Shown piece after piece: positions 1 to 64,000 of a stretch of 64,000 nucleotides of DNA (position 1 is its first letter; the number at the start of each line of letters is the position of its first letter). Origin of the DNA: an uncultured Opitutales bacterium. GTDB lineage: Bacteria; Verrucomicrobiota; Verrucomicrobiia; Opitutales; Intestinicryptomonadaceae. Position numbers and translations under genes: made by a program. The stretch lies in assembly GCA_944389195.1 (NCBI GenBank), contig CALXLM010000017.1:1-64000 (forward strand). The letters are read 5' to 3'. Below the pieces are notes generated by a model that saw only the letters and a list, made by a program, of their open reading frames with translations, was not told the DNA's origin and searched no databases.

Positions 1-1529
1 AGGACATCCTTGAATACCTTTTCCTGAACGGCCGGCTGGTGTATTCTGATGGAGCCGCCACCGAGCTCTGTTCCGTTCAAAACGATGTCGTAATGCTGGC
101 CGCGCACGCGCAGCGGATCGGAATCAAGATATTGCAGGTCTTCGGGAACGGGGGAGGTAAACGGGTGGTGCGCTGAAACGTATCTTCCCTGCTCTTCGTC
201 CCACAGCATGAGGGGAAATTCGATTACCCACAGGAAATTGAACTGCATGGGATCTATTTTGATTTTTCCGCGCGCCTGCAGAAGCTTCGCGCACTCCAAA
301 CGTATGCGCCCGAGAATGGAGCATGCCTGCTCCCACTTTGAAGCCGCAAAGAAAACGATGTCGCCGTCTTCTATGTCCAGCTTTTCCCTGAGCTCGTTTT
401 GTTCGGCGTCTGAGAGGAACTTTAATATGGGGCTCTTCCATGCGCCGTTTTCGGCCTTGATGAACGCGAGGCCTTTGGCGCCGAGAGTTTTTGCGACGTC
501 TTCGAGGTTTTTCAACTCGCCCTGCGTGATGTCGGAAAGCCCCTTGGCGTTTATCGCCTTTATTACGCCCCCGCCGGCGACAGTTCCTGCGAACACCTTA
601 AACTGGCTGTTTTTAAAAGTGTCGGTAAGATCGCGCAGCTCGATGCCGAAACGCGTGTCGGGTTTGTCTATGCCGTATCGGTTCATCGCTTCCGCATACT
701 GCATGCGCGGGAATGGCGTCGGGACATCTACGCCTATGGTGTCCTTCCATATTTTTTTCAGCATGTTTTCGATGAGCCCGTACATGTCTTCGCGGTCGAT
801 AAAACTCATTTCTATATCAACCTGCGTAAACTCGGGCTGGCGGTCGGCGCGGAGGTCTTCGTCGCGGAAACATTTCGCCATTTGGTAGTAGCGCTCGACG
901 CCGGCGACCATAAGCATTTGCTTGTATTGCTGCGGAGATTGGTTGAGGGCGTAAAACATTCCGGGATTCGTGCGGCTCGGCACCAAAAATTCTCTGGCGC
1001 CTTCGGGGGTGCTTTTAAACAGAATCGGCGTTTCAACCTCGATGAAATCCTGAGAATTCAAATAGTCGCGTATCGCCTGCGCCGCTTTGTGCCGCATGCG
1101 CAGAAGATTCAAATTGCGGGGCCTGCGCAGGTCGAGGTATCGGTATTGAAGCCTGAGATCCTCGTTTACCCTGTCGGCGCGTTCGTCTTCAAGTGGGAAT
1201 GGCAGGACTTCGCATGCGTTGTGCAGTATCATGTCGGAGACTATAACTTCGACTGCCCCTGTCTTTAAGTTCGGGTTTTCAGTTCCCGCCTCGCGCGCGG
1301 CAACTTTCCCGAATATTTGTATTACGCTTTCGTCCTTTAACTTTTGCGCCTTTTCATATACGCCGGCGGCTTCCGGGCGGAACACCGCCTGCGTGACGCC
1401 GCAGCGGTCGCGCAGGTCAATGAAAAGAATGCCGCCATGGTCGCGGACTGATTGAACCCAGCCTATGAGTGATACGTCTTTGCCTTTGTCGGCCAAAGTA
1501 AGCTCGTTGCAAGTATTGGTACGTTTCAT
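1..1529 (-). CDS. aspS: Aspartyl-tRNA synthetase, 3' end cut by the window edge
   Basis: This gene charges tRNA-Asp with aspartate in the cytoplasm. Reading the minus strand from the ATG at 1529 gives 509 residues with no stop before the edge. The order is an N-terminal OB-fold anticodon-binding domain (GWVQSVRDHGG, then FIDLRDR), the class II core with RYLDLRRP and the motif-2 run FRDEDLRADRQPEFTQVD, and the bacterial GAD insertion. The end of the visible part, GTELGGGSIRIH, leads into motif 3. The bacterial protein is usually about 590 residues, so roughly 80 are missing. No Shine-Dalgarno sequence precedes the start. tadA lies 43 bases upstream in the same direction, so the two are probably co-transcribed. 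Whether the enzyme is discriminating or not cannot be read from here. Confidence 0.95.
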   Translation of the reverse strand, partial: MKRTNTCNELTLADKGKDVSLIGWVQSVRDHGGILFIDLRDRCGVTQAVFRPEAAGVYEKAQKLKDESVIQIFGKVAAREAGTENPNLKTGAVEVIVSDMILHNACEVLPFPLEDERADRVNEDLRLQYRYLDLRRPRNLNLLRMRHKAAQAIRDYLNSQDFIEVETPILFKSTPEGAREFLVPSRTNPGMFYALNQSPQQYKQMLMVAGVERYYQMAKCFRDEDLRADRQPEFTQVDIEMSFIDREDMYGLIENMLKKIWKDTIGVDVPTPFPRMQYAEAMNRYGIDKPDTRFGIELRDLTDTFKNSQFKVFAGTVAGGGVIKAINAKGLSDITQGELKNLEDVAKTLGAKGLAFIKAENGAWKSPILKFLSDAEQNELREKLDIEDGDIVFFAASKWEQACSILGRIRLECAKLLQARGKIKIDPMQFNFLWVIEFPLMLWDEEQGRYVSAHHPFTSPVPEDLQYLDSDPLRVRGQHYDIVLNGTELGGGSIRIHQPAVQEKVFKDV

Positions 1530-1572
1530 TTCGGTAAAAAATTAACCATTCAAAAGTCTTGTTTTTCGCGTT

Positions 1573-2133
1573 TTAGTCAAGACTATTTGCAGGCGCGCCT
1601 TCGCCTCCCCGCTTGAGGCTGAAAAAGGTTTTGAGCATGAGGGAACATTCGCCTTCCAAAATTCCTGAGGAAACCGCAAGGCGGTGATTTAGCGACGGAA
1701 CCTCGTGTATTTTGAGCGCGCCGCCGAGAAAACCCATCTTGGGGTCCGGCACAGCATACGCGACCCTTGAAAGCCTCGCCATAACGCACGCTCCCGCGCA
1801 CATCGGGCAGGGCTCTTTTGTCACGTACAGTGTTGCCCCGTTTAGGCGCCAGTCCCCGATATTTGCGGCGGCCTGGTTTATCGCCAGCACTTCGGCGTGC
1901 GCAGTAGGGTCGCGCGACTGTTCCACCGAGTTGTGGGCCTGCGCAACAACCTCTCCGCAATATTCCACAACCGCCCCAACCGGAACCTCCCCGAGTTGCC
2001 ACGCCTTTATTGCTTGATTATACGCAAGCTTCATGAAAAATTCGTCGTCGCGGTTCAGATACGACGGATATATCGGGTTAAACGGGCAAGGAGGAACGCT
2101 TTTTTGCCGGTATTCGTTGTTGTTTTTGGGCAT
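1573..2133 (-). CDS. tadA: tRNA-specific adenosine deaminase TadA
   Basis: TadA converts adenosine 34 of tRNA-Arg(ACG) to inosine. The 186-residue product carries the zinc cytidine-deaminase fold: the HAE motif in PTAHAEVLAI supplies the zinc histidine and the catalytic glutamate, and PCPMCAGA supplies the two zinc cysteines. The family is usually about 150-170 residues. The first 33 residues are low in family-like sequence, so the Met at residue 34 (MKLAYNQA) is a plausible true start. It is divergent from infA across a 79-base gap and runs into aspS. The only real rival would be another CDA-fold deaminase such as guanine deaminase, but the PCPMC spacing and single-copy context favour TadA. 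Confidence 0.9.
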   Translation of the reverse strand: MPKNNNEYRQKSVPPCPFNPIYPSYLNRDDEFFMKLAYNQAIKAWQLGEVPVGAVVEYCGEVVAQAHNSVEQSRDPTAHAEVLAINQAAANIGDWRLNGATLYVTKEPCPMCAGACVMARLSRVAYAVPDPKMGFLGGALKIHEVPSLNHRLAVSSGILEGECSLMLKTFFSLKRGGEGAPANSLD

Positions 2134-2212
2134 CGCGGAAATTTTTATTGTTGACTATCACGCAAACAGAAACAGAAATAAGTTTTTTTTACAGTAAAAA
2201 ATAAAACAAATA

Positions 2213-2476
2213 ATGTCAGACTGCGTAGAAGTAGAAGGAAAAGTCATAGCGGTACTTCCCGGAACGATGTTCAGGGTTGAGATCGCCAACGGTCATCAAG
2301 TGCTGGCGCACATATCGGGCAAGCTCCGCAAGAATTTTATAAAGCTGACGGTCGGAGACAGGGTCAAAATGGAAATGACGCCGCAGGACCTTGAAAAGGC
2401 GCGCATCGTTTACAGGCTGAAAAACGCCGAAGTCCCGCGTTCGGTTCCGCGCCGCAGCTTCGGCCCGCGCAGATAG
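2213..2476 (+). CDS. infA: Translation initiation factor IF-1
   Basis: IF-1 is a single S1/OB-fold protein that binds the ribosomal A site during initiation. The 87-residue product has the classic core ([16 protein letters not shown], then [15 protein letters not shown] and GDRVKMEM). It is about 15 residues longer than the usual 72, because after the R-I-x-Y-R end it continues into a basic, Arg/Pro-rich tail ([13 protein letters not shown]). The leader is A-rich without a Shine-Dalgarno sequence. A TTGACT at 2151-2156 could be a -35 element, but I see no good -10. Only 7 bases separate it from the ABC permease gene, so it may head that operon. Confidence 0.93.
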
Positions 2477-2483
2477 AAGGCTC

Positions 2484-3485
2484 ATGCTCATGAAGGCGGG
2501 AAAAGCGGCATGGGCGTTCGCATTTTTATCCGCCGCCTTTTTCGCGCTTGCGGGCGTTTCGCTGTGTGCGGGGTCAAGCGGCATTCCGTGCTCCGACATA
2601 TTGTCGGCGCTGCTGTTTCGCGGGGAATCCGAAACGGCTAGTCTGGTCCTGTGGCAGATAAGAATGCCGCGCCTTTTTGCGGCCGTTTTGACTGGGGCAA
2701 GCCTGGCGCTTGCCGGGGCCGCAATGCAGAGCATCTTCAGAAATCCCCTTGCGGATCCCTCGATAACGGGCGTGTCGTCCGGGGCTGCGCTCGGGGCGGT
2801 TTTTGCCATTACTTTTTTTTCGTCTGTTTTCGCGCTCGAAATTTTTGCGCTGCTTTTCGGGTTGCTCGCGGCTTTCGCCGTATGCGCCGTGGGAAGGACG
2901 GGGGCGCGGATGTCGGTGTTTTCGACCCTCCTTGCCGGCATTGCCGTCAACGCCTTTTGCGGGGCGATTGTAGGATTTTTCATGTATTCCGTGCGCGACG
3001 CCGGCATGCGGGGATTCGTTTTTTGGACGCTCGGCTCGCTCGACAGATGTTCGTGGGGCGAAATCGCCGTGTCGTACGCGCTTTGCGTTCCGGCGTGGAT
3101 TGCGGTCTTTTGTTCCGCGCGCTCGATGAACGTGCTCTTGTTGGGAGAGGAAAACGCATACCACTGCGGCGTTGACGTGCGCCGCGTGCGCGTTGCGGCG
3201 ATAGCTTCGGCGGCGGTAATGACGGCGGCAAGCGTTTCCATTTGCGGCATAATCGGATTTGTCGGGCTTGTTGTACCACATATTTTGAGGATAATTGTCG
3301 GGCCCGACAACAGTAGGCTTTTGCCGCTTTCTGCGCTTGGCGGTGCGGTGCTTGTTGTCCTTTCCGATTTGGCGTCGCGTTGCTTTTCGCCCACGGATCC
3401 AGTGCCGATAGGCGTTGTCACCGCCCTTGTCGGGGCGCCGTTTTTTGCGGCCCTTTTAAAATCGCAGGGAGGCGGAAATGCTTGA
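2484..3485 (+). CDS. FecCD/BtuC-type ABC transporter permease
   Basis: This is the membrane subunit of an importer for iron complexes, heme or cobalamin. The 333-residue product is strongly hydrophobic and consistent with about nine to ten membrane helices. It has the family hallmarks: R-x-P-R-x-x-A-A near residue 55, GAAMQSIFRNPLADP, TGVSSGAALGA, and near the C-terminus CGIIGFVGLVVPHILR followed by GPDNSRLLPLSALGGA. It overlaps the ATPase gene by 8 bases, so the two subunits are clearly translated together. No substrate-binding protein or TonB receptor gene is adjacent. The start could equally be the second Met two codons later. The substrate cannot be fixed from the sequence; the partner ATPase resembles heme importers. 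Confidence 0.88.
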   Translation: MLMKAGKAAWAFAFLSAAFFALAGVSLCAGSSGIPCSDILSALLFRGESETASLVLWQIRMPRLFAAVLTGASLALAGAAMQSIFRNPLADPSITGVSSGAALGAVFAITFFSSVFALEIFALLFGLLAAFAVCAVGRTGARMSVFSTLLAGIAVNAFCGAIVGFFMYSVRDAGMRGFVFWTLGSLDRCSWGEIAVSYALCVPAWIAVFCSARSMNVLLLGEENAYHCGVDVRRVRVAAIASAAVMTAASVSICGIIGFVGLVVPHILRIIVGPDNSRLLPLSALGGAVLVVLSDLASRCFSPTDPVPIGVVTALVGAPFFAALLKSQGGGNA

Positions 3486-4254
3486 AATAAAAAACGCATC
3501 GTTTTCATACGCCGACAGAAAGGTCGTTTCGGGCGTGTCGCTGTCGGTCGCCGACGGCGAGCTTGTGGCGTTCTTGGGCGCAAACGGGGCCGGTAAGAGT
3601 ACGCTTTTAAAGCTTGCAAGCGGTTATTTGCGCCCGAAAGCGGGGAAAATTCTTTTAAACGGGGAGGATGTGGCGCAGGCCTCTCCAGCGGCTTTGGCGC
3701 GCCGGAGGGCGGTATTGGAGCAGGATTGCGCGCTTTCGTTCGACTATTCCGTGTTGGAAACCGTGAAGTTGGGAGGCTATTCGCTGTTCGGCAATGGAGA
3801 ATCCTATCTTTCCGACGCTTCGAAGTCGGCCTTGCGCGAGGTCGGTTTGGAGGGCTTTGAGAACAGGCGGTATTCCGAACTTTCGGGAGGGGAAAAAAGA
3901 AGGGTGCAGCTTGCGCGCGCCCTTTGCCAACTCGGCTCGAACAGGCGCTCAAAGGCGCTTCTTCTCGACGAGCCCTCCGCCGGTTTGGACCCGGCCCACG
4001 CGCATGCGGCGATGGCGGCGGCGCGGAGGGCGGCAGACGACGGCGCTTCGGTTGTCGCCGTTCTTCACGATCCCAATCTCGCATCGTCGTACGCCGATAA
4101 AATAGCGCTCCTAAAAGGCGGTTTGCTCGCCGGATTCGGCAGGCCGGAAGACGTAATTGCGGAGGATACTTTGTCCGCGGTTTACGGGGCCAAATGCCGC
4201 ATAATTTCGGACGCCGGCAGGCGCGTCGTCTATTTCCCAAAAAAAATTGATTGA
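3478..4254 (+). CDS. ABC transporter ATPase of an iron/heme-type importer (HmuV-like)
   Basis: This 258-residue protein energises the neighbouring permease. It shows Walker A GANGAGKST at about residues 34-42, the Q-loop region, the ABC signature LSGGEKRRVQLARAL, Walker B ALLLDEPSAGLD and the H-loop AVLHDPNLASSYAD. A GGAGG Shine-Dalgarno sequence sits 6 bases before the ATG, inside the end of the permease gene. The long stretch between signature and Walker B (CQLGSNRRSKALLLDEP) and the overall layout recall HmuV heme-import ATPases, but FepC or BtuD function is not excluded. Gene order permease-ATPase without a binding protein is incomplete for an importer, so the missing parts must lie elsewhere or be borrowed. 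Confidence 0.9.
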   Translation: MLEIKNASFSYADRKVVSGVSLSVADGELVAFLGANGAGKSTLLKLASGYLRPKAGKILLNGEDVAQASPAALARRRAVLEQDCALSFDYSVLETVKLGGYSLFGNGESYLSDASKSALREVGLEGFENRRYSELSGGEKRRVQLARALCQLGSNRRSKALLLDEPSAGLDPAHAHAAMAAARRAADDGASVVAVLHDPNLASSYADKIALLKGGLLAGFGRPEDVIAEDTLSAVYGAKCRIISDAGRRVVYFPKKID

Positions 4255-4285
4255 GGTTTTTGCTTTTTGTTCCGACTATTGACAT

Positions 4286-4789
4286 ATGTTCAAAGAGACG
4301 GATGTAAATGATATTATAATAAACCCTTTCAGGCTTGTCGGCGGGCAATGGATGCTTATCAGCGCCGGAGACAGGGACGATTTCAACACAATGACCGCAA
4401 GTTGGGGCGGATTCGGCTTTTTGTGGAACAAGCCCGTGGCTTTTGTGTTTATAAGGCCTACGCGCTATACTTACGAGTTTGTGGAAAGCTGCGAAGGGTT
4501 TACGCTTTCATTTTTCGGCGAAAAATACCGTTCTGCCCTTAAAATATGCGGTTCTAAATCGGGAAGGGATTCCGATAAGATAGCCGAAGCCGGACTTACG
4601 CCGTTTTTTACCCCGCTGGGTTATCCGGCGTTCGAGGAGGCGGAAATGGTTTTGGAGTGTAAAAAAATGTACGCCCAAAACATGGCCAAAAGTTGTTTCA
4701 CAGACACTTCGCCAGTTTCGACATGGTATGCCGACGGCTCGTTTCACAAAATGTATGTGGCCGAAATTCTTAAAATTTTGAAAAAATAG
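4286..4789 (+). CDS. Flavin reductase-like FMN-binding domain protein
   Basis: The 167-residue product matches the flavin reductase-like (DIM6/NTAB) split-barrel family that binds FMN and reduces flavins with NAD(P)H. The supporting sequence is the N-terminal block NPFRLVGGQWMLISAG, then N-T-M-T-A-S-W-G-G-F-G at about residues 35-45 and K-P-V-A-F-V-F-I-R-P-T-R-Y-T at 50-63, which in the family form the flavin phosphate site. It stands 31 bases after the ABC ATPase gene, so it may be co-transcribed. A role in reducing a ferric complex taken up by that transporter is possible but is only inference from position. Confidence 0.75.
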   Translation: MFKETDVNDIIINPFRLVGGQWMLISAGDRDDFNTMTASWGGFGFLWNKPVAFVFIRPTRYTYEFVESCEGFTLSFFGEKYRSALKICGSKSGRDSDKIAEAGLTPFFTPLGYPAFEEAEMVLECKKMYAQNMAKSCFTDTSPVSTWYADGSFHKMYVAEILKILKK

Positions 4790-4858
4790 TGCTGACAAAC
4801 GGTTCTTATTCGATTTTTGGTGTTGCAAAATCGGCGGGATTGCGTTTTCCTTTCAGCG

Positions 4859-5719
4859 ATGAAGAATTTAGGTGAAAAATTGTTGCAGGCAAGAACCGCA
4901 ATGGGGATTTCCGTCCGCGACGCCGCCGATGCCACAAGGCTCAGGGCCGACGTTATCGAAAATATGGAGTCGGGGGAGTTTAACTATAAGCTTCCAGAGA
5001 TTTACAAACGCGGATTCTTGAGAATATATGCCGCTTTTTTGAAGCTCGACGTTGACGCCGTGCTCGAACAATACTCAATAGCGCTCAGAGGCAGCGGCGA
5101 AGAGGCCAGGCGGCGCAGCAATTTGCTTTCCAGAATGGCGTCGGCAACTGTGCCGCAGAAAGATTTTGCACCGCCGCAGTCTTCGCTCGAATCTCGTTTT
5201 GAGACTTTTGACAAGTCGTCGGAGGGCGAGGGCGACGAGTCGGAACAGGCAGACTATTCGGCGAAATTCATAAAGCTTGCCGCGCTGTTTGGCGGCGTGA
5301 TTTTAGCGGTCGTGCTGATAATATTCATAGTATCAAGCGCGGTCTCCAAAAACGCTCCGGAGGAAAACCCGGATATACAAATGAACGCCAATATGCCGAC
5401 ACAGCCGGCGGCTCCCGTTTCTGAGGATTCGGCGAATGCCATAAACGCCGTCGCGGCGGCGGAATTTTCGCTCGCTTTGACGGCTTTGGCCGACACCTAC
5501 GTGCTTGTGTATCCCGACATAAAAACTTCCGACGGCAAGCCCGCGGAGGCTTTATATACGGGCCCCATGCAGGGCGGCGAGAGGCGCGAGTTCCGTTCGG
5601 CGGTTCCGCTTATGGTGAAACTTACCGACGCCGAAAGGATAAAAATCGAGCGGAACGGAACTCCTCTCGATTTGAAGGGGGCTAAGGGGCTAAGACTGTT
5701 TAGAATAGTTTCAAAATAG
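4859..5719 (+). CDS. RodZ-like helix-turn-helix membrane protein
   Basis: RodZ links MreB to the elongation machinery. The start at 4859 (MKNLGEKL) is chosen because the helix-turn-helix begins there; the open frame extends 14 codons further back only through a TTG. The 286-residue protein has an N-terminal HTH_25 domain (L-x-x-A-R-T-A-M-G-I-S-V-R-D-A-A then YKRGFLRIYAAFL, residues about 5-75), an acidic linker, one membrane helix at about 138-161 (LAALFGGVILAVVLIIFIV), a Pro/Ala linker and a C-terminal DUF4115-like beta domain (DTYVLVY, GPMQGGERREF, KLTDAERIKI). That domain order is typical of RodZ. No mreB lies in the window, so the functional assignment rests on architecture. Confidence 0.75.
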   Translation: MKNLGEKLLQARTAMGISVRDAADATRLRADVIENMESGEFNYKLPEIYKRGFLRIYAAFLKLDVDAVLEQYSIALRGSGEEARRRSNLLSRMASATVPQKDFAPPQSSLESRFETFDKSSEGEGDESEQADYSAKFIKLAALFGGVILAVVLIIFIVSSAVSKNAPEENPDIQMNANMPTQPAAPVSEDSANAINAVAAAEFSLALTALADTYVLVYPDIKTSDGKPAEALYTGPMQGGERREFRSAVPLMVKLTDAERIKIERNGTPLDLKGAKGLRLFRIVSK

Positions 5720-5806
5720 GCGCAGCCGGCGGCGTAAGATGGGAGGGCGTTCTTGATTTTTGTCGGGACGCTCTTTCGCTTTGACGTTTTTCGGGTGCGT
5801 TAAGAA

Positions 5807-6121
5807 ATGCAAATCAAATTGGAAAATATGCTTACACACATAGTAATATTCCGCACGCGCGATTCAAAAAAGGCTCCGATGATTCTTGAAGGGCTTGAAA
5901 CCCTGAAAAAAATCGAGGGAGTTAAATTTATGCACATCGGGGGGCCCGTCGCGAGCGCCCGCCCTGTTGTTGACGACTTCTTCAACTATGCGCTCGTCGT
6001 TTCGTTCGAGGACGGCGAGGCCGGATTAAAGCGCTATTCGGAGCATCCGGTCCATGTGAATTTTGTCGAGAACTATCTTAAGCCCGCGGGTGGAAAGATA
6101 CTTGTTTACGACGTGCAGTAA
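5807..6121 (+). CDS. Dabb (stress-responsive alpha/beta barrel) domain protein
   Basis: This small 104-residue protein is a single Dabb domain, a dimeric ferredoxin-like barrel. The visible signs are the opening M-L-T-H-I-V-I-F-R, the V-x-F-x-H-I-G-G-P strand, the acidic loop F-x-N-Y-A-L-V-V-S-F-E-D, and the family hallmark Y-S-E-H-P-V-H-V-N-F-V close to the C-terminus. Biochemical roles in the family vary widely and none is implied here. The Met seven codons inside (MLTHIV, at 5828) is the more family-like start. The gene ends in a TAATG junction with cca, so the two are translationally coupled. Confidence 0.8.
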   Translation: MQIKLENMLTHIVIFRTRDSKKAPMILEGLETLKKIEGVKFMHIGGPVASARPVVDDFFNYALVVSFEDGEAGLKRYSEHPVHVNFVENYLKPAGGKILVYDVQ

Positions 6122-7503
6122 TGCTGAAACTACCGGCCGAATACGCGGAGGCTTGCGCGTTTATATTCAAATCGGCAAGGGAACTTGGCGGTCGGGCGTA
6201 TTTTGTGGGCGGATGCGTCCGCGACGCACTGCTGGGGGAGGTCCCGAAAGACTTCGACGTGGAAATCTACGGCTTGGAGCCGCGCGTCCTTGAGAACATG
6301 CTCAGGCGGAGGTTTCGCGTCGAAATGGTGGGAAGGAGTTTCGGGGTTTGGATTTTGAAGGGGTACAACATCGACGTGAGCGTGCCCCGGCGCGAACGTA
6401 AAACCGGCGAGGGGCACAAATCTTTCGACGTTGAGTGCGATCCGTTCCTTTCGGAGCGCGATGCTTGCGCCCGGCGCGATTTTACCGTAAATTCGATTCT
6501 TTTCGACTATCTTGAAAACAGAATCGTGGATCCCTTTGACGGCGGGGGCGATTTGCGGCGCGGCTTGTTGCGCCATACGTCGGATAAGTTCTCGGAGGAT
6601 CCTTTGCGCGTTTTGCGCGCAATGCAATTTGCGGCTCGCTTTTCCTTGGACGTTGCGCCCGAAACGGTGAAACTATGTTCGTCCATACCCTTTGAAGGCC
6701 TGCCGCAGGAGCGGGTTTTCGAGGAGTGGAAGAAGCTGCTTTTAAAGGGGCGCAGGATATCTTTGGGGCTGAATTTCCTTCGTGATTGCGATTGGATAAA
6801 GTATTTTCCGGAACTTGCGGCGACTGTGGGTTGTCCGCAGGACGCCTCGTGGCACCCGGAAGGAGACGTGTTTACGCATACCGGGCTTTCACTCGACGCG
6901 TATGCCGAGTGCAGAACCGGAAACGAACGCGAAGATTTAGTCGTGGGACTAGCAGTGTTGTGCCATGATTTTGGAAAGCCGAAGTGCACCACGGTCGGCA
7001 GCGACGGAAAAATACATTCTTATGCGCACGACGTTTTGGGCGTCGAACCTACGCGCCGCTTTTTGGCGAGGCTGACGCGCGAAAAATCGCTTATAGAGGA
7101 GGTCGTCCCGCTTGTCGAGCGCCATATGGCCATTCTCGATTTGTGGAGAATGAAGGCGGGCGATTCAGCGATAAGAAGACTCGCGAAAAAGGTTTTGAGG
7201 ATAGACAGGCTCGTGCGGGTCGATTTTGCCGACCGCAACGGGCGGGGAGCCGCGCTGAGGGAGGGGGAGTCGCCTCAGGGAAGATGGATATCGGAACGCT
7301 CCTCAGAATTGGAGGTGCGCGACTCCGCGCCGCGCCCGATTGTCATGGGAAGGCATCTTATAGAGGCAGGATTAAAACCGTCGAAAAAATACTCTAAAAT
7401 ACTTTCTGAGCTTTACGAGGCGCAGCTCGACGGGGAATTTTCGGATTTAAAAGGCGGAATCGAGCGCCTGCATAAGATGCTTGAACTTGGCAAAGACATC
7501 TGA
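6121..7503 (+). CDS. CCA tRNA nucleotidyltransferase / poly(A) polymerase family with HD domain
   Basis: The protein belongs to class II nucleotidyltransferases, which add or repair the CCA end of tRNAs. The 460 residues begin with the head domain: GGCVRDALLG at 30-39 and the metal-binding DFDVEIYG at 44-51, followed by RRDFTVNSILFD and PFDGGGDLRRGLLRH, then the R-A-M-Q-F-A-A-R-F neck. A C-terminal HD phosphohydrolase domain follows (WHPEGDVFTHTGLSLD, CHDFGKP at 281-287). The tRNA-Thr gene in this window encodes its own CCA, so the enzyme would act mainly in repair. Sequence alone does not separate a CCA-adder from a poly(A) polymerase. It overlaps the Dabb gene by one base. Confidence 0.85.
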   Translation: MLKLPAEYAEACAFIFKSARELGGRAYFVGGCVRDALLGEVPKDFDVEIYGLEPRVLENMLRRRFRVEMVGRSFGVWILKGYNIDVSVPRRERKTGEGHKSFDVECDPFLSERDACARRDFTVNSILFDYLENRIVDPFDGGGDLRRGLLRHTSDKFSEDPLRVLRAMQFAARFSLDVAPETVKLCSSIPFEGLPQERVFEEWKKLLLKGRRISLGLNFLRDCDWIKYFPELAATVGCPQDASWHPEGDVFTHTGLSLDAYAECRTGNEREDLVVGLAVLCHDFGKPKCTTVGSDGKIHSYAHDVLGVEPTRRFLARLTREKSLIEEVVPLVERHMAILDLWRMKAGDSAIRRLAKKVLRIDRLVRVDFADRNGRGAALREGESPQGRWISERSSELEVRDSAPRPIVMGRHLIEAGLKPSKKYSKILSELYEAQLDGEFSDLKGGIERLHKMLELGKDI

Positions 7504-7565
7504 AATGATTGCAAACGGTTAATTTTAGGATTTATTTTACGATAAACTTGGCTCGAAAAATTCTT

Positions 7566-8159
7566 ATGAAAAAGGGAAAAAACACTTCAACCGAAAACAG
7601 GGAAGCAAAAGAGGATATGAAGCCGGAAAATATTCCCGACGAAAGCCGTTCCGCCGACGACATGTGCGCCGAGGAACAGGCCATGAATATGTCCGACCTT
7701 GTGGGCGAGCTCGACAAAGCTCAGGACGAGGCGGCAAAGAACAGGGATTTATATTTGCGCGCTGTTGCCGACTTGGACACCTACAGAAGAAAGGTGCAAA
7801 GAGAAAAACAGGAGCTTGCAAAATTCGCCCTTCAGCCCCTCATAGAGGAGCTGCTTCCGTCGTTGGACCATTTGGGCATGGCCATTGCGGCTGCGCAAAG
7901 CTCCGACGATTCAAAAAATATACTCACCGGCGTGGAAATGGTTAGTTCGCAAATTAAAAAAGTTTTTTCCAATTTCGGGGTTGAGGAGGTTGACGCCGAG
8001 GGCAAACCATTTGATCCAAACACTTCGGAATGCGTTTCGCATGAACCGTCCGAGGACGTTCCGGAAAACGAAGTCATAAAGGTTGTCCGCAAGGGATACA
8101 TCTTTAACGGCAGATTATTGCGTCCGGCAAGCGTCGTCGTTTCGAGCGGCAGGGAGTAG
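7566..8159 (+). CDS. grpE: GrpE nucleotide exchange factor
   Basis: GrpE releases ADP from DnaK. The start at 7566 (MKKGKNTS) is preferred because the upstream in-frame extension looks unlike any GrpE. The 197-residue product has a charged disordered N-terminus, a long helical coiled coil (about residues 45-100, with RDLYLRAVADLDTYRRKVQREK being the most conserved helix) and the C-terminal beta wing (GVEEVDAEGKPFDPN, then VVRKGYIFNGRLLRPASVVV). dnaJ follows after 6 bases. dnaK is not in the window, and I see no heat-shock operator such as CIRCE upstream. Confidence 0.95.
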   Translation: MKKGKNTSTENREAKEDMKPENIPDESRSADDMCAEEQAMNMSDLVGELDKAQDEAAKNRDLYLRAVADLDTYRRKVQREKQELAKFALQPLIEELLPSLDHLGMAIAAAQSSDDSKNILTGVEMVSSQIKKVFSNFGVEEVDAEGKPFDPNTSECVSHEPSEDVPENEVIKVVRKGYIFNGRLLRPASVVVSSGRE

Positions 8160-8165
8160 TCGTTT

Positions 8166-9314
8166 ATGGCAGAGGAAGATTTTTACAGCGTTTTGGGCGT
8201 GTCTAAAAATGCGACAGCCCAGGAAATAAAGAAAGCCTACAGAAAACTCGCACTTAAGTACCACCCCGACCACAATCCGGGCGACAAGTCGGCAGAGGAA
8301 AAATTCAAAAAGGTTTCGGAGGCTTACGAAGTTCTTTCCAACGACGAAAAGCGCGCCAAATACGACCAGTTTGGGCATGCCGCTTTTGCGCAGGGCGGCG
8401 CGGCATATTCCCAGGGAGGTTTCGGTGGCTTTCAGGATCCTTTCGACGTTTTCCGCGAGGTCTTCGGAGGCGGCGGAGGAGGAGGCGCGGCCTTTTACGA
8501 TTTCTTCGGAGGCGGCGGAGGAGGAGGATACGACGAGCCTGAACGCGGTTCCGATATTCGCGCCGAAATCGAGGTTTCGCTTGAAGAGGCGGCAAATGGC
8601 ACAAGCCGCACTATAAGATACAATAGAATGGTGGTGTGTTCCGAATGCGGGGGCAGCGGTTCCAAAGACGGTTCAGGCGGAAGAAAAACGTGTTCCAAGT
8701 GTAAAGGTTCGGGGCAGGTCAGAATGGCGCAAGGCCCCATCAGATTTACACAGCCGTGCCCAGATTGCGGCGGCACGGGAACTGTCATAGAAAATCCGTG
8801 CCCGAAATGTGGTGGTACAGGACGCACAAAAGAGCGCAATGAGATTAAGATAGACATACCTGCGGGCGTTTATACGGGATCTCGTCTGCGCAAGGCGGGA
8901 GCCGGAAACGCCGGATACAACGGTGGCGGATACGGTGATTTGTATGTGGTAATTTACGTTTCTCCAAACCCAAAGTTTGAACGGGACGGAAACGACCTTT
9001 ATACCGATATTAAAATAAAATTCACCCTTGCGGCGCTCGGGGGCCAAGTGGAAATAGAAACACTTACCGGAAAGGCGGTTTTGAAAATTCCCGCCGGAAC
9101 CCAGCCGAATTCCGCTTTGCGAATGAGGGGACTAGGCATGCCGAATCTTCGCGGCGGCGCAAAGGGAGACCTTTATGTTCGCGTAAACGTCGAGGTTCCA
9201 CAAAAGCTTACCGACGAACAGCGCAAAAAACTCGAAGAGTTCGCCATATTGTGCGGAGACGATAAAATATCGCCGAAACAGCAGTCCGAACCATTCTATA
9301 AGAAATTCTTTTAA
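8166..9314 (+). CDS. dnaJ: Chaperone DnaJ (type I Hsp40)
   Basis: DnaJ delivers substrates to DnaK and stimulates its ATPase. The 382 residues show the J domain (residues 1-70, with the catalytic YHPDHNP loop holding HPD), a Gly/Phe region rich in glycine runs at about 75-120, four zinc motifs ([32 protein letters not shown]) and the two C-terminal substrate domains ending in AILCGDDKI. Length is standard for type I. The glycine region contains a perfect 25-base duplication. It is the last gene of the run starting at infA or at rodZ, and a clear terminator follows. Confidence 0.97.
8461..8527 (+). repeat. 25-base direct repeat inside dnaJ
   Basis: The segments 8461-8485 and 8503-8527 are identical over 25 bases and encode two copies of a Phe-Phe/Val-Phe-Gly-Gly-Gly type glycine run in the Gly/Phe linker. 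It is a likely slippage or recombination site that would keep the reading frame only in steps of 42 bases. It is explained by the linker composition and is not a mobile element. Confidence 0.85.
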
Positions 9315-9354
9315 CTGTTTCGCGCAACCCTGGGTCTGCACGGTTTAAAAAATT

Positions 9355-9393
9355 ATGCGGGCGTCGCTTCGTTTCGGCGTCCGCATGTTTTTT
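9355..9393 (+). terminator. Rho-independent terminator after dnaJ
   Basis: A 12-base-pair stem (ATGCGGGCGTCG at 9355-9366 pairing with CGGCGTCCGCAT at 9375-9386, two G-U wobbles) with an 8-base loop is followed by a T run from 9388. It lies 40 bases after the dnaJ stop. Confidence 0.85.
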
Positions 9394-10351
9394 GCTTTAT
9401 ACCGGCAAGGCCAAAATTGGAAGGGTATATGAAAACTGTTAGGCTGTTTGGCGGTTCTTCTTTTTTCAATTCAAACCAGCCTGCCGCTTAAACGCGGCAA
9501 ATGTTCTGTTCAAGGCAAGACGCATTGGTTTATTTGATTGGGATAGCGGAGGCCGTCGGTATGTTCGCTTTTCAGCGTCTTGATAATTGTTCCGCAATAG
9601 CATCGCTCCAGTGTCACAAATAGTATGCACGCATACCATACACATCTGGTTTCCAATTAATGCGTTTTGCGTTAGGCTATATTTCTGCACTCCGCTATGT
9701 TCCGCGCGCCGTTGTAAGGGAATTTTTGCTCTTTAGAACTAACCGTTCGTTTCGCGGCAAAATGTTCGCGTAAAAAAAACAAATATTCCACAATTTAAAG
9801 CCGCCATTGCAGGCGGTATTTTGATGGCGCTTCCGTCCCCCGGTTAATGTGTGGTGAAATAATAAATTCAAGCTTGGGGAATGGCGGATAGACATGGCGA
9901 AACAGTCGAATAGAACGATATACATCAGCCTAAACGGGAGAACGAAATTATTTTCGGAACGCGATTATATTTAAATGTATTTGAGAAAAATTAAACCCGA
10001 AAAGCTAATTCTAATTGTCGTTTTTAATATCTAAAAACTTTCGGCTAAATTTTCGCTTTCGGTTTGCTATTAAACCATCTGCATGAAGTCTGGCGCGTTG
10101 TGGGAGAGCGGGGGTCGTAGAGTTGCGTTTACAATACAGGGGTCCCAATATGAACTTAATGCGATATGTTTTATTTCTTTAAGCCTGATTTTAACGTTTG
10201 CGCAAATAAGACCGGACTGTAAAAAAATCCGGTTTTTATTTGCGACCTTAAAAGTCCGAGGGTCTTGCTGTTTGGCCTGCGTCTTTCGGCTGATCGTTTT
10301 TTTGCCGTTTTCTGCATTCTGCCGGAATGCAGCAGGCATTATGTAGAATAC
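9394..10351. other. Gene-free stretch, about 960 bases
   Basis: I find no convincing gene here. The open frames are short and have no recognisable domain, good start or codon bias. The stretch holds several small hairpins: TGCCGC/GCGGCA at 9482-9499, and CCGCC/GGCGG around 9811-9826. A long inverted repeat sits at 10201-10244. Two segments, near 9537-9560 and 10103-10126, look alike (about 14 of 17 bases from GGGA), which hints at decayed repeats. It lies between the dnaJ terminator and the 3' end of the PEP-CTERM gene. Confidence 0.6.
10201..10244. repeat. Long inverted repeat with CGCAAATAA arms
   Basis: The left arm 10201-10216 (CGCAAATAAGACCGGA) pairs with the right arm 10228-10244 along its whole length, with one mismatch/bulge and an 11-base A-rich loop. 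It sits 107 bases beyond the stop of the PEP-CTERM gene. There is no T run after it on either strand, so it is not a standard intrinsic terminator; a transcript-end stabiliser is possible. A second hairpin with the same outer arm lies at 16040-16092. Confidence 0.7.
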
Positions 10352-11935
10352 TTATTTAAGCTTTCTGCGTATTCCAAGAATTAAAAGAGACATGGCGCCC
10401 AACACAAACGCCCATTCGGCGGGTTCCGGAACGGCTACGAGCCAGCCTTCGCTGCTTACGGTTATTTCCATAAGTTCGTTCATCGAATTATAGGCGTTTA
10501 CCTTGTCTATTTGGGCCAAAGTTTTTTCGCTGGTTCCGACATATATGCGGTTGTCCATAAAATCGTATATGTCGATAACTTTACCGTTTCCTATTGTTAA
10601 CGTCTGTTCCGGATTGGTAAGGATAATGGTTGAAATGTTGTCGTCCAAGAAAATCTTTAAGTCGTCGGTGGCATATATGTCTTTAAATTTTTGATTGCCC
10701 AAAATATGGATTTCACTGGTATAGTCCGGATACTCTCCGACTGCCGATACTATTCTTACTGGATTGCCGTTTTGGTCGGTAAAACAGTTTTCGGAGGTAA
10801 GATACATATTCGACAATCCCCATAGGATTACGCGGGCGGTTTTGCCTTCGACTTCCGTTAAAATTATTTTAGCATTGTCGTTCATCTTGAGATTTGAAGT
10901 TGTCACGCTGGCGTCGACTCCGGATACGATGTTTCCGCGGAGATCCAGGCGCTCGTCAATTGTCCATTTTGCGTCTCCGTAAATATTTGCGGTACGCCAT
11001 ATTCTTAAGCCGTTATTTTGAGAGGCGGTGGCTTGATTGAACGTGCCGTTTGAATTTACGCTATACATATTCAACTGTGCGGTGGGATTCGTGTTATATA
11101 CGTTGCATGTCCCGTACAAGTTAAAGTAGCTTCCGCCGTTCATGTAAAGAGATCCGTAAATATTTGCGGTTGAATCTGTGCCTATTTGCAGGGTTTTATT
11201 GGTGGAGTATATTGCCCCGGTTTCGCCCAAATTAAGCGTTATCCCCATGAATGTGGTTATGTTGCCGCCCATTCTAAAAGTGCCGTCTATGCTGAGAAGG
11301 CCGTTTCTGGTGGATCCAACCTTTCCCATTGAAATATTGCCGTTCCATGTGACATCAGAGTTTTTGTCAACATAGATTGTGCCGTACATGGAAGAGTTTG
11401 AAACGGTTGTTTTTGTGGCGTTTACGATGGCGGTGATGTTTTTAAAATTAATGGTTTGCTTCTGGTCTGTGCTGGAACTGTCGATTACAAGCTCGTTGCC
11501 GAAATTTACGGTTATTTCAGCCGTATTTGACGCGCTGTTTTGAATGTTTGTGGTTATAAAGTTCTGCTTCCAATATGCGGCGTCGATGGCGGTGGCATCT
11601 TCAGTTGAATTTATATCTATTGTGATAGCGTTTGTGGAGGTATTAGAGGCTATGTTCACACCGCCCTTGCCGTCTTCGGCATTGCTGTCTATGGCAGTTA
11701 TTGAATGTACAACTATATTTATAGCCCTATACATGGGGCCACTCTTTTCAGCTTCGTTTACGGTAGAGTTCAATATGAGGTCCGTGCTTACGCTCGTTCC
11801 AGTAATATTGTTTCTGGTTGCATTTCCGTCTTGTATATAACCGTTAATTGTCACGGTATCGGCAAATAGGCATATATTTGTCAGAAATATTAATATGGTA
11901 AATAATTTAGTATGACATTTCATAATGTTTTGCAT
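10352..11935 (-). CDS. PEP-CTERM-anchored secreted protein, repetitive beta-rich
   Basis: The 527-residue product is an exported surface protein. It opens with a signal peptide (about residues 1-26, with hydrophobic core LFTILIFLTNICLF) and ends with the PEP-CTERM sorting tag: VPEPAEW, a short hydrophobic helix (FVLGAMSLLILGI) and the basic end RRKLK. An exosortase would cut near the PEP motif. The middle is rich in Asn, Thr, Ser and Ile with loose repeats (NIYGS, NLYGTCNVY, TANIYGDA), as in beta-helix adhesins. The gene is visibly more A+T-rich than its neighbours and is flanked by gene-poor DNA. No exosortase gene is in the window. Its precise role is unknown. Confidence 0.85.
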   Translation of the reverse strand: MQNIMKCHTKLFTILIFLTNICLFADTVTINGYIQDGNATRNNITGTSVSTDLILNSTVNEAEKSGPMYRAINIVVHSITAIDSNAEDGKGGVNIASNTSTNAITIDINSTEDATAIDAAYWKQNFITTNIQNSASNTAEITVNFGNELVIDSSSTDQKQTINFKNITAIVNATKTTVSNSSMYGTIYVDKNSDVTWNGNISMGKVGSTRNGLLSIDGTFRMGGNITTFMGITLNLGETGAIYSTNKTLQIGTDSTANIYGSLYMNGGSYFNLYGTCNVYNTNPTAQLNMYSVNSNGTFNQATASQNNGLRIWRTANIYGDAKWTIDERLDLRGNIVSGVDASVTTSNLKMNDNAKIILTEVEGKTARVILWGLSNMYLTSENCFTDQNGNPVRIVSAVGEYPDYTSEIHILGNQKFKDIYATDDLKIFLDDNISTIILTNPEQTLTIGNGKVIDIYDFMDNRIYVGTSEKTLAQIDKVNAYNSMNELMEITVSSEGWLVAVPEPAEWAFVLGAMSLLILGIRRKLK

Positions 11936-12299
11936 GTATGTAAAACCGTTTTTGAATATAATACTTTTTTAATCGAAAGGATATTAATTAACAAGTATTT
12001 GATAAATTGTTTTTTTTAAACTGTTTAATGGAATAAATATTTTGATTATTAATAAATTAAAAAATTACATATAAGCGTAGATGAGCGGCTGCAGGCTTGT
12101 TTTTTTGAATATTTGCCCCTCAATAAGCAAAAAATGCGCTTAACGGCATGTTTAACCGAACTTAAGCACATTGCGTTAAAGCGAGCCGCCTTATGCTAAT
12201 CCAGAGCGCGAAAAGTTAAATGGACGCGCGGCAATTTTATGTTGTCTTGGAGGTTGTTTTGTATCAATTTTAGGAGTTAAAGATGATTAAAATTTGAAG
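11936..12299. other. A+T-rich divergent intergenic region
   Basis: This region separates the PEP-CTERM gene (minus) from the dehydratase gene (plus) and must hold both promoters. It is very A+T-rich from 11940 to 12070. An imperfect stem pairs CGCTTAACG near 12137 with CGTTAAAGCG near 12173. I cannot assign a firm promoter. A GGAG at about 12272 is too far from the ATG at 12300 to be its ribosome site. Confidence 0.5.
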
Positions 12300-12764
12300 A
12301 TGGACGACTCTCACCAATTTTTTTCAAAAAGCGACGTTTTATCTATAATGCCCCAACAGCCTCCGTTTCTTTTTTTGGACGAGGCGGAGTATTTCGGCGG
12401 AAACATTATCGGGCGATATAGAATAAAGGAAACAGAAGTGTTCTTCGACGGACATTTTAAAGGAAATCCCGTTTTTCCCGGAACTTTGATGCTCGAGGCT
12501 CTCGGGCAGCTTTGTGTGCTTGCGCTTGTGAGGGGAGTTTTCCCGGGAATGCCTAAACCGGCAGACCCGAAAAAAATCTTCTTTACGTCGGCGGACGGCG
12601 GAAGATGCATGAGGATATGCCGTCCCGGTGACTTGTTGGAAATTAAGGCTAAGGCGCTGAAAATAAGGCGGCCAATAGCAAGTTTCGAAGCGTCGATGAC
12701 CTCTAACGGCGAGCGTGCGGCGTTCTGCGAAAAGTTGACACTCACATTTGATTTTATATCTTGA
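12300..12764 (+). CDS. FabZ-like 3-hydroxyacyl-ACP dehydratase
   Basis: This 154-residue hot-dog-fold protein should dehydrate 3-hydroxyacyl-ACP. The ATG at 12300 is preferred over the TTG two codons upstream. The family signature is clear: PPFLFLDE at 21-28, then GHFKGNPVFPGTLMLEALGQ at 51-70, which contains the catalytic His52 and Glu66. It is followed after 6 bases by a ketosynthase and then a Kdo transferase. A dedicated dehydratase/ketosynthase pair next to an LPS gene suggests acyl chains for an envelope lipid rather than bulk fatty acids, but this could also be the housekeeping fabZ. Confidence 0.85.
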   Translation: MDDSHQFFSKSDVLSIMPQQPPFLFLDEAEYFGGNIIGRYRIKETEVFFDGHFKGNPVFPGTLMLEALGQLCVLALVRGVFPGMPKPADPKKIFFTSADGGRCMRICRPGDLLEIKAKALKIRRPIASFEASMTSNGERAAFCEKLTLTFDFIS

Positions 12765-12770
12765 TTTAAT

Positions 12771-14036
12771 ATGGAAAAAAACAGCGTCGTAATTACTGGA
12801 CTCGGTTTTGTCACGAGCATAGGAAACGATATAAATTCGGTTTTCGACAGCCTTGTCGAACTGAGGAACGGCATAGAAATCTATGACCAGTTTGCCGACG
12901 ATAAAATACCCGTTAAATGTGTCGGAACTATCAAGCATTTCGACACACGCAGTTTCGATCCCGAGGATTGGACGTATCCTCCCGAATACCGCATACGCCG
13001 CGACATATTGCGCTCGTTGCCGCCGCACGGGTTGTATGCCTATTGCGCAATGAAGCAGGCTATAGACGACGCTCGGCTTTCGGAGTCCGACGTTTCGAAC
13101 GTTTCAACCGGCATGTACACGGCTTCGGCTGGCTCCACCGGCATGTTGTACCATAATATGCAGCAGTTGGACAAGAGGGGAGTGATGCGTTCGAATCCCC
13201 TTGGGATTGTCGCCTCGATTGTGGGTACGCTTTCTTTTAATCTCGTTTCTGCTTTTAAAATAAAGGGGGCAAGTTGCGGATTTGCGTCGGCATGTGCCAG
13301 CAGTTCGCATGCAATGGGGTTTGCCTACGACGAAATCGCATGGGGCAGGCAGGACAGGATGTTTGTCGTAGGTGGCGAGGACGGCGATTCCCGCACACTC
13401 CTTCCCTTTGCGGGAATGCGCGCCTTGAGCACCAACCCCGATCCGGAGACGGCATCGAGGCCGTTCGACAAGAACCGCGACGGCTTTGTGGGTTGCGGAG
13501 GAGCGGTTGTTGCGGTTCTTGAAAACGAGGCCGTTGCGAGGGAAAGAGGGGCGAAAATTTACGCGCGCATGCGCGGGTGGGGGCAGGCGAGCGACGGATA
13601 TAACGTTGCCATACCCCATCCGGAGGGGGTGGGTGTGGTAAACGCTTCGTTGACCGCCCTTAAAAATTCCGGCATAACAGCATGCGATATAGACTATCTT
13701 AACGCGCATGCTACGTCCACCCCGATAGGCGACGCGGCGGAATTAAAGGCTATTAAGGCGGTTTTCGGCTCGAATAAAAATTTAAAAATCAGCAGCACAA
13801 AGGCGATTACCGGACACGGGTTATCGCTTACGGGAGTGATGGAGGCAGCTTTTTGTGCGCTCGCATTGGATCGGGGATTTACGCCCGGTTCTGCGCATAT
13901 CGAAAATCTCGACGATGTTGCAGAGGGGCTTAATATTGTCCGAAACACGGAGTTTGACTCTCCTAAGACGGCGGTTTCTTTAAGCAGCGGTTTCGGAGGC
14001 GCGAACACCGCCGTAGTTTTGGAAAAGTGCGAATAA
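12771..14036 (+). CDS. Beta-ketoacyl-ACP synthase (KAS I/II type)
   Basis: The 421-residue thiolase-fold enzyme elongates acyl-ACP by condensation with malonyl-ACP. The catalytic triad is complete: Cys175 in SACASSSH, His313 in NAHATSTP and His349 in TGHGLSLTG. The C-terminal GFGGANTAVVL is also typical. Compared with ordinary FabF it has a longer N-terminal insert at about residues 40-85 (PEDWTYPPEYRIRRD). It lies between the FabZ-like gene and waaA and overlaps waaA by one base (TAATG). No acyl carrier protein is encoded here. Whether it is FabB-like, FabF-like or a specialised KAS cannot be settled by eye. Confidence 0.85.
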   Translation: MEKNSVVITGLGFVTSIGNDINSVFDSLVELRNGIEIYDQFADDKIPVKCVGTIKHFDTRSFDPEDWTYPPEYRIRRDILRSLPPHGLYAYCAMKQAIDDARLSESDVSNVSTGMYTASAGSTGMLYHNMQQLDKRGVMRSNPLGIVASIVGTLSFNLVSAFKIKGASCGFASACASSSHAMGFAYDEIAWGRQDRMFVVGGEDGDSRTLLPFAGMRALSTNPDPETASRPFDKNRDGFVGCGGAVVAVLENEAVARERGAKIYARMRGWGQASDGYNVAIPHPEGVGVVNASLTALKNSGITACDIDYLNAHATSTPIGDAAELKAIKAVFGSNKNLKISSTKAITGHGLSLTGVMEAAFCALALDRGFTPGSAHIENLDDVAEGLNIVRNTEFDSPKTAVSLSSGFGGANTAVVLEKCE

Positions 14037-15322
14037 TGATTTGGCTTTACAGGCTTTTATTTGTACCGTCGTTTATTTTGGCGTTCCCTTATTATGCTCT
14101 TAGAATGCTGAAACGCGGAGGATATTCGAAGGATTTTTCGCACCGTTTCGGGGGGCAAAAGCGTCTTCCGCCAGTAGGGGAGGGTAAAAAGCGCATTTGG
14201 ATTCAGGCCGTCAGTGTGGGCGAAGTCGAGGCATTGTCGTCGCTTATAGAAAAACTGTCTGGCGTTGATTCCATAGAGGTTGTGGTCACAACTACGACAA
14301 GCACAGCATATAAAATTTTGCGCGAAAAATATGCCGGGAAATGCTATTATGTGGGGGTGTTCCCGATAGATTTTTGGCCATTCAGCAAGCGTGCGTGGAA
14401 CAGGCTGAATCCGGACGTTTGCGCTCTTATGGAAGGCGAACTGTGGCCGGAACATATACATCAGGCGAAGTCGAGGGGTCGCAAACTTTTGCTTTTAAAC
14501 GCCCGCATGTCAGACAGGTCGTTTTCGAGATATTCAATGATTCCACGCATTGCCAAAAGGCTTCTTGGTAAATTTTCGGCGATATGCGCCTCGAGCAGAT
14601 TTGATGCGGATCGTTTTGTGAAGCTTTTGGGAACGTCTTCAAATTCGATTTGCTGCATAGGCAATATGAAGTTTGATTCCAAACCTGCAACAGTTCTCGA
14701 CGAACGCGGGAGGGAGGCGTTGCGCTCGGAAATGGGGTTCGATAAAAATTCCTTCGTGTTGCTCGGATCTTCTACATGGCCGGGCGAGGAGGAAATGCTG
14801 ATAGAGGCGATGGACAAACTTAGAAAAGACGGAATGGATTGCCGCCTTTTATTAGTGCCCCGGCACGCTGAGCGCAGGGCACACATCAAGCAGCTGTTGT
14901 CGGGGTATCCGCATTGCGTAAGGAGCGAAGGTGTATCTGCCGGCGCCGGCACGCTGATATATCTTGCCGACACTACGGGTGAGCTTCGCACTCTTGCGCA
15001 GGTTGCCGATTTGGCTTTTATAGGCAAGAGCCTTCCTCCAAACGTCGGGGGGCAGACTCCCATCGACTGCGCGGCGCTCGGTATCCCAATCGTTTACGGT
15101 CCGAATATGACTAATTTCCGAAGGGCGTGCGAGACGCTTGAACGCGAAGGCGCAGTTATAAAGGCTTTGTCGCGTTCTGTTGCGGTGTCAGAGATAACCA
15201 GGCTTGCGCACGATTCTGAATTGAGGAATATTTTGTCTAAGAAAGCCAAGAAGTGGCATTCGTCAAATGTGGGGGCTTCTGATAGGGCTTACGATGTAAT
15301 AATGAAAACGTTATTCGATTAG
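14036..15322 (+). CDS. waaA: 3-deoxy-D-manno-octulosonic acid (Kdo) transferase
   Basis: This family GT30 enzyme attaches Kdo to lipid A at the inner membrane, and it marks the cell as an LPS maker. The start at 14036 gives a TAATG junction with the ketosynthase gene; a GTG 9 bases upstream is possible. The 428-residue product has an N-terminal membrane anchor (WLYRLLFVPSFILAFPYYAL), the WIQAVSVGEVEA motif with the catalytic Glu, TTTTSTAYKI, ALMEGELWPE, LNARMSDRSFSRY, VLGSSTWPGEEE, LVPRHAERR and the late FIGKSLPPNVGGQTPIDCAALG. All are GT30 hallmarks. How many Kdo units it adds is unknown. Confidence 0.92.
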   Translation: MIWLYRLLFVPSFILAFPYYALRMLKRGGYSKDFSHRFGGQKRLPPVGEGKKRIWIQAVSVGEVEALSSLIEKLSGVDSIEVVVTTTTSTAYKILREKYAGKCYYVGVFPIDFWPFSKRAWNRLNPDVCALMEGELWPEHIHQAKSRGRKLLLLNARMSDRSFSRYSMIPRIAKRLLGKFSAICASSRFDADRFVKLLGTSSNSICCIGNMKFDSKPATVLDERGREALRSEMGFDKNSFVLLGSSTWPGEEEMLIEAMDKLRKDGMDCRLLLVPRHAERRAHIKQLLSGYPHCVRSEGVSAGAGTLIYLADTTGELRTLAQVADLAFIGKSLPPNVGGQTPIDCAALGIPIVYGPNMTNFRRACETLEREGAVIKALSRSVAVSEITRLAHDSELRNILSKKAKKWHSSNVGASDRAYDVIMKTLFD

Positions 15323-16115
15323 GATAATATTTTTTTGCGGTTTTGCTTATATCAGGCTGTTGCAATCAATATGGCTAAGCGTTTAGTTTTTGATATAATC
15401 CAAGAGATGTTTTTTAATAAGTTTATTTGATGCATTAAATAGTAAAATTTGATATTTAATTTGCGGGCGATAAATAGGGAAATTTGTCAATTATTTTGTA
15501 GATACTTGCGATTTGGTTGGGCATTCAAAAACACTTAATTTTTAAATTCAGTTTCCCGTTTTATAGGGTTTATTGAGGTGATTTTGTCGGTGTTGGCTGT
15601 GTTGTTTGGAAAAGCGTCGGCAAATCCTTACAGACGAAACCGATGCGCCGAATAAACTTTGCATATTTTGGAATTATGTCGTATTACAAGTTTTCTTACA
15701 TTCGCCGGAGCGGCATCGCACAGGAACCGCATGCGGTATTGCGGAGAACCCAGGGTATAGTGTCAGATAGATTTGAATTTAGGCGTTTGCACTCGCTTTT
15801 AATTTGCGAGAAAATAATTTCTCTATTGTCGGCGGATATATCGAGATTATTAGGCAAATAGCCTTTATTTAAATCATTTAATTTTGCTTGATATATAAAA
15901 GGCATCGCCTTGCAATGCAAAGAATTTTGTCGCTCGGGAGCCGTCTTCGTGCCAATAAATTACCCTATAAGCTTACCCCTACCAAGGACAAACTGATACT
16001 TTGCCAACCTTGCCATGTTGCATTTGTTGCAAAATTGGCAAATTTCGCAAATAAAAATAAACAATTTTATTTATTTTTATTTGCGAAAATTTAAGGAGGC
16101 GAAACCTCACAACCC
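15323..16115. other. Gene-poor region with hairpins downstream of waaA
   Basis: About 790 bases contain no supportable gene. The longest frames (around 15643-15920) have no domain or codon signal. The first half is A+T-rich. TTTGCCAA at 16000-16007 pairs with TTGGCAAA at 16035-16042, and a 22-base-pair hairpin follows at 16040-16092. I see no terminator directly after waaA. Confidence 0.55.
16040..16092. repeat. Near-perfect 22-base-pair inverted repeat
   Basis: The left arm 16040-16061 pairs with the right arm 16070-16092, with one extra base and an 8-base loop. The arms are A+T-rich around a CGCAAATAA core, the same core as the hairpin at 10201-10244. It lies just beyond the tRNA-Thr terminator on the minus strand, and overlaps another shorter inverted repeat (16000-16042). 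Confidence 0.8.
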
Positions 16116-16152
16116 ATAAAAATAGAGGCTTTCCGGGGGGAAGCCTCTATTT
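16116..16152 (-). terminator. Rho-independent terminator of tRNA-Thr
   Basis: A perfect 12-base-pair stem (16120-16131 with 16141-16152, AAATAGAGGCTT arm) with a 9-base G/C loop is followed on the minus strand by TTTTTAT. It begins 6 bases after the tRNA 3' end. Confidence 0.9.
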
Positions 16153-16157
16153 AAAAG

Positions 16158-16233
<76 letters not shown>

Positions 16234-16349
16234 GTATAAATTTCCGTACACAAAATATTATTACAGCGCCTTTGCAAGCATTTTTTGAGTCCGGACAACT
16301 TCAAAATCAGGTTATATGGATTTTTTTCAATATTTCGGTAAAACGTTTT

Positions 16350-16688
16350 TTACCATTTTTTAAATACGAAAAACACCGCCAGTATCATCAGTATGAATCC
16401 GACTGTATAGTTCCATTTAAACTCCTCTTTGAGGTAAACAACGGAAAAAACGGCGAATACCGTTAACGTTATTACTTCTTGCAGTGTCTTTAGATGCGCC
16501 GCATCCCAGTATGCGTGCCCGATCCTGTTGGCCGGAACTTGCAGACAGTACTCAAAAAACGCAATTCCCCAACTTACAACAACCGCAATCCATAGTGGGG
16601 CGCTTTTAAATTTTAAATGTCCGTACCACGCGAACATCATAAATATGTTTGACAGCGTAAGCAACGCTATCGGAGCTATGTATTTCAT
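16350..16688 (-). CDS. DMT-family small membrane protein (DUF486)
   Basis: The 112-residue product has four hydrophobic helices and matches the DUF486 group of the drug/metabolite transporter superfamily. The visible signature is the run F-M-M-F-A-W-Y-G-H-L-K in the first helix and loop, the conserved W-G-I-A-F-F-E-Y-C-L-Q-V-P-A-N-R-I-G centre, then L-K-T-L-Q-E-V-I-T-L and K-W-N-Y near the last helix. Substrate and function are unknown. It is the last gene of the panC-nadB-apt-lipoprotein run, 5 bases after the lipoprotein stop. Confidence 0.85.
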   Translation of the reverse strand: MKYIAPIALLTLSNIFMMFAWYGHLKFKSAPLWIAVVVSWGIAFFEYCLQVPANRIGHAYWDAAHLKTLQEVITLTVFAVFSVVYLKEEFKWNYTVGFILMILAVFFVFKKW

Positions 16689-16693
16689 GAAAA

Positions 16694-17116
16694 TTATTTC
16701 TTCTTAATTGCCATTCCGCGGTATTTTATGTACGAGCGTATCGTATTTGTCTCAATGGGATATCCGTAATAGTCGAGAGTTATCCTCGGAAAATCCTCCG
16801 CCGACGATTGCGAGGTCATTATTATCAGTCCGTCCGCTCCGATTTCCCCGGCTTTTTCTCGCATTACACGGTATATCCGCGGCTCGTCGGCAAAAGAAGA
16901 AGGCGTTTCAAACGTGACCATGCCAAGTTCCACATATTTGTACGGGGGCTTCTTTGTTATGAAAAGTTCCACCTTGTCGGCGGGAATATGTTCGCCGAAA
17001 CGTTCGGGGCTGTCGGATTTAAGGGGATAGAAGTTTGCCTCAGGCGTTCCGCACCCGCAAAGCAGCGCCAAATACAAAGCCGCCTGCACCTCAATAACTA
17101 TGCTTTTTAGTTTCAT
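16694..17116 (-). CDS. Small predicted lipoprotein of unknown function
   Basis: The 140-residue product starts with a signal sequence (MKLKSIVIEVQAALYLALLCGCG) in which LLCGC or LCGCG can serve as a lipobox, so it is probably an envelope lipoprotein. The mature part contains Y-K-Y-V-E-L-G-M-V-T-F-E-T and M-R-E-K-A-G-E-I-G-A-D-G-L-I-I-M, a pattern shared by several small YbjQ/DUF-like lipoproteins in which a helix ends in GADG before a beta strand. I do not recognise a specific family. It sits one base after apt and 5 bases before the DUF486 gene. Confidence 0.7.
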   Translation of the reverse strand: MKLKSIVIEVQAALYLALLCGCGTPEANFYPLKSDSPERFGEHIPADKVELFITKKPPYKYVELGMVTFETPSSFADEPRIYRVMREKAGEIGADGLIIMTSQSSAEDFPRITLDYYGYPIETNTIRSYIKYRGMAIKKK

Positions 17117-17117
17117 A

Positions 17118-17639
17118 TTATTTTACAAACATCGAAACGACGGTTCTGCCTTCGAGGCGTTTTCTTCCTTTAAGAAAGTCTATCTCCATAAAAAATGCGC
17201 AGCACGCCACTTTTGCGCCGGCGCTTTCCGCAATTTTGCACATCGCTTCGGCGGTGCCTCCGGTGGCGAGTATGTCGTCCAATATGACAAGTCTGTCTTG
17301 TGGCCCTATGTCGTCCTTATGCACGCATAGTGTCGAGGTTCCGTACTCAAGCTCGTAATCGACGTCGATTGTGGCCCGGGGAAGCTTTCCCTTTTTGCGA
17401 ACCGGAATGAAAGGAAGCCCCATGGACAAGGCCAGTGCCGGTCCGAAAAAGAACCCGCGCGATTCCGCCGCGGCTATTTTAGTCGGATTCGTCGGCGAGA
17501 TTAACTCGGACATTTTCGATATGGTAAATTTATACGCTTCAGGATTCGCCATCAGCGGAGTTATATCGAAAAATTCCACGCCCTTTTTGGGAAAGTCCGG
17601 AATTGAGAGTATGCATTCTGCCAGATTTTCTCGTGTCAT
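17118..17639 (-). CDS. apt: Adenine phosphoribosyltransferase
   Basis: Apt salvages adenine to AMP using PRPP. The 173-residue type I phosphoribosyltransferase shows the N-terminal S-I-P-D-F-P-K-K-G-V-x-F-x-D-I-T-P, the AAAESRGFFFGPALA block, the conserved RKKGKLP, and the PRPP loop VILDDILATGGTA at about residues 119-131. Length and motifs are standard. It follows nadB with a single base between stop and start and precedes the lipoprotein gene by one base. Confidence 0.95.
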   Translation of the reverse strand: MTRENLAECILSIPDFPKKGVEFFDITPLMANPEAYKFTISKMSELISPTNPTKIAAAESRGFFFGPALALSMGLPFIPVRKKGKLPRATIDVDYELEYGTSTLCVHKDDIGPQDRLVILDDILATGGTAEAMCKIAESAGAKVACCAFFMEIDFLKGRKRLEGRTVVSMFVK

Positions 17640-17640
17640 G

Positions 17641-19236
17641 TTAGAAGGATTCTCTTTTTAAAATTGTGTCGTGGGCGGTAGGCAACTTATCCGGGTAGTC
17701 GAGGGTATAGTGAAGTCCCCTGCTTTCGTGGCGCGCCAGCGCCGAGCGGATTATGAGAATGGCAACTTGAACTTCGTTTCTAAGCTCTATAAGAGTCGGT
17801 TCGATTTTAAAGTTCCAGTAATATTCGTCTATTTCCCTATGCAAATTTTCCAACCTGTTGAGCGCGCGTTCGAGACGCTTTGTGGTACGCACTATTCCCA
17901 CGTAGTCCCACATTGTGCGTTGCAGCTCGCCCATGTTGTGCTGGAGAACGACGCGTTCATCGGAGTTCCGGACATCACCGTCTTTCCAAAGTGGAACTTC
18001 CGCGTCGGCGGCTTTTGCTCCCTTTAGGTATTCATCGACGGCTGCCGCGGCGTTGTTTGCGAGGACGACCGCCTCAAGCAGGGAGTTACTCGCTAGCCTG
18101 TTTGCGCCGTGCAGCCCGGTGCAGGCGACTTCACCGCACGCGTAAAGTCCCCGGATTGTTGTTGAGGCGTCGAGTTTTGTTCGCACGCCTCCGCACATGT
18201 AGTGCGCGGCGGGAACCACCGGCATAAAGTCCCTCGATATGTCTATGCCGCAACCCAGGCAATGGTCGTAAATCTGTGGGAAGCGGGCTTTCAGTTCGTC
18301 CGCCGGCCTGCCGGTGATGTCGAGCCACACGTGCGGAGAGCCGAGGCGCTTCATCTCGCTGTCGATTGCGCGCGCCACAATGTCGCGTGGGGCGAGATCC
18401 TTGCGCGGGTCGTATTTTGCCATGAAGGCTTCGCCGTCGGCGTTTCTCAGTATTGCTCCTTCGCCGCGTACCGCTTCGGAAATCAGAAACCTGTCTCCGT
18501 TTTGCGAGTAGAGTGCGGTCGGGTGGAATTGTATGAATTCGAGGTTTGCTATTTCCGCTCCAGCCCTGTACGCCATGGCTATGCCGTCGCCTGTGGCTAT
18601 GGACGGATTTGTTGTGTACAAATATACGCAGCCCGTCCCGCCCGTCGCGAGCATTACCACGGGAGTTTTAAACGTTTTTACCACACTATTTTTAGTGTCG
18701 TAGACATACAACCCGACAATGTCGTTCTTTTGGTCCGGAAGGAGGGTGTTCGCCTTTGCCCTGGTAATCAGGTCGATTGCAAAGTGGTGTTCGAACAGCT
18801 CTATGTTTTTATTTTCGGAAACGCATTTGAGGAGCGCTTCCTCAATTGCCCTTCCGGTGTAGTCCTTTACATGCAGTATGCGCCTGCGCGAGTGTCCACC
18901 TTCGCGCCCAAGCGAAGGAGACCCGTCCTGAAGGCTCGTAAATTCGACGCCTTCTTCTATAAGGTCCTTTATCTGCTGCGGCCCTGACCTTACGATCTCC
19001 CTTACGGCCGACTCGTCGCAAAGGCCGTCCCCCGCGATGAGAGTGTCCTTTACGTGGGAGTCGAAATCGTCGGTGCAGCTTGTGACGCTTGCAATGCCTC
19101 CCTGCGCATGGTTTGTGTTTGTGTCGGAACGCTCCTTTTTGGTGACGATTGCGACTTTATGCCCAAGCTTTGCGGTTTTGAGCGCGAAACTCAAACCAGC
19201 AATGCCGCTGCCGACTACCACTACGTCGAATTTCAT
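17641..19236 (-). CDS. nadB: L-aspartate oxidase
   Basis: NadB oxidises L-aspartate to iminoaspartate, the first step of de novo NAD synthesis. The 531-residue flavoprotein has the N-terminal FAD motif (VVVGSGIAGLSFALK), NHAQGGIASV, the HSRRRILHVKDYTGRAIEE region, EFIQFHPTALY, and M-C-G-G-V-R-T-K then GLYACGEVACTGLHGANRLASNSLLEA near residues 350-390. It has the full succinate dehydrogenase-like fold and a helical C-terminus. nadA and nadC are not in the window. It is 21 bases after panC and one base before apt, so this is a cofactor-synthesis operon. Confidence 0.95.
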   Translation of the reverse strand: MKFDVVVVGSGIAGLSFALKTAKLGHKVAIVTKKERSDTNTNHAQGGIASVTSCTDDFDSHVKDTLIAGDGLCDESAVREIVRSGPQQIKDLIEEGVEFTSLQDGSPSLGREGGHSRRRILHVKDYTGRAIEEALLKCVSENKNIELFEHHFAIDLITRAKANTLLPDQKNDIVGLYVYDTKNSVVKTFKTPVVMLATGGTGCVYLYTTNPSIATGDGIAMAYRAGAEIANLEFIQFHPTALYSQNGDRFLISEAVRGEGAILRNADGEAFMAKYDPRKDLAPRDIVARAIDSEMKRLGSPHVWLDITGRPADELKARFPQIYDHCLGCGIDISRDFMPVVPAAHYMCGGVRTKLDASTTIRGLYACGEVACTGLHGANRLASNSLLEAVVLANNAAAAVDEYLKGAKAADAEVPLWKDGDVRNSDERVVLQHNMGELQRTMWDYVGIVRTTKRLERALNRLENLHREIDEYYWNFKIEPTLIELRNEVQVAILIIRSALARHESRGLHYTLDYPDKLPTAHDTILKRESF

Positions 19237-19257
19237 TGTCGGATTGGTGCGGTTATT

Positions 19258-20097
19258 TTATATTATTATGTTGTCTATAAGGCGCGTTTGCCCGTACCAT
19301 ACCGCGATACATATGCGGCAGTTCCCTACGTCAAGCTCCGACACCGGAAGCGACGTCTTTGCGTCAACTACGTCCACATATATTACGCGCGTTTTAGCGT
19401 CGGTGACGGAATTTATGACGAGTGCTTTTATCCTGTCGATGTTGGTGCAGCCCCCGTCAACGAGAGCTTTCCCTTCCAGAAGCGACCTTCTGATGCGCGT
19501 GGCGCCGTCGTGTTCCAGCTGGGTCATATATTTGTTGCGCGAGCTGAGCGCGAGGCCGTTTGCTTCGCGCACTATGGGTGAGCGCACTATTTTAACGTCC
19601 ATAAACAGGTCGCGCACCATTCTCTCTATTATTGAAACTTGCTGGGCGTCCTTTTCCCCGAATACGCCGAAATCGGGTTTTACAATGTTAAATAAAATAG
19701 TGACGACCGTCGTCACCCCGCGGAAATGTTTGGGGCGGCTCTTGCCGCAAAGATTTTGGCTTATCTGCACTTCGTTTACGAATGTTGATGCGTCGGGGGC
19801 GTAGATGTCTTGTGGCGAGGGGGCGAATATTACGTCGGCGCTGTGCTCAGTGCATTTTTGCGCGTCGGCGTCGAGTTGTCTCGGGTATTTGTCGTAATCT
19901 TCGTTCGGACCGAATTGTGTGGGGTTTACGAAAATCGAAACGACTACGACGTCCGCAAGCGAACGCGCCTTGTCGACGAGGCTTAAATGTCCGTCATGAA
20001 GGGCCCCCATCGTTGGCACAAGCGCTATTTTTTTCCCTTCCGCCCTGGATTTTGCGGAAAATTCCTTCATTTCTTTTGGAGAAGTTATTATTTTCAT
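19258..20097 (-). CDS. panC: Pantoate--beta-alanine ligase (pantothenate synthetase)
   Basis: PanC joins pantoate and beta-alanine with ATP to make pantothenate. The 279-residue enzyme has the nucleotidylyltransferase signature VPTMGALHDGHLSLV (HxGH at 34-37), VVVSIFVNPTQFGPNEDY, LCGKSRPKHFRGVTTVV, PDFGVFGEKDAQQ and the KMSKS-like L-A-L-S-S-R-N-K-Y. It is the first gene of the panC-nadB-apt run and is divergent from dapL over 85 bases. That gap contains a perfect TTGACA at 20133-20138 oriented toward dapL but no good -10. coaC, further along the window, is the later step of the same CoA pathway. Confidence 0.95.
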   Translation of the reverse strand: MKIITSPKEMKEFSAKSRAEGKKIALVPTMGALHDGHLSLVDKARSLADVVVVSIFVNPTQFGPNEDYDKYPRQLDADAQKCTEHSADVIFAPSPQDIYAPDASTFVNEVQISQNLCGKSRPKHFRGVTTVVTILFNIVKPDFGVFGEKDAQQVSIIERMVRDLFMDVKIVRSPIVREANGLALSSRNKYMTQLEHDGATRIRRSLLEGKALVDGGCTNIDRIKALVINSVTDAKTRVIYVDVVDAKTSLPVSELDVGNCRICIAVWYGQTRLIDNIII

Positions 20098-20182
20098 TGA
20101 TTTTGCCCCTGTACTTTTATTTTCTTACATACTTGACACTTTTAAAAAAAAATCAACCCATTAAACAACAACGGTCAATTCA

Positions 20183-21427
20183 ATGAGCGATTCTTATATA
20201 CAGAAACTGTTTGCGGAAAGAATAGGCGGAGTCAATTACGGCAAAAGCAACGCCATATACAAATTCGAGAAAATAAAGAGGGCAAAACGCGCCGCAAAAG
20301 CCGCAAAACCCGGAGTGCCGCTTATCGACATGGGAGTCGGAGAACCCGACGACATGGCATTTCCGGAGGTTGTTGAGGCCCTGTACGCCGCTGCAAAGGA
20401 TCCCGCAAACCGCGGCTATGCGGACAACGGCGGGCGCGATTTTAAGGTGGCTGCCGCGGGCTATATGAAGGCGGTCTTCGGCGTAGAGCTCGATCCCGAT
20501 ACGGAAATACTACACTCGATAGGCTCGAAGGCGGCCCTAAGCATTCTGCCCAGCTGCTTTATAAACCCCGGAGACGTCGTTTTGATGACCGTGCCCGGAT
20601 ATCCTATTTTCGGCACGCACGCGAAATATCTAGGCGGGGAGGTTTACAACATTAAGCTGTCGGCCGAAAACGATTTTCTTCCGGATCTCGATTCTGTACC
20701 GGCCGATGTTTTGCGGAGAGCCAAGGCGATGGTCGTGAACTATCCGAACAACCCGACGGGGGCGGGCGCAACGCGCGAATTTTACGAAAAGCTCGTGGCT
20801 TTTGCAAAGCGGAACAACATAGTCGTCGTTTCCGACGCGGCTTACGCGTCGCTTACCTTCGACGGAAACGCGCTATCCATTCTGCAGGTCGACGGGGCAA
20901 AAGACGTGGCAGTCGAGCTTCATTCGCTTTCAAAGAGCCACAATATGACCGGCTGGAGAATAGGTTGGGTTTGCGGGAATCCGCTAATCGTCAAGGCATA
21001 CGGGGACGTCAAGGACAACACCGACTCCGGGCAGTTTCTGGGCATACAGCTCGCCGCTGCCAAGGGGCTCGAAAATCCTTCGATTACGCGCGCGATAGCC
21101 GCCAAGTATTCCCGCAGAATGGATATGCTTGTCGGAGTTCTCAAATCGCTCGGATTTTCCCCAAAGAAGCCGGGAGCAGGATTCTTCCTTTACATGCCGG
21201 CGCCCAAGGCCGCCGTTATGGACGACGGCTCTCGCGTGGAGTTTAAAAGCGGCGAGGATTTTTCCCAGTGGATGATTTCCGAGCACCTCATAAGCACCGT
21301 CCCGTGGGACGACGCCGGGGCTTTCGTGCGCTTCTCTGTCACTTTCGAGGCGCACGGAGAAGTTGCCGAAAGGGAGGTCGTGGAAGAAATAGCGCGCAGA
21401 ATGGGGCGCTCTAAATTCGAATTCTAA
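20183..21427 (+). CDS. dapL: LL-diaminopimelate aminotransferase
   Basis: DapL turns tetrahydrodipicolinate directly into LL-diaminopimelate, a shortcut of lysine and peptidoglycan precursor synthesis. The 414-residue fold-type I PLP enzyme opens with the DapL-like Y-I-Q-K-L-F-A-E-R-I-G-G and I-Y-K-F-E-K-I, then I-D-M-G-V-G-E-P-D, GSKAALSILP, VPGYPIFGTHAKYLGG, NYPNNPTGA, and the PLP lysine Lys251 in SLSKSHNMTGWRIGW. Related aspartate aminotransferases lack this N-terminus. It feeds the Mur pathway at the far end of the window. The leader lacks a Shine-Dalgarno sequence. Confidence 0.85.
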   Translation: MSDSYIQKLFAERIGGVNYGKSNAIYKFEKIKRAKRAAKAAKPGVPLIDMGVGEPDDMAFPEVVEALYAAAKDPANRGYADNGGRDFKVAAAGYMKAVFGVELDPDTEILHSIGSKAALSILPSCFINPGDVVLMTVPGYPIFGTHAKYLGGEVYNIKLSAENDFLPDLDSVPADVLRRAKAMVVNYPNNPTGAGATREFYEKLVAFAKRNNIVVVSDAAYASLTFDGNALSILQVDGAKDVAVELHSLSKSHNMTGWRIGWVCGNPLIVKAYGDVKDNTDSGQFLGIQLAAAKGLENPSITRAIAAKYSRRMDMLVGVLKSLGFSPKKPGAGFFLYMPAPKAAVMDDGSRVEFKSGEDFSQWMISEHLISTVPWDDAGAFVRFSVTFEAHGEVAEREVVEEIARRMGRSKFEF

Positions 21428-21480
21428 TTTTAACCCGGCGTTCGGACTTTTTGATGGGACGCCCAATTATCGTTTAAAAA

Positions 21481-22332
21481 ATGGCAGAAGAAAGAATAGT
21501 CGCCCTTTTACATGGGCGGGATCGCGCGGGCATTGTGGCGCGCGTGTCGGGGTGGATTTACGCCCGCGGCGGAAATATCCTACATGCTGACCAGCACAGG
21601 GACAGGCAGGAGGGGATTTTTTTCCAGAGAATGGAATGGATTCCGGTCGGGGACATTGACGACGAAATGCGTCTGTTCAGCGAGTTTGCCCGCTCCGACT
21701 TGGACATGGAAACGACCGTCAAGAGGTCGTCTGTGCGCCCCAAGATAGCGGTAATGGTTTCGAAGTTCGAACATTGTTTCAGCGACATCGCCTTGCGCTG
21801 CCGTTCGGGAGAGTTGAATTGCGACATCGCCTGCGTCATATCAAACCATGACGATTTGCGCGGAATGAGCGATATGTTCGGCTTAAAATTCTACCACACT
21901 CCAGTTTCCAAGGAGACGAAGGGGGAGGCGGAAAAAGAGCAGATGCGCATCATACGCGAAAGCGGATCCGAGCTTGTGGTAATGGCGCGCTACATGCAAA
22001 TTTTAAGCGGGAATTTTATAGACACCGTGGGCTGCCCCATAATAAACATACACCACAGCTTTCTTCCGGCATTTGCCGGCGCTAAGCCGTACCACAAGGC
22101 GTACGAAAGGGGCGTAAAGCTCATAGGCGCCACGGCCCACTACGCCACGAAAGACCTGGACGAGGGGCCGATCATAGCGCAGTCGGTTGCGACTGTAAGC
22201 CACCGCAACAACGTTGAGGACTTGATGCGAAAGGGCCGAGAGCTCGAACGCGAAGTCCTTGCGAACGCCGTCAGGTGGCATATCGAGGGCAGAATTTTAA
22301 CCTATAAAAATAAGACTGTAATATTCGACTGA
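21481..22332 (+). CDS. purU: Formyltetrahydrofolate deformylase
   Basis: PurU hydrolyses 10-formyl-THF to formate and THF, balancing one-carbon pools for purine and glycine metabolism. The 283-residue protein has an N-terminal ACT domain (about 1-80, ALLHGRDRAGIVARVSGWI) and a C-terminal formyltransferase domain with VMARYMQILS, PIINIHHSFLPAFAGAKPYHKAYERG and GATAHYATKDLDEGPIIAQ. The conserved catalytic Asn, His and Asp are present. The nudix gene follows after 9 bases. The glycine cleavage genes gcvT and gcvH elsewhere in the window belong to the same one-carbon network. Confidence 0.93.
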   Translation: MAEERIVALLHGRDRAGIVARVSGWIYARGGNILHADQHRDRQEGIFFQRMEWIPVGDIDDEMRLFSEFARSDLDMETTVKRSSVRPKIAVMVSKFEHCFSDIALRCRSGELNCDIACVISNHDDLRGMSDMFGLKFYHTPVSKETKGEAEKEQMRIIRESGSELVVMARYMQILSGNFIDTVGCPIINIHHSFLPAFAGAKPYHKAYERGVKLIGATAHYATKDLDEGPIIAQSVATVSHRNNVEDLMRKGRELEREVLANAVRWHIEGRILTYKNKTVIFD

Positions 22333-22341
22333 CGCACAGCC

Positions 22342-22851
22342 ATGGCAAAGCTTCCGTTTAAAATCAGCGTGCTTATATTTTTTAGGAACGAAAGGGGCGA
22401 GTTTCTCCTGATGCGGCGCGCAAAAGAGCCTAATATGGGCTGCTGGAGTCCCATAGGCGGGAAGCTTGAAATGGAAGACGGCGAGTCTCCGTTCGAGTGC
22501 GCTGTGCGCGAGACTAAAGAGGAGATAGGAGTTGATGTCTCGGAGCAGGATTTACACCTGTTTTCAATGGTGAGCGAGCGCGGATACGAAGGCAGCGCCC
22601 ATTGGCTGATGTTTCTTTTCGATTGTTCGGTGCCCCTGAAAAAATTGCCCGACGACATTTCCGAGGGGGCTTTCTCATTCTTTTCTTTGGACGATATAAA
22701 GGGGGGCAAAATCGGCATACCGGAAACCGACCGTAAAATTCTTTGGGGTCTGTGGAAGCGTTATTCGAGCGGCGGCATGGCAGTGCTCCGCGCGGATTGC
22801 TCAAACGCGGGGCGCATTTCGTGGACGGTCGAGCAGACAATTTCGAGGTAA
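22342..22851 (+). CDS. NUDIX hydrolase
   Basis: This 169-residue protein should hydrolyse a nucleoside diphosphate linked to another group. The Nudix box runs from G-G-K-L-E to the catalytic R-E-T-K-E-E-I-G-V, with the REx2EE metal-binding core intact and two more residues than the standard spacing between the first Gly and the Glu. The substrate is unknown; N-P-M-G-C-W-S-P-I-G-G is like MutT/8-oxo-dGTP and ADP-ribose enzymes. It lies between purU and pyrE with 9- and 6-base gaps, so it belongs to that nucleotide operon. The last 25 residues are unlike the family. Confidence 0.88.
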   Translation: MAKLPFKISVLIFFRNERGEFLLMRRAKEPNMGCWSPIGGKLEMEDGESPFECAVRETKEEIGVDVSEQDLHLFSMVSERGYEGSAHWLMFLFDCSVPLKKLPDDISEGAFSFFSLDDIKGGKIGIPETDRKILWGLWKRYSSGGMAVLRADCSNAGRISWTVEQTISR

Positions 22852-22857
22852 AAAATC

Positions 22858-23421
22858 ATGAACGACGACAAAATTCTTAAGATATTTAAGGACACAGGCG
22901 CCCTTATGGAGGGGCATTTTATTCTTAGGAGCGGACTCCACAGCGGCCATTTTTTCCAGTGCGCTCGGGTTTGCGAGCATTTGGACAGGGTCACGGAGTT
23001 GGTATCCATGCTCGTAAAAAAGCTCGCCGGCACGGATTGCGAAACCGTGATGGCGCCCGCGATGGGCGGTTTGGTTTTGGGGCAGGAGGTCGCGCGACAG
23101 CTCGGGAAGCGCTTCATATTTGCCGAAAAACAGGACGGTTCGCTCGTTCTGCGGCGTAATTTTAAAATACGGCCCGGCGAAAAGGTGCTCGTTGTCGAGG
23201 ATGTCATAACGCGCGGCGGAAGGGTGCGCGAGTGCATAGACATTGTAAAAAATCTGGGCGGCATTCCGGTTGGTGTGGCGGTTTTGGTTGACAGAAGCGA
23301 GGGCAGGGCGAAATTCGATGTCTCGTGCGTAAGCCTTTTGGAATTTTCTTTCCCCACATACGAGCCCGACAAGCTTCCTCCGGAGTTGGCTTCTATTCCG
23401 GCCGTACACCCGGGTTCTTAG
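22858..23421 (+). CDS. pyrE: Orotate phosphoribosyltransferase
   Basis: PyrE converts orotate and PRPP into OMP in pyrimidine synthesis. The 187-residue protein has F-I-L-R-S-G-L-H-S-G-H-F-F-Q near the start, V-M-A-P-A-M-G-G-L-V-L-G-Q-E-V-A, the FAEK loop with the catalytic lysine, and the PRPP loop VLVVEDVITRGGRV. It is the final gene of the dapL-purU-nudix-pyrE run and is convergent with the receptor genes. The 238 bases that follow contain a GGCGG/CCGCC-rich stretch and a T8 tract near 23511-23518, but I see no clean terminator. Confidence 0.93.
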   Translation: MNDDKILKIFKDTGALMEGHFILRSGLHSGHFFQCARVCEHLDRVTELVSMLVKKLAGTDCETVMAPAMGGLVLGQEVARQLGKRFIFAEKQDGSLVLRRNFKIRPGEKVLVVEDVITRGGRVRECIDIVKNLGGIPVGVAVLVDRSEGRAKFDVSCVSLLEFSFPTYEPDKLPPELASIPAVHPGS

Positions 23422-23659
23422 CGCTTTTTGTATCCGGGCTTTTGTACGCTTGCGCTGGAAAACATTTTGCGCCGCCATTTTTGGGCGGTCTCAGCCGTTT
23501 AGGCCAGGGCTTTTTTTTAGGCCGCCAGCGCCTTTTGCGTCATTGTGGAAATAACGGTCAATGTATTTTTGCATGAAGGCGTCTAAATTTTAGCAATGGC
23601 TGGATGCGCGGTTTTAATCGGAGAAGTGCCTTTACTACTTCTGGCTGCGCAGCTTCGAT

Positions 23660-25873
23660 TTATTTCGCAGACGGTATTCTGAAACGCGATGCCTTTTCCA
23701 CAAGCGCTTCAGAAGTTCGGGAAATAGATATAGTAGCGTCCTTTAGCGCCTCAACCTGGAAACGCGTCTTTTCGGCGAGCGATTCGAGAGATTCCATAAG
23801 TCTTCCGATTGATTGCGCGCTTTCCTCCTGTCCGGCGACTCCTGAGGCGAGCGATTCGAATTTGGGGCCCAATTCGGCAATTTGGCCCTCCACCGACATT
23901 ATATTGTCGCGGAGTTTGCTTATCATTTCGGAGTTAGATTTCATTCTTAATGAAAAATCCTCCATGTCATCGACTCCGAGCTCGACCGATTCGTTCATGT
24001 TTGCGACCATTTTGGAAACCCGCATAGCCGATACGGCGGTTCTGTCCGCCAAGCGCGATATTTCCGACGAAACTGCGTTGAATCCGTCGCACATTTCCGC
24101 CGCTCTCTCAGCTTCTATGGAGGCGTTGAGCGAAAGCATGTTCGTGCGTTCGCTTACGGCGTTTATTGTGGATATTGATGCCAGTATGCGTTCGGATTTA
24201 TCCTTTATTACGGCGAGTCTTGCGGACACCGAATCGGCGGCTCCCAATAGTGATGCGGCGTTTTCGTTGAGACGCGCAAGAAGGTTGCCGCCGTCGTTCA
24301 TGATCTCGAGGGAAGTTTCGATGTTTTTTGCTGCGTCGCGCGCGTCGGCGTTGAGCAGAACGACGGATTTCGATATGGATTTTATCGTGGCGAGAATGTC
24401 GGCGAGCGTTTCGGAGCACGCTTGCGTCATAGCGTCTATTTTGGCCGCCCCGTCCGAAATTTTTTCGGAACTAAGGGCGAGGTTTTCGCCAGAGAGCTGT
24501 ACTTTAGATATTAAATTCGCCAAATTTGACGACATCGTCTCCAGCGCCACGGACAATCTAAATATTTCGCTGTTGCTCCACTTGTGCGGGTCGGTCAGGA
24601 CCGCGAGCCTCGCCCGTGCGGCGGCGATATCGCCCCGCTCGATTTTATCGACGGCCGATTCGAGTCCCCTTACCATTTGGACCCCCCTTATCCCCGCGAG
24701 CCACGCAGCGAATCCGGCGAAGAAAAATATCCCAACCCCCATGGGCGCCAGAAGAAATATAAAACTTTTTGCCGCCTCCTCGACCCTATCGACGCCCGGA
24801 GCGTAGTCGCTGCGGTATACCGTGGCCCCTACGACCATATTCCACGGCTTGAAGTATGTGTAGGCAGTGATGGCGTCGGATTCGCCCATTTCTGAGAGGA
24901 GCCTGTATCTGCGCATCGACACTTTGTCGCCTTGCGCCACGGCCGAAGCTATCATTTCGAGAGCCATTTCTCTCCGTTCCTTAAAATTGTCGCCCTCGAC
25001 GATGAAACCGTTGCGCTTCCCGTCCCTTGACACCCTCACGACCGACTCTCCGCGGCCGACAAGCTCTATCGCCCACACATATCCCATGGCACCTATACGG
25101 ATATCCTCAAAGTATTTGAGCATATAGTCGATGGCCGACTGCGGGCGTCCGTATGCTATAGCTCCTATTACGTCTCCGTAGGAATCGAGAATTGGGTCGT
25201 AATTTACGATAAAATTCATGGAACCCGTCCTCGATATGCCTGAAAAGGTTTTTCTTGCCAAAAGCGTTCTGACAATCGCCCCGTCGTCGTATCCGCCTGT
25301 CGCCGGAATGTATGTGCCGACATACGGAAGACCCTCGGAATCGACGGCTGTGGACGCTATTCTAAGCATGTTTCCCGAATCGTCGATTCTTTGCAGTATG
25401 CTGAACTCCACGCCGGTATCCGTTTTCAGGGATTCGAGAAGCTTTTTTACCTTGCCTGACGAGTCGGCAAGAGTGCCGTCTTTGGCAATTCTTAATTCTA
25501 TTGCCGAATCACCGAAGGCGAGTCCGGGAATATTCACGGGGCGCATTTCAGTCGGGGTCATTTGAGAAGCAACGCGGAGTCTTGTTTTTTTATCGAGCAG
25601 GCGCGGTACTCCTAAGTTTCCTAATCCTGTCTTTAGGGCGGAGCGGGCCTTTTCGTCCTCGTCTATTTGTGTGCGCTGGATTATGCGGCAGATTTTTACG
25701 GCGTCGTCCACAATTTGGCGGGTTGTGCGAGCGCCTATTTTGTCGAATTCGGAATAGGCTATTTCTCTGACGTCCAAATTCATCATCCATATAAGAAGGC
25801 CTATGACGATAACCGGCAGGGCCGACAAACCTACGGAAAACAGAACGAGGGTCTTTTTGAGCGACAGTTTCAT
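23660..25873 (-). CDS. Cache-domain methyl-accepting receptor, WspA-like, diverged signalling tip
   Basis: The 737-residue membrane receptor has TM1 at about 8-30, a periplasmic Cache (Cache3-Cache2-like) sensor ending in AITAYTYFKPWNMVVGATVYRS, TM2 at about 366-390, a HAMP-like linker and a coiled-coil signalling domain. The hairpin tip reads TNMLSLNASIEAERA, close to WspA-type receptors. The following block is A-E-M-C-D-G-F-N-A-V-S-S where receptors have A-G-E-x-G-x-G-F-A-V-V-A. Several residues that normally contact CheW/CheA or fix the hairpin are therefore altered. It overlaps the upstream paralogue by 4 bases (ATGA). No che gene is nearby. It may be a decoy or partner subunit of the neighbouring receptor. 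Confidence 0.88.
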   Translation of the reverse strand: MKLSLKKTLVLFSVGLSALPVIVIGLLIWMMNLDVREIAYSEFDKIGARTTRQIVDDAVKICRIIQRTQIDEDEKARSALKTGLGNLGVPRLLDKKTRLRVASQMTPTEMRPVNIPGLAFGDSAIELRIAKDGTLADSSGKVKKLLESLKTDTGVEFSILQRIDDSGNMLRIASTAVDSEGLPYVGTYIPATGGYDDGAIVRTLLARKTFSGISRTGSMNFIVNYDPILDSYGDVIGAIAYGRPQSAIDYMLKYFEDIRIGAMGYVWAIELVGRGESVVRVSRDGKRNGFIVEGDNFKERREMALEMIASAVAQGDKVSMRRYRLLSEMGESDAITAYTYFKPWNMVVGATVYRSDYAPGVDRVEEAAKSFIFLLAPMGVGIFFFAGFAAWLAGIRGVQMVRGLESAVDKIERGDIAAARARLAVLTDPHKWSNSEIFRLSVALETMSSNLANLISKVQLSGENLALSSEKISDGAAKIDAMTQACSETLADILATIKSISKSVVLLNADARDAAKNIETSLEIMNDGGNLLARLNENAASLLGAADSVSARLAVIKDKSERILASISTINAVSERTNMLSLNASIEAERAAEMCDGFNAVSSEISRLADRTAVSAMRVSKMVANMNESVELGVDDMEDFSLRMKSNSEMISKLRDNIMSVEGQIAELGPKFESLASGVAGQEESAQSIGRLMESLESLAEKTRFQVEALKDATISISRTSEALVEKASRFRIPSAK

Positions 25874-28080
25874 TTGGAATTTTCCTCGTTCGCGGTTTTA
25901 AAGCGTGAAACTTCGTCGATTAGCGAGGCGCTTGTGGAGTCTAGTGCGTATGTGGCCGATTTAAACTCCACGACAGTGTCGCGTGCCCGCGCGGAGTTGG
26001 CGGACAATTCCAGCATGGTTTTGCTTATTCTGCGGGCGCTGTCCGACATTACCGCTATGCGTCCGGCTATGTTTTCAAATTTCGGACCTATACCTTCGAT
26101 ATCGCCCACCACCCGCGTGAGCGAATCGGCGGTTTCAAGAATTATTTTAAGGCTTTGCCGCATGCTCGCCCCGAATCTATCCATTTCCATAACGCCGGAG
26201 TTTACGGCTGACTGCATTTGTCTGACGGCGTTTTCTATTTCCGATGCGGCCTTTGAAGTCTTATCCGCAAGGCGGCGTATCTGCCTTGCAACGACGGCGA
26301 ATCCCAGCCCAATCTCTCCGGCTTTTTCAGCCTCTATGGAGGCGTTGAGCGAAAGGAGATTTGTCTGTTTGTTTACTTCGCCTATCGTCGTTACGATGTC
26401 GGTAATCTTTTCGGCGTTTCCGTTGATGACAGACAACCTTTCCATTATGTTTTCGGAGGCCGCGTACAGGGAGTCGTAGTTGCGCTTGATAATCTGCAGG
26501 TTATCGCCGCCTGTGCGGCTTATTTCAAGGGTTTTTTCAACCTGCGCGGCCGACGACCTCGCCGCCTTGTTGATGGAGTCGGCAGCCATTGATATTGTCT
26601 TTCCAGACGCGGCGACCCTCCTCATGGACGAAACCTCAGAAATTGAAATGGATTCGAGCGATTGCGCAAGAGACGATATGCGCTCCGCGCCTTCGGCCAC
26701 ATACAGGCCGTCTTCGCGTATGGACTTTATCAATCCGGACAGGCTGCGCGTCATTTGCGAAATTGCCGACATTAGGGAGTCGAACTCGCGTATTCTGGAG
26801 CCCCCTTTGTCTCGGTATTGGTCGAGAACAGATTCCGCGGAAGCCATGTCTCCCTGGGAATGGTGCCGCGCAACCCTCCTTAAAAGCTTCAGGGGTTTCG
26901 ACAACTGCGATGCGAGAACCCAGGAAATCCCGATGGCAATAAGCGTGAAAACGGCGCCGGCATAGACGATTGTGCGCGAAAACGTTTCTATCTGCGTGAC
27001 GATGGCGGTTTCGCTGCCAGAAAATTCATCGGCGTCGAGTGATGTTCCTATAATCCAATTCCACGGCTTATAGTATGTGTACGTCACAAGCCTTAAGATA
27101 TTTCGCCTCTTTTCCTTCGAGGGGATTGTAATTGTTTCTACCCCTATTTCCCCGCTTCTGAGGGAGCGGCTTTTCTCTATGATTTGCATTAAAAACAGCC
27201 TGCGCGATTCGATTGGGTCTTCATTGATTTTCATCAGGCGGGCCGAGGTGTCGCGCGCAACGCGCAACACGGGGGAGCTTGCATTTGAATCGTCTATAAT
27301 CCATACGGTTCCTGTTTCGCCCATCGACGAAGACTGTATGTATTTTTCTAATTCTTCGACAGCCGGCAAAGGTGCTCCGAAAACCACTATCCCTATAACG
27401 TCTCCGTTCTCACCAAGAATCGGAAAGCAGTTCGCGGAATAGGGCGCCGAACTGTAAGACACGAGCCCTGATGCCTGATCTTTCGTCGCAACGACTTTAG
27501 AAAAAAGCGAACTTAATGCCCCGTTTTGCTTGAGCGACACCATTCCCCCCACGAAGCTTTCCCCAGTGTCGTAGGACATCGTCGAGGCGACGTTTACAAA
27601 GAGATCAGAGCCGGGTATTTTCGAGAATACGGAAATGTCGCAAAAAAGGCGTGCGCCCAGCGATTCAAGCAACTGCGATATTTTGCTGTCGGACACATCG
27701 GGAGATGCCTCCATATCCCCGAATTTTATCAAAGGGGCGTATAGCATTTGCTTGAAGCTTGGAGTGTTCTGCGGGAAGGCGGTGAAATTCGACGGCTTGT
27801 CGGCTATCGATATTTTCCCGAAAGACGATAACCCTTTTAAAATAACGCTCCTTGCGGCATCCGCTGCGACATCGTCGGACACTTCGATAACGTCGCACAT
27901 CTGCATGGTGTCTATTGTAGATTGCCGCGCCGACTCCAATGCGGCGGCGCGAAATTCCGAATTAGCAGTTTTTACGATGTCGGAACCCATCAGCGCAATG
28001 AACGCAAACATGGAAATCGCGGGAATTACCGTTACCGAAACGCCAAGTCCCAAAAGCGACGATTTCATTGATGCTTTCAT
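25870..28080 (-). CDS. Cache-domain methyl-accepting receptor, WspA-like, intact tip
   Basis: This 736-residue paralogue of the next gene has the same plan: TM1 at about 10-33, a long Cache sensor (AITAYTYFKPWN-like run YTYYKPWNWIIGTSLDADE), TM2 at about 375-398, HAMP (SKPLKLLRRVARHHSQGD) and a signalling domain. Its tip E-V-N-K-Q-T-N-L-L-S-L-N-A-S-I-E-A-E-K-A-G-E is followed by GLGFAVVARQIRRLADKTS. After that comes MQSAVNSGVMEMDRF, which is characteristic of WspA, the receptor of surface-sensing c-di-GMP pathways. I infer a Wsp-like output rather than flagellar chemotaxis. A 16-base palindrome lies 18 bases before its ATG. Confidence 0.9.
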   Translation of the reverse strand: MKASMKSSLLGLGVSVTVIPAISMFAFIALMGSDIVKTANSEFRAAALESARQSTIDTMQMCDVIEVSDDVAADAARSVILKGLSSFGKISIADKPSNFTAFPQNTPSFKQMLYAPLIKFGDMEASPDVSDSKISQLLESLGARLFCDISVFSKIPGSDLFVNVASTMSYDTGESFVGGMVSLKQNGALSSLFSKVVATKDQASGLVSYSSAPYSANCFPILGENGDVIGIVVFGAPLPAVEELEKYIQSSSMGETGTVWIIDDSNASSPVLRVARDTSARLMKINEDPIESRRLFLMQIIEKSRSLRSGEIGVETITIPSKEKRRNILRLVTYTYYKPWNWIIGTSLDADEFSGSETAIVTQIETFSRTIVYAGAVFTLIAIGISWVLASQLSKPLKLLRRVARHHSQGDMASAESVLDQYRDKGGSRIREFDSLMSAISQMTRSLSGLIKSIREDGLYVAEGAERISSLAQSLESISISEVSSMRRVAASGKTISMAADSINKAARSSAAQVEKTLEISRTGGDNLQIIKRNYDSLYAASENIMERLSVINGNAEKITDIVTTIGEVNKQTNLLSLNASIEAEKAGEIGLGFAVVARQIRRLADKTSKAASEIENAVRQMQSAVNSGVMEMDRFGASMRQSLKIILETADSLTRVVGDIEGIGPKFENIAGRIAVMSDSARRISKTMLELSANSARARDTVVEFKSATYALDSTSASLIDEVSRFKTANEENSK

Positions 28081-28097
28081 TGCCGAAAAGTATTAGC

Positions 28098-28113
28098 AGA
28101 GCCGCGCGGCTCT
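28098..28113. promoter_or_regulatory. Perfect 16-base palindrome before the receptor pair
   Basis: AGAGCCGCGCGGCTCT at 28098-28113 is a perfect palindrome located 18-33 bases upstream of the start of the first receptor gene (minus strand). There is no T run behind it, so it is unlikely to be a terminator of the upstream UDG gene. It could be an operator for a dimeric regulator or a hairpin near the ribosome site. Confidence 0.4.
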
Positions 28114-28216
28114 TCAAGCAGAATCTATGCGGAAAAGCTTGCAAGCCGTTTGGCGATTCGTTCCGTATTGGCTTGGGAAGGGGATTATCTGGGGGATAAA
28201 ACGCGTGGACAGCGCG

Positions 28217-29158
28217 TTATTTCGGCAGAAAATAGTTCCTTTGCTTTTGCGATATCGGAAGGCCGACACGCTCCATGACCGCAAGCATGTCCTCCCAAAC
28301 GAGCCGTTTCATTTGCGACGATGCGTATTGCAAAAGAAACGACGGGTGGTAGGTCACCATAAGGTCGGTGTCGCCGAATTTCTGCCATTGCCCCCTTATC
28401 TTACCCATTCTGCGGGCCGGATCAAAGCCCAAAAGGCCGTTTGCGGCCGTCAGCCCCAATGCTACCACGACACGCGGCTTGACGATTTCTATCTGCGCTT
28501 TCAAGTACGGAAGGCAGTATGCCATTTCTATTTCGTCGGGGGGGCGGTTTCCTTTCGGGGTTTCTGGGCGCCAATTCATGATGTTCCCTATATAAACGTC
28601 GTTGCGGGACAGCCCCATTGCGGCTATGATTTTCGTGAGAAGCTGACCGGCCTTGCCCACAAACGGCTCGCCCTGGATTTCTTCGTCCGCCCCGGGCGCT
28701 TCTCCGCAAAAGAAAATGTCGGCATCGAGGTTTCCTATCCCGAATACTATTTTTTTCGTTGGCCGGACATGTTCGGCACAGATTGCGTCTGAAAGCACGA
28801 TATCGCGCAGGGCGTTCCATTTTTGGAGTTTGTCTCCGTCGGGAAGCTCGAACTTTGACGGAGCGGGTATCGGTTTTATGTCCATTGTGCGGTTGTTGAC
28901 TATTTTTATTCTTTTTATTGGTTCGCGTTCTTTTTTTGCGCTGTACACATCGTCTAAGGTTGCGAACTTTACTTCGTCGATATTGTCATCGAAAATTTCT
29001 CCGCCGCCTTCCGGCGATTTTGGAGAGCTTTTCCGGGAACATTCGCTTGCCATGCGCCTTAAGATGTCCATGGAGGCGTCGTCTATGGGGGCGAATTCCC
29101 CGCCTTCAGCGGCGATGCGCCTTAGGTGGTCCGTGAGTGTTTCGAGTATTTCCCTCAT
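28217..29158 (-). CDS. Family 4-like uracil-DNA glycosylase with incomplete Fe-S ligands
   Basis: This 313-residue protein has an unconserved, charged N-terminal region of about 115 residues and a C-terminal UDG domain. Motif A is GEAPGADEEIQGEPFVGKAGQLL, motif B is TYHPSFLLQ, and YIGNIMNWRP and VVVALGLTAANGLLG are typical of family 4. Family 4 enzymes normally hold a 4Fe-4S cluster with four cysteines. Here the K-C-R-P cysteine is Trp (NWRP) and the first cysteine of the N-terminal pair is absent; only AICAEH and YCLPYL keep cysteines. It is not UDGX, because the KRRIH insert is missing. It overlaps coaC by 4 bases. Confidence 0.8.
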   Translation of the reverse strand: MREILETLTDHLRRIAAEGGEFAPIDDASMDILRRMASECSRKSSPKSPEGGGEIFDDNIDEVKFATLDDVYSAKKEREPIKRIKIVNNRTMDIKPIPAPSKFELPDGDKLQKWNALRDIVLSDAICAEHVRPTKKIVFGIGNLDADIFFCGEAPGADEEIQGEPFVGKAGQLLTKIIAAMGLSRNDVYIGNIMNWRPETPKGNRPPDEIEMAYCLPYLKAQIEIVKPRVVVALGLTAANGLLGFDPARRMGKIRGQWQKFGDTDLMVTYHPSFLLQYASSQMKRLVWEDMLAVMERVGLPISQKQRNYFLPK

Positions 29159-29724
29159 TTTTCGGAAAGAATTTCGGCCGCCGATTCCAATATCTTTTCA
29201 ACGGCGGCGAGGCGTCCGGCGCCGTTTTTGCCGCATGCCAGCGGCCCCGTTTCGGGATCCACGAAACGCACTCCGCGGCGCTTTAGAATTTCCATGTTTT
29301 CGGCGACCGCCGGATGCGCGTACATGTCGCAGTTCATGGCCGGAGCCACAAGCGTTTTTGCGCGCATGGCAAGATAGAGCGTGGATAGCATGTCGGGGGC
29401 TATGCCGCGGGCGAAATTTCCTATCGTGTTGGCCGTAGCCGGAGCGACCAGAAAAAGCTCGGCCGATTCTGCCAGCGAAATATGCTCCGGCTTCCAGTCG
29501 GGAATGTCCTCCCACATTGAAACATGCGTTTTGTTCCTCGAAAGCGTTTGAAATATGCGCGGAGACATCAGCCTTGCGGCGTTTTTAGTCATTACAACCG
29601 ACACGTCGGCGCCGAGCTTCACCATCGCCGACACGAGTTCCGCGGATTTGTACACCGCTATGGAGCTGCACACGCCCACAACTATTTTTCTTCCGGAAAA
29701 CGCCGATTCGAGTTGATTTTGCAT
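29155..29724 (-). CDS. coaC: Phosphopantothenoylcysteine decarboxylase (CoaC domain only)
   Basis: This flavoprotein decarboxylates 4'-phosphopantothenoylcysteine in CoA synthesis. The true start is the ATG at 29724 (MQNQLESAF); the open frame continues far upstream into unrelated sequence antisense to rsmE. The 189-residue product has V-G-V-C-S-S-I-A-V-Y-K-S, the catalytic-histidine region EHISLAE, VAPATANTIGNFARGIAPDMLST and PAMNCDMY, where the family has PAMN. Most bacteria fuse this to CoaB. Here only the CoaC half exists, so the synthetase must be elsewhere. It is divergent from rsmE over 46 bases. Confidence 0.9.
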   Translation of the reverse strand: MQNQLESAFSGRKIVVGVCSSIAVYKSAELVSAMVKLGADVSVVMTKNAARLMSPRIFQTLSRNKTHVSMWEDIPDWKPEHISLAESAELFLVAPATANTIGNFARGIAPDMLSTLYLAMRAKTLVAPAMNCDMYAHPAVAENMEILKRRGVRFVDPETGPLACGKNGAGRLAAVEKILESAAEILSEK

Positions 29725-29770
29725 AAAAAAAATTTTTACAAAACGCGCGAAAAGTGCAAGCTGTAAATTC

Positions 29771-30514
29771 ATGTCAGGATTTAGGGCTTTTTTCGATTTC
29801 GGAGCGCATCCGTCCGGCGCGGCGCCGCTTCGCCTGTCCCCAGACGAGAGCCGCCATTTGTGCGGTTCGCTGAGGGCGAGGGAGGGCGACATTGTGGATT
29901 TGTTCGATTTGTCCGGCCGCGTGAAAAGGTGCCGCATAGTTTCCGCCGACCCGAAGTGCGCCGAGCTTATTGTGGAGGGCGACATACCCGTCCCCCACAG
30001 CAGCATGCGCGTCTATTTGGCGCAATGCCTTCCAAAGGGAAAGGTTTTCGACGACATTATAAGGCAGTCGGTGGAAATAGGAATATCGGGTATTTTCCCG
30101 ATTTTTTCCTCGAGAACGCAGGTAAGAATGGACGAATGCAAAAGCGACAAAAAATGCTCAAAATGGCGCGCGCGGGTCGTGGAGGCCGTGAAACAGTCTG
30201 CGAATTTTTGCAGCTTTGAAATAGCCGAGCCAACCGGCTTAGGTGATTTTTTGCGGAGCCGTTCGGGCGGCTTCGATTTAAAGATAGTGGCGAGCCTCAG
30301 AAGCGGCGCAAAGCCGATTTCGCACATTCTAAACTCCTGTGGCTCTCCCAATGGGGTGTGCATGCTTGTCGGGCCCGAGGGGGATCTGACCGGCGAAGAG
30401 TACGATATGGCCGAAGCTGCCGGGTTCATTCCCGCCACGCTCGGCAAAAACGTCATGAAATGCGATACCGCCGCGTTGTTCGCCCTTTCGGCGGTTTCGG
30501 CGCATTTTTGCTGA
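29771..30514 (+). CDS. rsmE: 16S rRNA m3U1498 methyltransferase RsmE
   Basis: RsmE methylates N3 of U1498 in the 30S subunit. The 247-residue SPOUT protein has an N-terminal PUA-like domain (about 1-75, DESRHLCGSLRAREGD) and the knotted methyltransferase domain with AQCLPKGKVFDDIIRQSVEIGISGIFP, the basic W-R-A-R-V-V-E-A-V-K-Q-S helix, and the SAM knot MLVGPEGDLTGEEYDMAEAAGF followed by L-G-K-N-V-M-K-C-D-T-A-A. The usual L-G-x-R-I-L-R-x-E-T-A is slightly changed. It converges on the HtrA gene with only 3 bases between stops, so no independent terminator fits between them. Confidence 0.92.
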   Translation: MSGFRAFFDFGAHPSGAAPLRLSPDESRHLCGSLRAREGDIVDLFDLSGRVKRCRIVSADPKCAELIVEGDIPVPHSSMRVYLAQCLPKGKVFDDIIRQSVEIGISGIFPIFSSRTQVRMDECKSDKKCSKWRARVVEAVKQSANFCSFEIAEPTGLGDFLRSRSGGFDLKIVASLRSGAKPISHILNSCGSPNGVCMLVGPEGDLTGEEYDMAEAAGFIPATLGKNVMKCDTAALFALSAVSAHFC

Positions 30515-30517
30515 CGC

Positions 30518-31873
30518 CTATTTTTCGGGCGGGTTTATGATATGGAAAGACAACGCGCGGTCGCGCATGACCTCAATGAGAGTCTTTTTCGGAGACTTGC
30601 AGTAGTCGTCGTACGCCGAACGAAGCTCTTTTTCCGTGGAAACCTTTTTGCGGTTTACCGATATGATTATATCGCCGGCCTCTATGTCGGCCGCGGAGAA
30701 CGGGAAACCGTTTCTTACGCCCACCACCATGAGCCTCGAATCGGTCTCTATTTTGGATTCTCGCGCATAGGCTTTTGTTATCTCCCTCATGCCCACTCCC
30801 CATTTTTCGAGCGTGTATTCTTTCCCGACCCTGCTTTCGAGCTTTTCTGACACGAGATTTTTTTCGTATTTTTTGCCGTCGCGCAATATTTCAACGCCGA
30901 CATTTTCCCCCTCGCGCACGTTGCCTATCATGTTCATTATTCCGGGAAGCTGTTCGGGGAAGCGCCCGTCGATGTTTTTTCCGTTTATCTTAAGAATGAT
31001 GTCTCCCGGCAGTATGCCCGCAACGGCGGCCGGAGACAGGGCGTCCACGTTTTGAACGAGAACGCCCTTGTTCATGTCAATGTCGAAAAACTCCTCCATG
31101 TCCTGGAGGGGCGCGAAAGTTATGCCGACGTATCCGCGCGCGACCGACCCGTTCTTTATAATTTCGGATATTACCGCCTTCGCGACGTTGGACGGAACGG
31201 CGAATCCGAGGTTGTTTGAATTAGCGTAGGCGCGCGTGTTCACTCCGACAACCTCCCCGTTCGGTTTGGCGAGCGGCCCACCGCTGTTCCCGGGGTTTAT
31301 TGCCGCGTCGGTTTGTATCCATGTGTTAAAAGTCCCGGTTTCGTATCCGCTGTTTAAAATTATGCCTTCAAAAAACCTGTTCGTGTTCGATACGATGCCG
31401 CGCGTGACCGTTCTTACAAATCCGTGCGGGGTGCCGACTGCATAGACGACGTCGCCGGCCTTGAGTTTGCTTGAATCGCCGAGTTCCGCCGTTGCGAAAT
31501 CGAGTTTCTTTCGCTTTAGTTCGTCGGCGTTGAGGCGTATTACCGCCAAGTCTGTCCAGTGGTCCCACCCCACGAATTCCGCCTTTACCCTTTCAAGGTT
31601 CGGCAGCGTCACCATTATTTTGGTGGCGTAGCAGTTTACTACGTGCGCATTCGTAAGTATCATTCCGTCCCTTGAAATGATGACGCCCGATCCGAATCCG
31701 CGGTTTGTCTTGCTTCCGCCGTGTTTTTGCGAAACCTCCCACACGTCGATTTTTACTACGCTTTCGAGCAGGTTTTCAAAACCGGCGTTCGAAGGGGCGT
31801 CGTCGCTCAGCGACGCGCACGCCGTGCAAAGAACGGCGGCTGCGGCTAATTTGAATAGGCTGGGCATTTTCAT
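30518..31873 (-). CDS. HtrA/Do-type envelope serine protease
   Basis: The 451-residue protein should degrade or chaperone misfolded envelope proteins. It begins with a secretion signal (MKMPSLFKLAAAAVLCTACAS), possibly a lipoprotein signal at Cys19. The trypsin-like domain has an intact triad: His77 in TNAHVV, Asp108 in DLAVIR and Ser197 in GNSGGP. Two PDZ domains follow, at about 255-345 (RGYVGI, ALSPAAVAGILPGDIILKING) and 370-445 (GFPFSAADIEAGDIIISVN). That order is typical of DegP-like proteases. It overlaps queF by 4 bases. Confidence 0.92.
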   Translation of the reverse strand: MKMPSLFKLAAAAVLCTACASLSDDAPSNAGFENLLESVVKIDVWEVSQKHGGSKTNRGFGSGVIISRDGMILTNAHVVNCYATKIMVTLPNLERVKAEFVGWDHWTDLAVIRLNADELKRKKLDFATAELGDSSKLKAGDVVYAVGTPHGFVRTVTRGIVSNTNRFFEGIILNSGYETGTFNTWIQTDAAINPGNSGGPLAKPNGEVVGVNTRAYANSNNLGFAVPSNVAKAVISEIIKNGSVARGYVGITFAPLQDMEEFFDIDMNKGVLVQNVDALSPAAVAGILPGDIILKINGKNIDGRFPEQLPGIMNMIGNVREGENVGVEILRDGKKYEKNLVSEKLESRVGKEYTLEKWGVGMREITKAYARESKIETDSRLMVVGVRNGFPFSAADIEAGDIIISVNRKKVSTEKELRSAYDDYCKSPKKTLIEVMRDRALSFHIINPPEK

Positions 31874-32307
31874 TGCCGTGCGGCGTTTGGATTCAATCCG
31901 TGTTCGGCGCTCACCTTTATAGATATCCCGCCCCGCGCCTTAAATTCCCCCACGACCCTGCACCATACAGGGTCGAGAGCATCTACGAGGTCGTCGAGAA
32001 CGGCGTTTGTAAGATGCTCGTGGAAGCAGCCCGAATTTCTGTACGACCACAGGTAGAGCTTTAGAGACTTACTTTCGACGATTTTTTCGTTCGGGACATA
32101 CGCTATTTTTATCGTCGCGAAGTCTGGCTGTCCCGTTGCGGGGCACAGGCAGGTAAATTCGTCGGTTTCCAGCTCCACGACATACGGGCGCCCGGGGCTT
32201 TTATTTGGAAACGTCTCGAGCCTTTTTTGGGGTTTAGCCTTTTTCCCACCGAGAGCCGAGCCGAGCAGCGTGAGCTGTGAAAGGTCTTTTTTTTGCGTCT
32301 TTTTCAT
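31870..32307 (-). CDS. queF: NADPH-dependent 7-cyano-7-deazaguanine reductase
   Basis: QueF reduces preQ0 to preQ1, the last free-base step of queuosine synthesis. The 145-residue YkvM-type protein has the complete signature: the catalytic cysteine in F-T-C-L-C-P-A-T-G-Q-P-D-F-A-T, VESKSLKLYLWSYRN for NADPH and substrate binding, and GCFHEHLTNAVLDDLV. Its first 40 residues are basic and unconserved. Other queuosine genes (queC, queD, queE, tgt) are not in the window. The stop of the MECR-like gene is one base upstream and the HtrA gene overlaps by 4 bases, which makes an operon of unrelated functions. Confidence 0.95.
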   Translation of the reverse strand: MKKTQKKDLSQLTLLGSALGGKKAKPQKRLETFPNKSPGRPYVVELETDEFTCLCPATGQPDFATIKIAYVPNEKIVESKSLKLYLWSYRNSGCFHEHLTNAVLDDLVDALDPVWCRVVGEFKARGGISIKVSAEHGLNPNAARQ

Positions 32308-32308
32308 T

Positions 32309-33292
32309 CTAAAATTCTATCATTACCTTGCCTGAGCGCGAGTTTTCCATCGCGCGCGAAAGGGCCTTCTGAATGTCCTCCAATTTAAACACCGAATCGA
32401 CCGGCGCCTTAAGGGTTCCGTTCCCTATCATTTCGAAAATTTTTCCGTAAACGGCTTTGACGCGGTCTTTTGAATGGGTGCGCTGCCATTTGTCCCACCA
32501 GAATCCCCGGAGCGCGAGGTCGTTGAAAATAAGGAAGCGGGTGGGGAACCTTATGGGGTCTCCGACCATTCCGCCTATTGTGACGACGGTCGCTGAGTCG
32601 CCCATGGCCTTTATCATGTTAGATACGCTTTCGCCGCCTATTTGATTCAATCCCAGCTTAAGTTTCCCCCCCGTTTTTTCTTTTACGGCTTTAGGATTGA
32701 ATTCGGCTTCGTCCACAACGAGGTCGGCGCCTATTGATTCGAGTTCGGAGCGTTTCTTTTCGGCGTTGCGAAGCATGTTGACTGTTTTTATGCCGCGCGC
32801 CTTGCACATCTGAACCGCAAAGTATCCGAGGGCGCTGCCGGCGCCGTTTTGTATGAACCAGTCGCCTTCTCCAAGCTCTCCGAAGTTGTCGAGAATGCAT
32901 AGAGCCGTCGGCGGATTTATAAAGGCCATGGCGCACATGTCGAGTGGAAGGCCCTTCGGTACTTCTACCAATTCGCCGGCTTGGCATACTTGGTATTGCG
33001 TCCATGCCCCCGGCTCGGGAGGCAGCCTTACGATGGAGCCAACCTTCGGGTATTCCGTATCGGGGCCGAGCTCCACAACCTCGCCGACTCCCTCCCTTCC
33101 GGCCACGGCCGGTAGCGGGCGCAATCTCCCGTACGAGCCGCCTATCATTCCCAGATCCGACGGGTTTATTACGGCGCGAAGCAGTTTTACGATAGCCTGG
33201 CCTTTTTGCGGATTTGGTATGTCTATCGTTTCGGCATGGACGACTTCGTCGGCCTTGCCGTATGAACGGTGTATTGCGGCGATGCTTTTCAT
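32309..33292 (-). CDS. Zinc-free MDR oxidoreductase, trans-2-enoyl reductase (MECR/ETR)-like
   Basis: The protein belongs to the medium-chain dehydrogenase/reductase superfamily. The start at 33292 (MKSIAAIH) is preferred; five extra codons upstream are possible. It has N-P-S-D-L-G-M-I-G-G-S-Y-G, GREGVGEVVELG, GAWTQYQV, AFINPPTALCILDNF, QNGAGSALGYFAVQMCKARGIKTVNMLR and LRGFWWDKW. The N-P-S-D, I-N-P-P-T-A and Q-N-(G/A)-A-x-S motifs and the lack of zinc ligands resemble mitochondrial enoyl-ACP/CoA reductase. A role in fatty acid synthesis is plausible but a quinone reductase is not excluded. It is divergent from the M3 peptidase gene. Confidence 0.8.
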   Translation of the reverse strand: MKSIAAIHRSYGKADEVVHAETIDIPNPQKGQAIVKLLRAVINPSDLGMIGGSYGRLRPLPAVAGREGVGEVVELGPDTEYPKVGSIVRLPPEPGAWTQYQVCQAGELVEVPKGLPLDMCAMAFINPPTALCILDNFGELGEGDWFIQNGAGSALGYFAVQMCKARGIKTVNMLRNAEKKRSELESIGADLVVDEAEFNPKAVKEKTGGKLKLGLNQIGGESVSNMIKAMGDSATVVTIGGMVGDPIRFPTRFLIFNDLALRGFWWDKWQRTHSKDRVKAVYGKIFEMIGNGTLKAPVDSVFKLEDIQKALSRAMENSRSGKVMIEF

Positions 33293-33427
33293 GCACCGGA
33301 TATTCATACAAGCTATGCGTTAAATCAATTATATTTTTATGCATGGCCGACTTTATGGCGCCGGTTAGCGGGGTTTTTCTTCAAAAAATATTGCCTTTAT
33401 TTTTTTGTGGCAAATCATGTGGGAATT

Positions 33428-35467
33428 ATGGAAGTCGGATTTTTACAGAATTCAGTTCCTCCGGACTGGCGGGCAATGCAACCTGAACGGGCTGAGGAGG
33501 AGATTCGCGAGGCTATTGAGGAGACGCGCAAAAATCTCGATAAGATAAGGGAGTTTGGCGCGGGCGGAGGTGAGCCTACTTACGCAGGCACCGTTCGCGC
33601 GCTCGATAGGGCGACGGATTCTCTCGACAGGGCGTGGACATATTTGAACCACCTCCAAAGCGTTGCCGACACCCCGCAGCTCAGGGCGGCGCTGAATGAG
33701 CTTATGCCGGAAGTGGCCGATTTTTATTCGTCTATCGACCTCGACGATGGGCTCTATGCGGCGGTAAAAAATTTTTCGGAAACTCCCGAGGGAAAATCGC
33801 TGACGGGCGATAAGAAACGGCTTCTCGGCGAAACCATTCTCGATTTTGAACTCGGCGGGGCCGGGCTTCCCCCCGAAAAGAAGGCGCGTTTGCGCGACAT
33901 ATCGGCAATGCTTGCCGTAAAGACTCAGAAGTTTTCCGAAAACGTCTTGGACGACATGAAGCGCTTTGTGCTTTGCATCGACTCGCCGCAGGGTCTTTCG
34001 GGCCTTCCGGAAACCGCAGTGGCGCTGGCCAAAAAAAAGGCGGAAGAAAAAAATTTGGAAGGGTGGGCTTTTACCCTCGACCAACCCTTGTATGTCCCCT
34101 TTATGACTTACGCCGACTCCGACGCAAACCGAATGAAACTGTGGCGCTGGTCGTCCTCGGTGGCTTCGTCTGGCGAATTCTCTAATTGGGACTTAATACG
34201 CGAAATATTGTCTCTGCGCGACGAGAAGGCGCGCATACTGTCGAGGGCGAATTTCGCCGATGCGGTGCTCGAGCGCAGAATGGCGAAAAGCGGCAGGGCG
34301 GCGGAAAATTTTGTAGATTTGCTCTCGCGCAGGTTTTCAGCGCCGTTTCGCGACGAATGGGACGAGCTTGTGGATTTTGCGCGCCTTAGCGGCTATTTAA
34401 AGGACGGCGAAAAAATGCCCCCGTGGCGCACCGCGTACGTGTCCGAAAAGCTGCGCGCGGCCAGGTACGGATTCGACCCGGAGCAGATGCGGCCCTATTT
34501 CCCTTTGGAGTCGGTCTTGTCGGGAATGTTTGGAATATGCGAAAAGCTGTTCGGATTAAGGATAAAGAAATCGCTTTCCCCGCGGCCGTCATGGCACGAG
34601 TCAGTGGAAACATACGAAGTGTTTTTTGCCGACGGATCGCTGTGCGGGGTGTTTTACGCGGATCTTTTCCCGCGTCCGCAAAAGCGTTCCGGGGCATGGA
34701 TGAATATTTTGTCCCAAAGGGACGGCGATTCGCCCGCGCTGGGCGTTATTGCCGCAAACATCTCTGAGGGAACCGACGGGGCGCCCCCGCTTCTTTCAAT
34801 GGACGAAGTTGAGACGCTGTTCCACGAATTCGGGCATTTGGTGCATTTCTTCCTGATGGATTCCCCCGAAATGGGGCTGCGCGATGTGGCGTGGGATTTT
34901 GTAGAGCTGCCTTCGCAAATTATGGAAAACTGGTGCCATGACAAATCTTGCCTCGATATTTTTGCGCGCCATTGGAAGACGGGCGAGAAAATGCCCGGCG
35001 AATTGTTTGAAAAATTCGACGCCTCGCGCAAATTTATGGGGGCTTCGGCTTCTATGAGGCAGTTGTCGTTTGCGAAAATAGACCTGGCAATGCACACGGA
35101 CGCGCGCCGCTTCATATCGTCGGGCGACATCGAGGCCGAAGCAAGGAAAATCCTGGCGCCTTATTCCTGCGACACTTCCGAGCCTGTCCCGTCAATATTG
35201 CCGCGCTTCACGCATCTTTTCGGAGACAGCGTTGGCTATGCAGCCGGCTATTATTCGTACAAATGGGCGGAAGTGCTCGACGCCGACGCGTTTTCGCGTT
35301 TCGAGCGCGAGGGAATTTTAAATCCGGAGGTCGGAAGGGAGTTTGCCGAAAAGATACTCAAGGTGGGGAACTCCGTGGATCCCGCGGAGGCGTTCAGAAA
35401 CTTCATGGGGCGCGATCCGGACATTTCGGCCCTTGTCGAACGTTCGATAGAAACGAAGAAGGCTTGA
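33428..35467 (+). CDS. M3 family metallopeptidase (oligopeptidase A-like)
   Basis: This cytoplasmic zinc endopeptidase degrades oligopeptides. The ATG at 33428 (MEVGFLQ) gives 679 residues, the normal length of oligopeptidase A (about 680); the open frame upstream is not family-like. The first half is helical. The catalytic motif HEFGH is at residues 466-470 in TLFHEFGHLVH, and the third zinc ligand lies in the following W-D-F-V-E-L-P-S-Q-I-M-E-N-W helix. Substrate residues in D-S-V-G-Y-A-A-G-Y-Y-S-Y near the C-terminus are also conserved. No signal peptide is present. gcvT begins 32 bases after its stop. Confidence 0.92.
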   Translation: MEVGFLQNSVPPDWRAMQPERAEEEIREAIEETRKNLDKIREFGAGGGEPTYAGTVRALDRATDSLDRAWTYLNHLQSVADTPQLRAALNELMPEVADFYSSIDLDDGLYAAVKNFSETPEGKSLTGDKKRLLGETILDFELGGAGLPPEKKARLRDISAMLAVKTQKFSENVLDDMKRFVLCIDSPQGLSGLPETAVALAKKKAEEKNLEGWAFTLDQPLYVPFMTYADSDANRMKLWRWSSSVASSGEFSNWDLIREILSLRDEKARILSRANFADAVLERRMAKSGRAAENFVDLLSRRFSAPFRDEWDELVDFARLSGYLKDGEKMPPWRTAYVSEKLRAARYGFDPEQMRPYFPLESVLSGMFGICEKLFGLRIKKSLSPRPSWHESVETYEVFFADGSLCGVFYADLFPRPQKRSGAWMNILSQRDGDSPALGVIAANISEGTDGAPPLLSMDEVETLFHEFGHLVHFFLMDSPEMGLRDVAWDFVELPSQIMENWCHDKSCLDIFARHWKTGEKMPGELFEKFDASRKFMGASASMRQLSFAKIDLAMHTDARRFISSGDIEAEARKILAPYSCDTSEPVPSILPRFTHLFGDSVGYAAGYYSYKWAEVLDADAFSRFEREGILNPEVGREFAEKILKVGNSVDPAEAFRNFMGRDPDISALVERSIETKKA

Positions 35468-35499
35468 CTAACCGGCTGTTTGGCCCATCATTGAAGGGC

Positions 35500-36558
35500 A
35501 TGTTGGGCTTAGCAAAAAAAACTCCGCTTGCCGGATTCCATATCCGCCACGGAGGCAAAATGGTCGATTTTGCGGGGTGGAGCCTTCCCGTCCAGTATTC
35601 CGGCGTAATAAGGGAGCATCTTGCGGTTCGCCGCGGCGCTGGAATGTTTGACGCAAGCCATATGGGCGAGATTATTATTTCGGGCGCGCGTTCGGTCGAT
35701 TTCCTAAACGCCGTCCTTACAAACGACTTTACAACCCTCAAACCCGGAGCAGCGCGCTATTCCGTGCTGTGCAATCCCGACGGCACATGCGCCGACGATG
35801 TGATTGTTTTCAACTTGGACGGAAACAGCTACATGGTTGTCGTGAACGCTGTTAATACGCAAAAGGACGCCGCAATTTTCTCCGGTTCGGCCCCGGCTTT
35901 CGGCGTATCAGTCGAAGACGCGTCGGATTCCTTTGCGCTTTTGGCGGTTCAGGGGCCGCTGTCGGAAGCGGCGGTTTCGTCGGTTTTTGGAGGTGGTTTT
36001 TCGGGCCTTCAGCGCTTTGGCTTCAAAAAAGCCGGAGATTTCATTGTCTCAAGGACGGGCTATACGGGGGGAGACGGGTTCGAGATATTCTGCCCTCCTA
36101 ATTGCGCGGAGGAGACGGCAGAAAAATTTGTGTCGGCTTCGGGCGTCGAACTTTGCGGTCTTGGAGCGCGCGACTCCCTGCGTGTCGAGGCGTGCCTGCC
36201 GCTCTACGGGCACGAAATATCGGAGTCGATAACGCCGTTTGAGGCTGGGCTCGGCTGGACTGTGAAGCTTTCGAAGAAATTCGTGGGGTTCGAGCCTTTG
36301 CAAAGGCAGTCCGCGCTCGGCCCGTCGCGCCGTGTGGTATGGTTTAAGGCCGAAGGCCGAAGAATCGTAAGGGCGGGAGATCCCATTTTTTACGGAGAGA
36401 AAAAAGCCGGCGAAGCCCTTTCGGGGACGTGGTCGGCTATGCTCGACTGCCCGATAGGTTCGGCTCTGCTCGACGCTTCCGTTTTGCTGGCATCTGAAGG
36501 CGGGCTTTGCGCAAAAGTGCGCGGCACGCCGATTAACATCGAACTGAGGGGAAAATAA
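35500..36558 (+). CDS. gcvT: Aminomethyltransferase, glycine cleavage T protein
   Basis: GcvT transfers the methylene group from the lipoyl arm of GcvH to THF, releasing ammonia. The start at 35500 (MLGLAKKTPL) is chosen because family similarity begins at once with T-P-L-x-x-x-H; the frame is open far upstream through the peptidase gene. The 352-residue product has MVDFAGWSLPVQY, RRGAGMFDASHMGE, TGYTGGDGFEIF, GLGARDSLRVEACLPLYGHEI and the C-terminal barrel. The catalytic Asp of the folate site (F-D-A-S-H-M-G) is present. gcvH follows after one base. gcvP is not in the window. Confidence 0.94.
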   Translation: MLGLAKKTPLAGFHIRHGGKMVDFAGWSLPVQYSGVIREHLAVRRGAGMFDASHMGEIIISGARSVDFLNAVLTNDFTTLKPGAARYSVLCNPDGTCADDVIVFNLDGNSYMVVVNAVNTQKDAAIFSGSAPAFGVSVEDASDSFALLAVQGPLSEAAVSSVFGGGFSGLQRFGFKKAGDFIVSRTGYTGGDGFEIFCPPNCAEETAEKFVSASGVELCGLGARDSLRVEACLPLYGHEISESITPFEAGLGWTVKLSKKFVGFEPLQRQSALGPSRRVVWFKAEGRRIVRAGDPIFYGEKKAGEALSGTWSAMLDCPIGSALLDASVLLASEGGLCAKVRGTPINIELRGK

Positions 36559-36559
36559 A

Positions 36560-36931
36560 ATGAGCCTTAAATATACAAAAGACCACGAATGGATAAAACT
36601 GTTGCCCGACGGCTGCGCGCTCGTCGGAATAAGCGACCATGCCCAGGAGTCTCTCGGAGACGTGACGTTTGTGGAAATGCCGCAGATAGGCGATGCGTTT
36701 AAAGCGGGCGAAACCTTTGCGGTGGTCGAGTCGGTAAAGGCCGCAAGCGACATATATATGCCGGTAAACGGCGTTATCGTGGAAATCAATCCGCTTATCG
36801 AAAACGCTCCGCAAACGGTGAATACATCTCCGACTTCCGACGGCTGGCTGGTTAAAATATCCCCGGAAAATCCGGACGATATAAGCGCGCTCATGGACGA
36901 GTCGGATTATTTGGCTTTTATTCGGGGGTAA
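36560..36931 (+). CDS. gcvH: Glycine cleavage H protein
   Basis: GcvH carries the aminomethyl group on a lipoyl arm between the P, T and L proteins. The 123-residue protein has the start Y-T-K-D-H-E-W-I, the barrel G-I-S-D-H-A-Q-E-S-L-G-D-V-T-F-V-E, and the lipoylation site Lys60 in VVESVKAASD. The end S-D-G-W-L-V-K-I is standard. A GAGGGG ribosome site lies at the end of gcvT, 9 bases before the ATG. No lipoate-attachment gene is nearby. Confidence 0.96.
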   Translation: MSLKYTKDHEWIKLLPDGCALVGISDHAQESLGDVTFVEMPQIGDAFKAGETFAVVESVKAASDIYMPVNGVIVEINPLIENAPQTVNTSPTSDGWLVKISPENPDDISALMDESDYLAFIRG

Positions 36932-36943
36932 TTTTCCGATACC

Positions 36944-37849
36944 ATGCCGATGAAAGCCGTTATTTCGCTTTTGCTTTTTGCATCGGCGGGTTTTGCTTGC
37001 GCCATGCCTAACCAAAATCTGACAAAACAGGAACGCGACGTCATATGGGGAAAGGGGACTGAGGCTCCTTTTTCGGGGAAATACAACGATTTTTTCAAGG
37101 ACGGCATATACGTTTGCAAAGTTTGCGGCGCGCCGCTCTATCCTTCGGAGGCCAAGTTTCGTTCGGGTTGCGGCTGGCCTTCGTTCGACGACGCGTTCCC
37201 GCGGGCTGTCGGCAGGCTTCCGGACCCGGACGGCGAACGCACTGAAATTGTCTGCGCCCGTTGCGGCGCGCATCTCGGGCATGTGTTCAAGGGCGAAAAA
37301 ATGACGCCGAAAAACATCCGCCACTGCGTAAACTCAGTTTCGATGGATTTTATCCCTGCGGAACGCATAGGGCGGGCATATCTGGCGGGTGGCTGTTTTT
37401 GGGGCGTCGAGGAGCTTATGCGGCGCGTCAAAGGCGTCATTTCGTGTGTGTCGGGATATTGCGGCGGAAGAATTGAGAATCCGTCGTACTCCCAGGTTTG
37501 CAATGGGAATACGGGGCATCTCGAATGCGTTGAAGTGCTGTTTGACACGTCAAAGGTTTCGTACGGCGATATTTTAAGGGCGTTTTTTGAAATACACGAT
37601 TTTACCCAGCGCGACGGGCAGGGGCCCGACAAGGGCGAACAATACAAATCGGCCGTTTTTTATTGCAGTCCCTCCCAGAAGGCTGAGGCGGAGAAAATCA
37701 TCGCCGGCCTGAGAAAAATGGGCTACGACGTCGCCACGCGCCTGGAAAAATTTGAAAAATTTTATCGCGCCGAGGATTACCACCAGCGCTACTATGAAAT
37801 GTCGGGCAAACGTCCATACTGCCACGCAAGAAGAAAAATATTCGATTAG
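36944..37849 (+). CDS. Exported bifunctional methionine sulfoxide reductase, MsrB-MsrA fusion
   Basis: This 301-residue protein repairs both R- and S-methionine sulfoxide. A signal peptide (about 1-20, AVISLLLFASAGFACA) points to the periplasm or outer membrane. The MsrB domain (about 25-145) has both zinc CxxC pairs (CKVC, CARC), SGCGWPSF and the catalytic cysteine in RHCVNSVSMDF. The MsrA domain (about 148-300) has the catalytic G-G-C-F-W-G and GYCGG, and ends with YHQRYYEM. The order B-then-A is the reverse of the better-known PilB-type fusion. No thioredoxin domain is attached, so a periplasmic electron donor must be separate. Confidence 0.92.
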   Translation: MPMKAVISLLLFASAGFACAMPNQNLTKQERDVIWGKGTEAPFSGKYNDFFKDGIYVCKVCGAPLYPSEAKFRSGCGWPSFDDAFPRAVGRLPDPDGERTEIVCARCGAHLGHVFKGEKMTPKNIRHCVNSVSMDFIPAERIGRAYLAGGCFWGVEELMRRVKGVISCVSGYCGGRIENPSYSQVCNGNTGHLECVEVLFDTSKVSYGDILRAFFEIHDFTQRDGQGPDKGEQYKSAVFYCSPSQKAEAEKIIAGLRKMGYDVATRLEKFEKFYRAEDYHQRYYEMSGKRPYCHARRKIFD

Positions 37850-38140
37850 CCTCTTTTTATATCGGATTGGCAACGGCTCTTTCGGCCGAATAACAAAGCC
37901 GAAGTCCGGCATGCGCATGCTTTTATGCACGCCTTGCAATGTCCATATCGGATTTGCGCGCTAAGACTGGGCGTTTGGGAAATATTCAGCAGCAGCGGAT
38001 AAATCGCAAAAATAGGGCGGGTAAAATAAAAAAAACGCAATGCCGCGTTTCCATGTTTGTTCTTTTATGGAACGGCATTCGAAACGAAAACGACGGCGCA
38101 GCAATGGCGCATGCTGTTTAAACGCAAACTATTGCACCTC
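37850..38140. other. Non-coding gap between msrBA and lnt
   Basis: About 290 bases separate two convergent genes. I see no gene. A GCATGC direct pair forms a 12-base palindrome at 37909-37920 followed by TTTT, and AAACGC (38033-38038) pairs with GCGTTT (38045-38050). Neither is convincing as a terminator for msrBA. Confidence 0.5.
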
Positions 38141-38188
38141 AAAAAACAATAAAGCCGCAAAATCCAAAACCAAAGATTTTACGACTTT
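38141..38188 (-). terminator. Terminator hairpin downstream of lnt
   Basis: AAAGCCGCAAAATC (38151-38164) pairs with GATTTTACGACTTT (38175-38188) over 14 base pairs with two G-U wobbles and a 10-base loop. On the minus strand it is followed by TTATTGTTTTTTG, so it can end the secA-lnt transcript 68 bases after the lnt stop. An ATTTTA on the other side makes weak use from msrBA possible too. Confidence 0.7.
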
Positions 38189-38255
38189 ATTTTAGCATAT
38201 AGTGTTGATGCATTTCCTATGGCGGCCGTACTCTATTATATTCGCATTTTGAAAA

Positions 38256-40139
38256 TCAAGTCAAAAACCTGCTTTTTGCAAAAAAACGTTTTAATGCAAG
38301 GTAGGCCAAATTGGCAAAACAGAGGGCGACAAACCAGTCTCCGTGTCTTACATAAAAAGTGTCGCCTGCTTTAAAATTCTTGTAGAAAACAACATCGGCA
38401 TATCCTGCGCCTCTGAAATATATTGAATTGCCCGAATCTACAAGCGGCGACGGGCGTCTTATCGCCAGAGTTGTCGGGTCGATTTGGTTTCCCGAAGGGT
38501 CGGATATTTTCAGGGAGCGCGACGGAGCGGGCGTATCGGCGTTCCATGTGGTGTTATCGCCGTTTCTAAGGTCGAAAGCAGGACGCATGGCTCCGTATTG
38601 GTCGAATACCGCGCTGAGGCCGTTGTTGGAGGCTCGCATGAGCGGCAGGCGGGTGGATACGGCCTGAAAAGCGGAGTGCGCGGCGTGCTGCCATGCCCCT
38701 CCCTCTCTTCCGTACCATGAATCGTTTGTGCATACAAAGAGAATGTCGGCTCCTTCAAGGGCGAGTTCCCTGCCGAGGCGCGGGAATATGTCTTCATAGC
38801 ATATCATGGCGCCAATTTTATAGTTTTTCCCTTTTATTTCGAGATTTAGAAGCGTCGGATAATCTCCCGCTTTCATGTTTCCCACAGGCACAACCTTGCC
38901 CAGCCATTTGCACCACGACGGCGTGTATTCCCCAAACGGCACAAGCTTGCGCTTTGCGTAAAATTTTTCGGAGAGTCCGCTTTTGGGCGATACGGCAAAT
39001 GCGCAGCCCTGCGCGCATTCTTCGGAGTAATCATAAGCCATGTTTCCCATTAGGATCGGCATTGAATTTTTTGACGACAAATCTTCTATCCATTTCCGCA
39101 TTTGCGGGCAGCCCAATACGGGCCAACGCGGAGGCGTCGCCGCCTCGGGCCAAAGCGCAACGTCAACGTCGGCCGACTTTAGGCCTTCGGTAAGCCGTTT
39201 TATTGTTTTTAGGTTTTGTTCGGCAAGGGATTCGTTCCACTTTAATATTCCGGCAAAATCGGTTTGAACCATTCCGGCGCAGAAGGCGTTTTCGCGGTTT
39301 TGGGGAGAGGGCATCTTCGATACGTAAATCCACACGCTGGAAAGCGCGAGGCACAGGGCGATGTAAAATTCTGGAGAGAATCGGGAAAAGGGCGGGCGCC
39401 CGGAAAAATTGTTCTCTATTTTCCATTTGTGCGCCGCAAAAAGCCTGTATATGTATTCCGCCGCCGCCAGATTGAAAAATATCAAAACAAAAGACACAAT
39501 CCATACGCCTCCATATTCTGCGGCCTGCATGGATACCGGGCGCATCCATTGCGTGTGCGCCAAAAGGTTCCACGGAAACCCTGAAAACATCCACGAGCGC
39601 AGCCATTCGAGAGCCACCCAAAGCGCCGCCGCCCCGGAAAGTTTTAACAGGCGGGTTGCGTGTCCCTCTTCAAGCGACGGGAGCATGCGCGGAAGGAGCG
39701 CGTACCACGGAAATACGAAAAGCCCGGCTACTGCGAGCGGCAGCAATACGAGAGCCGCGTATCCGGCCGGAGGATAAACATGCCTTATCCACACCAGCAT
39801 TGCGACCCACGCTATGTAGGAAAACGCGAATGTAGAAGTAAGCCATATTTTTCGCCCGTCAGACAAATTGCTCGGATTTTCAGAAAACGTTTCGGGGTTT
39901 GACCGGACCAAAGCGGGGGAGTGCGCCGCGGAAGGTTCGAATGGCGGGCATATCACTTTGGCTTCGCGGCACGGCGGGTTTCCAGCGCACAGAAAGCGGC
40001 AGGCTAAGATTGCCGGCACGGCGAACACATAGGCAAACTCGGCGACGCCGAACGGCTCGAACGCCGCAGTGTACATGCAGAAGGAAAATGCGACGGCGCA
40101 TGCTGCCGCCGCATTTTTGAGCTTGCCTATTCTTCCCAT
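38256..40139 (-). CDS. lnt: Apolipoprotein N-acyltransferase
   Basis: Lnt adds the third acyl chain to the N-terminal cysteine of lipoproteins in the inner membrane. The 627-residue protein has an N-terminal multi-helix domain with [36 protein letters not shown] and a carbon-nitrogen hydrolase domain whose triad is visible: Glu in ALWPEAATP, Lys in KRKLVPFGE and Cys in MICYEDIFP. It ends with a last membrane helix. It is about 100 residues longer than usual, partly from a hydrophilic insert near residues 53-95. Its start overlaps the end of secA by 13 bases. Several predicted lipoproteins in the window are likely substrates. Confidence 0.93.
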
Positions 40140-43132
40140 TTTTCGAGGCGCCAGCCTTCTTCTATGATGAGCGGTTCGGCCTTTTTAAACTTTAGCGTCC
40201 GGGTTTCGCCGCCCTTTGATATGGTCACGGTGCTGTTTCTGCCGATTTTTGGAAGTTCAACATGCGGCCTGACGTTCGGCAATTCTATCTGCTTTTTTGG
40301 TTCGGAATGGCGGCCGGCTCCCGCCCGGCGCGCCGCGGCGTCCGCGCGCGCTTCCGCCTCGTCTGCCGACGTCCTCACCTTTTTTTGCACGCGCTCTATC
40401 ATGGCTTGGAGAGCCTCCATGCTTGACGCGCTGCGGAAAATGCCCATGCAAACGTCGTTGCGGATTCTTCCCATGAGAGATTCGAAGAATTTGTACGCTT
40501 CGCTCTTGTATTCGTTTAGCGGATCTTTCTGCCCGTACCCGCGCAATCCTATGCTGCGGCGCAAATCCTCCATTTCCGTCAGGTGGTCCTGCCAGTTTTT
40601 GTCGAGGGCGCGCATGAGGACGAATCTTTCGATCGCCTTTAGCGCTTCGGGATCCTCCACTTCCTCGCGTATTTTGTAAACCGACTTGATTTCATCGACT
40701 ATTATGCGGGTTATTTCGTCGGGCGCCTTGTTTTCAAGCTGCTCCGGCACGACCGCAATCGGGAAACGGCTCGTCACCCAGCTGCACAAAGCCTGAAGGT
40801 CTGACTTTTCGGGCGCGGCCCCGTTTGGCGATATGACCGATATGCGCTCGTCGAGCTCGTCGCAAATAAAGTCGAAGACGAGCTTTCGGGTATCGTCTGT
40901 TTCGAGTGTCTCGTTCCTAAGGCCGTATATAATCTCGCGCTGTTTATTGAGGACATCGTCGTATTGCAGCAGCCGCTTGCGCATCGAGTAGTTTTGGTTT
41001 TCGACGGTTTTTTGGGCGCGCTCTATCGAACGGTTTAGAAGAGGATGGTCGAGCGGCTGCCCCTCTTGGAATGTCTTTTGAAGAATGCGCGCAAGGGGCC
41101 CGCTCCCGAAAATTCTAAGGAGGTCGTCCTCGAGGGACACGAGAAACTTTGAAAGCCCGTTGTCTCCCTGCCTGGCGCAACGGCCGCGCAGCTGCCTGTC
41201 GATGCGCCTTGCCTCGTGGCGTTCGGTTCCCAAAACGTACAGCCCCCCGAGTTCGTTTACGCCGTCGCCGAGTTTTATGTCGGTACCCCTTCCTGCCATG
41301 TTTGTGGCTATGGTCACCGCGCCGCGCTGCCCGGCTTGCGCTACTATTTCCGCCTCCTGTTGGTGGTGCTTGGCGTTTAGAACCGTGTGGGCGATGTTTC
41401 TGCGCTTAAGCATTCTGCTTAAAACTTCGCTCGCCTCCACCGAGGCCGTGCCCACAAGCACCGGCTGCCCGCGTTTGTGCGCTGCTTGGATTTCGTCTAT
41501 GGCTGCGTTGTATTTCTCGCGCCTCGTCTTGTAAATTACATCGTTTTTGTCTATGCGCCGGCAGGGCTTGTTGGTGGGTATTGCCATCACGTTCAGCCCG
41601 TATATGTCGTGGAACTCCTGGGCTTCGGTTTCCGCGGTTCCTGTCATGCCGGCGAGTTTCTCGTAGAGCCGGAAATAGTTTTGAATTGTGATGGTTGCGT
41701 ATGTCTTAGTTTCCTTTTCTATGGCCACGCCTTCTTTGGCTTCCACAGCCTGGTGCAGACCTTCGCTCCAACGCCTTCCGTACATTATGCGCCCCGTGTT
41801 GGGGTCGACTATGTGCACTTTGCCGTCCTGAACAACGTACTCGATGTCCTTTTCATAAATCGAATACGCCCTCAGCAGCTGGCTTATGCAGTGGATATAT
41901 TCGGAAAGCCTTATAAAATCGTCTTCGGCCTTCATCTTCATTTCCTGCCTCTGCTTGGCGTCGAGGGAAGCGTCGGAGTCTATGTTGACGAAAATCGTCG
42001 GCAGATCCGGAAGCACGAATGCGTCCGAGTTTTCCGGGGCGACGGCGTTGCGGCCGCGTTCGGTAAGGTCGCTGGTGTGCTGCTTTTCGTCTATGGTATA
42101 GTAAAGCTCCTCCTTGTATTTGAAGCGGTCGAACTTGCGAAGGTCCGAGGCCATTTCCATGTCGATTTTGTCGAGCTTCTTGCGGAGCTCGCCGTTTTCC
42201 ATCAGTTGCCGCAAGATTCGGTTCTTGGGCGCGCCCATTTTGACCTGCCACATTTTTATGATTGTAGGCTCGTCTATTTCTCCGCCGGAGTCCGCCACCG
42301 CCTTGACTTGGTTTATGAGCGTATTGCAGAGGCCTACCTGCAGCTTTACAACCTTCTCTATGGATGGTTTCAGCTCGTTGAACGGAAGCTCGTGGTCCTC
42401 CTGTATCGGGCCGGATATGATGAGGGGGGTTCGTGCTTCGTCTATGAGAATGGAGTCAACCTCGTCAACGATACAGTAGTAGTGGGGGCGCTGCACTTGG
42501 GCCTCCTTGCTTGTCGCCATTCCGTTGTCGCGCAGGTAATCGAATCCGAATTCGCTCGCTGTTCCGTATGTGATGTCGGCCATGTATGCTTTGGCCTTTT
42601 CCTCCATATCCTGCATGTTGTATATCCAGGAAACGGACAGCCCGAGAAAATTATACAGATACCCCATCCATTCCGAGTCGCGCCGCGCGAGGTATTCGTT
42701 GACCGTCACAAGGTGGCAGCCTTTCCCGGCGAGCGCGTTCAGATAGAGCGGAAGAGTTGCCACAAGCGTTTTGCCTTCGCCCGTCGCCATTTCGGCGATC
42801 TTGTTTTGGTGCAGCGCTATGCCGCCTATGAGCTGGACGTCGTAGTGGACCATTTGCCATTCTATTTCGTGCCCGCAAACCTCCACCTTTTTGCCGCAGA
42901 GCCTCCGCGCCGCGTTCTTGACCGCAGCGAAAGCCTCGGGAAGCAGGGAGTCGAGCGATTCCCCTTCAGCGTAGCGGCGTTTGAATTCGTCGGTTTTGGC
43001 CCTCAGACCGTCGTCTGTCATCTGCTGGTATTGCTCCTCTATGGCGTTTATTTTTGCGACTATCGGGCGCGTTTTTTTGTAGAACTTTTTATAGTGGCTG
43101 CCCGCGAAAAGTTTAATGATTTTTGATAGCAT
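40127..43132 (-). CDS. secA: Preprotein translocase ATPase SecA
   Basis: SecA drives secretory proteins through SecYEG. The 1001 residues hold nucleotide-binding domain 1 with Walker A MATGEGKT at 115-122 and the [15 protein letters not shown] Walker B/DEAD box, the preprotein cross-linking domain with inserts near 250-400, NBD2 with [13 protein letters not shown] and [11 protein letters not shown], and the helical scaffold. It is long, as in other Verrucomicrobiota-like SecAs. The C-terminal Cys/His zinc motif that binds SecB in Proteobacteria is absent; the chain ends in R-L-E-K-W-E-E. The leader contains a strong hairpin and, upstream of that, a small secreted ORF that may control its translation. 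Confidence 0.97.
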
Positions 43133-43158
43133 GTTTGTCTCGAATATGGTTTTATTTT

Positions 43159-43219
43159 GCGGCTTTACGGCCGCCAGTTTGTTTTTTTACTTCCATCGTC
43201 CGCGCGGAGACGTATGGAA
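43159..43219 (-). promoter_or_regulatory. Hairpin pair in the secA leader
   Basis: Between the small ORF (stop at 43231) and the secA ATG (43132) the minus-strand RNA can form two stems. The first, at 43191-43219, pairs TTCCAT-CGTC with GACG-ATGGAA over 10 base pairs with one bulged A and an 8-base loop. The second, at 43159-43174, is GCGGC/GCCGC with a 6-base loop. The GCGGC strand can alternatively pair with a GCCGC in the last codons of the ORF (ATG CCG CTT). No T run follows, so these are not terminators. The layout resembles a translation-coupled switch. Confidence 0.5.
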
Positions 43220-43230
43220 CGTTGCAACAG

Positions 43231-43593
43231 TTAAAGCGGCATCGCAGACGGAGCCCTAATGGGATTTTGCCGCGGCAAGCCCATGCGCACCGCAAAGGGT
43301 TCGTCCTTCCGCATGGCTGCCGCTCCGCCGCATTTCCGACTCCAATGCGCGCAAAGCGGCGGGTGTGCGAAACCGGCCTCGCAATGGTCGCTTGCGGCTC
43401 GCAAGAGCTTCAAATTGGAATGTTTTGCCGCGTTCGGCATTTTTACCGTCTGAGCGCATATTTTTGCGGAGCGGCATTCTCCAGAAGAAGCCGGAATCTG
43501 CGCGTCTGAAACTTTTGAAAATCCGCACAGGCCGTTGATGCATGCTGCCATGCAACCGAACGCTATCGAAAGACTGTGCGCAAACTTTAACAT
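43231..43593 (-). CDS. Small secreted ORF upstream of secA, candidate SecM-like arrest peptide
   Basis: This 120-codon ORF lies between lepB (50 bases away) and secA (98 bases away) in the same direction. Residues 1-31 look like a signal peptide: Lys3, a hydrophobic stretch (LSIAFGCMAACINGLCGF) and an S-D-A cleavage site. The middle is undistinguished. Near the C-terminus Phe100 precedes P-I-R-A-P-S (111-116) with the same spacing that separates Phe150 from G-I-R-A-G-P in E. coli SecM. SecM stalls the ribosome to raise secA translation when secretion is slow. RAPP/RAPG motifs are also known in other arrest peptides (ApdA, ApdP, ApcA). Codon use is acceptable, but the protein has no family match I know and could be a chance frame. 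Confidence 0.45.
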   Translation of the reverse strand: MLKFAHSLSIAFGCMAACINGLCGFSKVSDAQIPASSGECRSAKICAQTVKMPNAAKHSNLKLLRAASDHCEAGFAHPPLCAHWSRKCGGAAAMRKDEPFAVRMGLPRQNPIRAPSAMPL

Positions 43594-43643
43594 TTTCGAA
43601 ATTTAAATATCCAGACTACGCTTCCGCTGCCAGCATGCCAAGA

Positions 43644-44885
43644 CTATTTTGTGGCCCCCCAGCGCGACGTAAACGGATAGAATATTATTAGCGACTTTCC
43701 CACGAGAGCTTTTTCAGGGACTTCCCCCCAGTACCGGCTGTCGAGGCTGTTTGCGGAATTGTCGCCCATGGCGTAGTAGTGCTTCGGCGAAACGACAACG
43801 TCGCCGTGCTCCTTGAATGAGCCGTCTTTTTTATAGCCGCAATAAAGGCCCTCCCTCTTAGCGTTTGATTCGAAAGCGGGCGAACCCGCAATGGGCTTCC
43901 CGTTCCTAAAAAGGGTATCGCCCTCTATGCTGAGTTTGTCGCCGCCCTGTCCGACCAGCCTTTTTATATAATATTTGTCGTCGGGAATTCCTCCGTTCAT
44001 TAGCGTCATGCCTTCGCAATATTTGGTTCTGAAAACGATAGGATCTCCGATTTTCGGCTTTTTGAAATTATAGGTGAATCTGTCCACAAACAGCATGTCG
44101 CCGCCGAGTATGTCGAAATTCAGGAACTTTTCCCCCTTTTCAACCGTTCCGAGGCGCATCATCCATTTGCCGTTTCTTTCCACGATAGAATTTTTTTCGA
44201 GGTCGAAAGTTTTTGCGACGACTTCGTCTATCGGAAAATCGGCGGGCACGGCGAGTTCCATCGGCGTGTCTCCTATGAAGAACTTGTAGCAGCGCTCGTA
44301 GGTGGGCCATACGAAGAATTTTTTTACGGGTCTTACGTCGGCCGCGAAAAGCCCCTTTCCCCGGGCTGCCGCCGGAGAATTTATTTCGATATACAGTTCG
44401 CCAGATGCCGGCGCTGTCATGGAGTAATTGCCGGCGGCAAGAGTAGCAAATCGCCAAAGTTTTTCCGGAAGGCTCGGGGAGGGTATACCGTCTTTCCCTC
44501 CATATACTTGGCTTGTCATGCCGTAAAATGACGGGTACATCGAATTAGTGGGGATTTTGAAAGGCTGCAAAAAGAAACTCCGAATGCCTATGGCTAAAAT
44601 TCCCGCCACAATAATCATGTCTGTGTAGTCCGCCCATGCCGACAGGGGATAAACCGCGCCGCCCCATTTTCGCATGAGCTTTTCAAGTTTTTCGGCGCAG
44701 CTTTCATATTCCGCGGTTCCGAGTTTTCCGTCGCCCACGAGGTTTTCGGCGCGCTCTATCAAATCCGACATCGCCTTGGCGTCGGAAGGGTCCATTACGT
44801 CGCAGCGGTAGTTGTACACTTTGTACGCCGTGCCGATAAGGTCTTTGGCACGCTTACGTTTCTTATTTTCAAAAAAACCGAACAT
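43644..44885 (-). CDS. lepB: Signal peptidase I
   Basis: LepB removes signal peptides at the outer face of the inner membrane. The 413-residue product has a cytoplasmic N-terminal region of about 85 residues, one membrane helix (about 88-103) and the catalytic Ser115 in I-P-T-N-S-M-Y-P. Later come GGDMLFVDRFTYNFKKPKIGDPIVF, the general-base lysine in YYIKRLVG, and AMGDNSANSLDSRYWG. The catalytic Ser and Lys are separated by an insert of about 130 residues that is absent from compact LepBs. It follows lepA by 13 bases, the classic lepA-lepB arrangement. Confidence 0.93.
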   Translation of the reverse strand: MFGFFENKKRKRAKDLIGTAYKVYNYRCDVMDPSDAKAMSDLIERAENLVGDGKLGTAEYESCAEKLEKLMRKWGGAVYPLSAWADYTDMIIVAGILAIGIRSFFLQPFKIPTNSMYPSFYGMTSQVYGGKDGIPSPSLPEKLWRFATLAAGNYSMTAPASGELYIEINSPAAARGKGLFAADVRPVKKFFVWPTYERCYKFFIGDTPMELAVPADFPIDEVVAKTFDLEKNSIVERNGKWMMRLGTVEKGEKFLNFDILGGDMLFVDRFTYNFKKPKIGDPIVFRTKYCEGMTLMNGGIPDDKYYIKRLVGQGGDKLSIEGDTLFRNGKPIAGSPAFESNAKREGLYCGYKKDGSFKEHGDVVVSPKHYYAMGDNSANSLDSRYWGEVPEKALVGKSLIIFYPFTSRWGATK

Positions 44886-44898
44886 GGCTTCTGCCTTT

Positions 44899-46698
44899 CT
44901 AAGAGTTGGATTTCAGCACATTGACGAACGCCTCCTGTGGTATGGAGACTTTGCCTATCTGCTTCATTCTCTTTTTGCCTTCCTTTTGCTTCTCAAGCAG
45001 CTTCTTCTTGCGCGTTATGTCGCCGCCGTAGCATTTTGCAGTGACATCCTTCCTGAAAGAGCCTATCGTTTCTCGGGCAATTATTTTGCCGCCGATGGCC
45101 GCCTGAATCGCAACCTTGAACATTTGGCGCGGCAGAATGTCCTTCAGCTTTGCGCAAAGCGCGCGGCCCTTCTGTTCGGCCTTGTCGGCGTGCACGATAG
45201 ACGAAAATGCGTCTATATGCTCGCCGTTGACGAGTATGTCGAGGCGCACGAGCTTCGACTCCGCGTAGCCGTCCATTTCGTAGTCCAGGCTGCCGTATCC
45301 GCGGGTTATGCTCTTGAGCCTGTCGTTAAAGTCTATGAGTATTTCGTTCAGCGGAAGCGAGCATGTCAGCATTACGCGGGTTTCGTCAATAAGTTCGGTC
45401 TTTTGGCAGAACCCGCGCTTTTCCGATACGAGTGCGAGCATGTCGCCTATCGATTCTGTGGGAATCAGTATGTTTGCGGAAATCATGGGCTCGTAAATCG
45501 CCTTTATTTCTGTCGGATCCGGAAGCCTGCACGGGTTGTCTATCTCGATTTTAGAACCGTCATGCAGGTCCAATTTATAAACTACGCTCGGGTACGTCGA
45601 TATGATGTCGAGGTCGTACTCCCTGCGCAGGCGCTCCTGCACGACTTCCATGTGGAGAAGCCCGAGAAATCCGCACCTAAAACCGAATCCGAGCGCCGCC
45701 GAGGTCTCGGCCTGATAGACAAGCGCGGAATCGTTTAGTTGCAGTTTTGCTATCGAAACCTTCAGCTTTTCGTATTCGGAGGTGTCCACTGGGTATATTC
45801 CCGAAAACACCATGGGCTTTACCTCCTTGTAGCCGTGGAGCATTTCCGCAGCCGGCTTAGACGCCGACGTTATAGTGTCGCCGATTCTTATGTCGGCCAC
45901 CTCCTTGATGTTGCCGGCAACGTATCCGGTGCAGCCGGCATCGAGTTGGGCTTCCGCAGTCATTGTGGGCGTAAAGCGCCCGACCTCCTTTACGGTCGTG
46001 CGGCGGCCGTTGCCCATAAAAAGTATTTCGTCGCCGGCTTTTATCGAGCCCGAAAAAACCCTCACATAGCATATCACGCCTTTGTACGAATCGAACATGC
46101 AGTCGAACACGAGGGCGCGCGTCGCCGGATAATCCGCCAGACGCGGGGGCGGTATGCGATCTATTACTGCGTCGAGGATTTCTGAAACCCCCGCGCCTGA
46201 TTTTCCGCTCGCCAAAATGGCGTCTTCGGCGGGTATCGCCAGAATGTCTTCCACCTGTTTTTTGCAAAGCTCCGGTTGGGCGCTCGGAAGGTCTATCTTG
46301 TTTATTACGGGGATTATTTCGAGGTTTTGAGCTACGGCAAGATGAGCGTTCGCCACGGTTTGCGCCTCGACGCCCTGCGCTGCGTCTATCAGGAGAACTG
46401 CGCCTTCGCATGCGGCAAGAGACCGCGACACTTCGTACGAAAAATCGACGTGCCCGGGGGTGTCGATTAGGTTTAATAGATACTCCCTGCCGTTCCGGGC
46501 ATATTTCATCGTGACCGGGTGGCACTTGATGGTTATGCCCCGTTCCCTTTCCAAATCCATGGAGTCGAGCATTTGGTCTTGCATGTCGCGCTTTTGTATG
46601 GTTCCGGTCTTTTCCAACAGCCTGTCGGACAGCGTCGTTTTGCCGTGGTCAACGTGCGCTATAATGCAAAAATTTCTGATGTTTTCCAAGTTTTCCAT
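44899..46698 (-). CDS. lepA: Elongation factor 4 (LepA)
   Basis: LepA is a ribosomal GTPase related to EF-G. The 599-residue protein has G1 AHVDHGKTTLSDRLL, G2/G3 RERGITIKCHPV and DTPGHVDFSYEVSRSL, G4 NKIDLP, then domains II, III and V and the LepA-specific C-terminal domain (GGKIIARETI, AKCYGGDITRKKKLLEKQKEGKKRMK). The length is standard. The leader has no Shine-Dalgarno sequence. It begins the lepA-lepB-(small ORF)-secA-lnt block and is divergent from the SOD gene over 178 bases. Confidence 0.97.
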   Translation of the reverse strand: MENLENIRNFCIIAHVDHGKTTLSDRLLEKTGTIQKRDMQDQMLDSMDLERERGITIKCHPVTMKYARNGREYLLNLIDTPGHVDFSYEVSRSLAACEGAVLLIDAAQGVEAQTVANAHLAVAQNLEIIPVINKIDLPSAQPELCKKQVEDILAIPAEDAILASGKSGAGVSEILDAVIDRIPPPRLADYPATRALVFDCMFDSYKGVICYVRVFSGSIKAGDEILFMGNGRRTTVKEVGRFTPTMTAEAQLDAGCTGYVAGNIKEVADIRIGDTITSASKPAAEMLHGYKEVKPMVFSGIYPVDTSEYEKLKVSIAKLQLNDSALVYQAETSAALGFGFRCGFLGLLHMEVVQERLRREYDLDIISTYPSVVYKLDLHDGSKIEIDNPCRLPDPTEIKAIYEPMISANILIPTESIGDMLALVSEKRGFCQKTELIDETRVMLTCSLPLNEILIDFNDRLKSITRGYGSLDYEMDGYAESKLVRLDILVNGEHIDAFSSIVHADKAEQKGRALCAKLKDILPRQMFKVAIQAAIGGKIIARETIGSFRKDVTAKCYGGDITRKKKLLEKQKEGKKRMKQIGKVSIPQEAFVNVLKSNS

Positions 46699-46876
46699 CG
46701 AGATGCGTAATAACCCTCTACAATCTTAGATTTTCTCCGCCTTATCAAGCACTTTTTAGCGCGGTTTGCGAAAGAGGGGATTTGCACGCCGCCGAATTTA
46801 CTCTTGCGGCCTTTGGAATCGAAAAAAAAGCGTGATATGTTTAGTTCAGGGCTTATTGTCCGATAAGATAAAAACT

Positions 46877-47629
46877 ATGAAGGCTTTTTTGGGAATATGT
46901 GCAGGCATTTTAATATCAATAGCGTTTGCAGCGCCATTGCATTGCGCCGGGGGCGCTTCATCAACGGAAAGGGAAAAAATGAAATACACTCTGAAAGAAT
47001 TGGAATATCCGGAAACCGCGCTCGAACCGTGGATAGACGCTGAGACGGTCCGCATACACCACGGCAAGCATCAGGCCGCCTATGTGGAAAAGCTCAACGC
47101 CGCTTTGGCTTCGGAACCGTCGTTTAATTTCAACGGAAGCGCGGGGGAGCTGATATCTAAGCTCGACGCCGTTCCGGAGTCGATTAAAACGGCAGTGAGA
47201 AACAACGGGGGAGGCGTGTGGAACCACGAATTCTATTGGCGGGGGTTGTCACCGCAAAAGTCGCATCCTTCCGACGAGCTTTTGAGCGCCATAAAAGAGT
47301 CTTTCGGCTCTTTCGACAACTTTAAGAAACTCATGACAGCTGCGGCCGTCGGGCAGTTCGGAAGCGGCTGGGCTTGGTTGGGAGTGCTTCCCGACGGCAG
47401 GCTTAAGATATGTTCGACGCCCAATCAGGATTCCCCCATAATGGGAGCAAAAATATCTCCGTGCGGCATGATACCGATTTTGTGCATAGACGTTTGGGAA
47501 CATGCATATTACTTAAAATATCAAAACCGCCGGGCAGATTACGCCGAAGCCGTTTGGAACGTAATAAATTGGAAGCGCGTAAGCGACCGTTTTGAAGCCG
47601 CCGTAAAAGACGGTAAGGCGGAATTATAG
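46877..47629 (+). CDS. Exported Mn-type superoxide dismutase
   Basis: The start at 46877 (MKAFLGI) gives a 250-residue protein with a signal peptide (about 1-25, ICAGILISIAFAAPLHCAGG); the frame upstream is not coding. The enzyme removes superoxide, probably in the periplasm. Metal ligands are present: His in VRIHHGKH, His in VWNHEFYW, and Asp/His in DVWEHAYY. The outer-sphere pattern is of Mn type: Gly in the G-G-G-V-W-N-H position, and Gln in S-T-P-N-Q-D-S-P, where Fe enzymes usually have it reversed. A cambialistic enzyme is possible. A hairpin pair follows directly. Confidence 0.92.
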   Translation: MKAFLGICAGILISIAFAAPLHCAGGASSTEREKMKYTLKELEYPETALEPWIDAETVRIHHGKHQAAYVEKLNAALASEPSFNFNGSAGELISKLDAVPESIKTAVRNNGGGVWNHEFYWRGLSPQKSHPSDELLSAIKESFGSFDNFKKLMTAAAVGQFGSGWAWLGVLPDGRLKICSTPNQDSPIMGAKISPCGMIPILCIDVWEHAYYLKYQNRRADYAEAVWNVINWKRVSDRFEAAVKDGKAEL

Positions 47630-47661
47630 CCGGGCTTTGCCGGCTTTATCGGCTTTGCCGA
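47629..47661 (+). terminator. Tandem short hairpins after the SOD gene
   Basis: GCCGG (47629-47633) pairs with CCGGC (47640-47644) and is followed by TTTA. TCGGC (47649-47653) then pairs with GCCGA (47657-47661), with a GTTTTT further on at 47671. The first stem starts at the last base of the stop codon. A third stem, GGCGCC-TTCGG-GGCGCC, is nearby. Termination is likely, but each stem is only 5-6 base pairs. Confidence 0.45.
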
Positions 47662-47967
47662 CGAAATAGCGTTTTTCTCCTCCCTATCGGCGCCTTCGGG
47701 GCGCCAAAACGACGTCCTTCCGAATCGTGGGAGGGTGGGTGCCGTTGTCTAATTGTAAATTAGGAGGATACTGCCGGTTTGAAGGGCGTCGTCGCCTAAT
47801 GAGAGGCTTACGGCCATCCGGACCAGGGCGGCGACTGCTGCAGGCGCTTCCCGCAACCAAGGCGAGGCGCTTTCTGCAACAAAGGTGAGGTTCGCGGATT
47901 TTCTGAAGGTTGCGATTCGCCTCGAAGTTTTGCGCGGCGCCTGAGCGTTTGCGTGCGCGCAGCCTAC
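47662..47967. other. G+C-rich non-coding region, possibly structured
   Basis: About 300 bases lie between the convergent ends of the SOD and alcohol dehydrogenase genes. No frame is convincing. The sequence is rich in short self-complementary pieces (GGCGCC-TTCGG-GGCGCC around 47690-47706, GGCGCC again near 47937) and holds a tandem 23-base repeat. It does not match tmRNA, RNase P RNA, 6S RNA or SRP RNA as far as I can tell by eye. Confidence 0.5.
47842..47887. repeat. Tandem 23-base repeat, two copies
   Basis: 47842-47864 (AGGCGCTTCCCGCAACCAAG plus 3 bases) is followed directly by 47865-47887, which matches it at 19 of 23 positions. No third copy is clear. It lies in the non-coding G+C-rich gap. 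Confidence 0.65.
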
Positions 47968-49119
47968 CTACAATCTTAGTATTTTTTCGACGTCTTTGGG
48001 CGTAATATCGGCGTTTTCGCCGATTGCGCCATAGTGTTTTGCTATGTTTTCAGACACCTCTTTTGCCGCGTCGCCTGCGATGTTGTAGTCGGCAAATTCG
48101 GTGCCGACCCCCATCTTTTTAAAGAATTTTGCGATTACCCCGATTGTTTTTTCTATGGCCGCTTTTTTCGGCTTTGGCTCGATGCCAAAAACGTTTTTCC
48201 CAAGCTGCACTATTTTTTCGCCCTTTGAAGAACTTTTGTACTTTAAAAGTTTCGGCAGGACTATCGCCAGCGATTGCGCATGGTCGATGCCGTAAAGAGC
48301 GGTGATTTCGTGCCCGATAAGATGCGTTGACCAGTCTTCGGGGACCCCGATGCAGATCAGTTTGTTTAAAGCCATGGTCGCCGACAGCATTATATTTGCC
48401 CTCACGGCAAGATCGTCTTTTTTTCTGAGCGCTTTGGGACCTTCGGAGACGAGAGTTCGAAGGATTGTTTCGGAAAATCCATCTTGAATCGGGGCGTCCG
48501 AAGGCCTGGTGCAATATTGCTCCATAACGTGGACAAATGCGTCGACTACTCCGTTTGAAATTTGGCGGTCGGGCAGTGTCAGAGTGAAAGCTGGATCGAG
48601 CGCGGAGAATCGCGGGAAAACGAGGTCGTTTGCAAAAGCGAGTTTTTCTGTTGTCGCCCTGCGGCTGATTACGGAGTTTTGATTCATTTCCGAGCCGGTC
48701 GCTGGTATTGTAAGCACGGTGCCTATCGGGAGGGCAGCCTTTATTTCGGCGCCGTACGACGTTAAGATTTTCCACGGGTTCTTTCCCTTGAAAAGCGCGG
48801 CGGCGGCTATGAATTTGCACGCGTCTATAACGCTTCCGCCTCCGAGAGCCAATATGAAATCCAGCTTATGTTTTTTTATAACGGCCACCGCTTTAAGGCA
48901 GGTTTCGTATTCAGGATTCGGTTCGATTCCGGGAAACTCCACAACCTTGCGCTTGCCAAGAGCTTTTACGGTTTGTTCATATGAACCGTTTTTTTTGACG
49001 CTTCCGCCGCCGTAAACGAGAAGCACTCGCGCCTTTTGGGGAACAAGCTCGGCGATTTTAGACACGGCGCCCGTTCCGAATATCAATTTTGTGGGGTTGT
49101 ATAATGTAAATGGGTTCAT
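47968..49119 (-). CDS. Iron-containing alcohol dehydrogenase (YqhD/BDH-like)
   Basis: This 383-residue group III alcohol dehydrogenase reduces aldehydes to alcohols with NAD(P)H. It has L-Y-N-P-T-K-L-I-F-G-T-G near the start, the cofactor site VLLVYGGGSVKKNG and ALGGGSVIDACKFIA, IPATGSEMN, and the metal ligands in VVDAFVHVMEQY and HLIGHEITALYGIDHAQSLA. The G-G-G-S-x-K/R-x-x-G pattern favours NADPH and the YqhD/BdhA branch, linked to aldehyde detoxification or butanol-type fermentation. It is a single gene with convergent and divergent neighbours. Confidence 0.92.
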   Translation of the reverse strand: MNPFTLYNPTKLIFGTGAVSKIAELVPQKARVLLVYGGGSVKKNGSYEQTVKALGKRKVVEFPGIEPNPEYETCLKAVAVIKKHKLDFILALGGGSVIDACKFIAAAALFKGKNPWKILTSYGAEIKAALPIGTVLTIPATGSEMNQNSVISRRATTEKLAFANDLVFPRFSALDPAFTLTLPDRQISNGVVDAFVHVMEQYCTRPSDAPIQDGFSETILRTLVSEGPKALRKKDDLAVRANIMLSATMALNKLICIGVPEDWSTHLIGHEITALYGIDHAQSLAIVLPKLLKYKSSSKGEKIVQLGKNVFGIEPKPKKAAIEKTIGVIAKFFKKMGVGTEFADYNIAGDAAKEVSENIAKHYGAIGENADITPKDVEKILRL

Positions 49120-49595
49120 GTTTTACAGTTTCTTTTTTATTTTAGGAAAGTCAAGCGATTGGATATGTCATATTCAAACAAAAGCGACAGAAAATATGTT
49201 CCACACGACCGATGGGATTATTTTTTTGACAGTCTCTGCCTGTGCGCGTTTTGCTTGGAGGCCACGCTCTTTTCCGGTATTTGCGTTTAGCTTTCGTGCT
49301 ATATGTATTGTGTAATAAAGATAAAAGGAAAATGCCTTCTCCAAAACAAGCGCCGCCGTTTATCCCGGCATGGAAGCGCACTTTGAATGGGTGGCTAATG
49401 AGAGAGCATTTTTATAAATATGTATATTGAAAAGGGGCGCGGATAAATAATGAATTAATGTATAAATTGCATAAAAAACCGGTATTTAATTTCCCGTTTT
49501 AGTCATACAGTAGCGGTTTCTAAAGGAAGATTTGATTTTTTTGTCTAAAAAAGCTTTACTTTTTTAAAAGTCGAATTAGCCTAACCAACAAATTT
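49120..49595. other. Upstream region of the outer-membrane protein gene
   Basis: About 475 bases between divergent genes hold no supportable gene. The last 150 bases are A+T-rich and carry the likely promoter of the barrel gene at 49532-49560, leaving a leader of roughly 30 bases without a Shine-Dalgarno sequence. Confidence 0.55.
49532..49560 (+). promoter_or_regulatory. Possible sigma-70-type promoter of the barrel gene
   Basis: TTGATT at 49532-49537 and TTTACT at 49555-49560 are separated by 17 bases. Each fits the usual consensus at 4-5 of 6 positions. The position, 36 bases before the ATG at 49596, is suitable. Confidence 0.35.
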
Positions 49596-50360
49596 ATGAA
49601 TATGAAAAAATTCTCCCTCATCTCTGTTTCCCTTATCCTTGCTGCTGCTTCCGCATTTGCGTGGACTAAGAAAAGCGAAAACACCGGCAATCTCGGCCGC
49701 ATGTACGTCAGCCTCGGTGGTGGCGTAAACATGTCGAAGATAAAGGATGTCGCCGCTGACTCTTCGGTGAGTCCCACTGGCGGCTACGGCGAGGTTGTCG
49801 TTAACGCTCCCGTTTTTAAGCCGGGTGTAAACACTTTTCGCAACATCAAATGGGCGGGCGTGGACGCGCAGGCATTCTTTAATTACGATTATCTCGGTAA
49901 GTTCGATACCGATATGCTCACGAACGCTTCAATGAGCACGTATGCGGTCGGCGCCGGCATTACTCCCTATCTTAACTTTGTCACAACGCTTCCTGTTTTG
50001 AAGGCCATAAAACCTTTCTGCTCGGCTTATGCCGGTTATGCATGGAGTGACTATTCCTACGATATGCAACAGGAGTCGGGTTCGGAAAATTACTTTATTT
50101 ACGGAATCGGCGGCGGTGTTGAATTCGTAATTATTGACAATCTTTCGTTCACTCCGATGTGGCAGTGGAGGGGCAATGCGCAGTCAGGCAAGGCTTGCTA
50201 CCAGATTGTTTCTGCGGAACTTACTTACTGGGTGACGGATCAGTTCTGCTTTGCCGCTTTCTGGACACATAATTTCGGATATAAGGACTTCGACGTCGAT
50301 ATGAATTACACGCACGGCGATATTATCGGCATGAAATTCAAGATCGGGTTTATGAGATAA
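49596..50360 (+). CDS. Outer-membrane beta-barrel protein
   Basis: The 254-residue product begins with a clear signal peptide (about 1-22, KKFSLISVSLILAAASAFA). The rest alternates short beta strands and Gly/Asn loops (GRMYVSLGGGVNMS, GVDAQAFFNYDYLG, YAVGAGITPYLNF, FCSAYAGYAWSDYSY, YGIGGGVEFVI), with aromatic girdle residues, as in 8-stranded OmpA/OmpW-like barrels. The last strand ends in basic-aromatic K-F-K-I-G-F-M-R rather than the classic terminal Phe. It is monocistronic with its own promoter and a strong terminator, which suggests an abundant protein. Substrate or partner is unknown. Confidence 0.8.
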   Translation: MNMKKFSLISVSLILAAASAFAWTKKSENTGNLGRMYVSLGGGVNMSKIKDVAADSSVSPTGGYGEVVVNAPVFKPGVNTFRNIKWAGVDAQAFFNYDYLGKFDTDMLTNASMSTYAVGAGITPYLNFVTTLPVLKAIKPFCSAYAGYAWSDYSYDMQQESGSENYFIYGIGGGVEFVIIDNLSFTPMWQWRGNAQSGKACYQIVSAELTYWVTDQFCFAAFWTHNFGYKDFDVDMNYTHGDIIGMKFKIGFMR

Positions 50361-50373
50361 TTTTATTTGCGCT

Positions 50374-50403
50374 AAAAAGCCGCCGTATGGCGGCTTTTTT
50401 TTT
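50374..50403 (+). terminator. Strong Rho-independent terminator after the barrel gene
   Basis: GCCGCC (50379-50384), extended by A-T pairs on its outer side, pairs with GGCGGC (50389-50394) around a GTAT loop, and nine T follow. It lies 14 bases after the stop codon. Confidence 0.95.
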
Positions 50404-50546
50404 GCGCGTATTTTGCGCGGCTTGATTGTTGCACTGAAAGCATATCAATTTTGATTATATTGATATTTTCATCTATAAACTGAGTTTTGATTTGAAAGCG
50501 GGGCTTTTTTTTTTAGCGTGTGCCGAAAATAAGGTAGTTTTTTTTA

Positions 50547-51470
50547 ATGAAGACATATATGGAGTTTATAAATTCCACGCGAAACCTTGTCGTTTCGGCG
50601 CGGAGAATAAAGACTGGGAAATCGGCGGCGTTCGGCGGCTCAAAGAAGTTGTTCGATTTTGACAGTCTTTTGGCAATGGGGCAAAAGCAAAAGAAGCGCA
50701 TTGCCGGAGAATTGAGGAAAATGAATCTTTTGCCGCGTGCGGTAATTTTTGCCCCGCATCCCGATGACGAGTGTATGATGTCGTTGCCGCTTCGTTTTAT
50801 GTGCGAATGCGGATTTGAAATTGTGGATGCCGCGGTCACTTTGGGGTCGAATGTAGAGCGCCGCGTTCCGAGAAAGCTTGAGTTGCGCAGCGCGTGCGAT
50901 TTTTTGGGTTGGAAAGTTTCGGTGTTGGGTTTTGAACGCATAACCGGAAACACGCGGAAATCCGACAAGGCCTATTGGAATTCGTGTGTGCGGAAAGTCG
51001 CGGATTTAATAGCAAGCAAAAGGCCGGCGGTAATTTTTGCTCCCCACTGCCGAGATTGGAATAAAACGCATATAGGCACATCGCTTTTGGTAAAAGATGC
51101 GCTTAAATGCGTAAAATGGAATGGGATTGTCATAGAGACGGAGCTTTGGCAGGCTATGGAAACGCCTAATTTGCTTTCGGAGGTTTCGCCAGAAGTTTTG
51201 GCTGCCATGATGGGCGCTCTTTCGTGCCATACAAAAGAGGTTGAGCGCAATCCGTACCATTTGAATCTCGTATCGTATATGACAGACAATGTCAGGCGTG
51301 GGGCCGAGATTGTAGGGGGGCAGGGCGGTAGCGCTCCCGATTTTCAGTTCGGGCAGATATACCGCGTATTGCGCAATAACGGCTCCGGTTGGAAACCCGC
51401 CTTCAAATCTAAGATTCTGCCAGCCTGCGCTTCAGTATCGGAATTGTTGGATATAGCATTATGGAAGTAA
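50547..51470 (+). CDS. PIG-L family N-deacetylase
   Basis: PIG-L/LmbE enzymes are zinc hydrolases that remove acetyl groups from GlcNAc-type sugars. The 307-residue protein has a basic N-terminal region, the signature F-A-P-H-P-D-D-E at about 69-76 with the zinc His/Asp and the catalytic Asp, a second A-P-H block (IFAPHCRDWNKTHIGT) that supplies the distal histidine, and an E-L-W-x-x-M-E-T region. Its end overlaps nagB by 10 bases. The pair suggests that it deacetylates a GlcNAc derivative which NagB then deaminates, replacing NagA. The exact substrate, and whether it is phosphorylated, cannot be read from the sequence. Confidence 0.88.
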   Translation: MKTYMEFINSTRNLVVSARRIKTGKSAAFGGSKKLFDFDSLLAMGQKQKKRIAGELRKMNLLPRAVIFAPHPDDECMMSLPLRFMCECGFEIVDAAVTLGSNVERRVPRKLELRSACDFLGWKVSVLGFERITGNTRKSDKAYWNSCVRKVADLIASKRPAVIFAPHCRDWNKTHIGTSLLVKDALKCVKWNGIVIETELWQAMETPNLLSEVSPEVLAAMMGALSCHTKEVERNPYHLNLVSYMTDNVRRGAEIVGGQGGSAPDFQFGQIYRVLRNNGSGWKPAFKSKILPACASVSELLDIALWK

Positions 51471-52249
51471 TTATTTACCCTGACAAGGAAAGCGCCAATA
51501 GGGCTGCTGCAGATTTTGTTGCGAACGCGCTCAGACGCAATCCGCACATGGTATTGGGTTTGGCCACGGGCGAGACTCCGCTTGGGCTTTATTCGAATCT
51601 CATAAAAATGAATGCTTGCGGACAGATAAGCTTCGCGGGTGTGACGTCGTTCAATTTAGACGAATATGTAGGTATTGATAAGAACGATGAAAATTCGTAC
51701 GCCCGCTACATGCGCGATAATTTTTTCGACAAAATAGACATCGATATTTCAAATACGCACATACCCGACGGCATGGCTGAAGACATAAGGCAGTCGTGCC
51801 GCGCGTATGAAAAAAGCATAAGGGACGCCGGTGGCATCGATTTGCAGATACTTGGCATAGGAAGCGACGGGCATATAGGTTTTAACGAACCTACGTCGTC
51901 GTTGGCTTCGCGCACTCGCATGAAGACCCTTACGAGCGAAACTATTCAAGATAATGCGAGGTTTTTTGGAGGCGATCCCGACGCCGTTCCCCGACATGTT
52001 CTGACGATGGGCATAGGTACCATACTGGAGGCCGATACCGTAATTTTGTTGGCCTACGGAGTTTCAAAGGCTGCCGCCGTGGCCGCTATGGCCGAAGGGC
52101 CGATTACGTCGATGATACCCGCATCGGCATTGCAGATGCATCCGAGCGTTAAGATATTTTTGGACGAACCGGCCGCTTCAAAACTGAAGCTTGCAGACTA
52201 TTACAAATGGGTATATTCCCGCAAGCCTTCAATCGACGCTAAACATTGA
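51461..52249 (+). CDS. nagB: Glucosamine-6-phosphate deaminase
   Basis: NagB converts glucosamine-6-phosphate to fructose-6-phosphate and ammonia. The 262-residue protein shows LGLATGETPLGLYSNLI, the catalytic FNLDEYVG, LGIGSDGHIGFNEP with the ring-opening His, and TMGIGTILEADTVILLAYG. It has the length of the classic hexameric enzyme. It overlaps the PIG-L gene and forms a two-gene amino-sugar unit. No transporter, kinase or nagA is adjacent. Confidence 0.96.
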   Translation: MEVIIYPDKESANRAAADFVANALRRNPHMVLGLATGETPLGLYSNLIKMNACGQISFAGVTSFNLDEYVGIDKNDENSYARYMRDNFFDKIDIDISNTHIPDGMAEDIRQSCRAYEKSIRDAGGIDLQILGIGSDGHIGFNEPTSSLASRTRMKTLTSETIQDNARFFGGDPDAVPRHVLTMGIGTILEADTVILLAYGVSKAAAVAAMAEGPITSMIPASALQMHPSVKIFLDEPAASKLKLADYYKWVYSRKPSIDAKH

Positions 52250-52359
52250 GGGTCGTCCTTTCTTGAGAGGTTATTTTTAATAGCGGCGGATTTTTTGTGG
52301 GCGAACCGCCGTAATGGCTTTTGCCTCTTTAAAGATGCTTTGCAGGCGTTAAATTGGGT

Positions 52360-53691
52360 TTAGAGCAGCGATATTTTTACGCCTTTTCTCATATATGTTG
52401 GAACGTCGAGATCCACGCCGTTTCGTATATTTGGCGGTGTGTCCTGAAAAAATCCCCGCTGTTGCGAAAGTTCCATAAATTCGAATTCGGTTTGGATTCT
52501 TTGCGTTTCGCCCTGTTCTTTTTCGTGCCGTTTGCGTTTCCCGAAACTGAAAAACGATTTTCTTGCAGGTTTTTCCTCTGGTTCCGCAAGTACCGGAGCG
52601 GGGAACGCGGCAGGCGAAACTTTAGGCGGGACAGCTACGCTTGTGCTGCTGCTTGATGTAATTGTATCGTCCTTGGCTTCAGGAAACGAAACGTCCGGAT
52701 TTTCGTTTTCGCCTGGTTCGTGGGAAAATTCGGGTTCATTCGGCTCTGCGCCAATGGGTTGTTTTTTTTGCGCGCACCGGCAAAGCCCCATAGTACAAAC
52801 TTCAATAGTTTCGTCTGGGCGATCTTCGGTTATTGCACCAAACGCCACTCTTTCCGGATGCCCGAACTTTTCCGAAACGGATTCGAGAAGCATTTGCATT
52901 TTATTCATTTCGAAGTTGGTGCCGCATCTGAGCCCGACAATTAAAGAAGTAGCGCGCGAAAAGTCGGGCATAAGAGGAGAGAGCATAAGCCGTTCTATTG
53001 CGGTATCCACGGAGTTTTCACCTTCTCCGGTTCCGTATGCGATAAACGATATCGAGTCTTGTTCGCCGGTGAAAATCTTTAAAAACGAGGGGAAGTCGAT
53101 ATTGACAGCGCCTTTTGACGTGAGGATTTTAACGAGCGAAGTGACGGCGGATACGACGTTTAAATTTGCAATGGAAAAAGCTTCGGATACCGGGACTTTT
53201 AAGCGCGCCAGAATTATGTCGTTTCTTAGTGCAAATGCGGCGCGGCAGCGCTTAGAGAGATAGTTTTGCGCGCGCACCGCCAAGACTTCGCGCTGTGTCC
53301 CCTCGACCGAAAGCGGCATAATCGCAAACGAGACAACCGCGCAGTCCGGATTTTCGGCCGCCAATTTTGAGATCATAGGAGCCACAACGCTTCCCGTTCC
53401 GCCGCCCAATCCGGCAACCAAAATCAAAAGGCGCGCGTTTTCGGATATCGCTCCGAGTTCGCCGGCGTGCGCCACGGCCGCCTCTTTTGCCACAGAGGTG
53501 TCGCAACCTGACCCTTCGCCGTTTTCAATAAGGGGGATTTTTTTATCGGCGCGGCTCGTTGCGACTTTATCGGCGTCGGTATCGACTGCTACCAGTAATG
53601 CGCCGTCGATTCCACTGTCGGCGATATCGTTTAAGACAGAAACGCCAGCTCCTCCGATGCCTGCTATTACTATCTGGGATTTTTGTGGCAT
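52360..53691 (-). CDS. ftsZ: Divergent cell-division GTPase FtsZ
   Basis: FtsZ builds the division ring. The 443 residues begin with I-A-G-I-G-G-A-G (8-15); the tubulin signature reads GLGGGTGS at 94-101, where most FtsZs have GGGTGTG, and E130-G-x-x-R is kept. The T7 loop is N-I-D-F-P-S at 197-202: the catalytic Asp equivalent to E. coli Asp212 is Ser202, while Asn and the first Asp remain. ANLNVV replaces the usual A-N-D-V. A long acidic and Pro/Ser linker (about 311-425) leads to D-V-P-T-Y-M-R-K-G-V-K-I, which fits the FtsA-binding tail. It lies one base after ftsA, so it is the division gene despite the changes. Confidence 0.88.
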   Translation of the reverse strand: MPQKSQIVIAGIGGAGVSVLNDIADSGIDGALLVAVDTDADKVATSRADKKIPLIENGEGSGCDTSVAKEAAVAHAGELGAISENARLLILVAGLGGGTGSVVAPMISKLAAENPDCAVVSFAIMPLSVEGTQREVLAVRAQNYLSKRCRAAFALRNDIILARLKVPVSEAFSIANLNVVSAVTSLVKILTSKGAVNIDFPSFLKIFTGEQDSISFIAYGTGEGENSVDTAIERLMLSPLMPDFSRATSLIVGLRCGTNFEMNKMQMLLESVSEKFGHPERVAFGAITEDRPDETIEVCTMGLCRCAQKKQPIGAEPNEPEFSHEPGENENPDVSFPEAKDDTITSSSSTSVAVPPKVSPAAFPAPVLAEPEEKPARKSFFSFGKRKRHEKEQGETQRIQTEFEFMELSQQRGFFQDTPPNIRNGVDLDVPTYMRKGVKISLL

Positions 53692-53692
53692 G

Positions 53693-54883
53693 TTAAAAAT
53701 TAAATATGTTTGAGAACCAGTTTGTCTTTTTGCGCGACCTTATTTCCTCCTCCATTCTCGCGTGCTCCAAGAGCCCGAGTGCGGTCGAAAATTCCTGATA
53801 TCTCAAAGCGGGCTGAAGTGAACTTCCGAATTTCCCCTTTGAGCATGGAACTTCAAGAACGGCCGAGGCGAGCTCGCAAATTCCCGAGAGGTTTGAGGTT
53901 CCTCCGGTTAGCACTACTTCGTTTAGTTCGGCGTATTCCGGCATATGTTCGGCGCATTCGTCACGGAGAAGGCAGAATAGCTCCTCAAGCCGCGATCGTA
54001 TTATTAGATTGACCGCTTCCATCGGAATTTTTTTGTCGCCTATCTGTTGGTTCCCGATATTCCAAAATTTTTGGGACTTTTCGTCCGCCGTAATTGTGGC
54101 TTTGCCGCAGTGGATTTTAATTCTTTCGGAGTCCTTTCTGCTGAGGCGCAATCCGAATGAAAGGTCGTTTGTGATGTGGTCTCCGCCGACCGGTATGACG
54201 CCCGCAAATACCGGCTTGCCGTGCTTGAAGTAGGCGTAGTCGCTCGTTCCGCAGCCTATATCGACCACGAGAACACCGTTCTCCCTCTGAACGGCGTCAG
54301 TGACGATATATCCGGACGCTATTCCTGAAAAAACCAGATATTCAACCTCGAGCCCGAAGCTTTGCACGACGTGCAGCGCGTCGGTGATTTTTTCCCTGTC
54401 GCCGTGGAGCATCCAATACGATACCTCTATGTGTTCGGCGCGTTCACCGATGGGATCGGCGCAGTATTTCCCGTCGAGAAAGTATCCGCTGCAGATTCTT
54501 TGTATGTATGTTCTTCCGTTTGCCAGCGATTTTCCCCGCGCGTCGTCGACCGCCCTCTGCAGATCGTCGCGTCTCACAACGCCGTCAGCGCTAGACACGT
54601 TTGCAGAACCGGTGTTGCGGAATCCCCTTATATGCGTTCCGCTGATTCCCAGGCAAACGGATTTTATGGGAGTTGCGCTCGAATGTTCCGCCATTACGAT
54701 GGCCGTTTGCGCTTGGGCCGCCGCCTTTACAACGTCGCATATGTCGGCTTTTTTGACCCCTGCGGTGGTGGCTTGCCCGCTTCCGACAATGTTGAGCATT
54801 TTGCCGTCGACGATTTCCCCGAGAAACACCTGCATTTTCCCGGTTCCGATTTCGAGTGCGGCTATCGTTTTGCTTTTGCTCAT
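53693..54883 (-). CDS. ftsA: Cell-division protein FtsA
   Basis: FtsA is the actin-like membrane tether of FtsZ. The 396-residue protein has phosphate-1 ALEIGTGKMQVFLGE, the family 1C domain (residues about 85-160), phosphate-2 VLVVDIGCGTSDYAYFKHG, VIPVGGDHITNDLS and the adenosine motif V-V-L-T-G-G-T-S-N-L-S-G. The last residues, K-T-N-W-F-S-N-I-F-N-F, form a short amphipathic helix suited to membrane binding. It overlaps ftsQ by 4 bases and precedes ftsZ by one base. The basal FtsA-FtsZ pair is therefore intact, which supports the unusual FtsZ being functional. Confidence 0.95.
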   Translation of the reverse strand: MSKSKTIAALEIGTGKMQVFLGEIVDGKMLNIVGSGQATTAGVKKADICDVVKAAAQAQTAIVMAEHSSATPIKSVCLGISGTHIRGFRNTGSANVSSADGVVRRDDLQRAVDDARGKSLANGRTYIQRICSGYFLDGKYCADPIGERAEHIEVSYWMLHGDREKITDALHVVQSFGLEVEYLVFSGIASGYIVTDAVQRENGVLVVDIGCGTSDYAYFKHGKPVFAGVIPVGGDHITNDLSFGLRLSRKDSERIKIHCGKATITADEKSQKFWNIGNQQIGDKKIPMEAVNLIIRSRLEELFCLLRDECAEHMPEYAELNEVVLTGGTSNLSGICELASAVLEVPCSKGKFGSSLQPALRYQEFSTALGLLEHARMEEEIRSRKKTNWFSNIFNF

Positions 54884-55791
54884 TTCTCTTTCGGTTGTTG
54901 GTTTTCGAATTTTACGACGGACCAGTCGCTGAGTGTCAGGTCTATTTTTTCGATTTTGCTGTGCGGATTTTCCCGCATATATTTCATTATATATTCGAGT
55001 CTGTCAAGCTGCCGGGGATATTCCTCCGGCTTAAAGACGATTTTTGTCCCGCCGCGGGAGACCGCCGTTATGAGGGGAAGCGTCCGGCTGTAAAGCTGCG
55101 ATACGTCTATTGACGCCCAATTTTTCAGCTCTTCGGGAAGGCGCGATTCAATCGCCCCGAGAAATTCGCATATTTTTTTTGCTCCGGGATAGGGGGAGGG
55201 AACGTCCCCGTCGAAGCTTATTTTCACGCCCTCGACAAATTTTAGCGAGTCTATCGTTTCCTGGGGTATGCATATCGGAAGGAAAAACGAACCGTCGCCG
55301 TCCATGAGATATGTGCGGGTTTCATAGTCTATTTTGAGCGCGATTTTCGCGACGGGGAAACGTTCCGATATCGTTATGCGCAAAACGTCCGGATAGACCC
55401 TTTCAACTTTGGACGACTTTATTTGCGAGAGGGCGTCGAGCGCCTGCTTTACCGCAAAAATGTTTACGTCGGCGAGCTTGGACCCGCGCGGTATTTTCAA
55501 GTATCCGTTCATCCAAGTGCCCGATATCGCCCCGTCGGTTTTCATTTCTATGTGGCGTATTTGGCTGCTTGCAGTTCCGAATATTTCGTCGAAGTAGAGG
55601 TTTTGATAGGCATAGTACGCCCCGAAGCAGGCCGCTCCCGACGCGGCGACGAATGCCGCGCGCCTCGTCCACAGCCACAGGGCGCGAAAACGCGCACGCC
55701 ACGATATCGGCTTTCTCCGCGAGTTTTTTGACACGGAACCCCTTTTTAGCGAGGTCCAGTCGGCGGAGTCGTCTGTTTTTCTTTTGCTCAT
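54880..55791 (-). CDS. ftsQ: Cell-division protein FtsQ
   Basis: FtsQ is a bitopic divisome scaffold. The 303-residue product has a basic cytoplasmic N-terminus, a single membrane helix at about 45-65 (AAFVAASGAACFGAYYAY), a POTRA-like domain (about 80-145, I-R-H-I-E-M-K ... S-S-K-V-E-R-V-Y-P-D-V-L-R-I-T-I-S-E-R-F-P-V-A) and the FtsQ beta domain. The R-x-Y-P-x-x-L-x-I-x-I-x-E-R-x-P motif is the best hallmark. It sits between ddl and ftsA with 4-base overlaps on both sides. Confidence 0.88.
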   Translation of the reverse strand: MSKRKTDDSADWTSLKRGSVSKNSRRKPISWRARFRALWLWTRRAAFVAASGAACFGAYYAYQNLYFDEIFGTASSQIRHIEMKTDGAISGTWMNGYLKIPRGSKLADVNIFAVKQALDALSQIKSSKVERVYPDVLRITISERFPVAKIALKIDYETRTYLMDGDGSFFLPICIPQETIDSLKFVEGVKISFDGDVPSPYPGAKKICEFLGAIESRLPEELKNWASIDVSQLYSRTLPLITAVSRGGTKIVFKPEEYPRQLDRLEYIMKYMRENPHSKIEKIDLTLSDWSVVKFENQQPKEK

Positions 55792-56702
55792 TTATTTTGA
55801 AATCTCGATACGGCGCCTTCCACAAGTTTTGCGCAAAGGCTTTCGAAGTCGTATCCTGCGCAGCTTGCGCTTTTGGGAAGGAGGCTTGTGGGCGTCATTC
55901 CGGGAAGCGTGTTTATTTCGAGTATGACAAAATTTTCTTTGCCGTCGCCTATAAAATCCACTCGGGCAAAATCGCGGCACCCGCAGGCATGAAAGGCAGT
56001 TTCGGCCGCGCACCTCATGGCGGTTTCGCTTTCTTCCGAAATTTTTGCCGGATATTCGTAGCGCGTAGAACCGGGAGTATATTTTCTCTTAAAATCGTAA
56101 ACTCCGCCTTCAGGTATTATTTCAACCACGCCCGTCGATTTTCCGTATATTACCCCTATTGAAAATTCCCTGCCTTTACGGAAATCTTCCGCCATCCATT
56201 TCCCCTCTGTTATGGACTCGAGGGCTTTTACGGCGCCTTCCTCTGTCAGAGCCACAGAGAGTCCAACGCTGCTTCCCTTATCTGCCGGCTTTATTATTGC
56301 GCCGTTTGGGAATAGCCCAAAAATCGAAGAGGCTGAAGGCTTGCTTGCGGCGTCGAATTCATAGGATTGCGCCGTAGGAAGCCCCGCAAAGCGCATCAGA
56401 GCCTTTGCGGCCGGCTTTACCATGCATGTGCGGCTCGACAACGGCCCGCAGCCGGCGTATGAGAATCCCGAGGCCTCAAGCTGAGACTGCAGAGTGCCGT
56501 CCTCTCCGTAGTCTCCGTGCATTGCCGGATAGACCACCGTATCTTTCGGATTGATTCCGGAGGGAAGTTTGTTTTCGTCGAGCCTTATTAGAAAGGCGTC
56601 GAAATTTTTGCGGAGCGCATTGCAGACGCTTTTTCCGCTTACGAGCGAAACTTCGCGCTCGGGCGATATTCCGCCGCATAAAACTGCGATTTTCGGTTTC
56701 AT
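55788..56702 (-). CDS. ddl: D-alanine--D-alanine ligase
   Basis: Ddl makes the D-Ala-D-Ala dipeptide of peptidoglycan. The 304-residue ATP-grasp enzyme has V-L-C-G-G-I-S-P-E-R-E-V-S at the start, the H-G-x-Y-G-E-D-G-T-L-Q loop, IIKPADKGSSVGLSVA, M-A-E-D-F-x-x-G-R-E-F-S and EINTLPGMTPTSLLP. The active site is complete. It overlaps murC and ftsQ by 4 bases each. In Chlamydiae this domain is fused to MurC; here they are separate genes in the same order. murB, often found here in other phyla, is absent. Confidence 0.95.
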   Translation of the reverse strand: MKPKIAVLCGGISPEREVSLVSGKSVCNALRKNFDAFLIRLDENKLPSGINPKDTVVYPAMHGDYGEDGTLQSQLEASGFSYAGCGPLSSRTCMVKPAAKALMRFAGLPTAQSYEFDAASKPSASSIFGLFPNGAIIKPADKGSSVGLSVALTEEGAVKALESITEGKWMAEDFRKGREFSIGVIYGKSTGVVEIIPEGGVYDFKRKYTPGSTRYEYPAKISEESETAMRCAAETAFHACGCRDFARVDFIGDGKENFVILEINTLPGMTPTSLLPKSASCAGYDFESLCAKLVEGAVSRFQNK

Positions 56703-57937
56703 TTTATGGAATTGAAGAAATTTTTTGCGGAGAAATAAAAATCCCCTGCGCCTATGACGGCAACGTTTAATTTTCCAGCTTTAGGGTCATTTAACTTGTC
56801 CGAAAGCATGTTAAAAAAATCAGACGGATCCGCAAGCTTAATGCGGCGCGATTTTGACGTTATTGCTGAGCTTTCGCCAAGCGGGTCGGGGAGCTCGCTT
56901 GCGGCGTACACAGGCAGGACGAAAATGGAGGCGCCGTCGGCTCGCGATTCAAGAACTTCCGCAAACTCAGATGCGAATCTGCGCGTTCTCGTGTACCGGT
57001 GTGGCTGGAATGCGACTATTTTTTCGCCTTTATACTTTTTAAAAAACCATTTCAGGAAAGATGCAAGCTCGTTCGGGTGGTGTGCGTAGTCCGCGACTGC
57101 GGCGATTTTCCGGGTGTCGCACAGGACTTCCTGACGGCGCAAAAGTCCGCGGTAGTCGTCGAGGACGGAAATGTCGGGGAAGGACGCGAAGCTTTCCTCG
57201 ATTGCGGCGAGAGCCATTGCGCGGTTTGCCCCCATAAAGTCTTCGGGCGCATCCACCGCGCGCGACGGCGTTCCGGAGAGAGACGCGATGCGCGCCAGCA
57301 CGGCGTTGCGTTTCGGATATACGACCATCTTTTTTGTTCTCATGAAGAGTCGCAAAAACATTTTCTCCATGTGAGCCGCATCTCCGTACGTATCGGTATG
57401 GTCTAAATCGGAATTGAGGGCAACGGTGATTTCAGGGCGGAAATTCTCTATAGTGCCGTCGCTTTCGTCTATCTCGGATATTACGATGCCGCCTTCGCCG
57501 CAGTATCTGTGCATTGGGAAATCCACAGGTACTGCGCCTACGAGATATCCGCAATTAAGCCCGAGTTTTATAGCGGCATGGGCGGCCATAGCGCTCACGG
57601 TGCTTTTGCCATGGCTGCCCACAATTGCGGTCAGACGTCTGGCGGCGCATATTTTTGCCCAGCATTCTCCGCGCTTCATTATCGATGAGCATCCGGTTAT
57701 TGCCCGTATTTCGCCTATCTTCCGCGCGAGCGCCGTACTAATGACAACCTGCCTGTCGGCGTCGAGCATGCGCGGCTCGGAAAATTCAATTCCGCATTTT
57801 TCAAGGGCGCTTTTGATGTCGAAATTTGGGGAGTGGTCGAAACCCTCGACGTCGGCGCCGCCGTCCTTTAAAAACGCCGCCAACGGCGCCATGCCCATAC
57901 CGCAAACGCCCATCATGTAGAATTTATTCCCCATCAT
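56699..57937 (-). CDS. murC: UDP-N-acetylmuramate--L-alanine ligase (MurC family)
   Basis: MurC adds L-alanine to UDP-MurNAc. The 412-residue Mur ligase has the N-terminal Rossmann motif GVCGMGMAPLAAFLKDGG, the ATP loop VGSHGKSTVSAMAAH, E-I-D-E-S-D-G-T, L-N-S-D-L-D-H-T-D, and late AVADYAHHPNELASFL and FQPHRYTRT. It is about 50 residues shorter than E. coli MurC. The related Mpl ligase is less likely because the gene sits in the cell-wall cluster between murG and ddl, overlapping both by 4 bases. Confidence 0.9.
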   Translation of the reverse strand: MMGNKFYMMGVCGMGMAPLAAFLKDGGADVEGFDHSPNFDIKSALEKCGIEFSEPRMLDADRQVVISTALARKIGEIRAITGCSSIMKRGECWAKICAARRLTAIVGSHGKSTVSAMAAHAAIKLGLNCGYLVGAVPVDFPMHRYCGEGGIVISEIDESDGTIENFRPEITVALNSDLDHTDTYGDAAHMEKMFLRLFMRTKKMVVYPKRNAVLARIASLSGTPSRAVDAPEDFMGANRAMALAAIEESFASFPDISVLDDYRGLLRRQEVLCDTRKIAAVADYAHHPNELASFLKWFFKKYKGEKIVAFQPHRYTRTRRFASEFAEVLESRADGASIFVLPVYAASELPDPLGESSAITSKSRRIKLADPSDFFNMLSDKLNDPKAGKLNVAVIGAGDFYFSAKNFFNSIK

Positions 57938-59031
57938 TCCGGTTCCCTGCGCGCTATGCCGGCAAGGTCGGCGACAATCTTTGAAGTGTCGTTCAAGTCG
58001 TCGACGCGTTCGAGATTTTTCTTCATTGCCTCCCTGAGGCGGCCGTTTTCAAAGAGCTCCTTTACCTCGGCAAATAGCCTGTTGATATCGCGCTGCTCGA
58101 GTACGACGCACGCCCCCTGCTTTTCGAAACATTTTGCGTTTTCGAGCTGGTGGTTGTCGGCCGCGAAAGGGTAGGGGACGACAACCGACGGAACGCGGCA
58201 GCGCGCCAATTCGGCTATGGTTCCCGCGCCGGCGCGGGCCACCACGAGCTTTGCAGCCGAGAGCGCCGCCGCCATATTGTCGCAAAACTCCATAAACTTA
58301 ATCCGCCTTTCGGATCCGTCTTTTGATATGGCGGTTTTATCGGAAAATTTGTGTTTTCCCGGGCCGCATACGCATAGAACGTCTATGTTTTCAGCGGCGA
58401 GCTTTTCGAAATTTTGGCAGGCCCATTCGTTGAGCGCCGCCGCTCCCTGGCTTCCCCCGAGAACGAGAAGTATGTTTGCATCGCCCCCAAACCCTAAAAT
58501 TTTTTTTGCGTCCAATGACGGCATGCGCTTTATCTCCGCGCGGATGGGATACCCCGAATACTTTACCTGTCCCGATTTTCTGCGCGGAATCTTGACGCCG
58601 TACGGAACATAGATGCGTTTTGCAAAGCGCCCGAGCAGCCTGGTGGCCTTGCCGGGTTTTCGGTTGGCTTCATGCAGCACTATCGGAATGTCCATGCATG
58701 CCGCGGCGAGCGACACCCCCAGCGAATTGAACCCCCCGAAACTTATGACGACATCGTATTTTCCATCCGCAAGAAGCTTTTTCCCGAACGACACCGCCCT
58801 TTTTAGCTCGAGGATAAACTTGAAAATCTTTATCGGATTTTTAGGAAATGCCATGCCCGGAGCCCTGATTATGTCAAGGTCTGAATATTTTTCGGAAAGC
58901 CTGGAGTCCACCTGCTTTTTGCTTATGACAAAACTCGCCTGGTGGCCGGCTTCTATAAGGGCCTGTCCGACCGCGAGTCCGGGGGCGAGGTGTCCGCCGG
59001 TTCCACCGCATAATATTATGAATTTGCTCAT
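57934..59031 (-). CDS. murG: Lipid II synthase MurG
   Basis: MurG transfers GlcNAc to lipid I on the cytoplasmic membrane face. The ATG at 59031 (MSKFIILC) gives an ATGA overlap with ftsW and is chosen over the 52-codon longer open frame. The 365-residue GT28 enzyme has LCGGTGGHLAPGLA, ISFGGFNSLGVSLAA, IVLHEANRKPG, VLGGSQGAAALNEW and the donor-binding V-A-R-A-G-A-G-T-I-A-E-L and PYPFAADNHQLENA. It overlaps murC by 4 bases. Confidence 0.95.
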   Translation of the reverse strand: MSKFIILCGGTGGHLAPGLAVGQALIEAGHQASFVISKKQVDSRLSEKYSDLDIIRAPGMAFPKNPIKIFKFILELKRAVSFGKKLLADGKYDVVISFGGFNSLGVSLAAACMDIPIVLHEANRKPGKATRLLGRFAKRIYVPYGVKIPRRKSGQVKYSGYPIRAEIKRMPSLDAKKILGFGGDANILLVLGGSQGAAALNEWACQNFEKLAAENIDVLCVCGPGKHKFSDKTAISKDGSERRIKFMEFCDNMAAALSAAKLVVARAGAGTIAELARCRVPSVVVPYPFAADNHQLENAKCFEKQGACVVLEQRDINRLFAEVKELFENGRLREAMKKNLERVDDLNDTSKIVADLAGIARREPE

Positions 59032-60155
59032 AGTTCGCTTGCGTTTATTTTTGCGGGCTTGCTCCACGACCTCATGCAGTTTATAAGCAGTCCGATGAAT
59101 GCGAACATGGCGACGAGGTTTGATCCGCCGTAGCTTATAAACGGTAGTGAAATTCCCTTTGTGGGCATCAGTCCGGTGACTACGCACATATTCGAAAGCG
59201 CCTGTACGACAACCATCAGCAGCGCGCCAGTGGCCACCGAAAACTCATACAAATTCGGCGCCTTCCTGAGATTGAGAAGACCCGCAATAAAGATGATGAG
59301 AAACATTGCCACTACCAGACTTGTAAACACGAGGCCAAGTTCCTCGCCGACTATCGCGAAAACAAAGTCGGTGTGGGCCTCTGGCAGAAATGCGAGCTGC
59401 TGCCGTCCCTGTCCAATCCCTACCCCTGTCAGCTTTCCGGAACCGAACGCGAGTATGGCCTGATATAACTGGTACGAACCTTCTGTTTTTGTGCCTTCAA
59501 TGTCGAGAAAGCTTAAGACCCTCTGAAGCCTTACCGGATTCATGTAAACCAGCGCGCAGAACGCCGCAAAGAAGGGCAAGCCCAACGCGAGAATGTGCGA
59601 TATGCGAGCGCCGGCGAGAAAAATGAGCACGAACCCGATTGCCGCGAATACGGCCGTCGTGCCGTAGTCGGGCTCAATTATGATAAGCGCGCAAAACGCC
59701 CCTACAATGCAGAGTGGTTTTATCAGTCCGTGCCAGAACGACTTTATGCGGCGCTGGTTGTTGTATAAATACGACGACAGCCATATTATAAACGCGAATT
59801 TTGCGATATCGCTGGGCTGCACGGCGAAAATTTTCAAATCTATCCACCTGTACGCCCCGTTTACCTCCTTCGCCAGCGGCGAGCAGACGGCCATCACCAG
59901 CAGCACCATCGAAACCGCCGCAAAAGGAACGGCTATCGATTTTAAAAACTTTAAATCCACAACCGAGGCAAACGAACCCGCGGCTATTGCAATCGCAAGC
60001 CAAACGGACTGTTTGCGCACAATGGCATACGGGTCGTCTCCGCCCGCGCCCGCGCTGAGCAATATCAGCAATCCGAGCGACGTCAAAAAAACAACGGGCA
60101 GGAGCACCAAAATCCACGCGCCAAACAATCCAGATTTTTCAGTTTTGGCGGGCAT
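59028..60155 (-). CDS. ftsW: SEDS peptidoglycan polymerase FtsW
   Basis: FtsW polymerises lipid II at the septum. The 375-residue protein has about ten membrane helices and the SEDS hallmarks: K-E-V-N-G-A-Y-R-W-I-D-L, Q-P-S-D-I-A-K-F-A, I-I-E-P-D-Y-G-T-T with the catalytic-type Asp, the loop SFLDIEGTKTEGSYQLYQAILAFGSGKLTGVGIGQGRQQLAFLPEAHTDF in pieces, and L-P-F-I-S-Y-G-G-S-N-L at the end. RodA is the alternative, but the place between the LysM gene and murG identifies FtsW. It follows the LysM gene by 15 bases. Confidence 0.93.
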   Translation of the reverse strand: MPAKTEKSGLFGAWILVLLPVVFLTSLGLLILLSAGAGGDDPYAIVRKQSVWLAIAIAAGSFASVVDLKFLKSIAVPFAAVSMVLLVMAVCSPLAKEVNGAYRWIDLKIFAVQPSDIAKFAFIIWLSSYLYNNQRRIKSFWHGLIKPLCIVGAFCALIIIEPDYGTTAVFAAIGFVLIFLAGARISHILALGLPFFAAFCALVYMNPVRLQRVLSFLDIEGTKTEGSYQLYQAILAFGSGKLTGVGIGQGRQQLAFLPEAHTDFVFAIVGEELGLVFTSLVVAMFLIIFIAGLLNLRKAPNLYEFSVATGALLMVVVQALSNMCVVTGLMPTKGISLPFISYGGSNLVAMFAFIGLLINCMRSWSKPAKINASEL

Positions 60156-60170
60156 CCTTGGCGTAATGGT

Positions 60171-61370
60171 TTAAAGCTCCACTACGGTGAGGTTTTCGTC
60201 GGCGGATTGCGTCGCGGATTGTGAGGGCGTGGCGTTCGGGGCTGACGTCGTCGGCGTTGTACTAGATGATTGTTGCGATGGCGCAGTAGAGGTTTGCGGT
60301 GTTGCAGCCGGAACCTGCTGGACGGTCTGCTGCGCAGCCGCGTCTTTTATTACAGGTATTGCCGGTTCGGGCGCCGTTTTTGGCGTTTCAATGCTTTGTT
60401 TTGCCGGAGCCGACTGCTTGGCTTCGGAAGGCTTTTCCCCCGACGATACGGCGAGCACCTGGCCGACCCTCAATTTGCGTGGATCCTTAATGGAGTTTCT
60501 CTCCATCAAAGCCTTGACCGACGTTTTGTATTTTATCGCTATGCCTCCGAGCGTTTCGCCGCTTTTTACAACGTGTTCAATTTCGCCCTCGGACAGTGCG
60601 GGGCGTTTGGCTGCCTTGGATTCTGGAGCTGCTGCCGCCGCGGAGACTGAACCCCTCTTGGGAACGTTGAGCTTTTGCCCGATTCTGATATTGTGGTTTT
60701 TCAGCCCGTTAAGGTCCATAAGGTGCTTTATGGTCGTTTTATACTTGCGGGACAGCCTTCCGAGAGAGTCTCCTTTCCTTACAATGTATACGGAAATTTC
60801 GGACGTTTCTACCGCTGATTCGATTTTCGGGGCAACGGGCGTTGACGGTACGACAGCCGCGTTCGGATCGGGAGCCGGTATCGATATTTCCTGTCCGATT
60901 TGTATTATCGTAGCGCGGTTCATGCCGTTTTGTTTGAGTAGGGCGTCGAGCGCAACATTGTGTTTTTTTGCGATTTTTGCGAGGGAGTCTCCCTTTTGAA
61001 CGGTATATGTTGATGCGCCGGGTGTTGGAGCAGGCTTTACAGGTGCAGGCGCGTTTTCAACGCTCGCGTCGGGTTTAGTTTGAGGTTCCGGAGCGACAAT
61101 TTCGTCGGTTTTTGTTCCGGACATGTTCCATACTGGACGCGTTGGCGCCGCTCTGAGCGCCGGGCTTCCCTCCGGCGGAATAATTTCTTTTTGGTCTATC
61201 GGCTGAACGTCTTCCTCCTTTTGCTGGGGGGCGATTTCCTCTACGGTAGATTTTGCCTTTGCAGGCTGCGCATTCGAAGGTTCGGAGCTGCATCCGGCCT
61301 GAATCAGCATTCCGCCTATCAATGCGGCGTGAAAAGCTATTATAGTTGTGATTGCGACTGATTTTTTCAT
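60171..61370 (-). CDS. Lipoprotein with three LysM domains, in the nlpD position
   Basis: The 399-residue product has a lipoprotein signal (Cys26 in I-Q-A-G-C-S-S) and three LysM domains at about 120-165, 192-237 and 264-309. Each has the Y-x-V/V-V-x-x-G-D/E-(S/T)-L start and an I-R-x-G-Q end, so it should bind peptidoglycan glycan. Ala/Pro/Thr/Ser-rich linkers separate them and a low-complexity tail ends in L-T-V-V-E-L. There is no M23 peptidase domain, unlike true NlpD. Its place between murD and ftsW is the place of nlpD in Chlamydiae. I infer a role in septal wall recognition. It is probably outer-membrane anchored and matured by Lnt. Confidence 0.85.
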   Translation of the reverse strand: MKKSVAITTIIAFHAALIGGMLIQAGCSSEPSNAQPAKAKSTVEEIAPQQKEEDVQPIDQKEIIPPEGSPALRAAPTRPVWNMSGTKTDEIVAPEPQTKPDASVENAPAPVKPAPTPGASTYTVQKGDSLAKIAKKHNVALDALLKQNGMNRATIIQIGQEISIPAPDPNAAVVPSTPVAPKIESAVETSEISVYIVRKGDSLGRLSRKYKTTIKHLMDLNGLKNHNIRIGQKLNVPKRGSVSAAAAAPESKAAKRPALSEGEIEHVVKSGETLGGIAIKYKTSVKALMERNSIKDPRKLRVGQVLAVSSGEKPSEAKQSAPAKQSIETPKTAPEPAIPVIKDAAAQQTVQQVPAATPQTSTAPSQQSSSTTPTTSAPNATPSQSATQSADENLTVVEL

Positions 61371-61406
61371 AATTCGATACCCCTTATTTTCCCTTTATTT
61401 TTACTA

Positions 61407-62696
61407 TTATTTTAAATTCTTCAAACACAAAACTTCGTTTTCAAAAGATTTTCCCCTTTCAACATATCCGGAAAACATTCCGAAACTCGAAAATGCCGGG
61501 CTGAAAAGCACGGCTGAGTTCTTTCCCGCAAGGCTGCATGATTTTTCAACGGCCTCTTTCATGGATTTGCAGATGTATGCGCCGCATTTAAGCTTATCTT
61601 TGAGGGCGCGCGAGAGTTTATCCGCGCTTTGCCCGATTAAAACCGCGGCTTTAGCCCGTGCGCGCAATGTTTCTACAAGTTCGCTTAAATCGCAGTTTTT
61701 GTCTTTTCCTCCGCCTATCCAAATCAAATCCGGCTCGTTGCCGAGCTCGTTCAGGGCGGCCACGGCCGCGTGGACGTTCGTGGCTTTGGAGTCGTTGAAA
61801 AACCTTATCCCGCCTCGCGTTATCGGTGTGGAAAACCTGTGAGCCGGCAATGAGAACGTTTCGGCGGCCCGCCAAAAAACCTCTTCCCGTATGCCTTCGG
61901 ACTTTCCGAATTCAACCGCCATGGCGAAATTCTTCGATTGAATGGAATTATCGAAGGGGGGAGGTGCTGGGTGGCGTTTCGAATTATCGACCACCCCCGC
62001 GTATTTGGGGAAAGACCTGCCGTATTTTTCGGCTTCCGCATAAGCGTCGCTTCCGACCACGATTGTTCCGGAGGTTGTCGATTCCACAAGGTTGAATTTA
62101 GACAGGAAATATTCGCCGATATCCGCATGCCAGTCGAGATGGTCGGGGGCGAAATTCGTCCAAAGCAGTGCGGACGGACGCAGAAATTTAAGGCGCGCAG
62201 TCTGAAAACTGCTAAGTTCGCATACGGCTATTTTATTTTCGTCGCCGCCGAATTCCGGGCATAGAGACCCAAGTGGGCGGCCTATGTTGCCGGCGGCGAC
62301 TGCGTCCATGCCCGCGAATTTCATGGCATGCGTCAGAAACGACGTCAAGGTGGTTTTACCGTTAGTGCCTGTCACGGCAATTATTTTTCCCCTCCATGCC
62401 AGGTACGATAGGTCAGGTTCGCATACGGCTTCGGCTCCGGCGTTTTCGGCGGTTTTTATCCATCTGTGGTCCGGTCGGAAAGCTGGAGAGTAAACTACAA
62501 GTGAATGTCGGGAAGCGTCGGCTTCTGTGAATTCGCGCGTCGGCAAATCGGCTTTTCCGCTGTGCGAATCCTCTGAGTAGAATTCCGATTTTATTCCGAG
62601 AAAGTCGAGCAGCGATTTTACGGCCATGCCGCTGACGCCCGTACCGAATATGGCTACGGGTTTTCCCGCCGACAACTGTTCAATGCTCTCTGACAT
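61407..62696 (-). CDS. murD: UDP-N-acetylmuramoyl-L-alanine--D-glutamate ligase
   Basis: MurD adds D-glutamate. The 429-residue ligase has an N-terminal domain with VAIFGTGVSGMAVKSLL, the ATP loop VTGTNGKTTLTSFL (about 107-120), E-L-S-S-F-Q-T, N-F-A-P-D-H-L-D-W-H, and the C-terminal FFNDSKATNVHAAVAAL and WIGGGKDKN. The motifs are complete. It is one base from mraY, and 36 bases before the LysM gene. Length is slightly below the usual 440-450. Confidence 0.95.
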   Translation of the reverse strand: MSESIEQLSAGKPVAIFGTGVSGMAVKSLLDFLGIKSEFYSEDSHSGKADLPTREFTEADASRHSLVVYSPAFRPDHRWIKTAENAGAEAVCEPDLSYLAWRGKIIAVTGTNGKTTLTSFLTHAMKFAGMDAVAAGNIGRPLGSLCPEFGGDENKIAVCELSSFQTARLKFLRPSALLWTNFAPDHLDWHADIGEYFLSKFNLVESTTSGTIVVGSDAYAEAEKYGRSFPKYAGVVDNSKRHPAPPPFDNSIQSKNFAMAVEFGKSEGIREEVFWRAAETFSLPAHRFSTPITRGGIRFFNDSKATNVHAAVAALNELGNEPDLIWIGGGKDKNCDLSELVETLRARAKAAVLIGQSADKLSRALKDKLKCGAYICKSMKEAVEKSCSLAGKNSAVLFSPAFSSFGMFSGYVERGKSFENEVLCLKNLK

Positions 62697-62697
62697 T

Positions 62698-63798
62698 TTA
62701 TCTTATTTTCAATGTCGCCAGCCCAGCGAGCGCGAATATCAGGGATATTATCCAGAATCTTATAACGACTTTCGTTTCGGCCCAACCCTTCAGTTCGAAA
62801 TGGTGGTGGATAGGGGCCATTCTGAAAATTCTTTTTTTCGTGGCTTTGTACGACCCTACCTGAAGAATTACCGATACGGCCTCCATTACGAAAACGCCCC
62901 CGACAATCACGAGCGTGACGGGTTGTTGGGTCATGAAGGCTATCGCCCCTATAAGCCCGCCGAGCGCGAGCGAGCCTGTGTCGCCCATAAACACTTCGGC
63001 CGGGTGGGCGTTGTACCAAAGAAAGGCAAGCGACGCCCCGAGAATCGCGCAACATAGTACCGTCAATTCCCCGCTGTCGGGAATGTATCTCAGGAATAGG
63101 TATTCCGCAGTTATCGAGTTTCCTGCAACGTAGCTAAATATCGCGTAGGCGAGTGCTACCGACACCGTGCAGCCTATCGCCAAACCGTCCACTCCGTCGG
63201 TCAGATTCAGGGCGTTGCTCGACCCCCCAATTACGAAAAAAACAAAAACGAACGCGAACCAAAACGGCATCGAGGCGATTAGCGGATATTTTATAAACGG
63301 TATCCACAGCTCGCGCATGATTATTCCGTAATCTTTTGAAAAGTACAGAATTGAAATAGCCGCAAGTGATACGCAAATTTGTACTGCCAGTTTCACTTTT
63401 CCCGGGACGCCCTTGCTGTTTTTTTTGGCGATTTTCAAATAGTCGTCGGCAAATCCGAGGGCGGTGAGCGCCGTATAAACGAACAGTGCGTTAAATACGA
63501 GCAGGTTTGGCTTCGCCAACAGAAGGGAAGCCACCATGACACTGGCATAGATGATGATGCCGCCCATTGCGGGCGTTCCCTTTTTGCCACTGTGCAGCTC
63601 CGCGAGCTTGCCAACTTCGTCCTTTGTCCTGAAGGTTTGTCCGAATTTGATTTTTCTCAATATCTCTATCGCGTACGGGGCCGACAATATGCCGATAAAA
63701 AACGAGATGGCCAGCGCGCATCCGCATCTGAACGAAAGGTACTTGAATAGCCTCAACGGGCCGAAAACATCCTCAAAACTTGCGATTTCAAACAGCAT
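62698..63798 (-). CDS. mraY: Phospho-MurNAc-pentapeptide transferase
   Basis: MraY makes lipid I by moving phospho-MurNAc-pentapeptide to undecaprenyl phosphate. The 366-residue protein has about ten membrane helices. It has K-K-G-T-P-A-M-G-G-I-I-I, GFADDYLKIAKKNSKG with the Asp-Asp pair, N-L-T-D-G-V-D-G-L-A-I, GNSITAEYLFL, FMGDTGSLALGG, and the helix-9/loop E motif RIFRMAPIHHHFELKGWAE. These are all catalytic hallmarks. It overlaps the upstream gene by one base (TAATG). Confidence 0.97.
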   Translation of the reverse strand: MLFEIASFEDVFGPLRLFKYLSFRCGCALAISFFIGILSAPYAIEILRKIKFGQTFRTKDEVGKLAELHSGKKGTPAMGGIIIYASVMVASLLLAKPNLLVFNALFVYTALTALGFADDYLKIAKKNSKGVPGKVKLAVQICVSLAAISILYFSKDYGIIMRELWIPFIKYPLIASMPFWFAFVFVFFVIGGSSNALNLTDGVDGLAIGCTVSVALAYAIFSYVAGNSITAEYLFLRYIPDSGELTVLCCAILGASLAFLWYNAHPAEVFMGDTGSLALGGLIGAIAFMTQQPVTLVIVGGVFVMEAVSVILQVGSYKATKKRIFRMAPIHHHFELKGWAETKVVIRFWIISLIFALAGLATLKIR

Positions 63799-64000
63799 TA
63801 TATTTTCTCTCTTTCGTCTTCATCGTCGTCGTTTCTCAAAGACTCTCCTTCGAATTCGCTGTCGTCCTCAAAGTCGTCTTCGCATTCGCTCTCTTCGCTT
63901 GCGGTTTCAGCCTCGCCGGTTTCAATGTCGCCGTCGCTGTTTTCCTCGGGCGAAGATTCTTCTCCTTCGCTTTGCCATTTTCCCGAGTCTTCCGCCAGTT
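63798..64000 (-). CDS. C-terminal end of an unidentified cell-wall cluster gene (possibly murF)
   Basis: Only the last 67 codons are visible, ending in TAA at 63798 and coupled to mraY. They encode a highly acidic, disordered tail rich in Glu, Asp and Ser (for example E-C-E-D-D-F-E-D-D-S-E-F-E), with no catalytic motif. In Chlamydiae and many other bacteria murF or murE precedes mraY, so MurF is the best guess from order alone. An acidic tail of this kind is not part of canonical MurF, so it is either an added tail or a different gene. Confidence 0.4.
   Translation of the reverse strand, partial: LAEDSGKWQSEGEESSPEENSDGDIETGEAETASEESECEDDFEDDSEFEGESLRNDDDEDEREKI

Follow-up and report, generated by a model that had tools for sequence, protein, structure and literature searches.

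Known arrest peptides upstream of secretion genes

The arrest sequence of SecM is F-x4-W-I-x4-G-I-R-A-G-P. For the RAPP-like arrest peptides, the query motifs of Fujiwara et al. 2024 (PMC10987492) include RAPS, RAPA, RAP-stop and RGPT. Toeprints of these peptides place the third residue of the motif in the P site (PMC10987492; PMC7897499), and the peptidyl-transfer block of ApdA and ApdP has been solved by cryo-EM (PMC10951233). Saturation mutagenesis showed that the Arg is irreplaceable and the Pro nearly so, and that a change of Ala to Gly is permissive in ApdA/ApdP (PMC12992588). A Ser, Thr or Ala in the A site is also permissive in ApcA and ApdP (PMC7897499). Long spacers are described as typical of the uORFs before secA or secDF (PMC10987492), and a signal-like N-terminus combined with a long spacer is a hallmark of export-released monitors (PMC10987492; PMC7897499).

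The DNA analysed here is a stretch of 64,000 nucleotides (the window) from an uncultured Opitutales bacterium, in which a small upstream ORF (uORF) precedes secA. The first-pass annotation had proposed an independent or highly diverged secretion monitor. The sequence comparison with relatives lends strong support to its idea of an arrest peptide ahead of secA, whereas the tie to SecM fails. Judged from the sequences and from analogy with known systems, the uORF very probably encodes a RAPP-like secretion monitor that is specific to this lineage and acts on secA.

Gene organization of the lepB-secA region

The uORF (43231..43593, minus strand) begins with ATG and encodes 120 aa, in agreement with the frame first annotated between lepB and secA. 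It lies 50 nt past lepB and 98 nt ahead of secA. The gene order on the minus strand is a lepA-like GTPase gene (LepA/EF-4, 44899..46698), lepB (signal peptidase I, 413 aa, 43644..44885), the uORF, secA (1001 aa, 40127..43132), which is the presumed regulated gene, and an lnt-like apolipoprotein N-acyltransferase gene (38256..40139). The gaps are 13, 50 and 98 nt, and the lnt-like gene overlaps the end of secA by 13 nt. Because these genes follow each other on one strand with short gaps or an overlap, the region from the lepA-like to the lnt-like gene looks like a single transcription unit. No intrinsic terminator was found on the secA strand between the uORF and secA; the sole terminator-like match is on the opposite strand.

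The identities of LepB and SecA are backed by family models (TIGR02227 for LepB; TIGR00963 for SecA, 974 bits against a cut-off of 800). The lepA-like and lnt-like genes were named by sequence inspection, with no family search. The uORF protein had no credible match in Pfam, NCBIfam or PDB.

Distribution in the genus and the order

A single-protein search with the uORF gave matches within the same genus in G001, G004, G005, G006 and G008. The DNA upstream of secA was also inspected in every genome of the genus (n = 14), independent of similarity, and counterparts were found in nine of the 14. In all eight genomes that carry both genes on one contig (G000, G001, G004, G006, G008, G011, G012 and G013), the counterpart is the ORF directly before secA, at a distance of 64-129 nt; the N-terminus of the G012 member is cut by the contig edge. 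The counterpart in G005 sits downstream of lepB, and the contig ends near the end of the ORF, before secA. In G002, G003, G007 and G009, secA follows the lepB stop after 24-84 nt, and the gap holds no ORF. SecA was not found in G010, which is therefore uninformative on the uORF. Five of the 14 genomes had no match, which makes the uORF system dispensable.

G010 is a single contig listed as 95% complete, yet neither SecA nor SecD nor any of the uORF profiles had a match in it. Such an absence is odd for a near-complete assembly, and it may be that this record is masked or misplaced.

A profile of the nine members, which by its construction is informative only on absence elsewhere, had no match in the rest of the 373 Opitutales genomes, in a kind of search that a short motif can escape. 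No uORF was found before secDF in 12 genomes of the genus, where a yajC-like gene precedes it. In the SecA tree, all tested carriers fall in one clade of 11 that includes three non-carriers, and three changes are needed. This pattern is compatible with one gain and two losses; the inner branches are weak and poorly resolved inside the genus. The candidate secretion monitor appears to be lineage-specific, in one genus of the Opitutales (Verrucomicrobiota). It would add a secretion monitor for this order that is resolved across closely related species, so that gain, loss and drift of the arrest motif are directly readable.

Conservation and selection of the C-terminal motif

The C-termini of members 1-5 are ..PIRAPSAMPL, ..PIRAPSAA, ..RIRAP-stop, ..PIRAPSLLAHNCIS and ..PIRAPSAA, and those of members 6-9 are ..PIRAPASIV, ..LIRAP-stop, ..RARAPSL and ..PIRGPTGCV. 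The motif lies 0-9 residues from the end and has the consensus (P)-I-R-(A/G)-P, with Arg and the last Pro in 9/9 members, Ile in 8/9 and Ala in 8/9 (Gly once). The position after RAP or RGP reads S, S, stop, S, S, A, stop, S and T, and is never Pro; the tally in the nine genomes is RAPS in five, RAPA and RGPT in one each, and RAP-stop in two. The R-(A/G)-P core is fixed, and nearly all of its surroundings turn over. In the window, the conserved candidate arrest motif P111-I-R-A-P-S116 is encoded at 43246..43263 (minus strand). Lys3, the hydrophobic core, S29-D30-A31, Phe100, Ile112 and this motif are all found at the positions given in the first-pass annotation.

The motif is hard to reach by composition. 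R[AG]P occurs within the last 13 residues in 0.35-3.3% of own-residue shuffles per protein, and was observed in 9/9. Multiplying these chances gives about 10^-17, a figure that should not be read as a probability, since the members come from related species and each locus offered a choice of one to three ORFs. R[AG]P was found in the C-terminal zone of 0/47 long ORFs of the window, and RAP or RGP in that of 0/81 ORFs that precede secA at 80 loci of other lineages.

The codons of the motif vary synonymously (Arg AGG, CGC, CGT and AGA; Ala GCT, GCC and GCG). At IRAP, pN is 0.15 against a pS of 0.62 (pN/pS 0.24); the ratio is 0.85-0.95 in the 30 preceding codons and 0.52 in codons 2-26. Since synonymous sites are near saturation, it is the amino acids, not the DNA, that are kept at IRAP. 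The comparison suggests selection on the amino acids at IRAP, with no detectable constraint in the stretch before it. The conservation that the first-pass annotation expected in relatives is borne out: the ORF is kept without frameshifts, and its IRAP codons are selected at the amino-acid level.

These data bear on two other readings. The uORF might be incidental to a non-coding leader, in which selection acts on the DNA or RNA (a structure or an attenuator). GC-rich hairpins past the ORF in most relatives would fit such a leader; but the IRAP codons change synonymously and hardly in amino acids, nine diverged genomes keep the frame open, the structural z-scores are modest (+0.4 to -2.25), and the uORF had no Rfam match up to E = 1. 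A leader at the RNA level is therefore very improbable. Alternatively, the uORF could encode a small exported protein that acts in its own right (for example, as a partner of SecA, LepB or the envelope) and uses its C-terminal peptide for binding or processing. The signal-like N-terminus, the shared direction with lepB and secA, and the selected C-terminal motif would agree with this. However, the stretch before the motif, in which no constraint was detected, is ill-suited to a folded protein, the chain ends right after RAP in two members and runs on for 2-9 residues in others, the substitutions seen are those allowed for arrest, and no family or PDB match was found. We consider a separate secreted function improbable, and an arrest peptide explains the motif better.

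The two RAP-stop members are L020 (G004) and L027 (G011), in which the uORF before secA stops right after RAP. By analogy with known arrest peptides, these would need arrest at termination, not elongation. The two species are thus a natural test of whether RAP blocks termination as well as elongation.

Signal-like N-terminus and spacer

The first 25 residues are alike across the members (M-x-K-x-A-H-x-L-S-x-A-x-G...ACxxxLCG), and the middle is unlike. Two conserved ends around a variable middle are what a monitoring substrate should show. The signal-peptide-like N-terminus of the window protein covers residues 1-23 (43525..43593, minus strand), with Lys3 and His6 in the n-region and an h-region at about residues 8-22, where the hydrophobic maximum also lies. 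All eight members with an intact N-terminus have a hydrophobic stretch (15-residue mean 1.77-2.09) and a net positive start, as judged by hydropathy, not SignalP. The S-D-A site (S29-D30-A31), which had been annotated as the signal site, is present in the window protein but not kept in relatives; the pattern small-x-Cys/Ala at residues 21-23 is kept instead. For this reason, signal cleavage is likely to occur near Cys23.

The spacer from the signal to the motif is 93 residues in the window protein and 88-117 across the members. With the signal 93 residues back, the N-terminus would be outside the ribosome and open to Sec engagement. These features also bear on a plain constitutive pause, which would set the translational coupling of secA and lnt, or the stability of their mRNA, with no export sensing. 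An A-site residue other than Pro would be consistent with such a pause, whereas the conserved signal-like N-terminus and long spacer are what distinguishes monitors released by export. A pause of this kind is unlikely, though it is the strongest competitor of the export-released secretion monitor.

Comparison with SecM

The position before secA and the I-R-A near the C-terminus are shared with E. coli SecM; moreover, SecM is exported and the uORF N-terminus is signal-like. Beyond this, the uORF lacks the Trp, the Gly and the final Pro, its Phe is not conserved, and no helix that would hide a Shine-Dalgarno sequence is predicted. When the nine members are aligned on the Arg, the column of the SecM Phe reads FAFDSFRNR, that of Trp GAKIFRHAL, that of Ile LVKAFFFLE and that of Gly PPRPPPLRP, followed by IIIIIIIAI. 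The first-pass alignment therefore stands for I, R and A, which are conserved, and fails for Phe, which is not, and for Trp and Gly, which are absent at those places in all relatives. The spacing of 12 residues between Phe100 and Ile112, which had been read as SecM-like, is a coincidence, as Phe is found there in 3/9 members; given these mismatches, Phe100 is there by chance and membership in SecM fails.

The searches agree with the columns. BLASTP against SecM (from NC_000913) gave E = 2.7, hhalign gave a probability of 0.1%, and Pfam SecM had no match among the nine members. SecM homology was rejected on all these grounds. A true homologue with a diverged arrest sequence, sharing both ancestry and the Shine-Dalgarno-unmasking mechanism, would account for the site before secA, the signal sequence, the I-R-A and the motif near the C-terminus; yet the unconserved Phe, Trp, Ile and Gly and the failed searches speak against it, as do the failure to detect a counterpart elsewhere in the order and the absence of any sign of Shine-Dalgarno use in the genes of the window. 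Such shared ancestry is hardly credible.

A Shine-Dalgarno core precedes 7/41 long ATG ORFs of the window, against 15% at random places, which suggests that the lineage is largely Shine-Dalgarno-independent. The 98-nt region between the uORF and secA (43133..43230, minus strand) is also without a Shine-Dalgarno sequence and is A-rich ahead of the secA ATG. Folding predicts a GC-rich hairpin at 43191..43219 with no U tract after it, and a second hairpin at 43159..43174, about 26 nt ahead of the secA start (both minus strand; z = -2.25 for the whole region). Most relatives have GC-rich hairpins after the uORF; these differ among them, with z from +0.4 to -2.25. In the window genome the modelled secA start is unpaired at 0.76 both with and without a ribosome at codon 115, and no large change was seen in relatives. 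A SecM-like RNA switch at the secA start is unsupported by these predictions, as there is no Shine-Dalgarno sequence, the start is mostly unpaired and the structures are not conserved.

Proposed mechanism of the putative secretion monitor

The position of the uORF, its signal-like N-terminus, the spacer of 88-117 residues and the conservation of the motif are observed in the sequences. In the proposed mechanism, the N-terminal signal would bring the nascent chain to Sec during translation of the C-terminus. Pro115 of I-R-A-P (43249..43251) would be held on the P-site tRNA and Ser116 (43246-43248; both minus strand) would be in the A site, by analogy with the toeprints of RAPP-like peptides (PMC10987492; PMC7897499). 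The nascent chain would then block transfer to Ser116, which is Ser, Ala or Thr in most relatives; in two relatives the block would fall at release on the stop codon. The uORF is expected to share the peptidyl-transfer block of ApdA/ApdP. Because the A-site residue is never Pro, the arrest may be weaker than in those peptides.

When export is brisk, the pull on the chain would free the ribosome. If SecA activity falls short, the stall near the uORF end would persist, and the expression of the downstream secA would rise. The stalling, its site and its release by export are modelled on known RAPP-like arrest peptides. That the stall raises secA is suggested by SecM, MifM and VemP and by one RQH member tested with secDF (PMC10987492). 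This coupling of the stall to secA is the weakest step of the proposal. The remaining candidates for it are that the stalled ribosome shields the mRNA against Rho or RNase, or that it displaces the intergenic hairpins. It is a puzzle how a stalled ribosome would raise SecA in a lineage that seemingly does not use Shine-Dalgarno sequences.

A second leader family ending in LLI-stop

Four genomes of the genus carry a second secA gene, with 56% identity in the N-terminal 240 residues. Ahead of this paralogue, each of the four has a small ORF that differs from the RAP uORF and ends in LLI-stop (G000:C29:38822-39220, which is L051:1009-1395, plus strand; L052:984-1382, plus; L053:930-1367, plus; and the ORF before the paralogue in L050, minus). 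These leaders have an N-terminal signal or TM segment, a DKLRxKRR block and a near-invariant C-terminal [AV]LLI-stop. An LFY-like mark lies 31-39 residues ahead of the end, which is about tunnel length. In nine copies, pN/pS is 0.15 in the last three codons against 0.83-0.99 before; TGA is used in 8/9 stops, against 15/47 long ORFs (p about 7e-4).

Profile searches also revealed LLI-stop leaders before CitMHS/ArsB-type ion transporters (L176 of G001, L160 of G005) and before genes for a Na+-translocating oxaloacetate decarboxylase, a Na+ pump (L161 of G004, L168 of G006). The G009 leader (L162) is near a transporter fragment and a Na/Pi cotransporter. Several of the downstream genes are Na+-linked membrane transporters, and the occurrence before transporter and decarboxylase genes indicates that secA is not an obligatory partner of the leader family. 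In the order as a whole, members were seen in this genus only. In G015, from another genus of the same family, a signal-bearing ORF ending in TSFLI-TGA lies 80 nt before the only secA found (L048, minus strand); it is possibly a distant LLI-stop relative.

The LLI-stop leader is a candidate stop-codon arrest peptide with no named relative, and its stalling is a guess from its anatomy. It resembles in kind uA_NSP-stop and uDF_DGMK-stop, which are stop-dependent leaders of PMC10987492, whereas the C-terminal motif differs. It may turn out to be more novel than the RAP family and merits separate study. A broader idea, which we put forward tentatively and with more doubt than confidence, is that the RAP core moved, within one young family, between arrest during elongation (RAP-Ser/Ala/Thr) and arrest at termination (RAP-stop), and that the same genus independently evolved the unrelated LLI-stop arrest leader, mostly with UGA. 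If true, these would form a natural series for the origin and change of arrest peptides.

Comparison with RAPP-like arrest peptides

Judged by sequence, the appropriate comparison for the uORF seems to be with ApcA, ApdA/ApdP and the RQH group, not with SecM. ApdA and ApdP (RAPP, before secDF) likewise have a signal sequence, a long spacer and a RAP at the P site, where it is expected here; they differ in the Pro at the A site, the downstream gene and the phyla. ApcA (RAPG, before yidC, Actinobacteriota) also combines RAP with a small non-Pro A-site residue, and its clustered homologues include RAPS, RAPA, RAPT, RGPT and RAP-stop. However, ApcA has yidC downstream, a TM segment and a shorter spacer and belongs to another phylum; the sequence comparison with it covers the motif. 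Unlike the yidC or secDF of ApcA and ApdA/ApdP, the downstream gene here is secA. The elongation variants in the genus (Ala to Gly inside RAP; Ser, Ala or Thr as the next residue) are all within the published permitted set, and the stop is outside it.

The closest likeness is to the uA_RQH groups of PMC10987492, whose main text does not mention Verrucomicrobiota or Opitutales and whose supplement may already list the family. With hydropathy replacing SignalP, every bioinformatic feature given there for RQH was found: a spacer of >30 residues (88-117 here), an N-terminal secretion signal or TM segment, and a listed C-terminal motif in more than two species of one order (nine genomes here). Like those groups, the family consists of secA uORFs of <300 aa that carry a localisation signal and, close to the C-terminus, a RAPP-like motif; it too occurs in more than two species of a single order and has no other sequence similarity. 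The difference is in the fourth residue, which is Ser, Ala, Thr or stop here and Pro or Gly in the RQH group.
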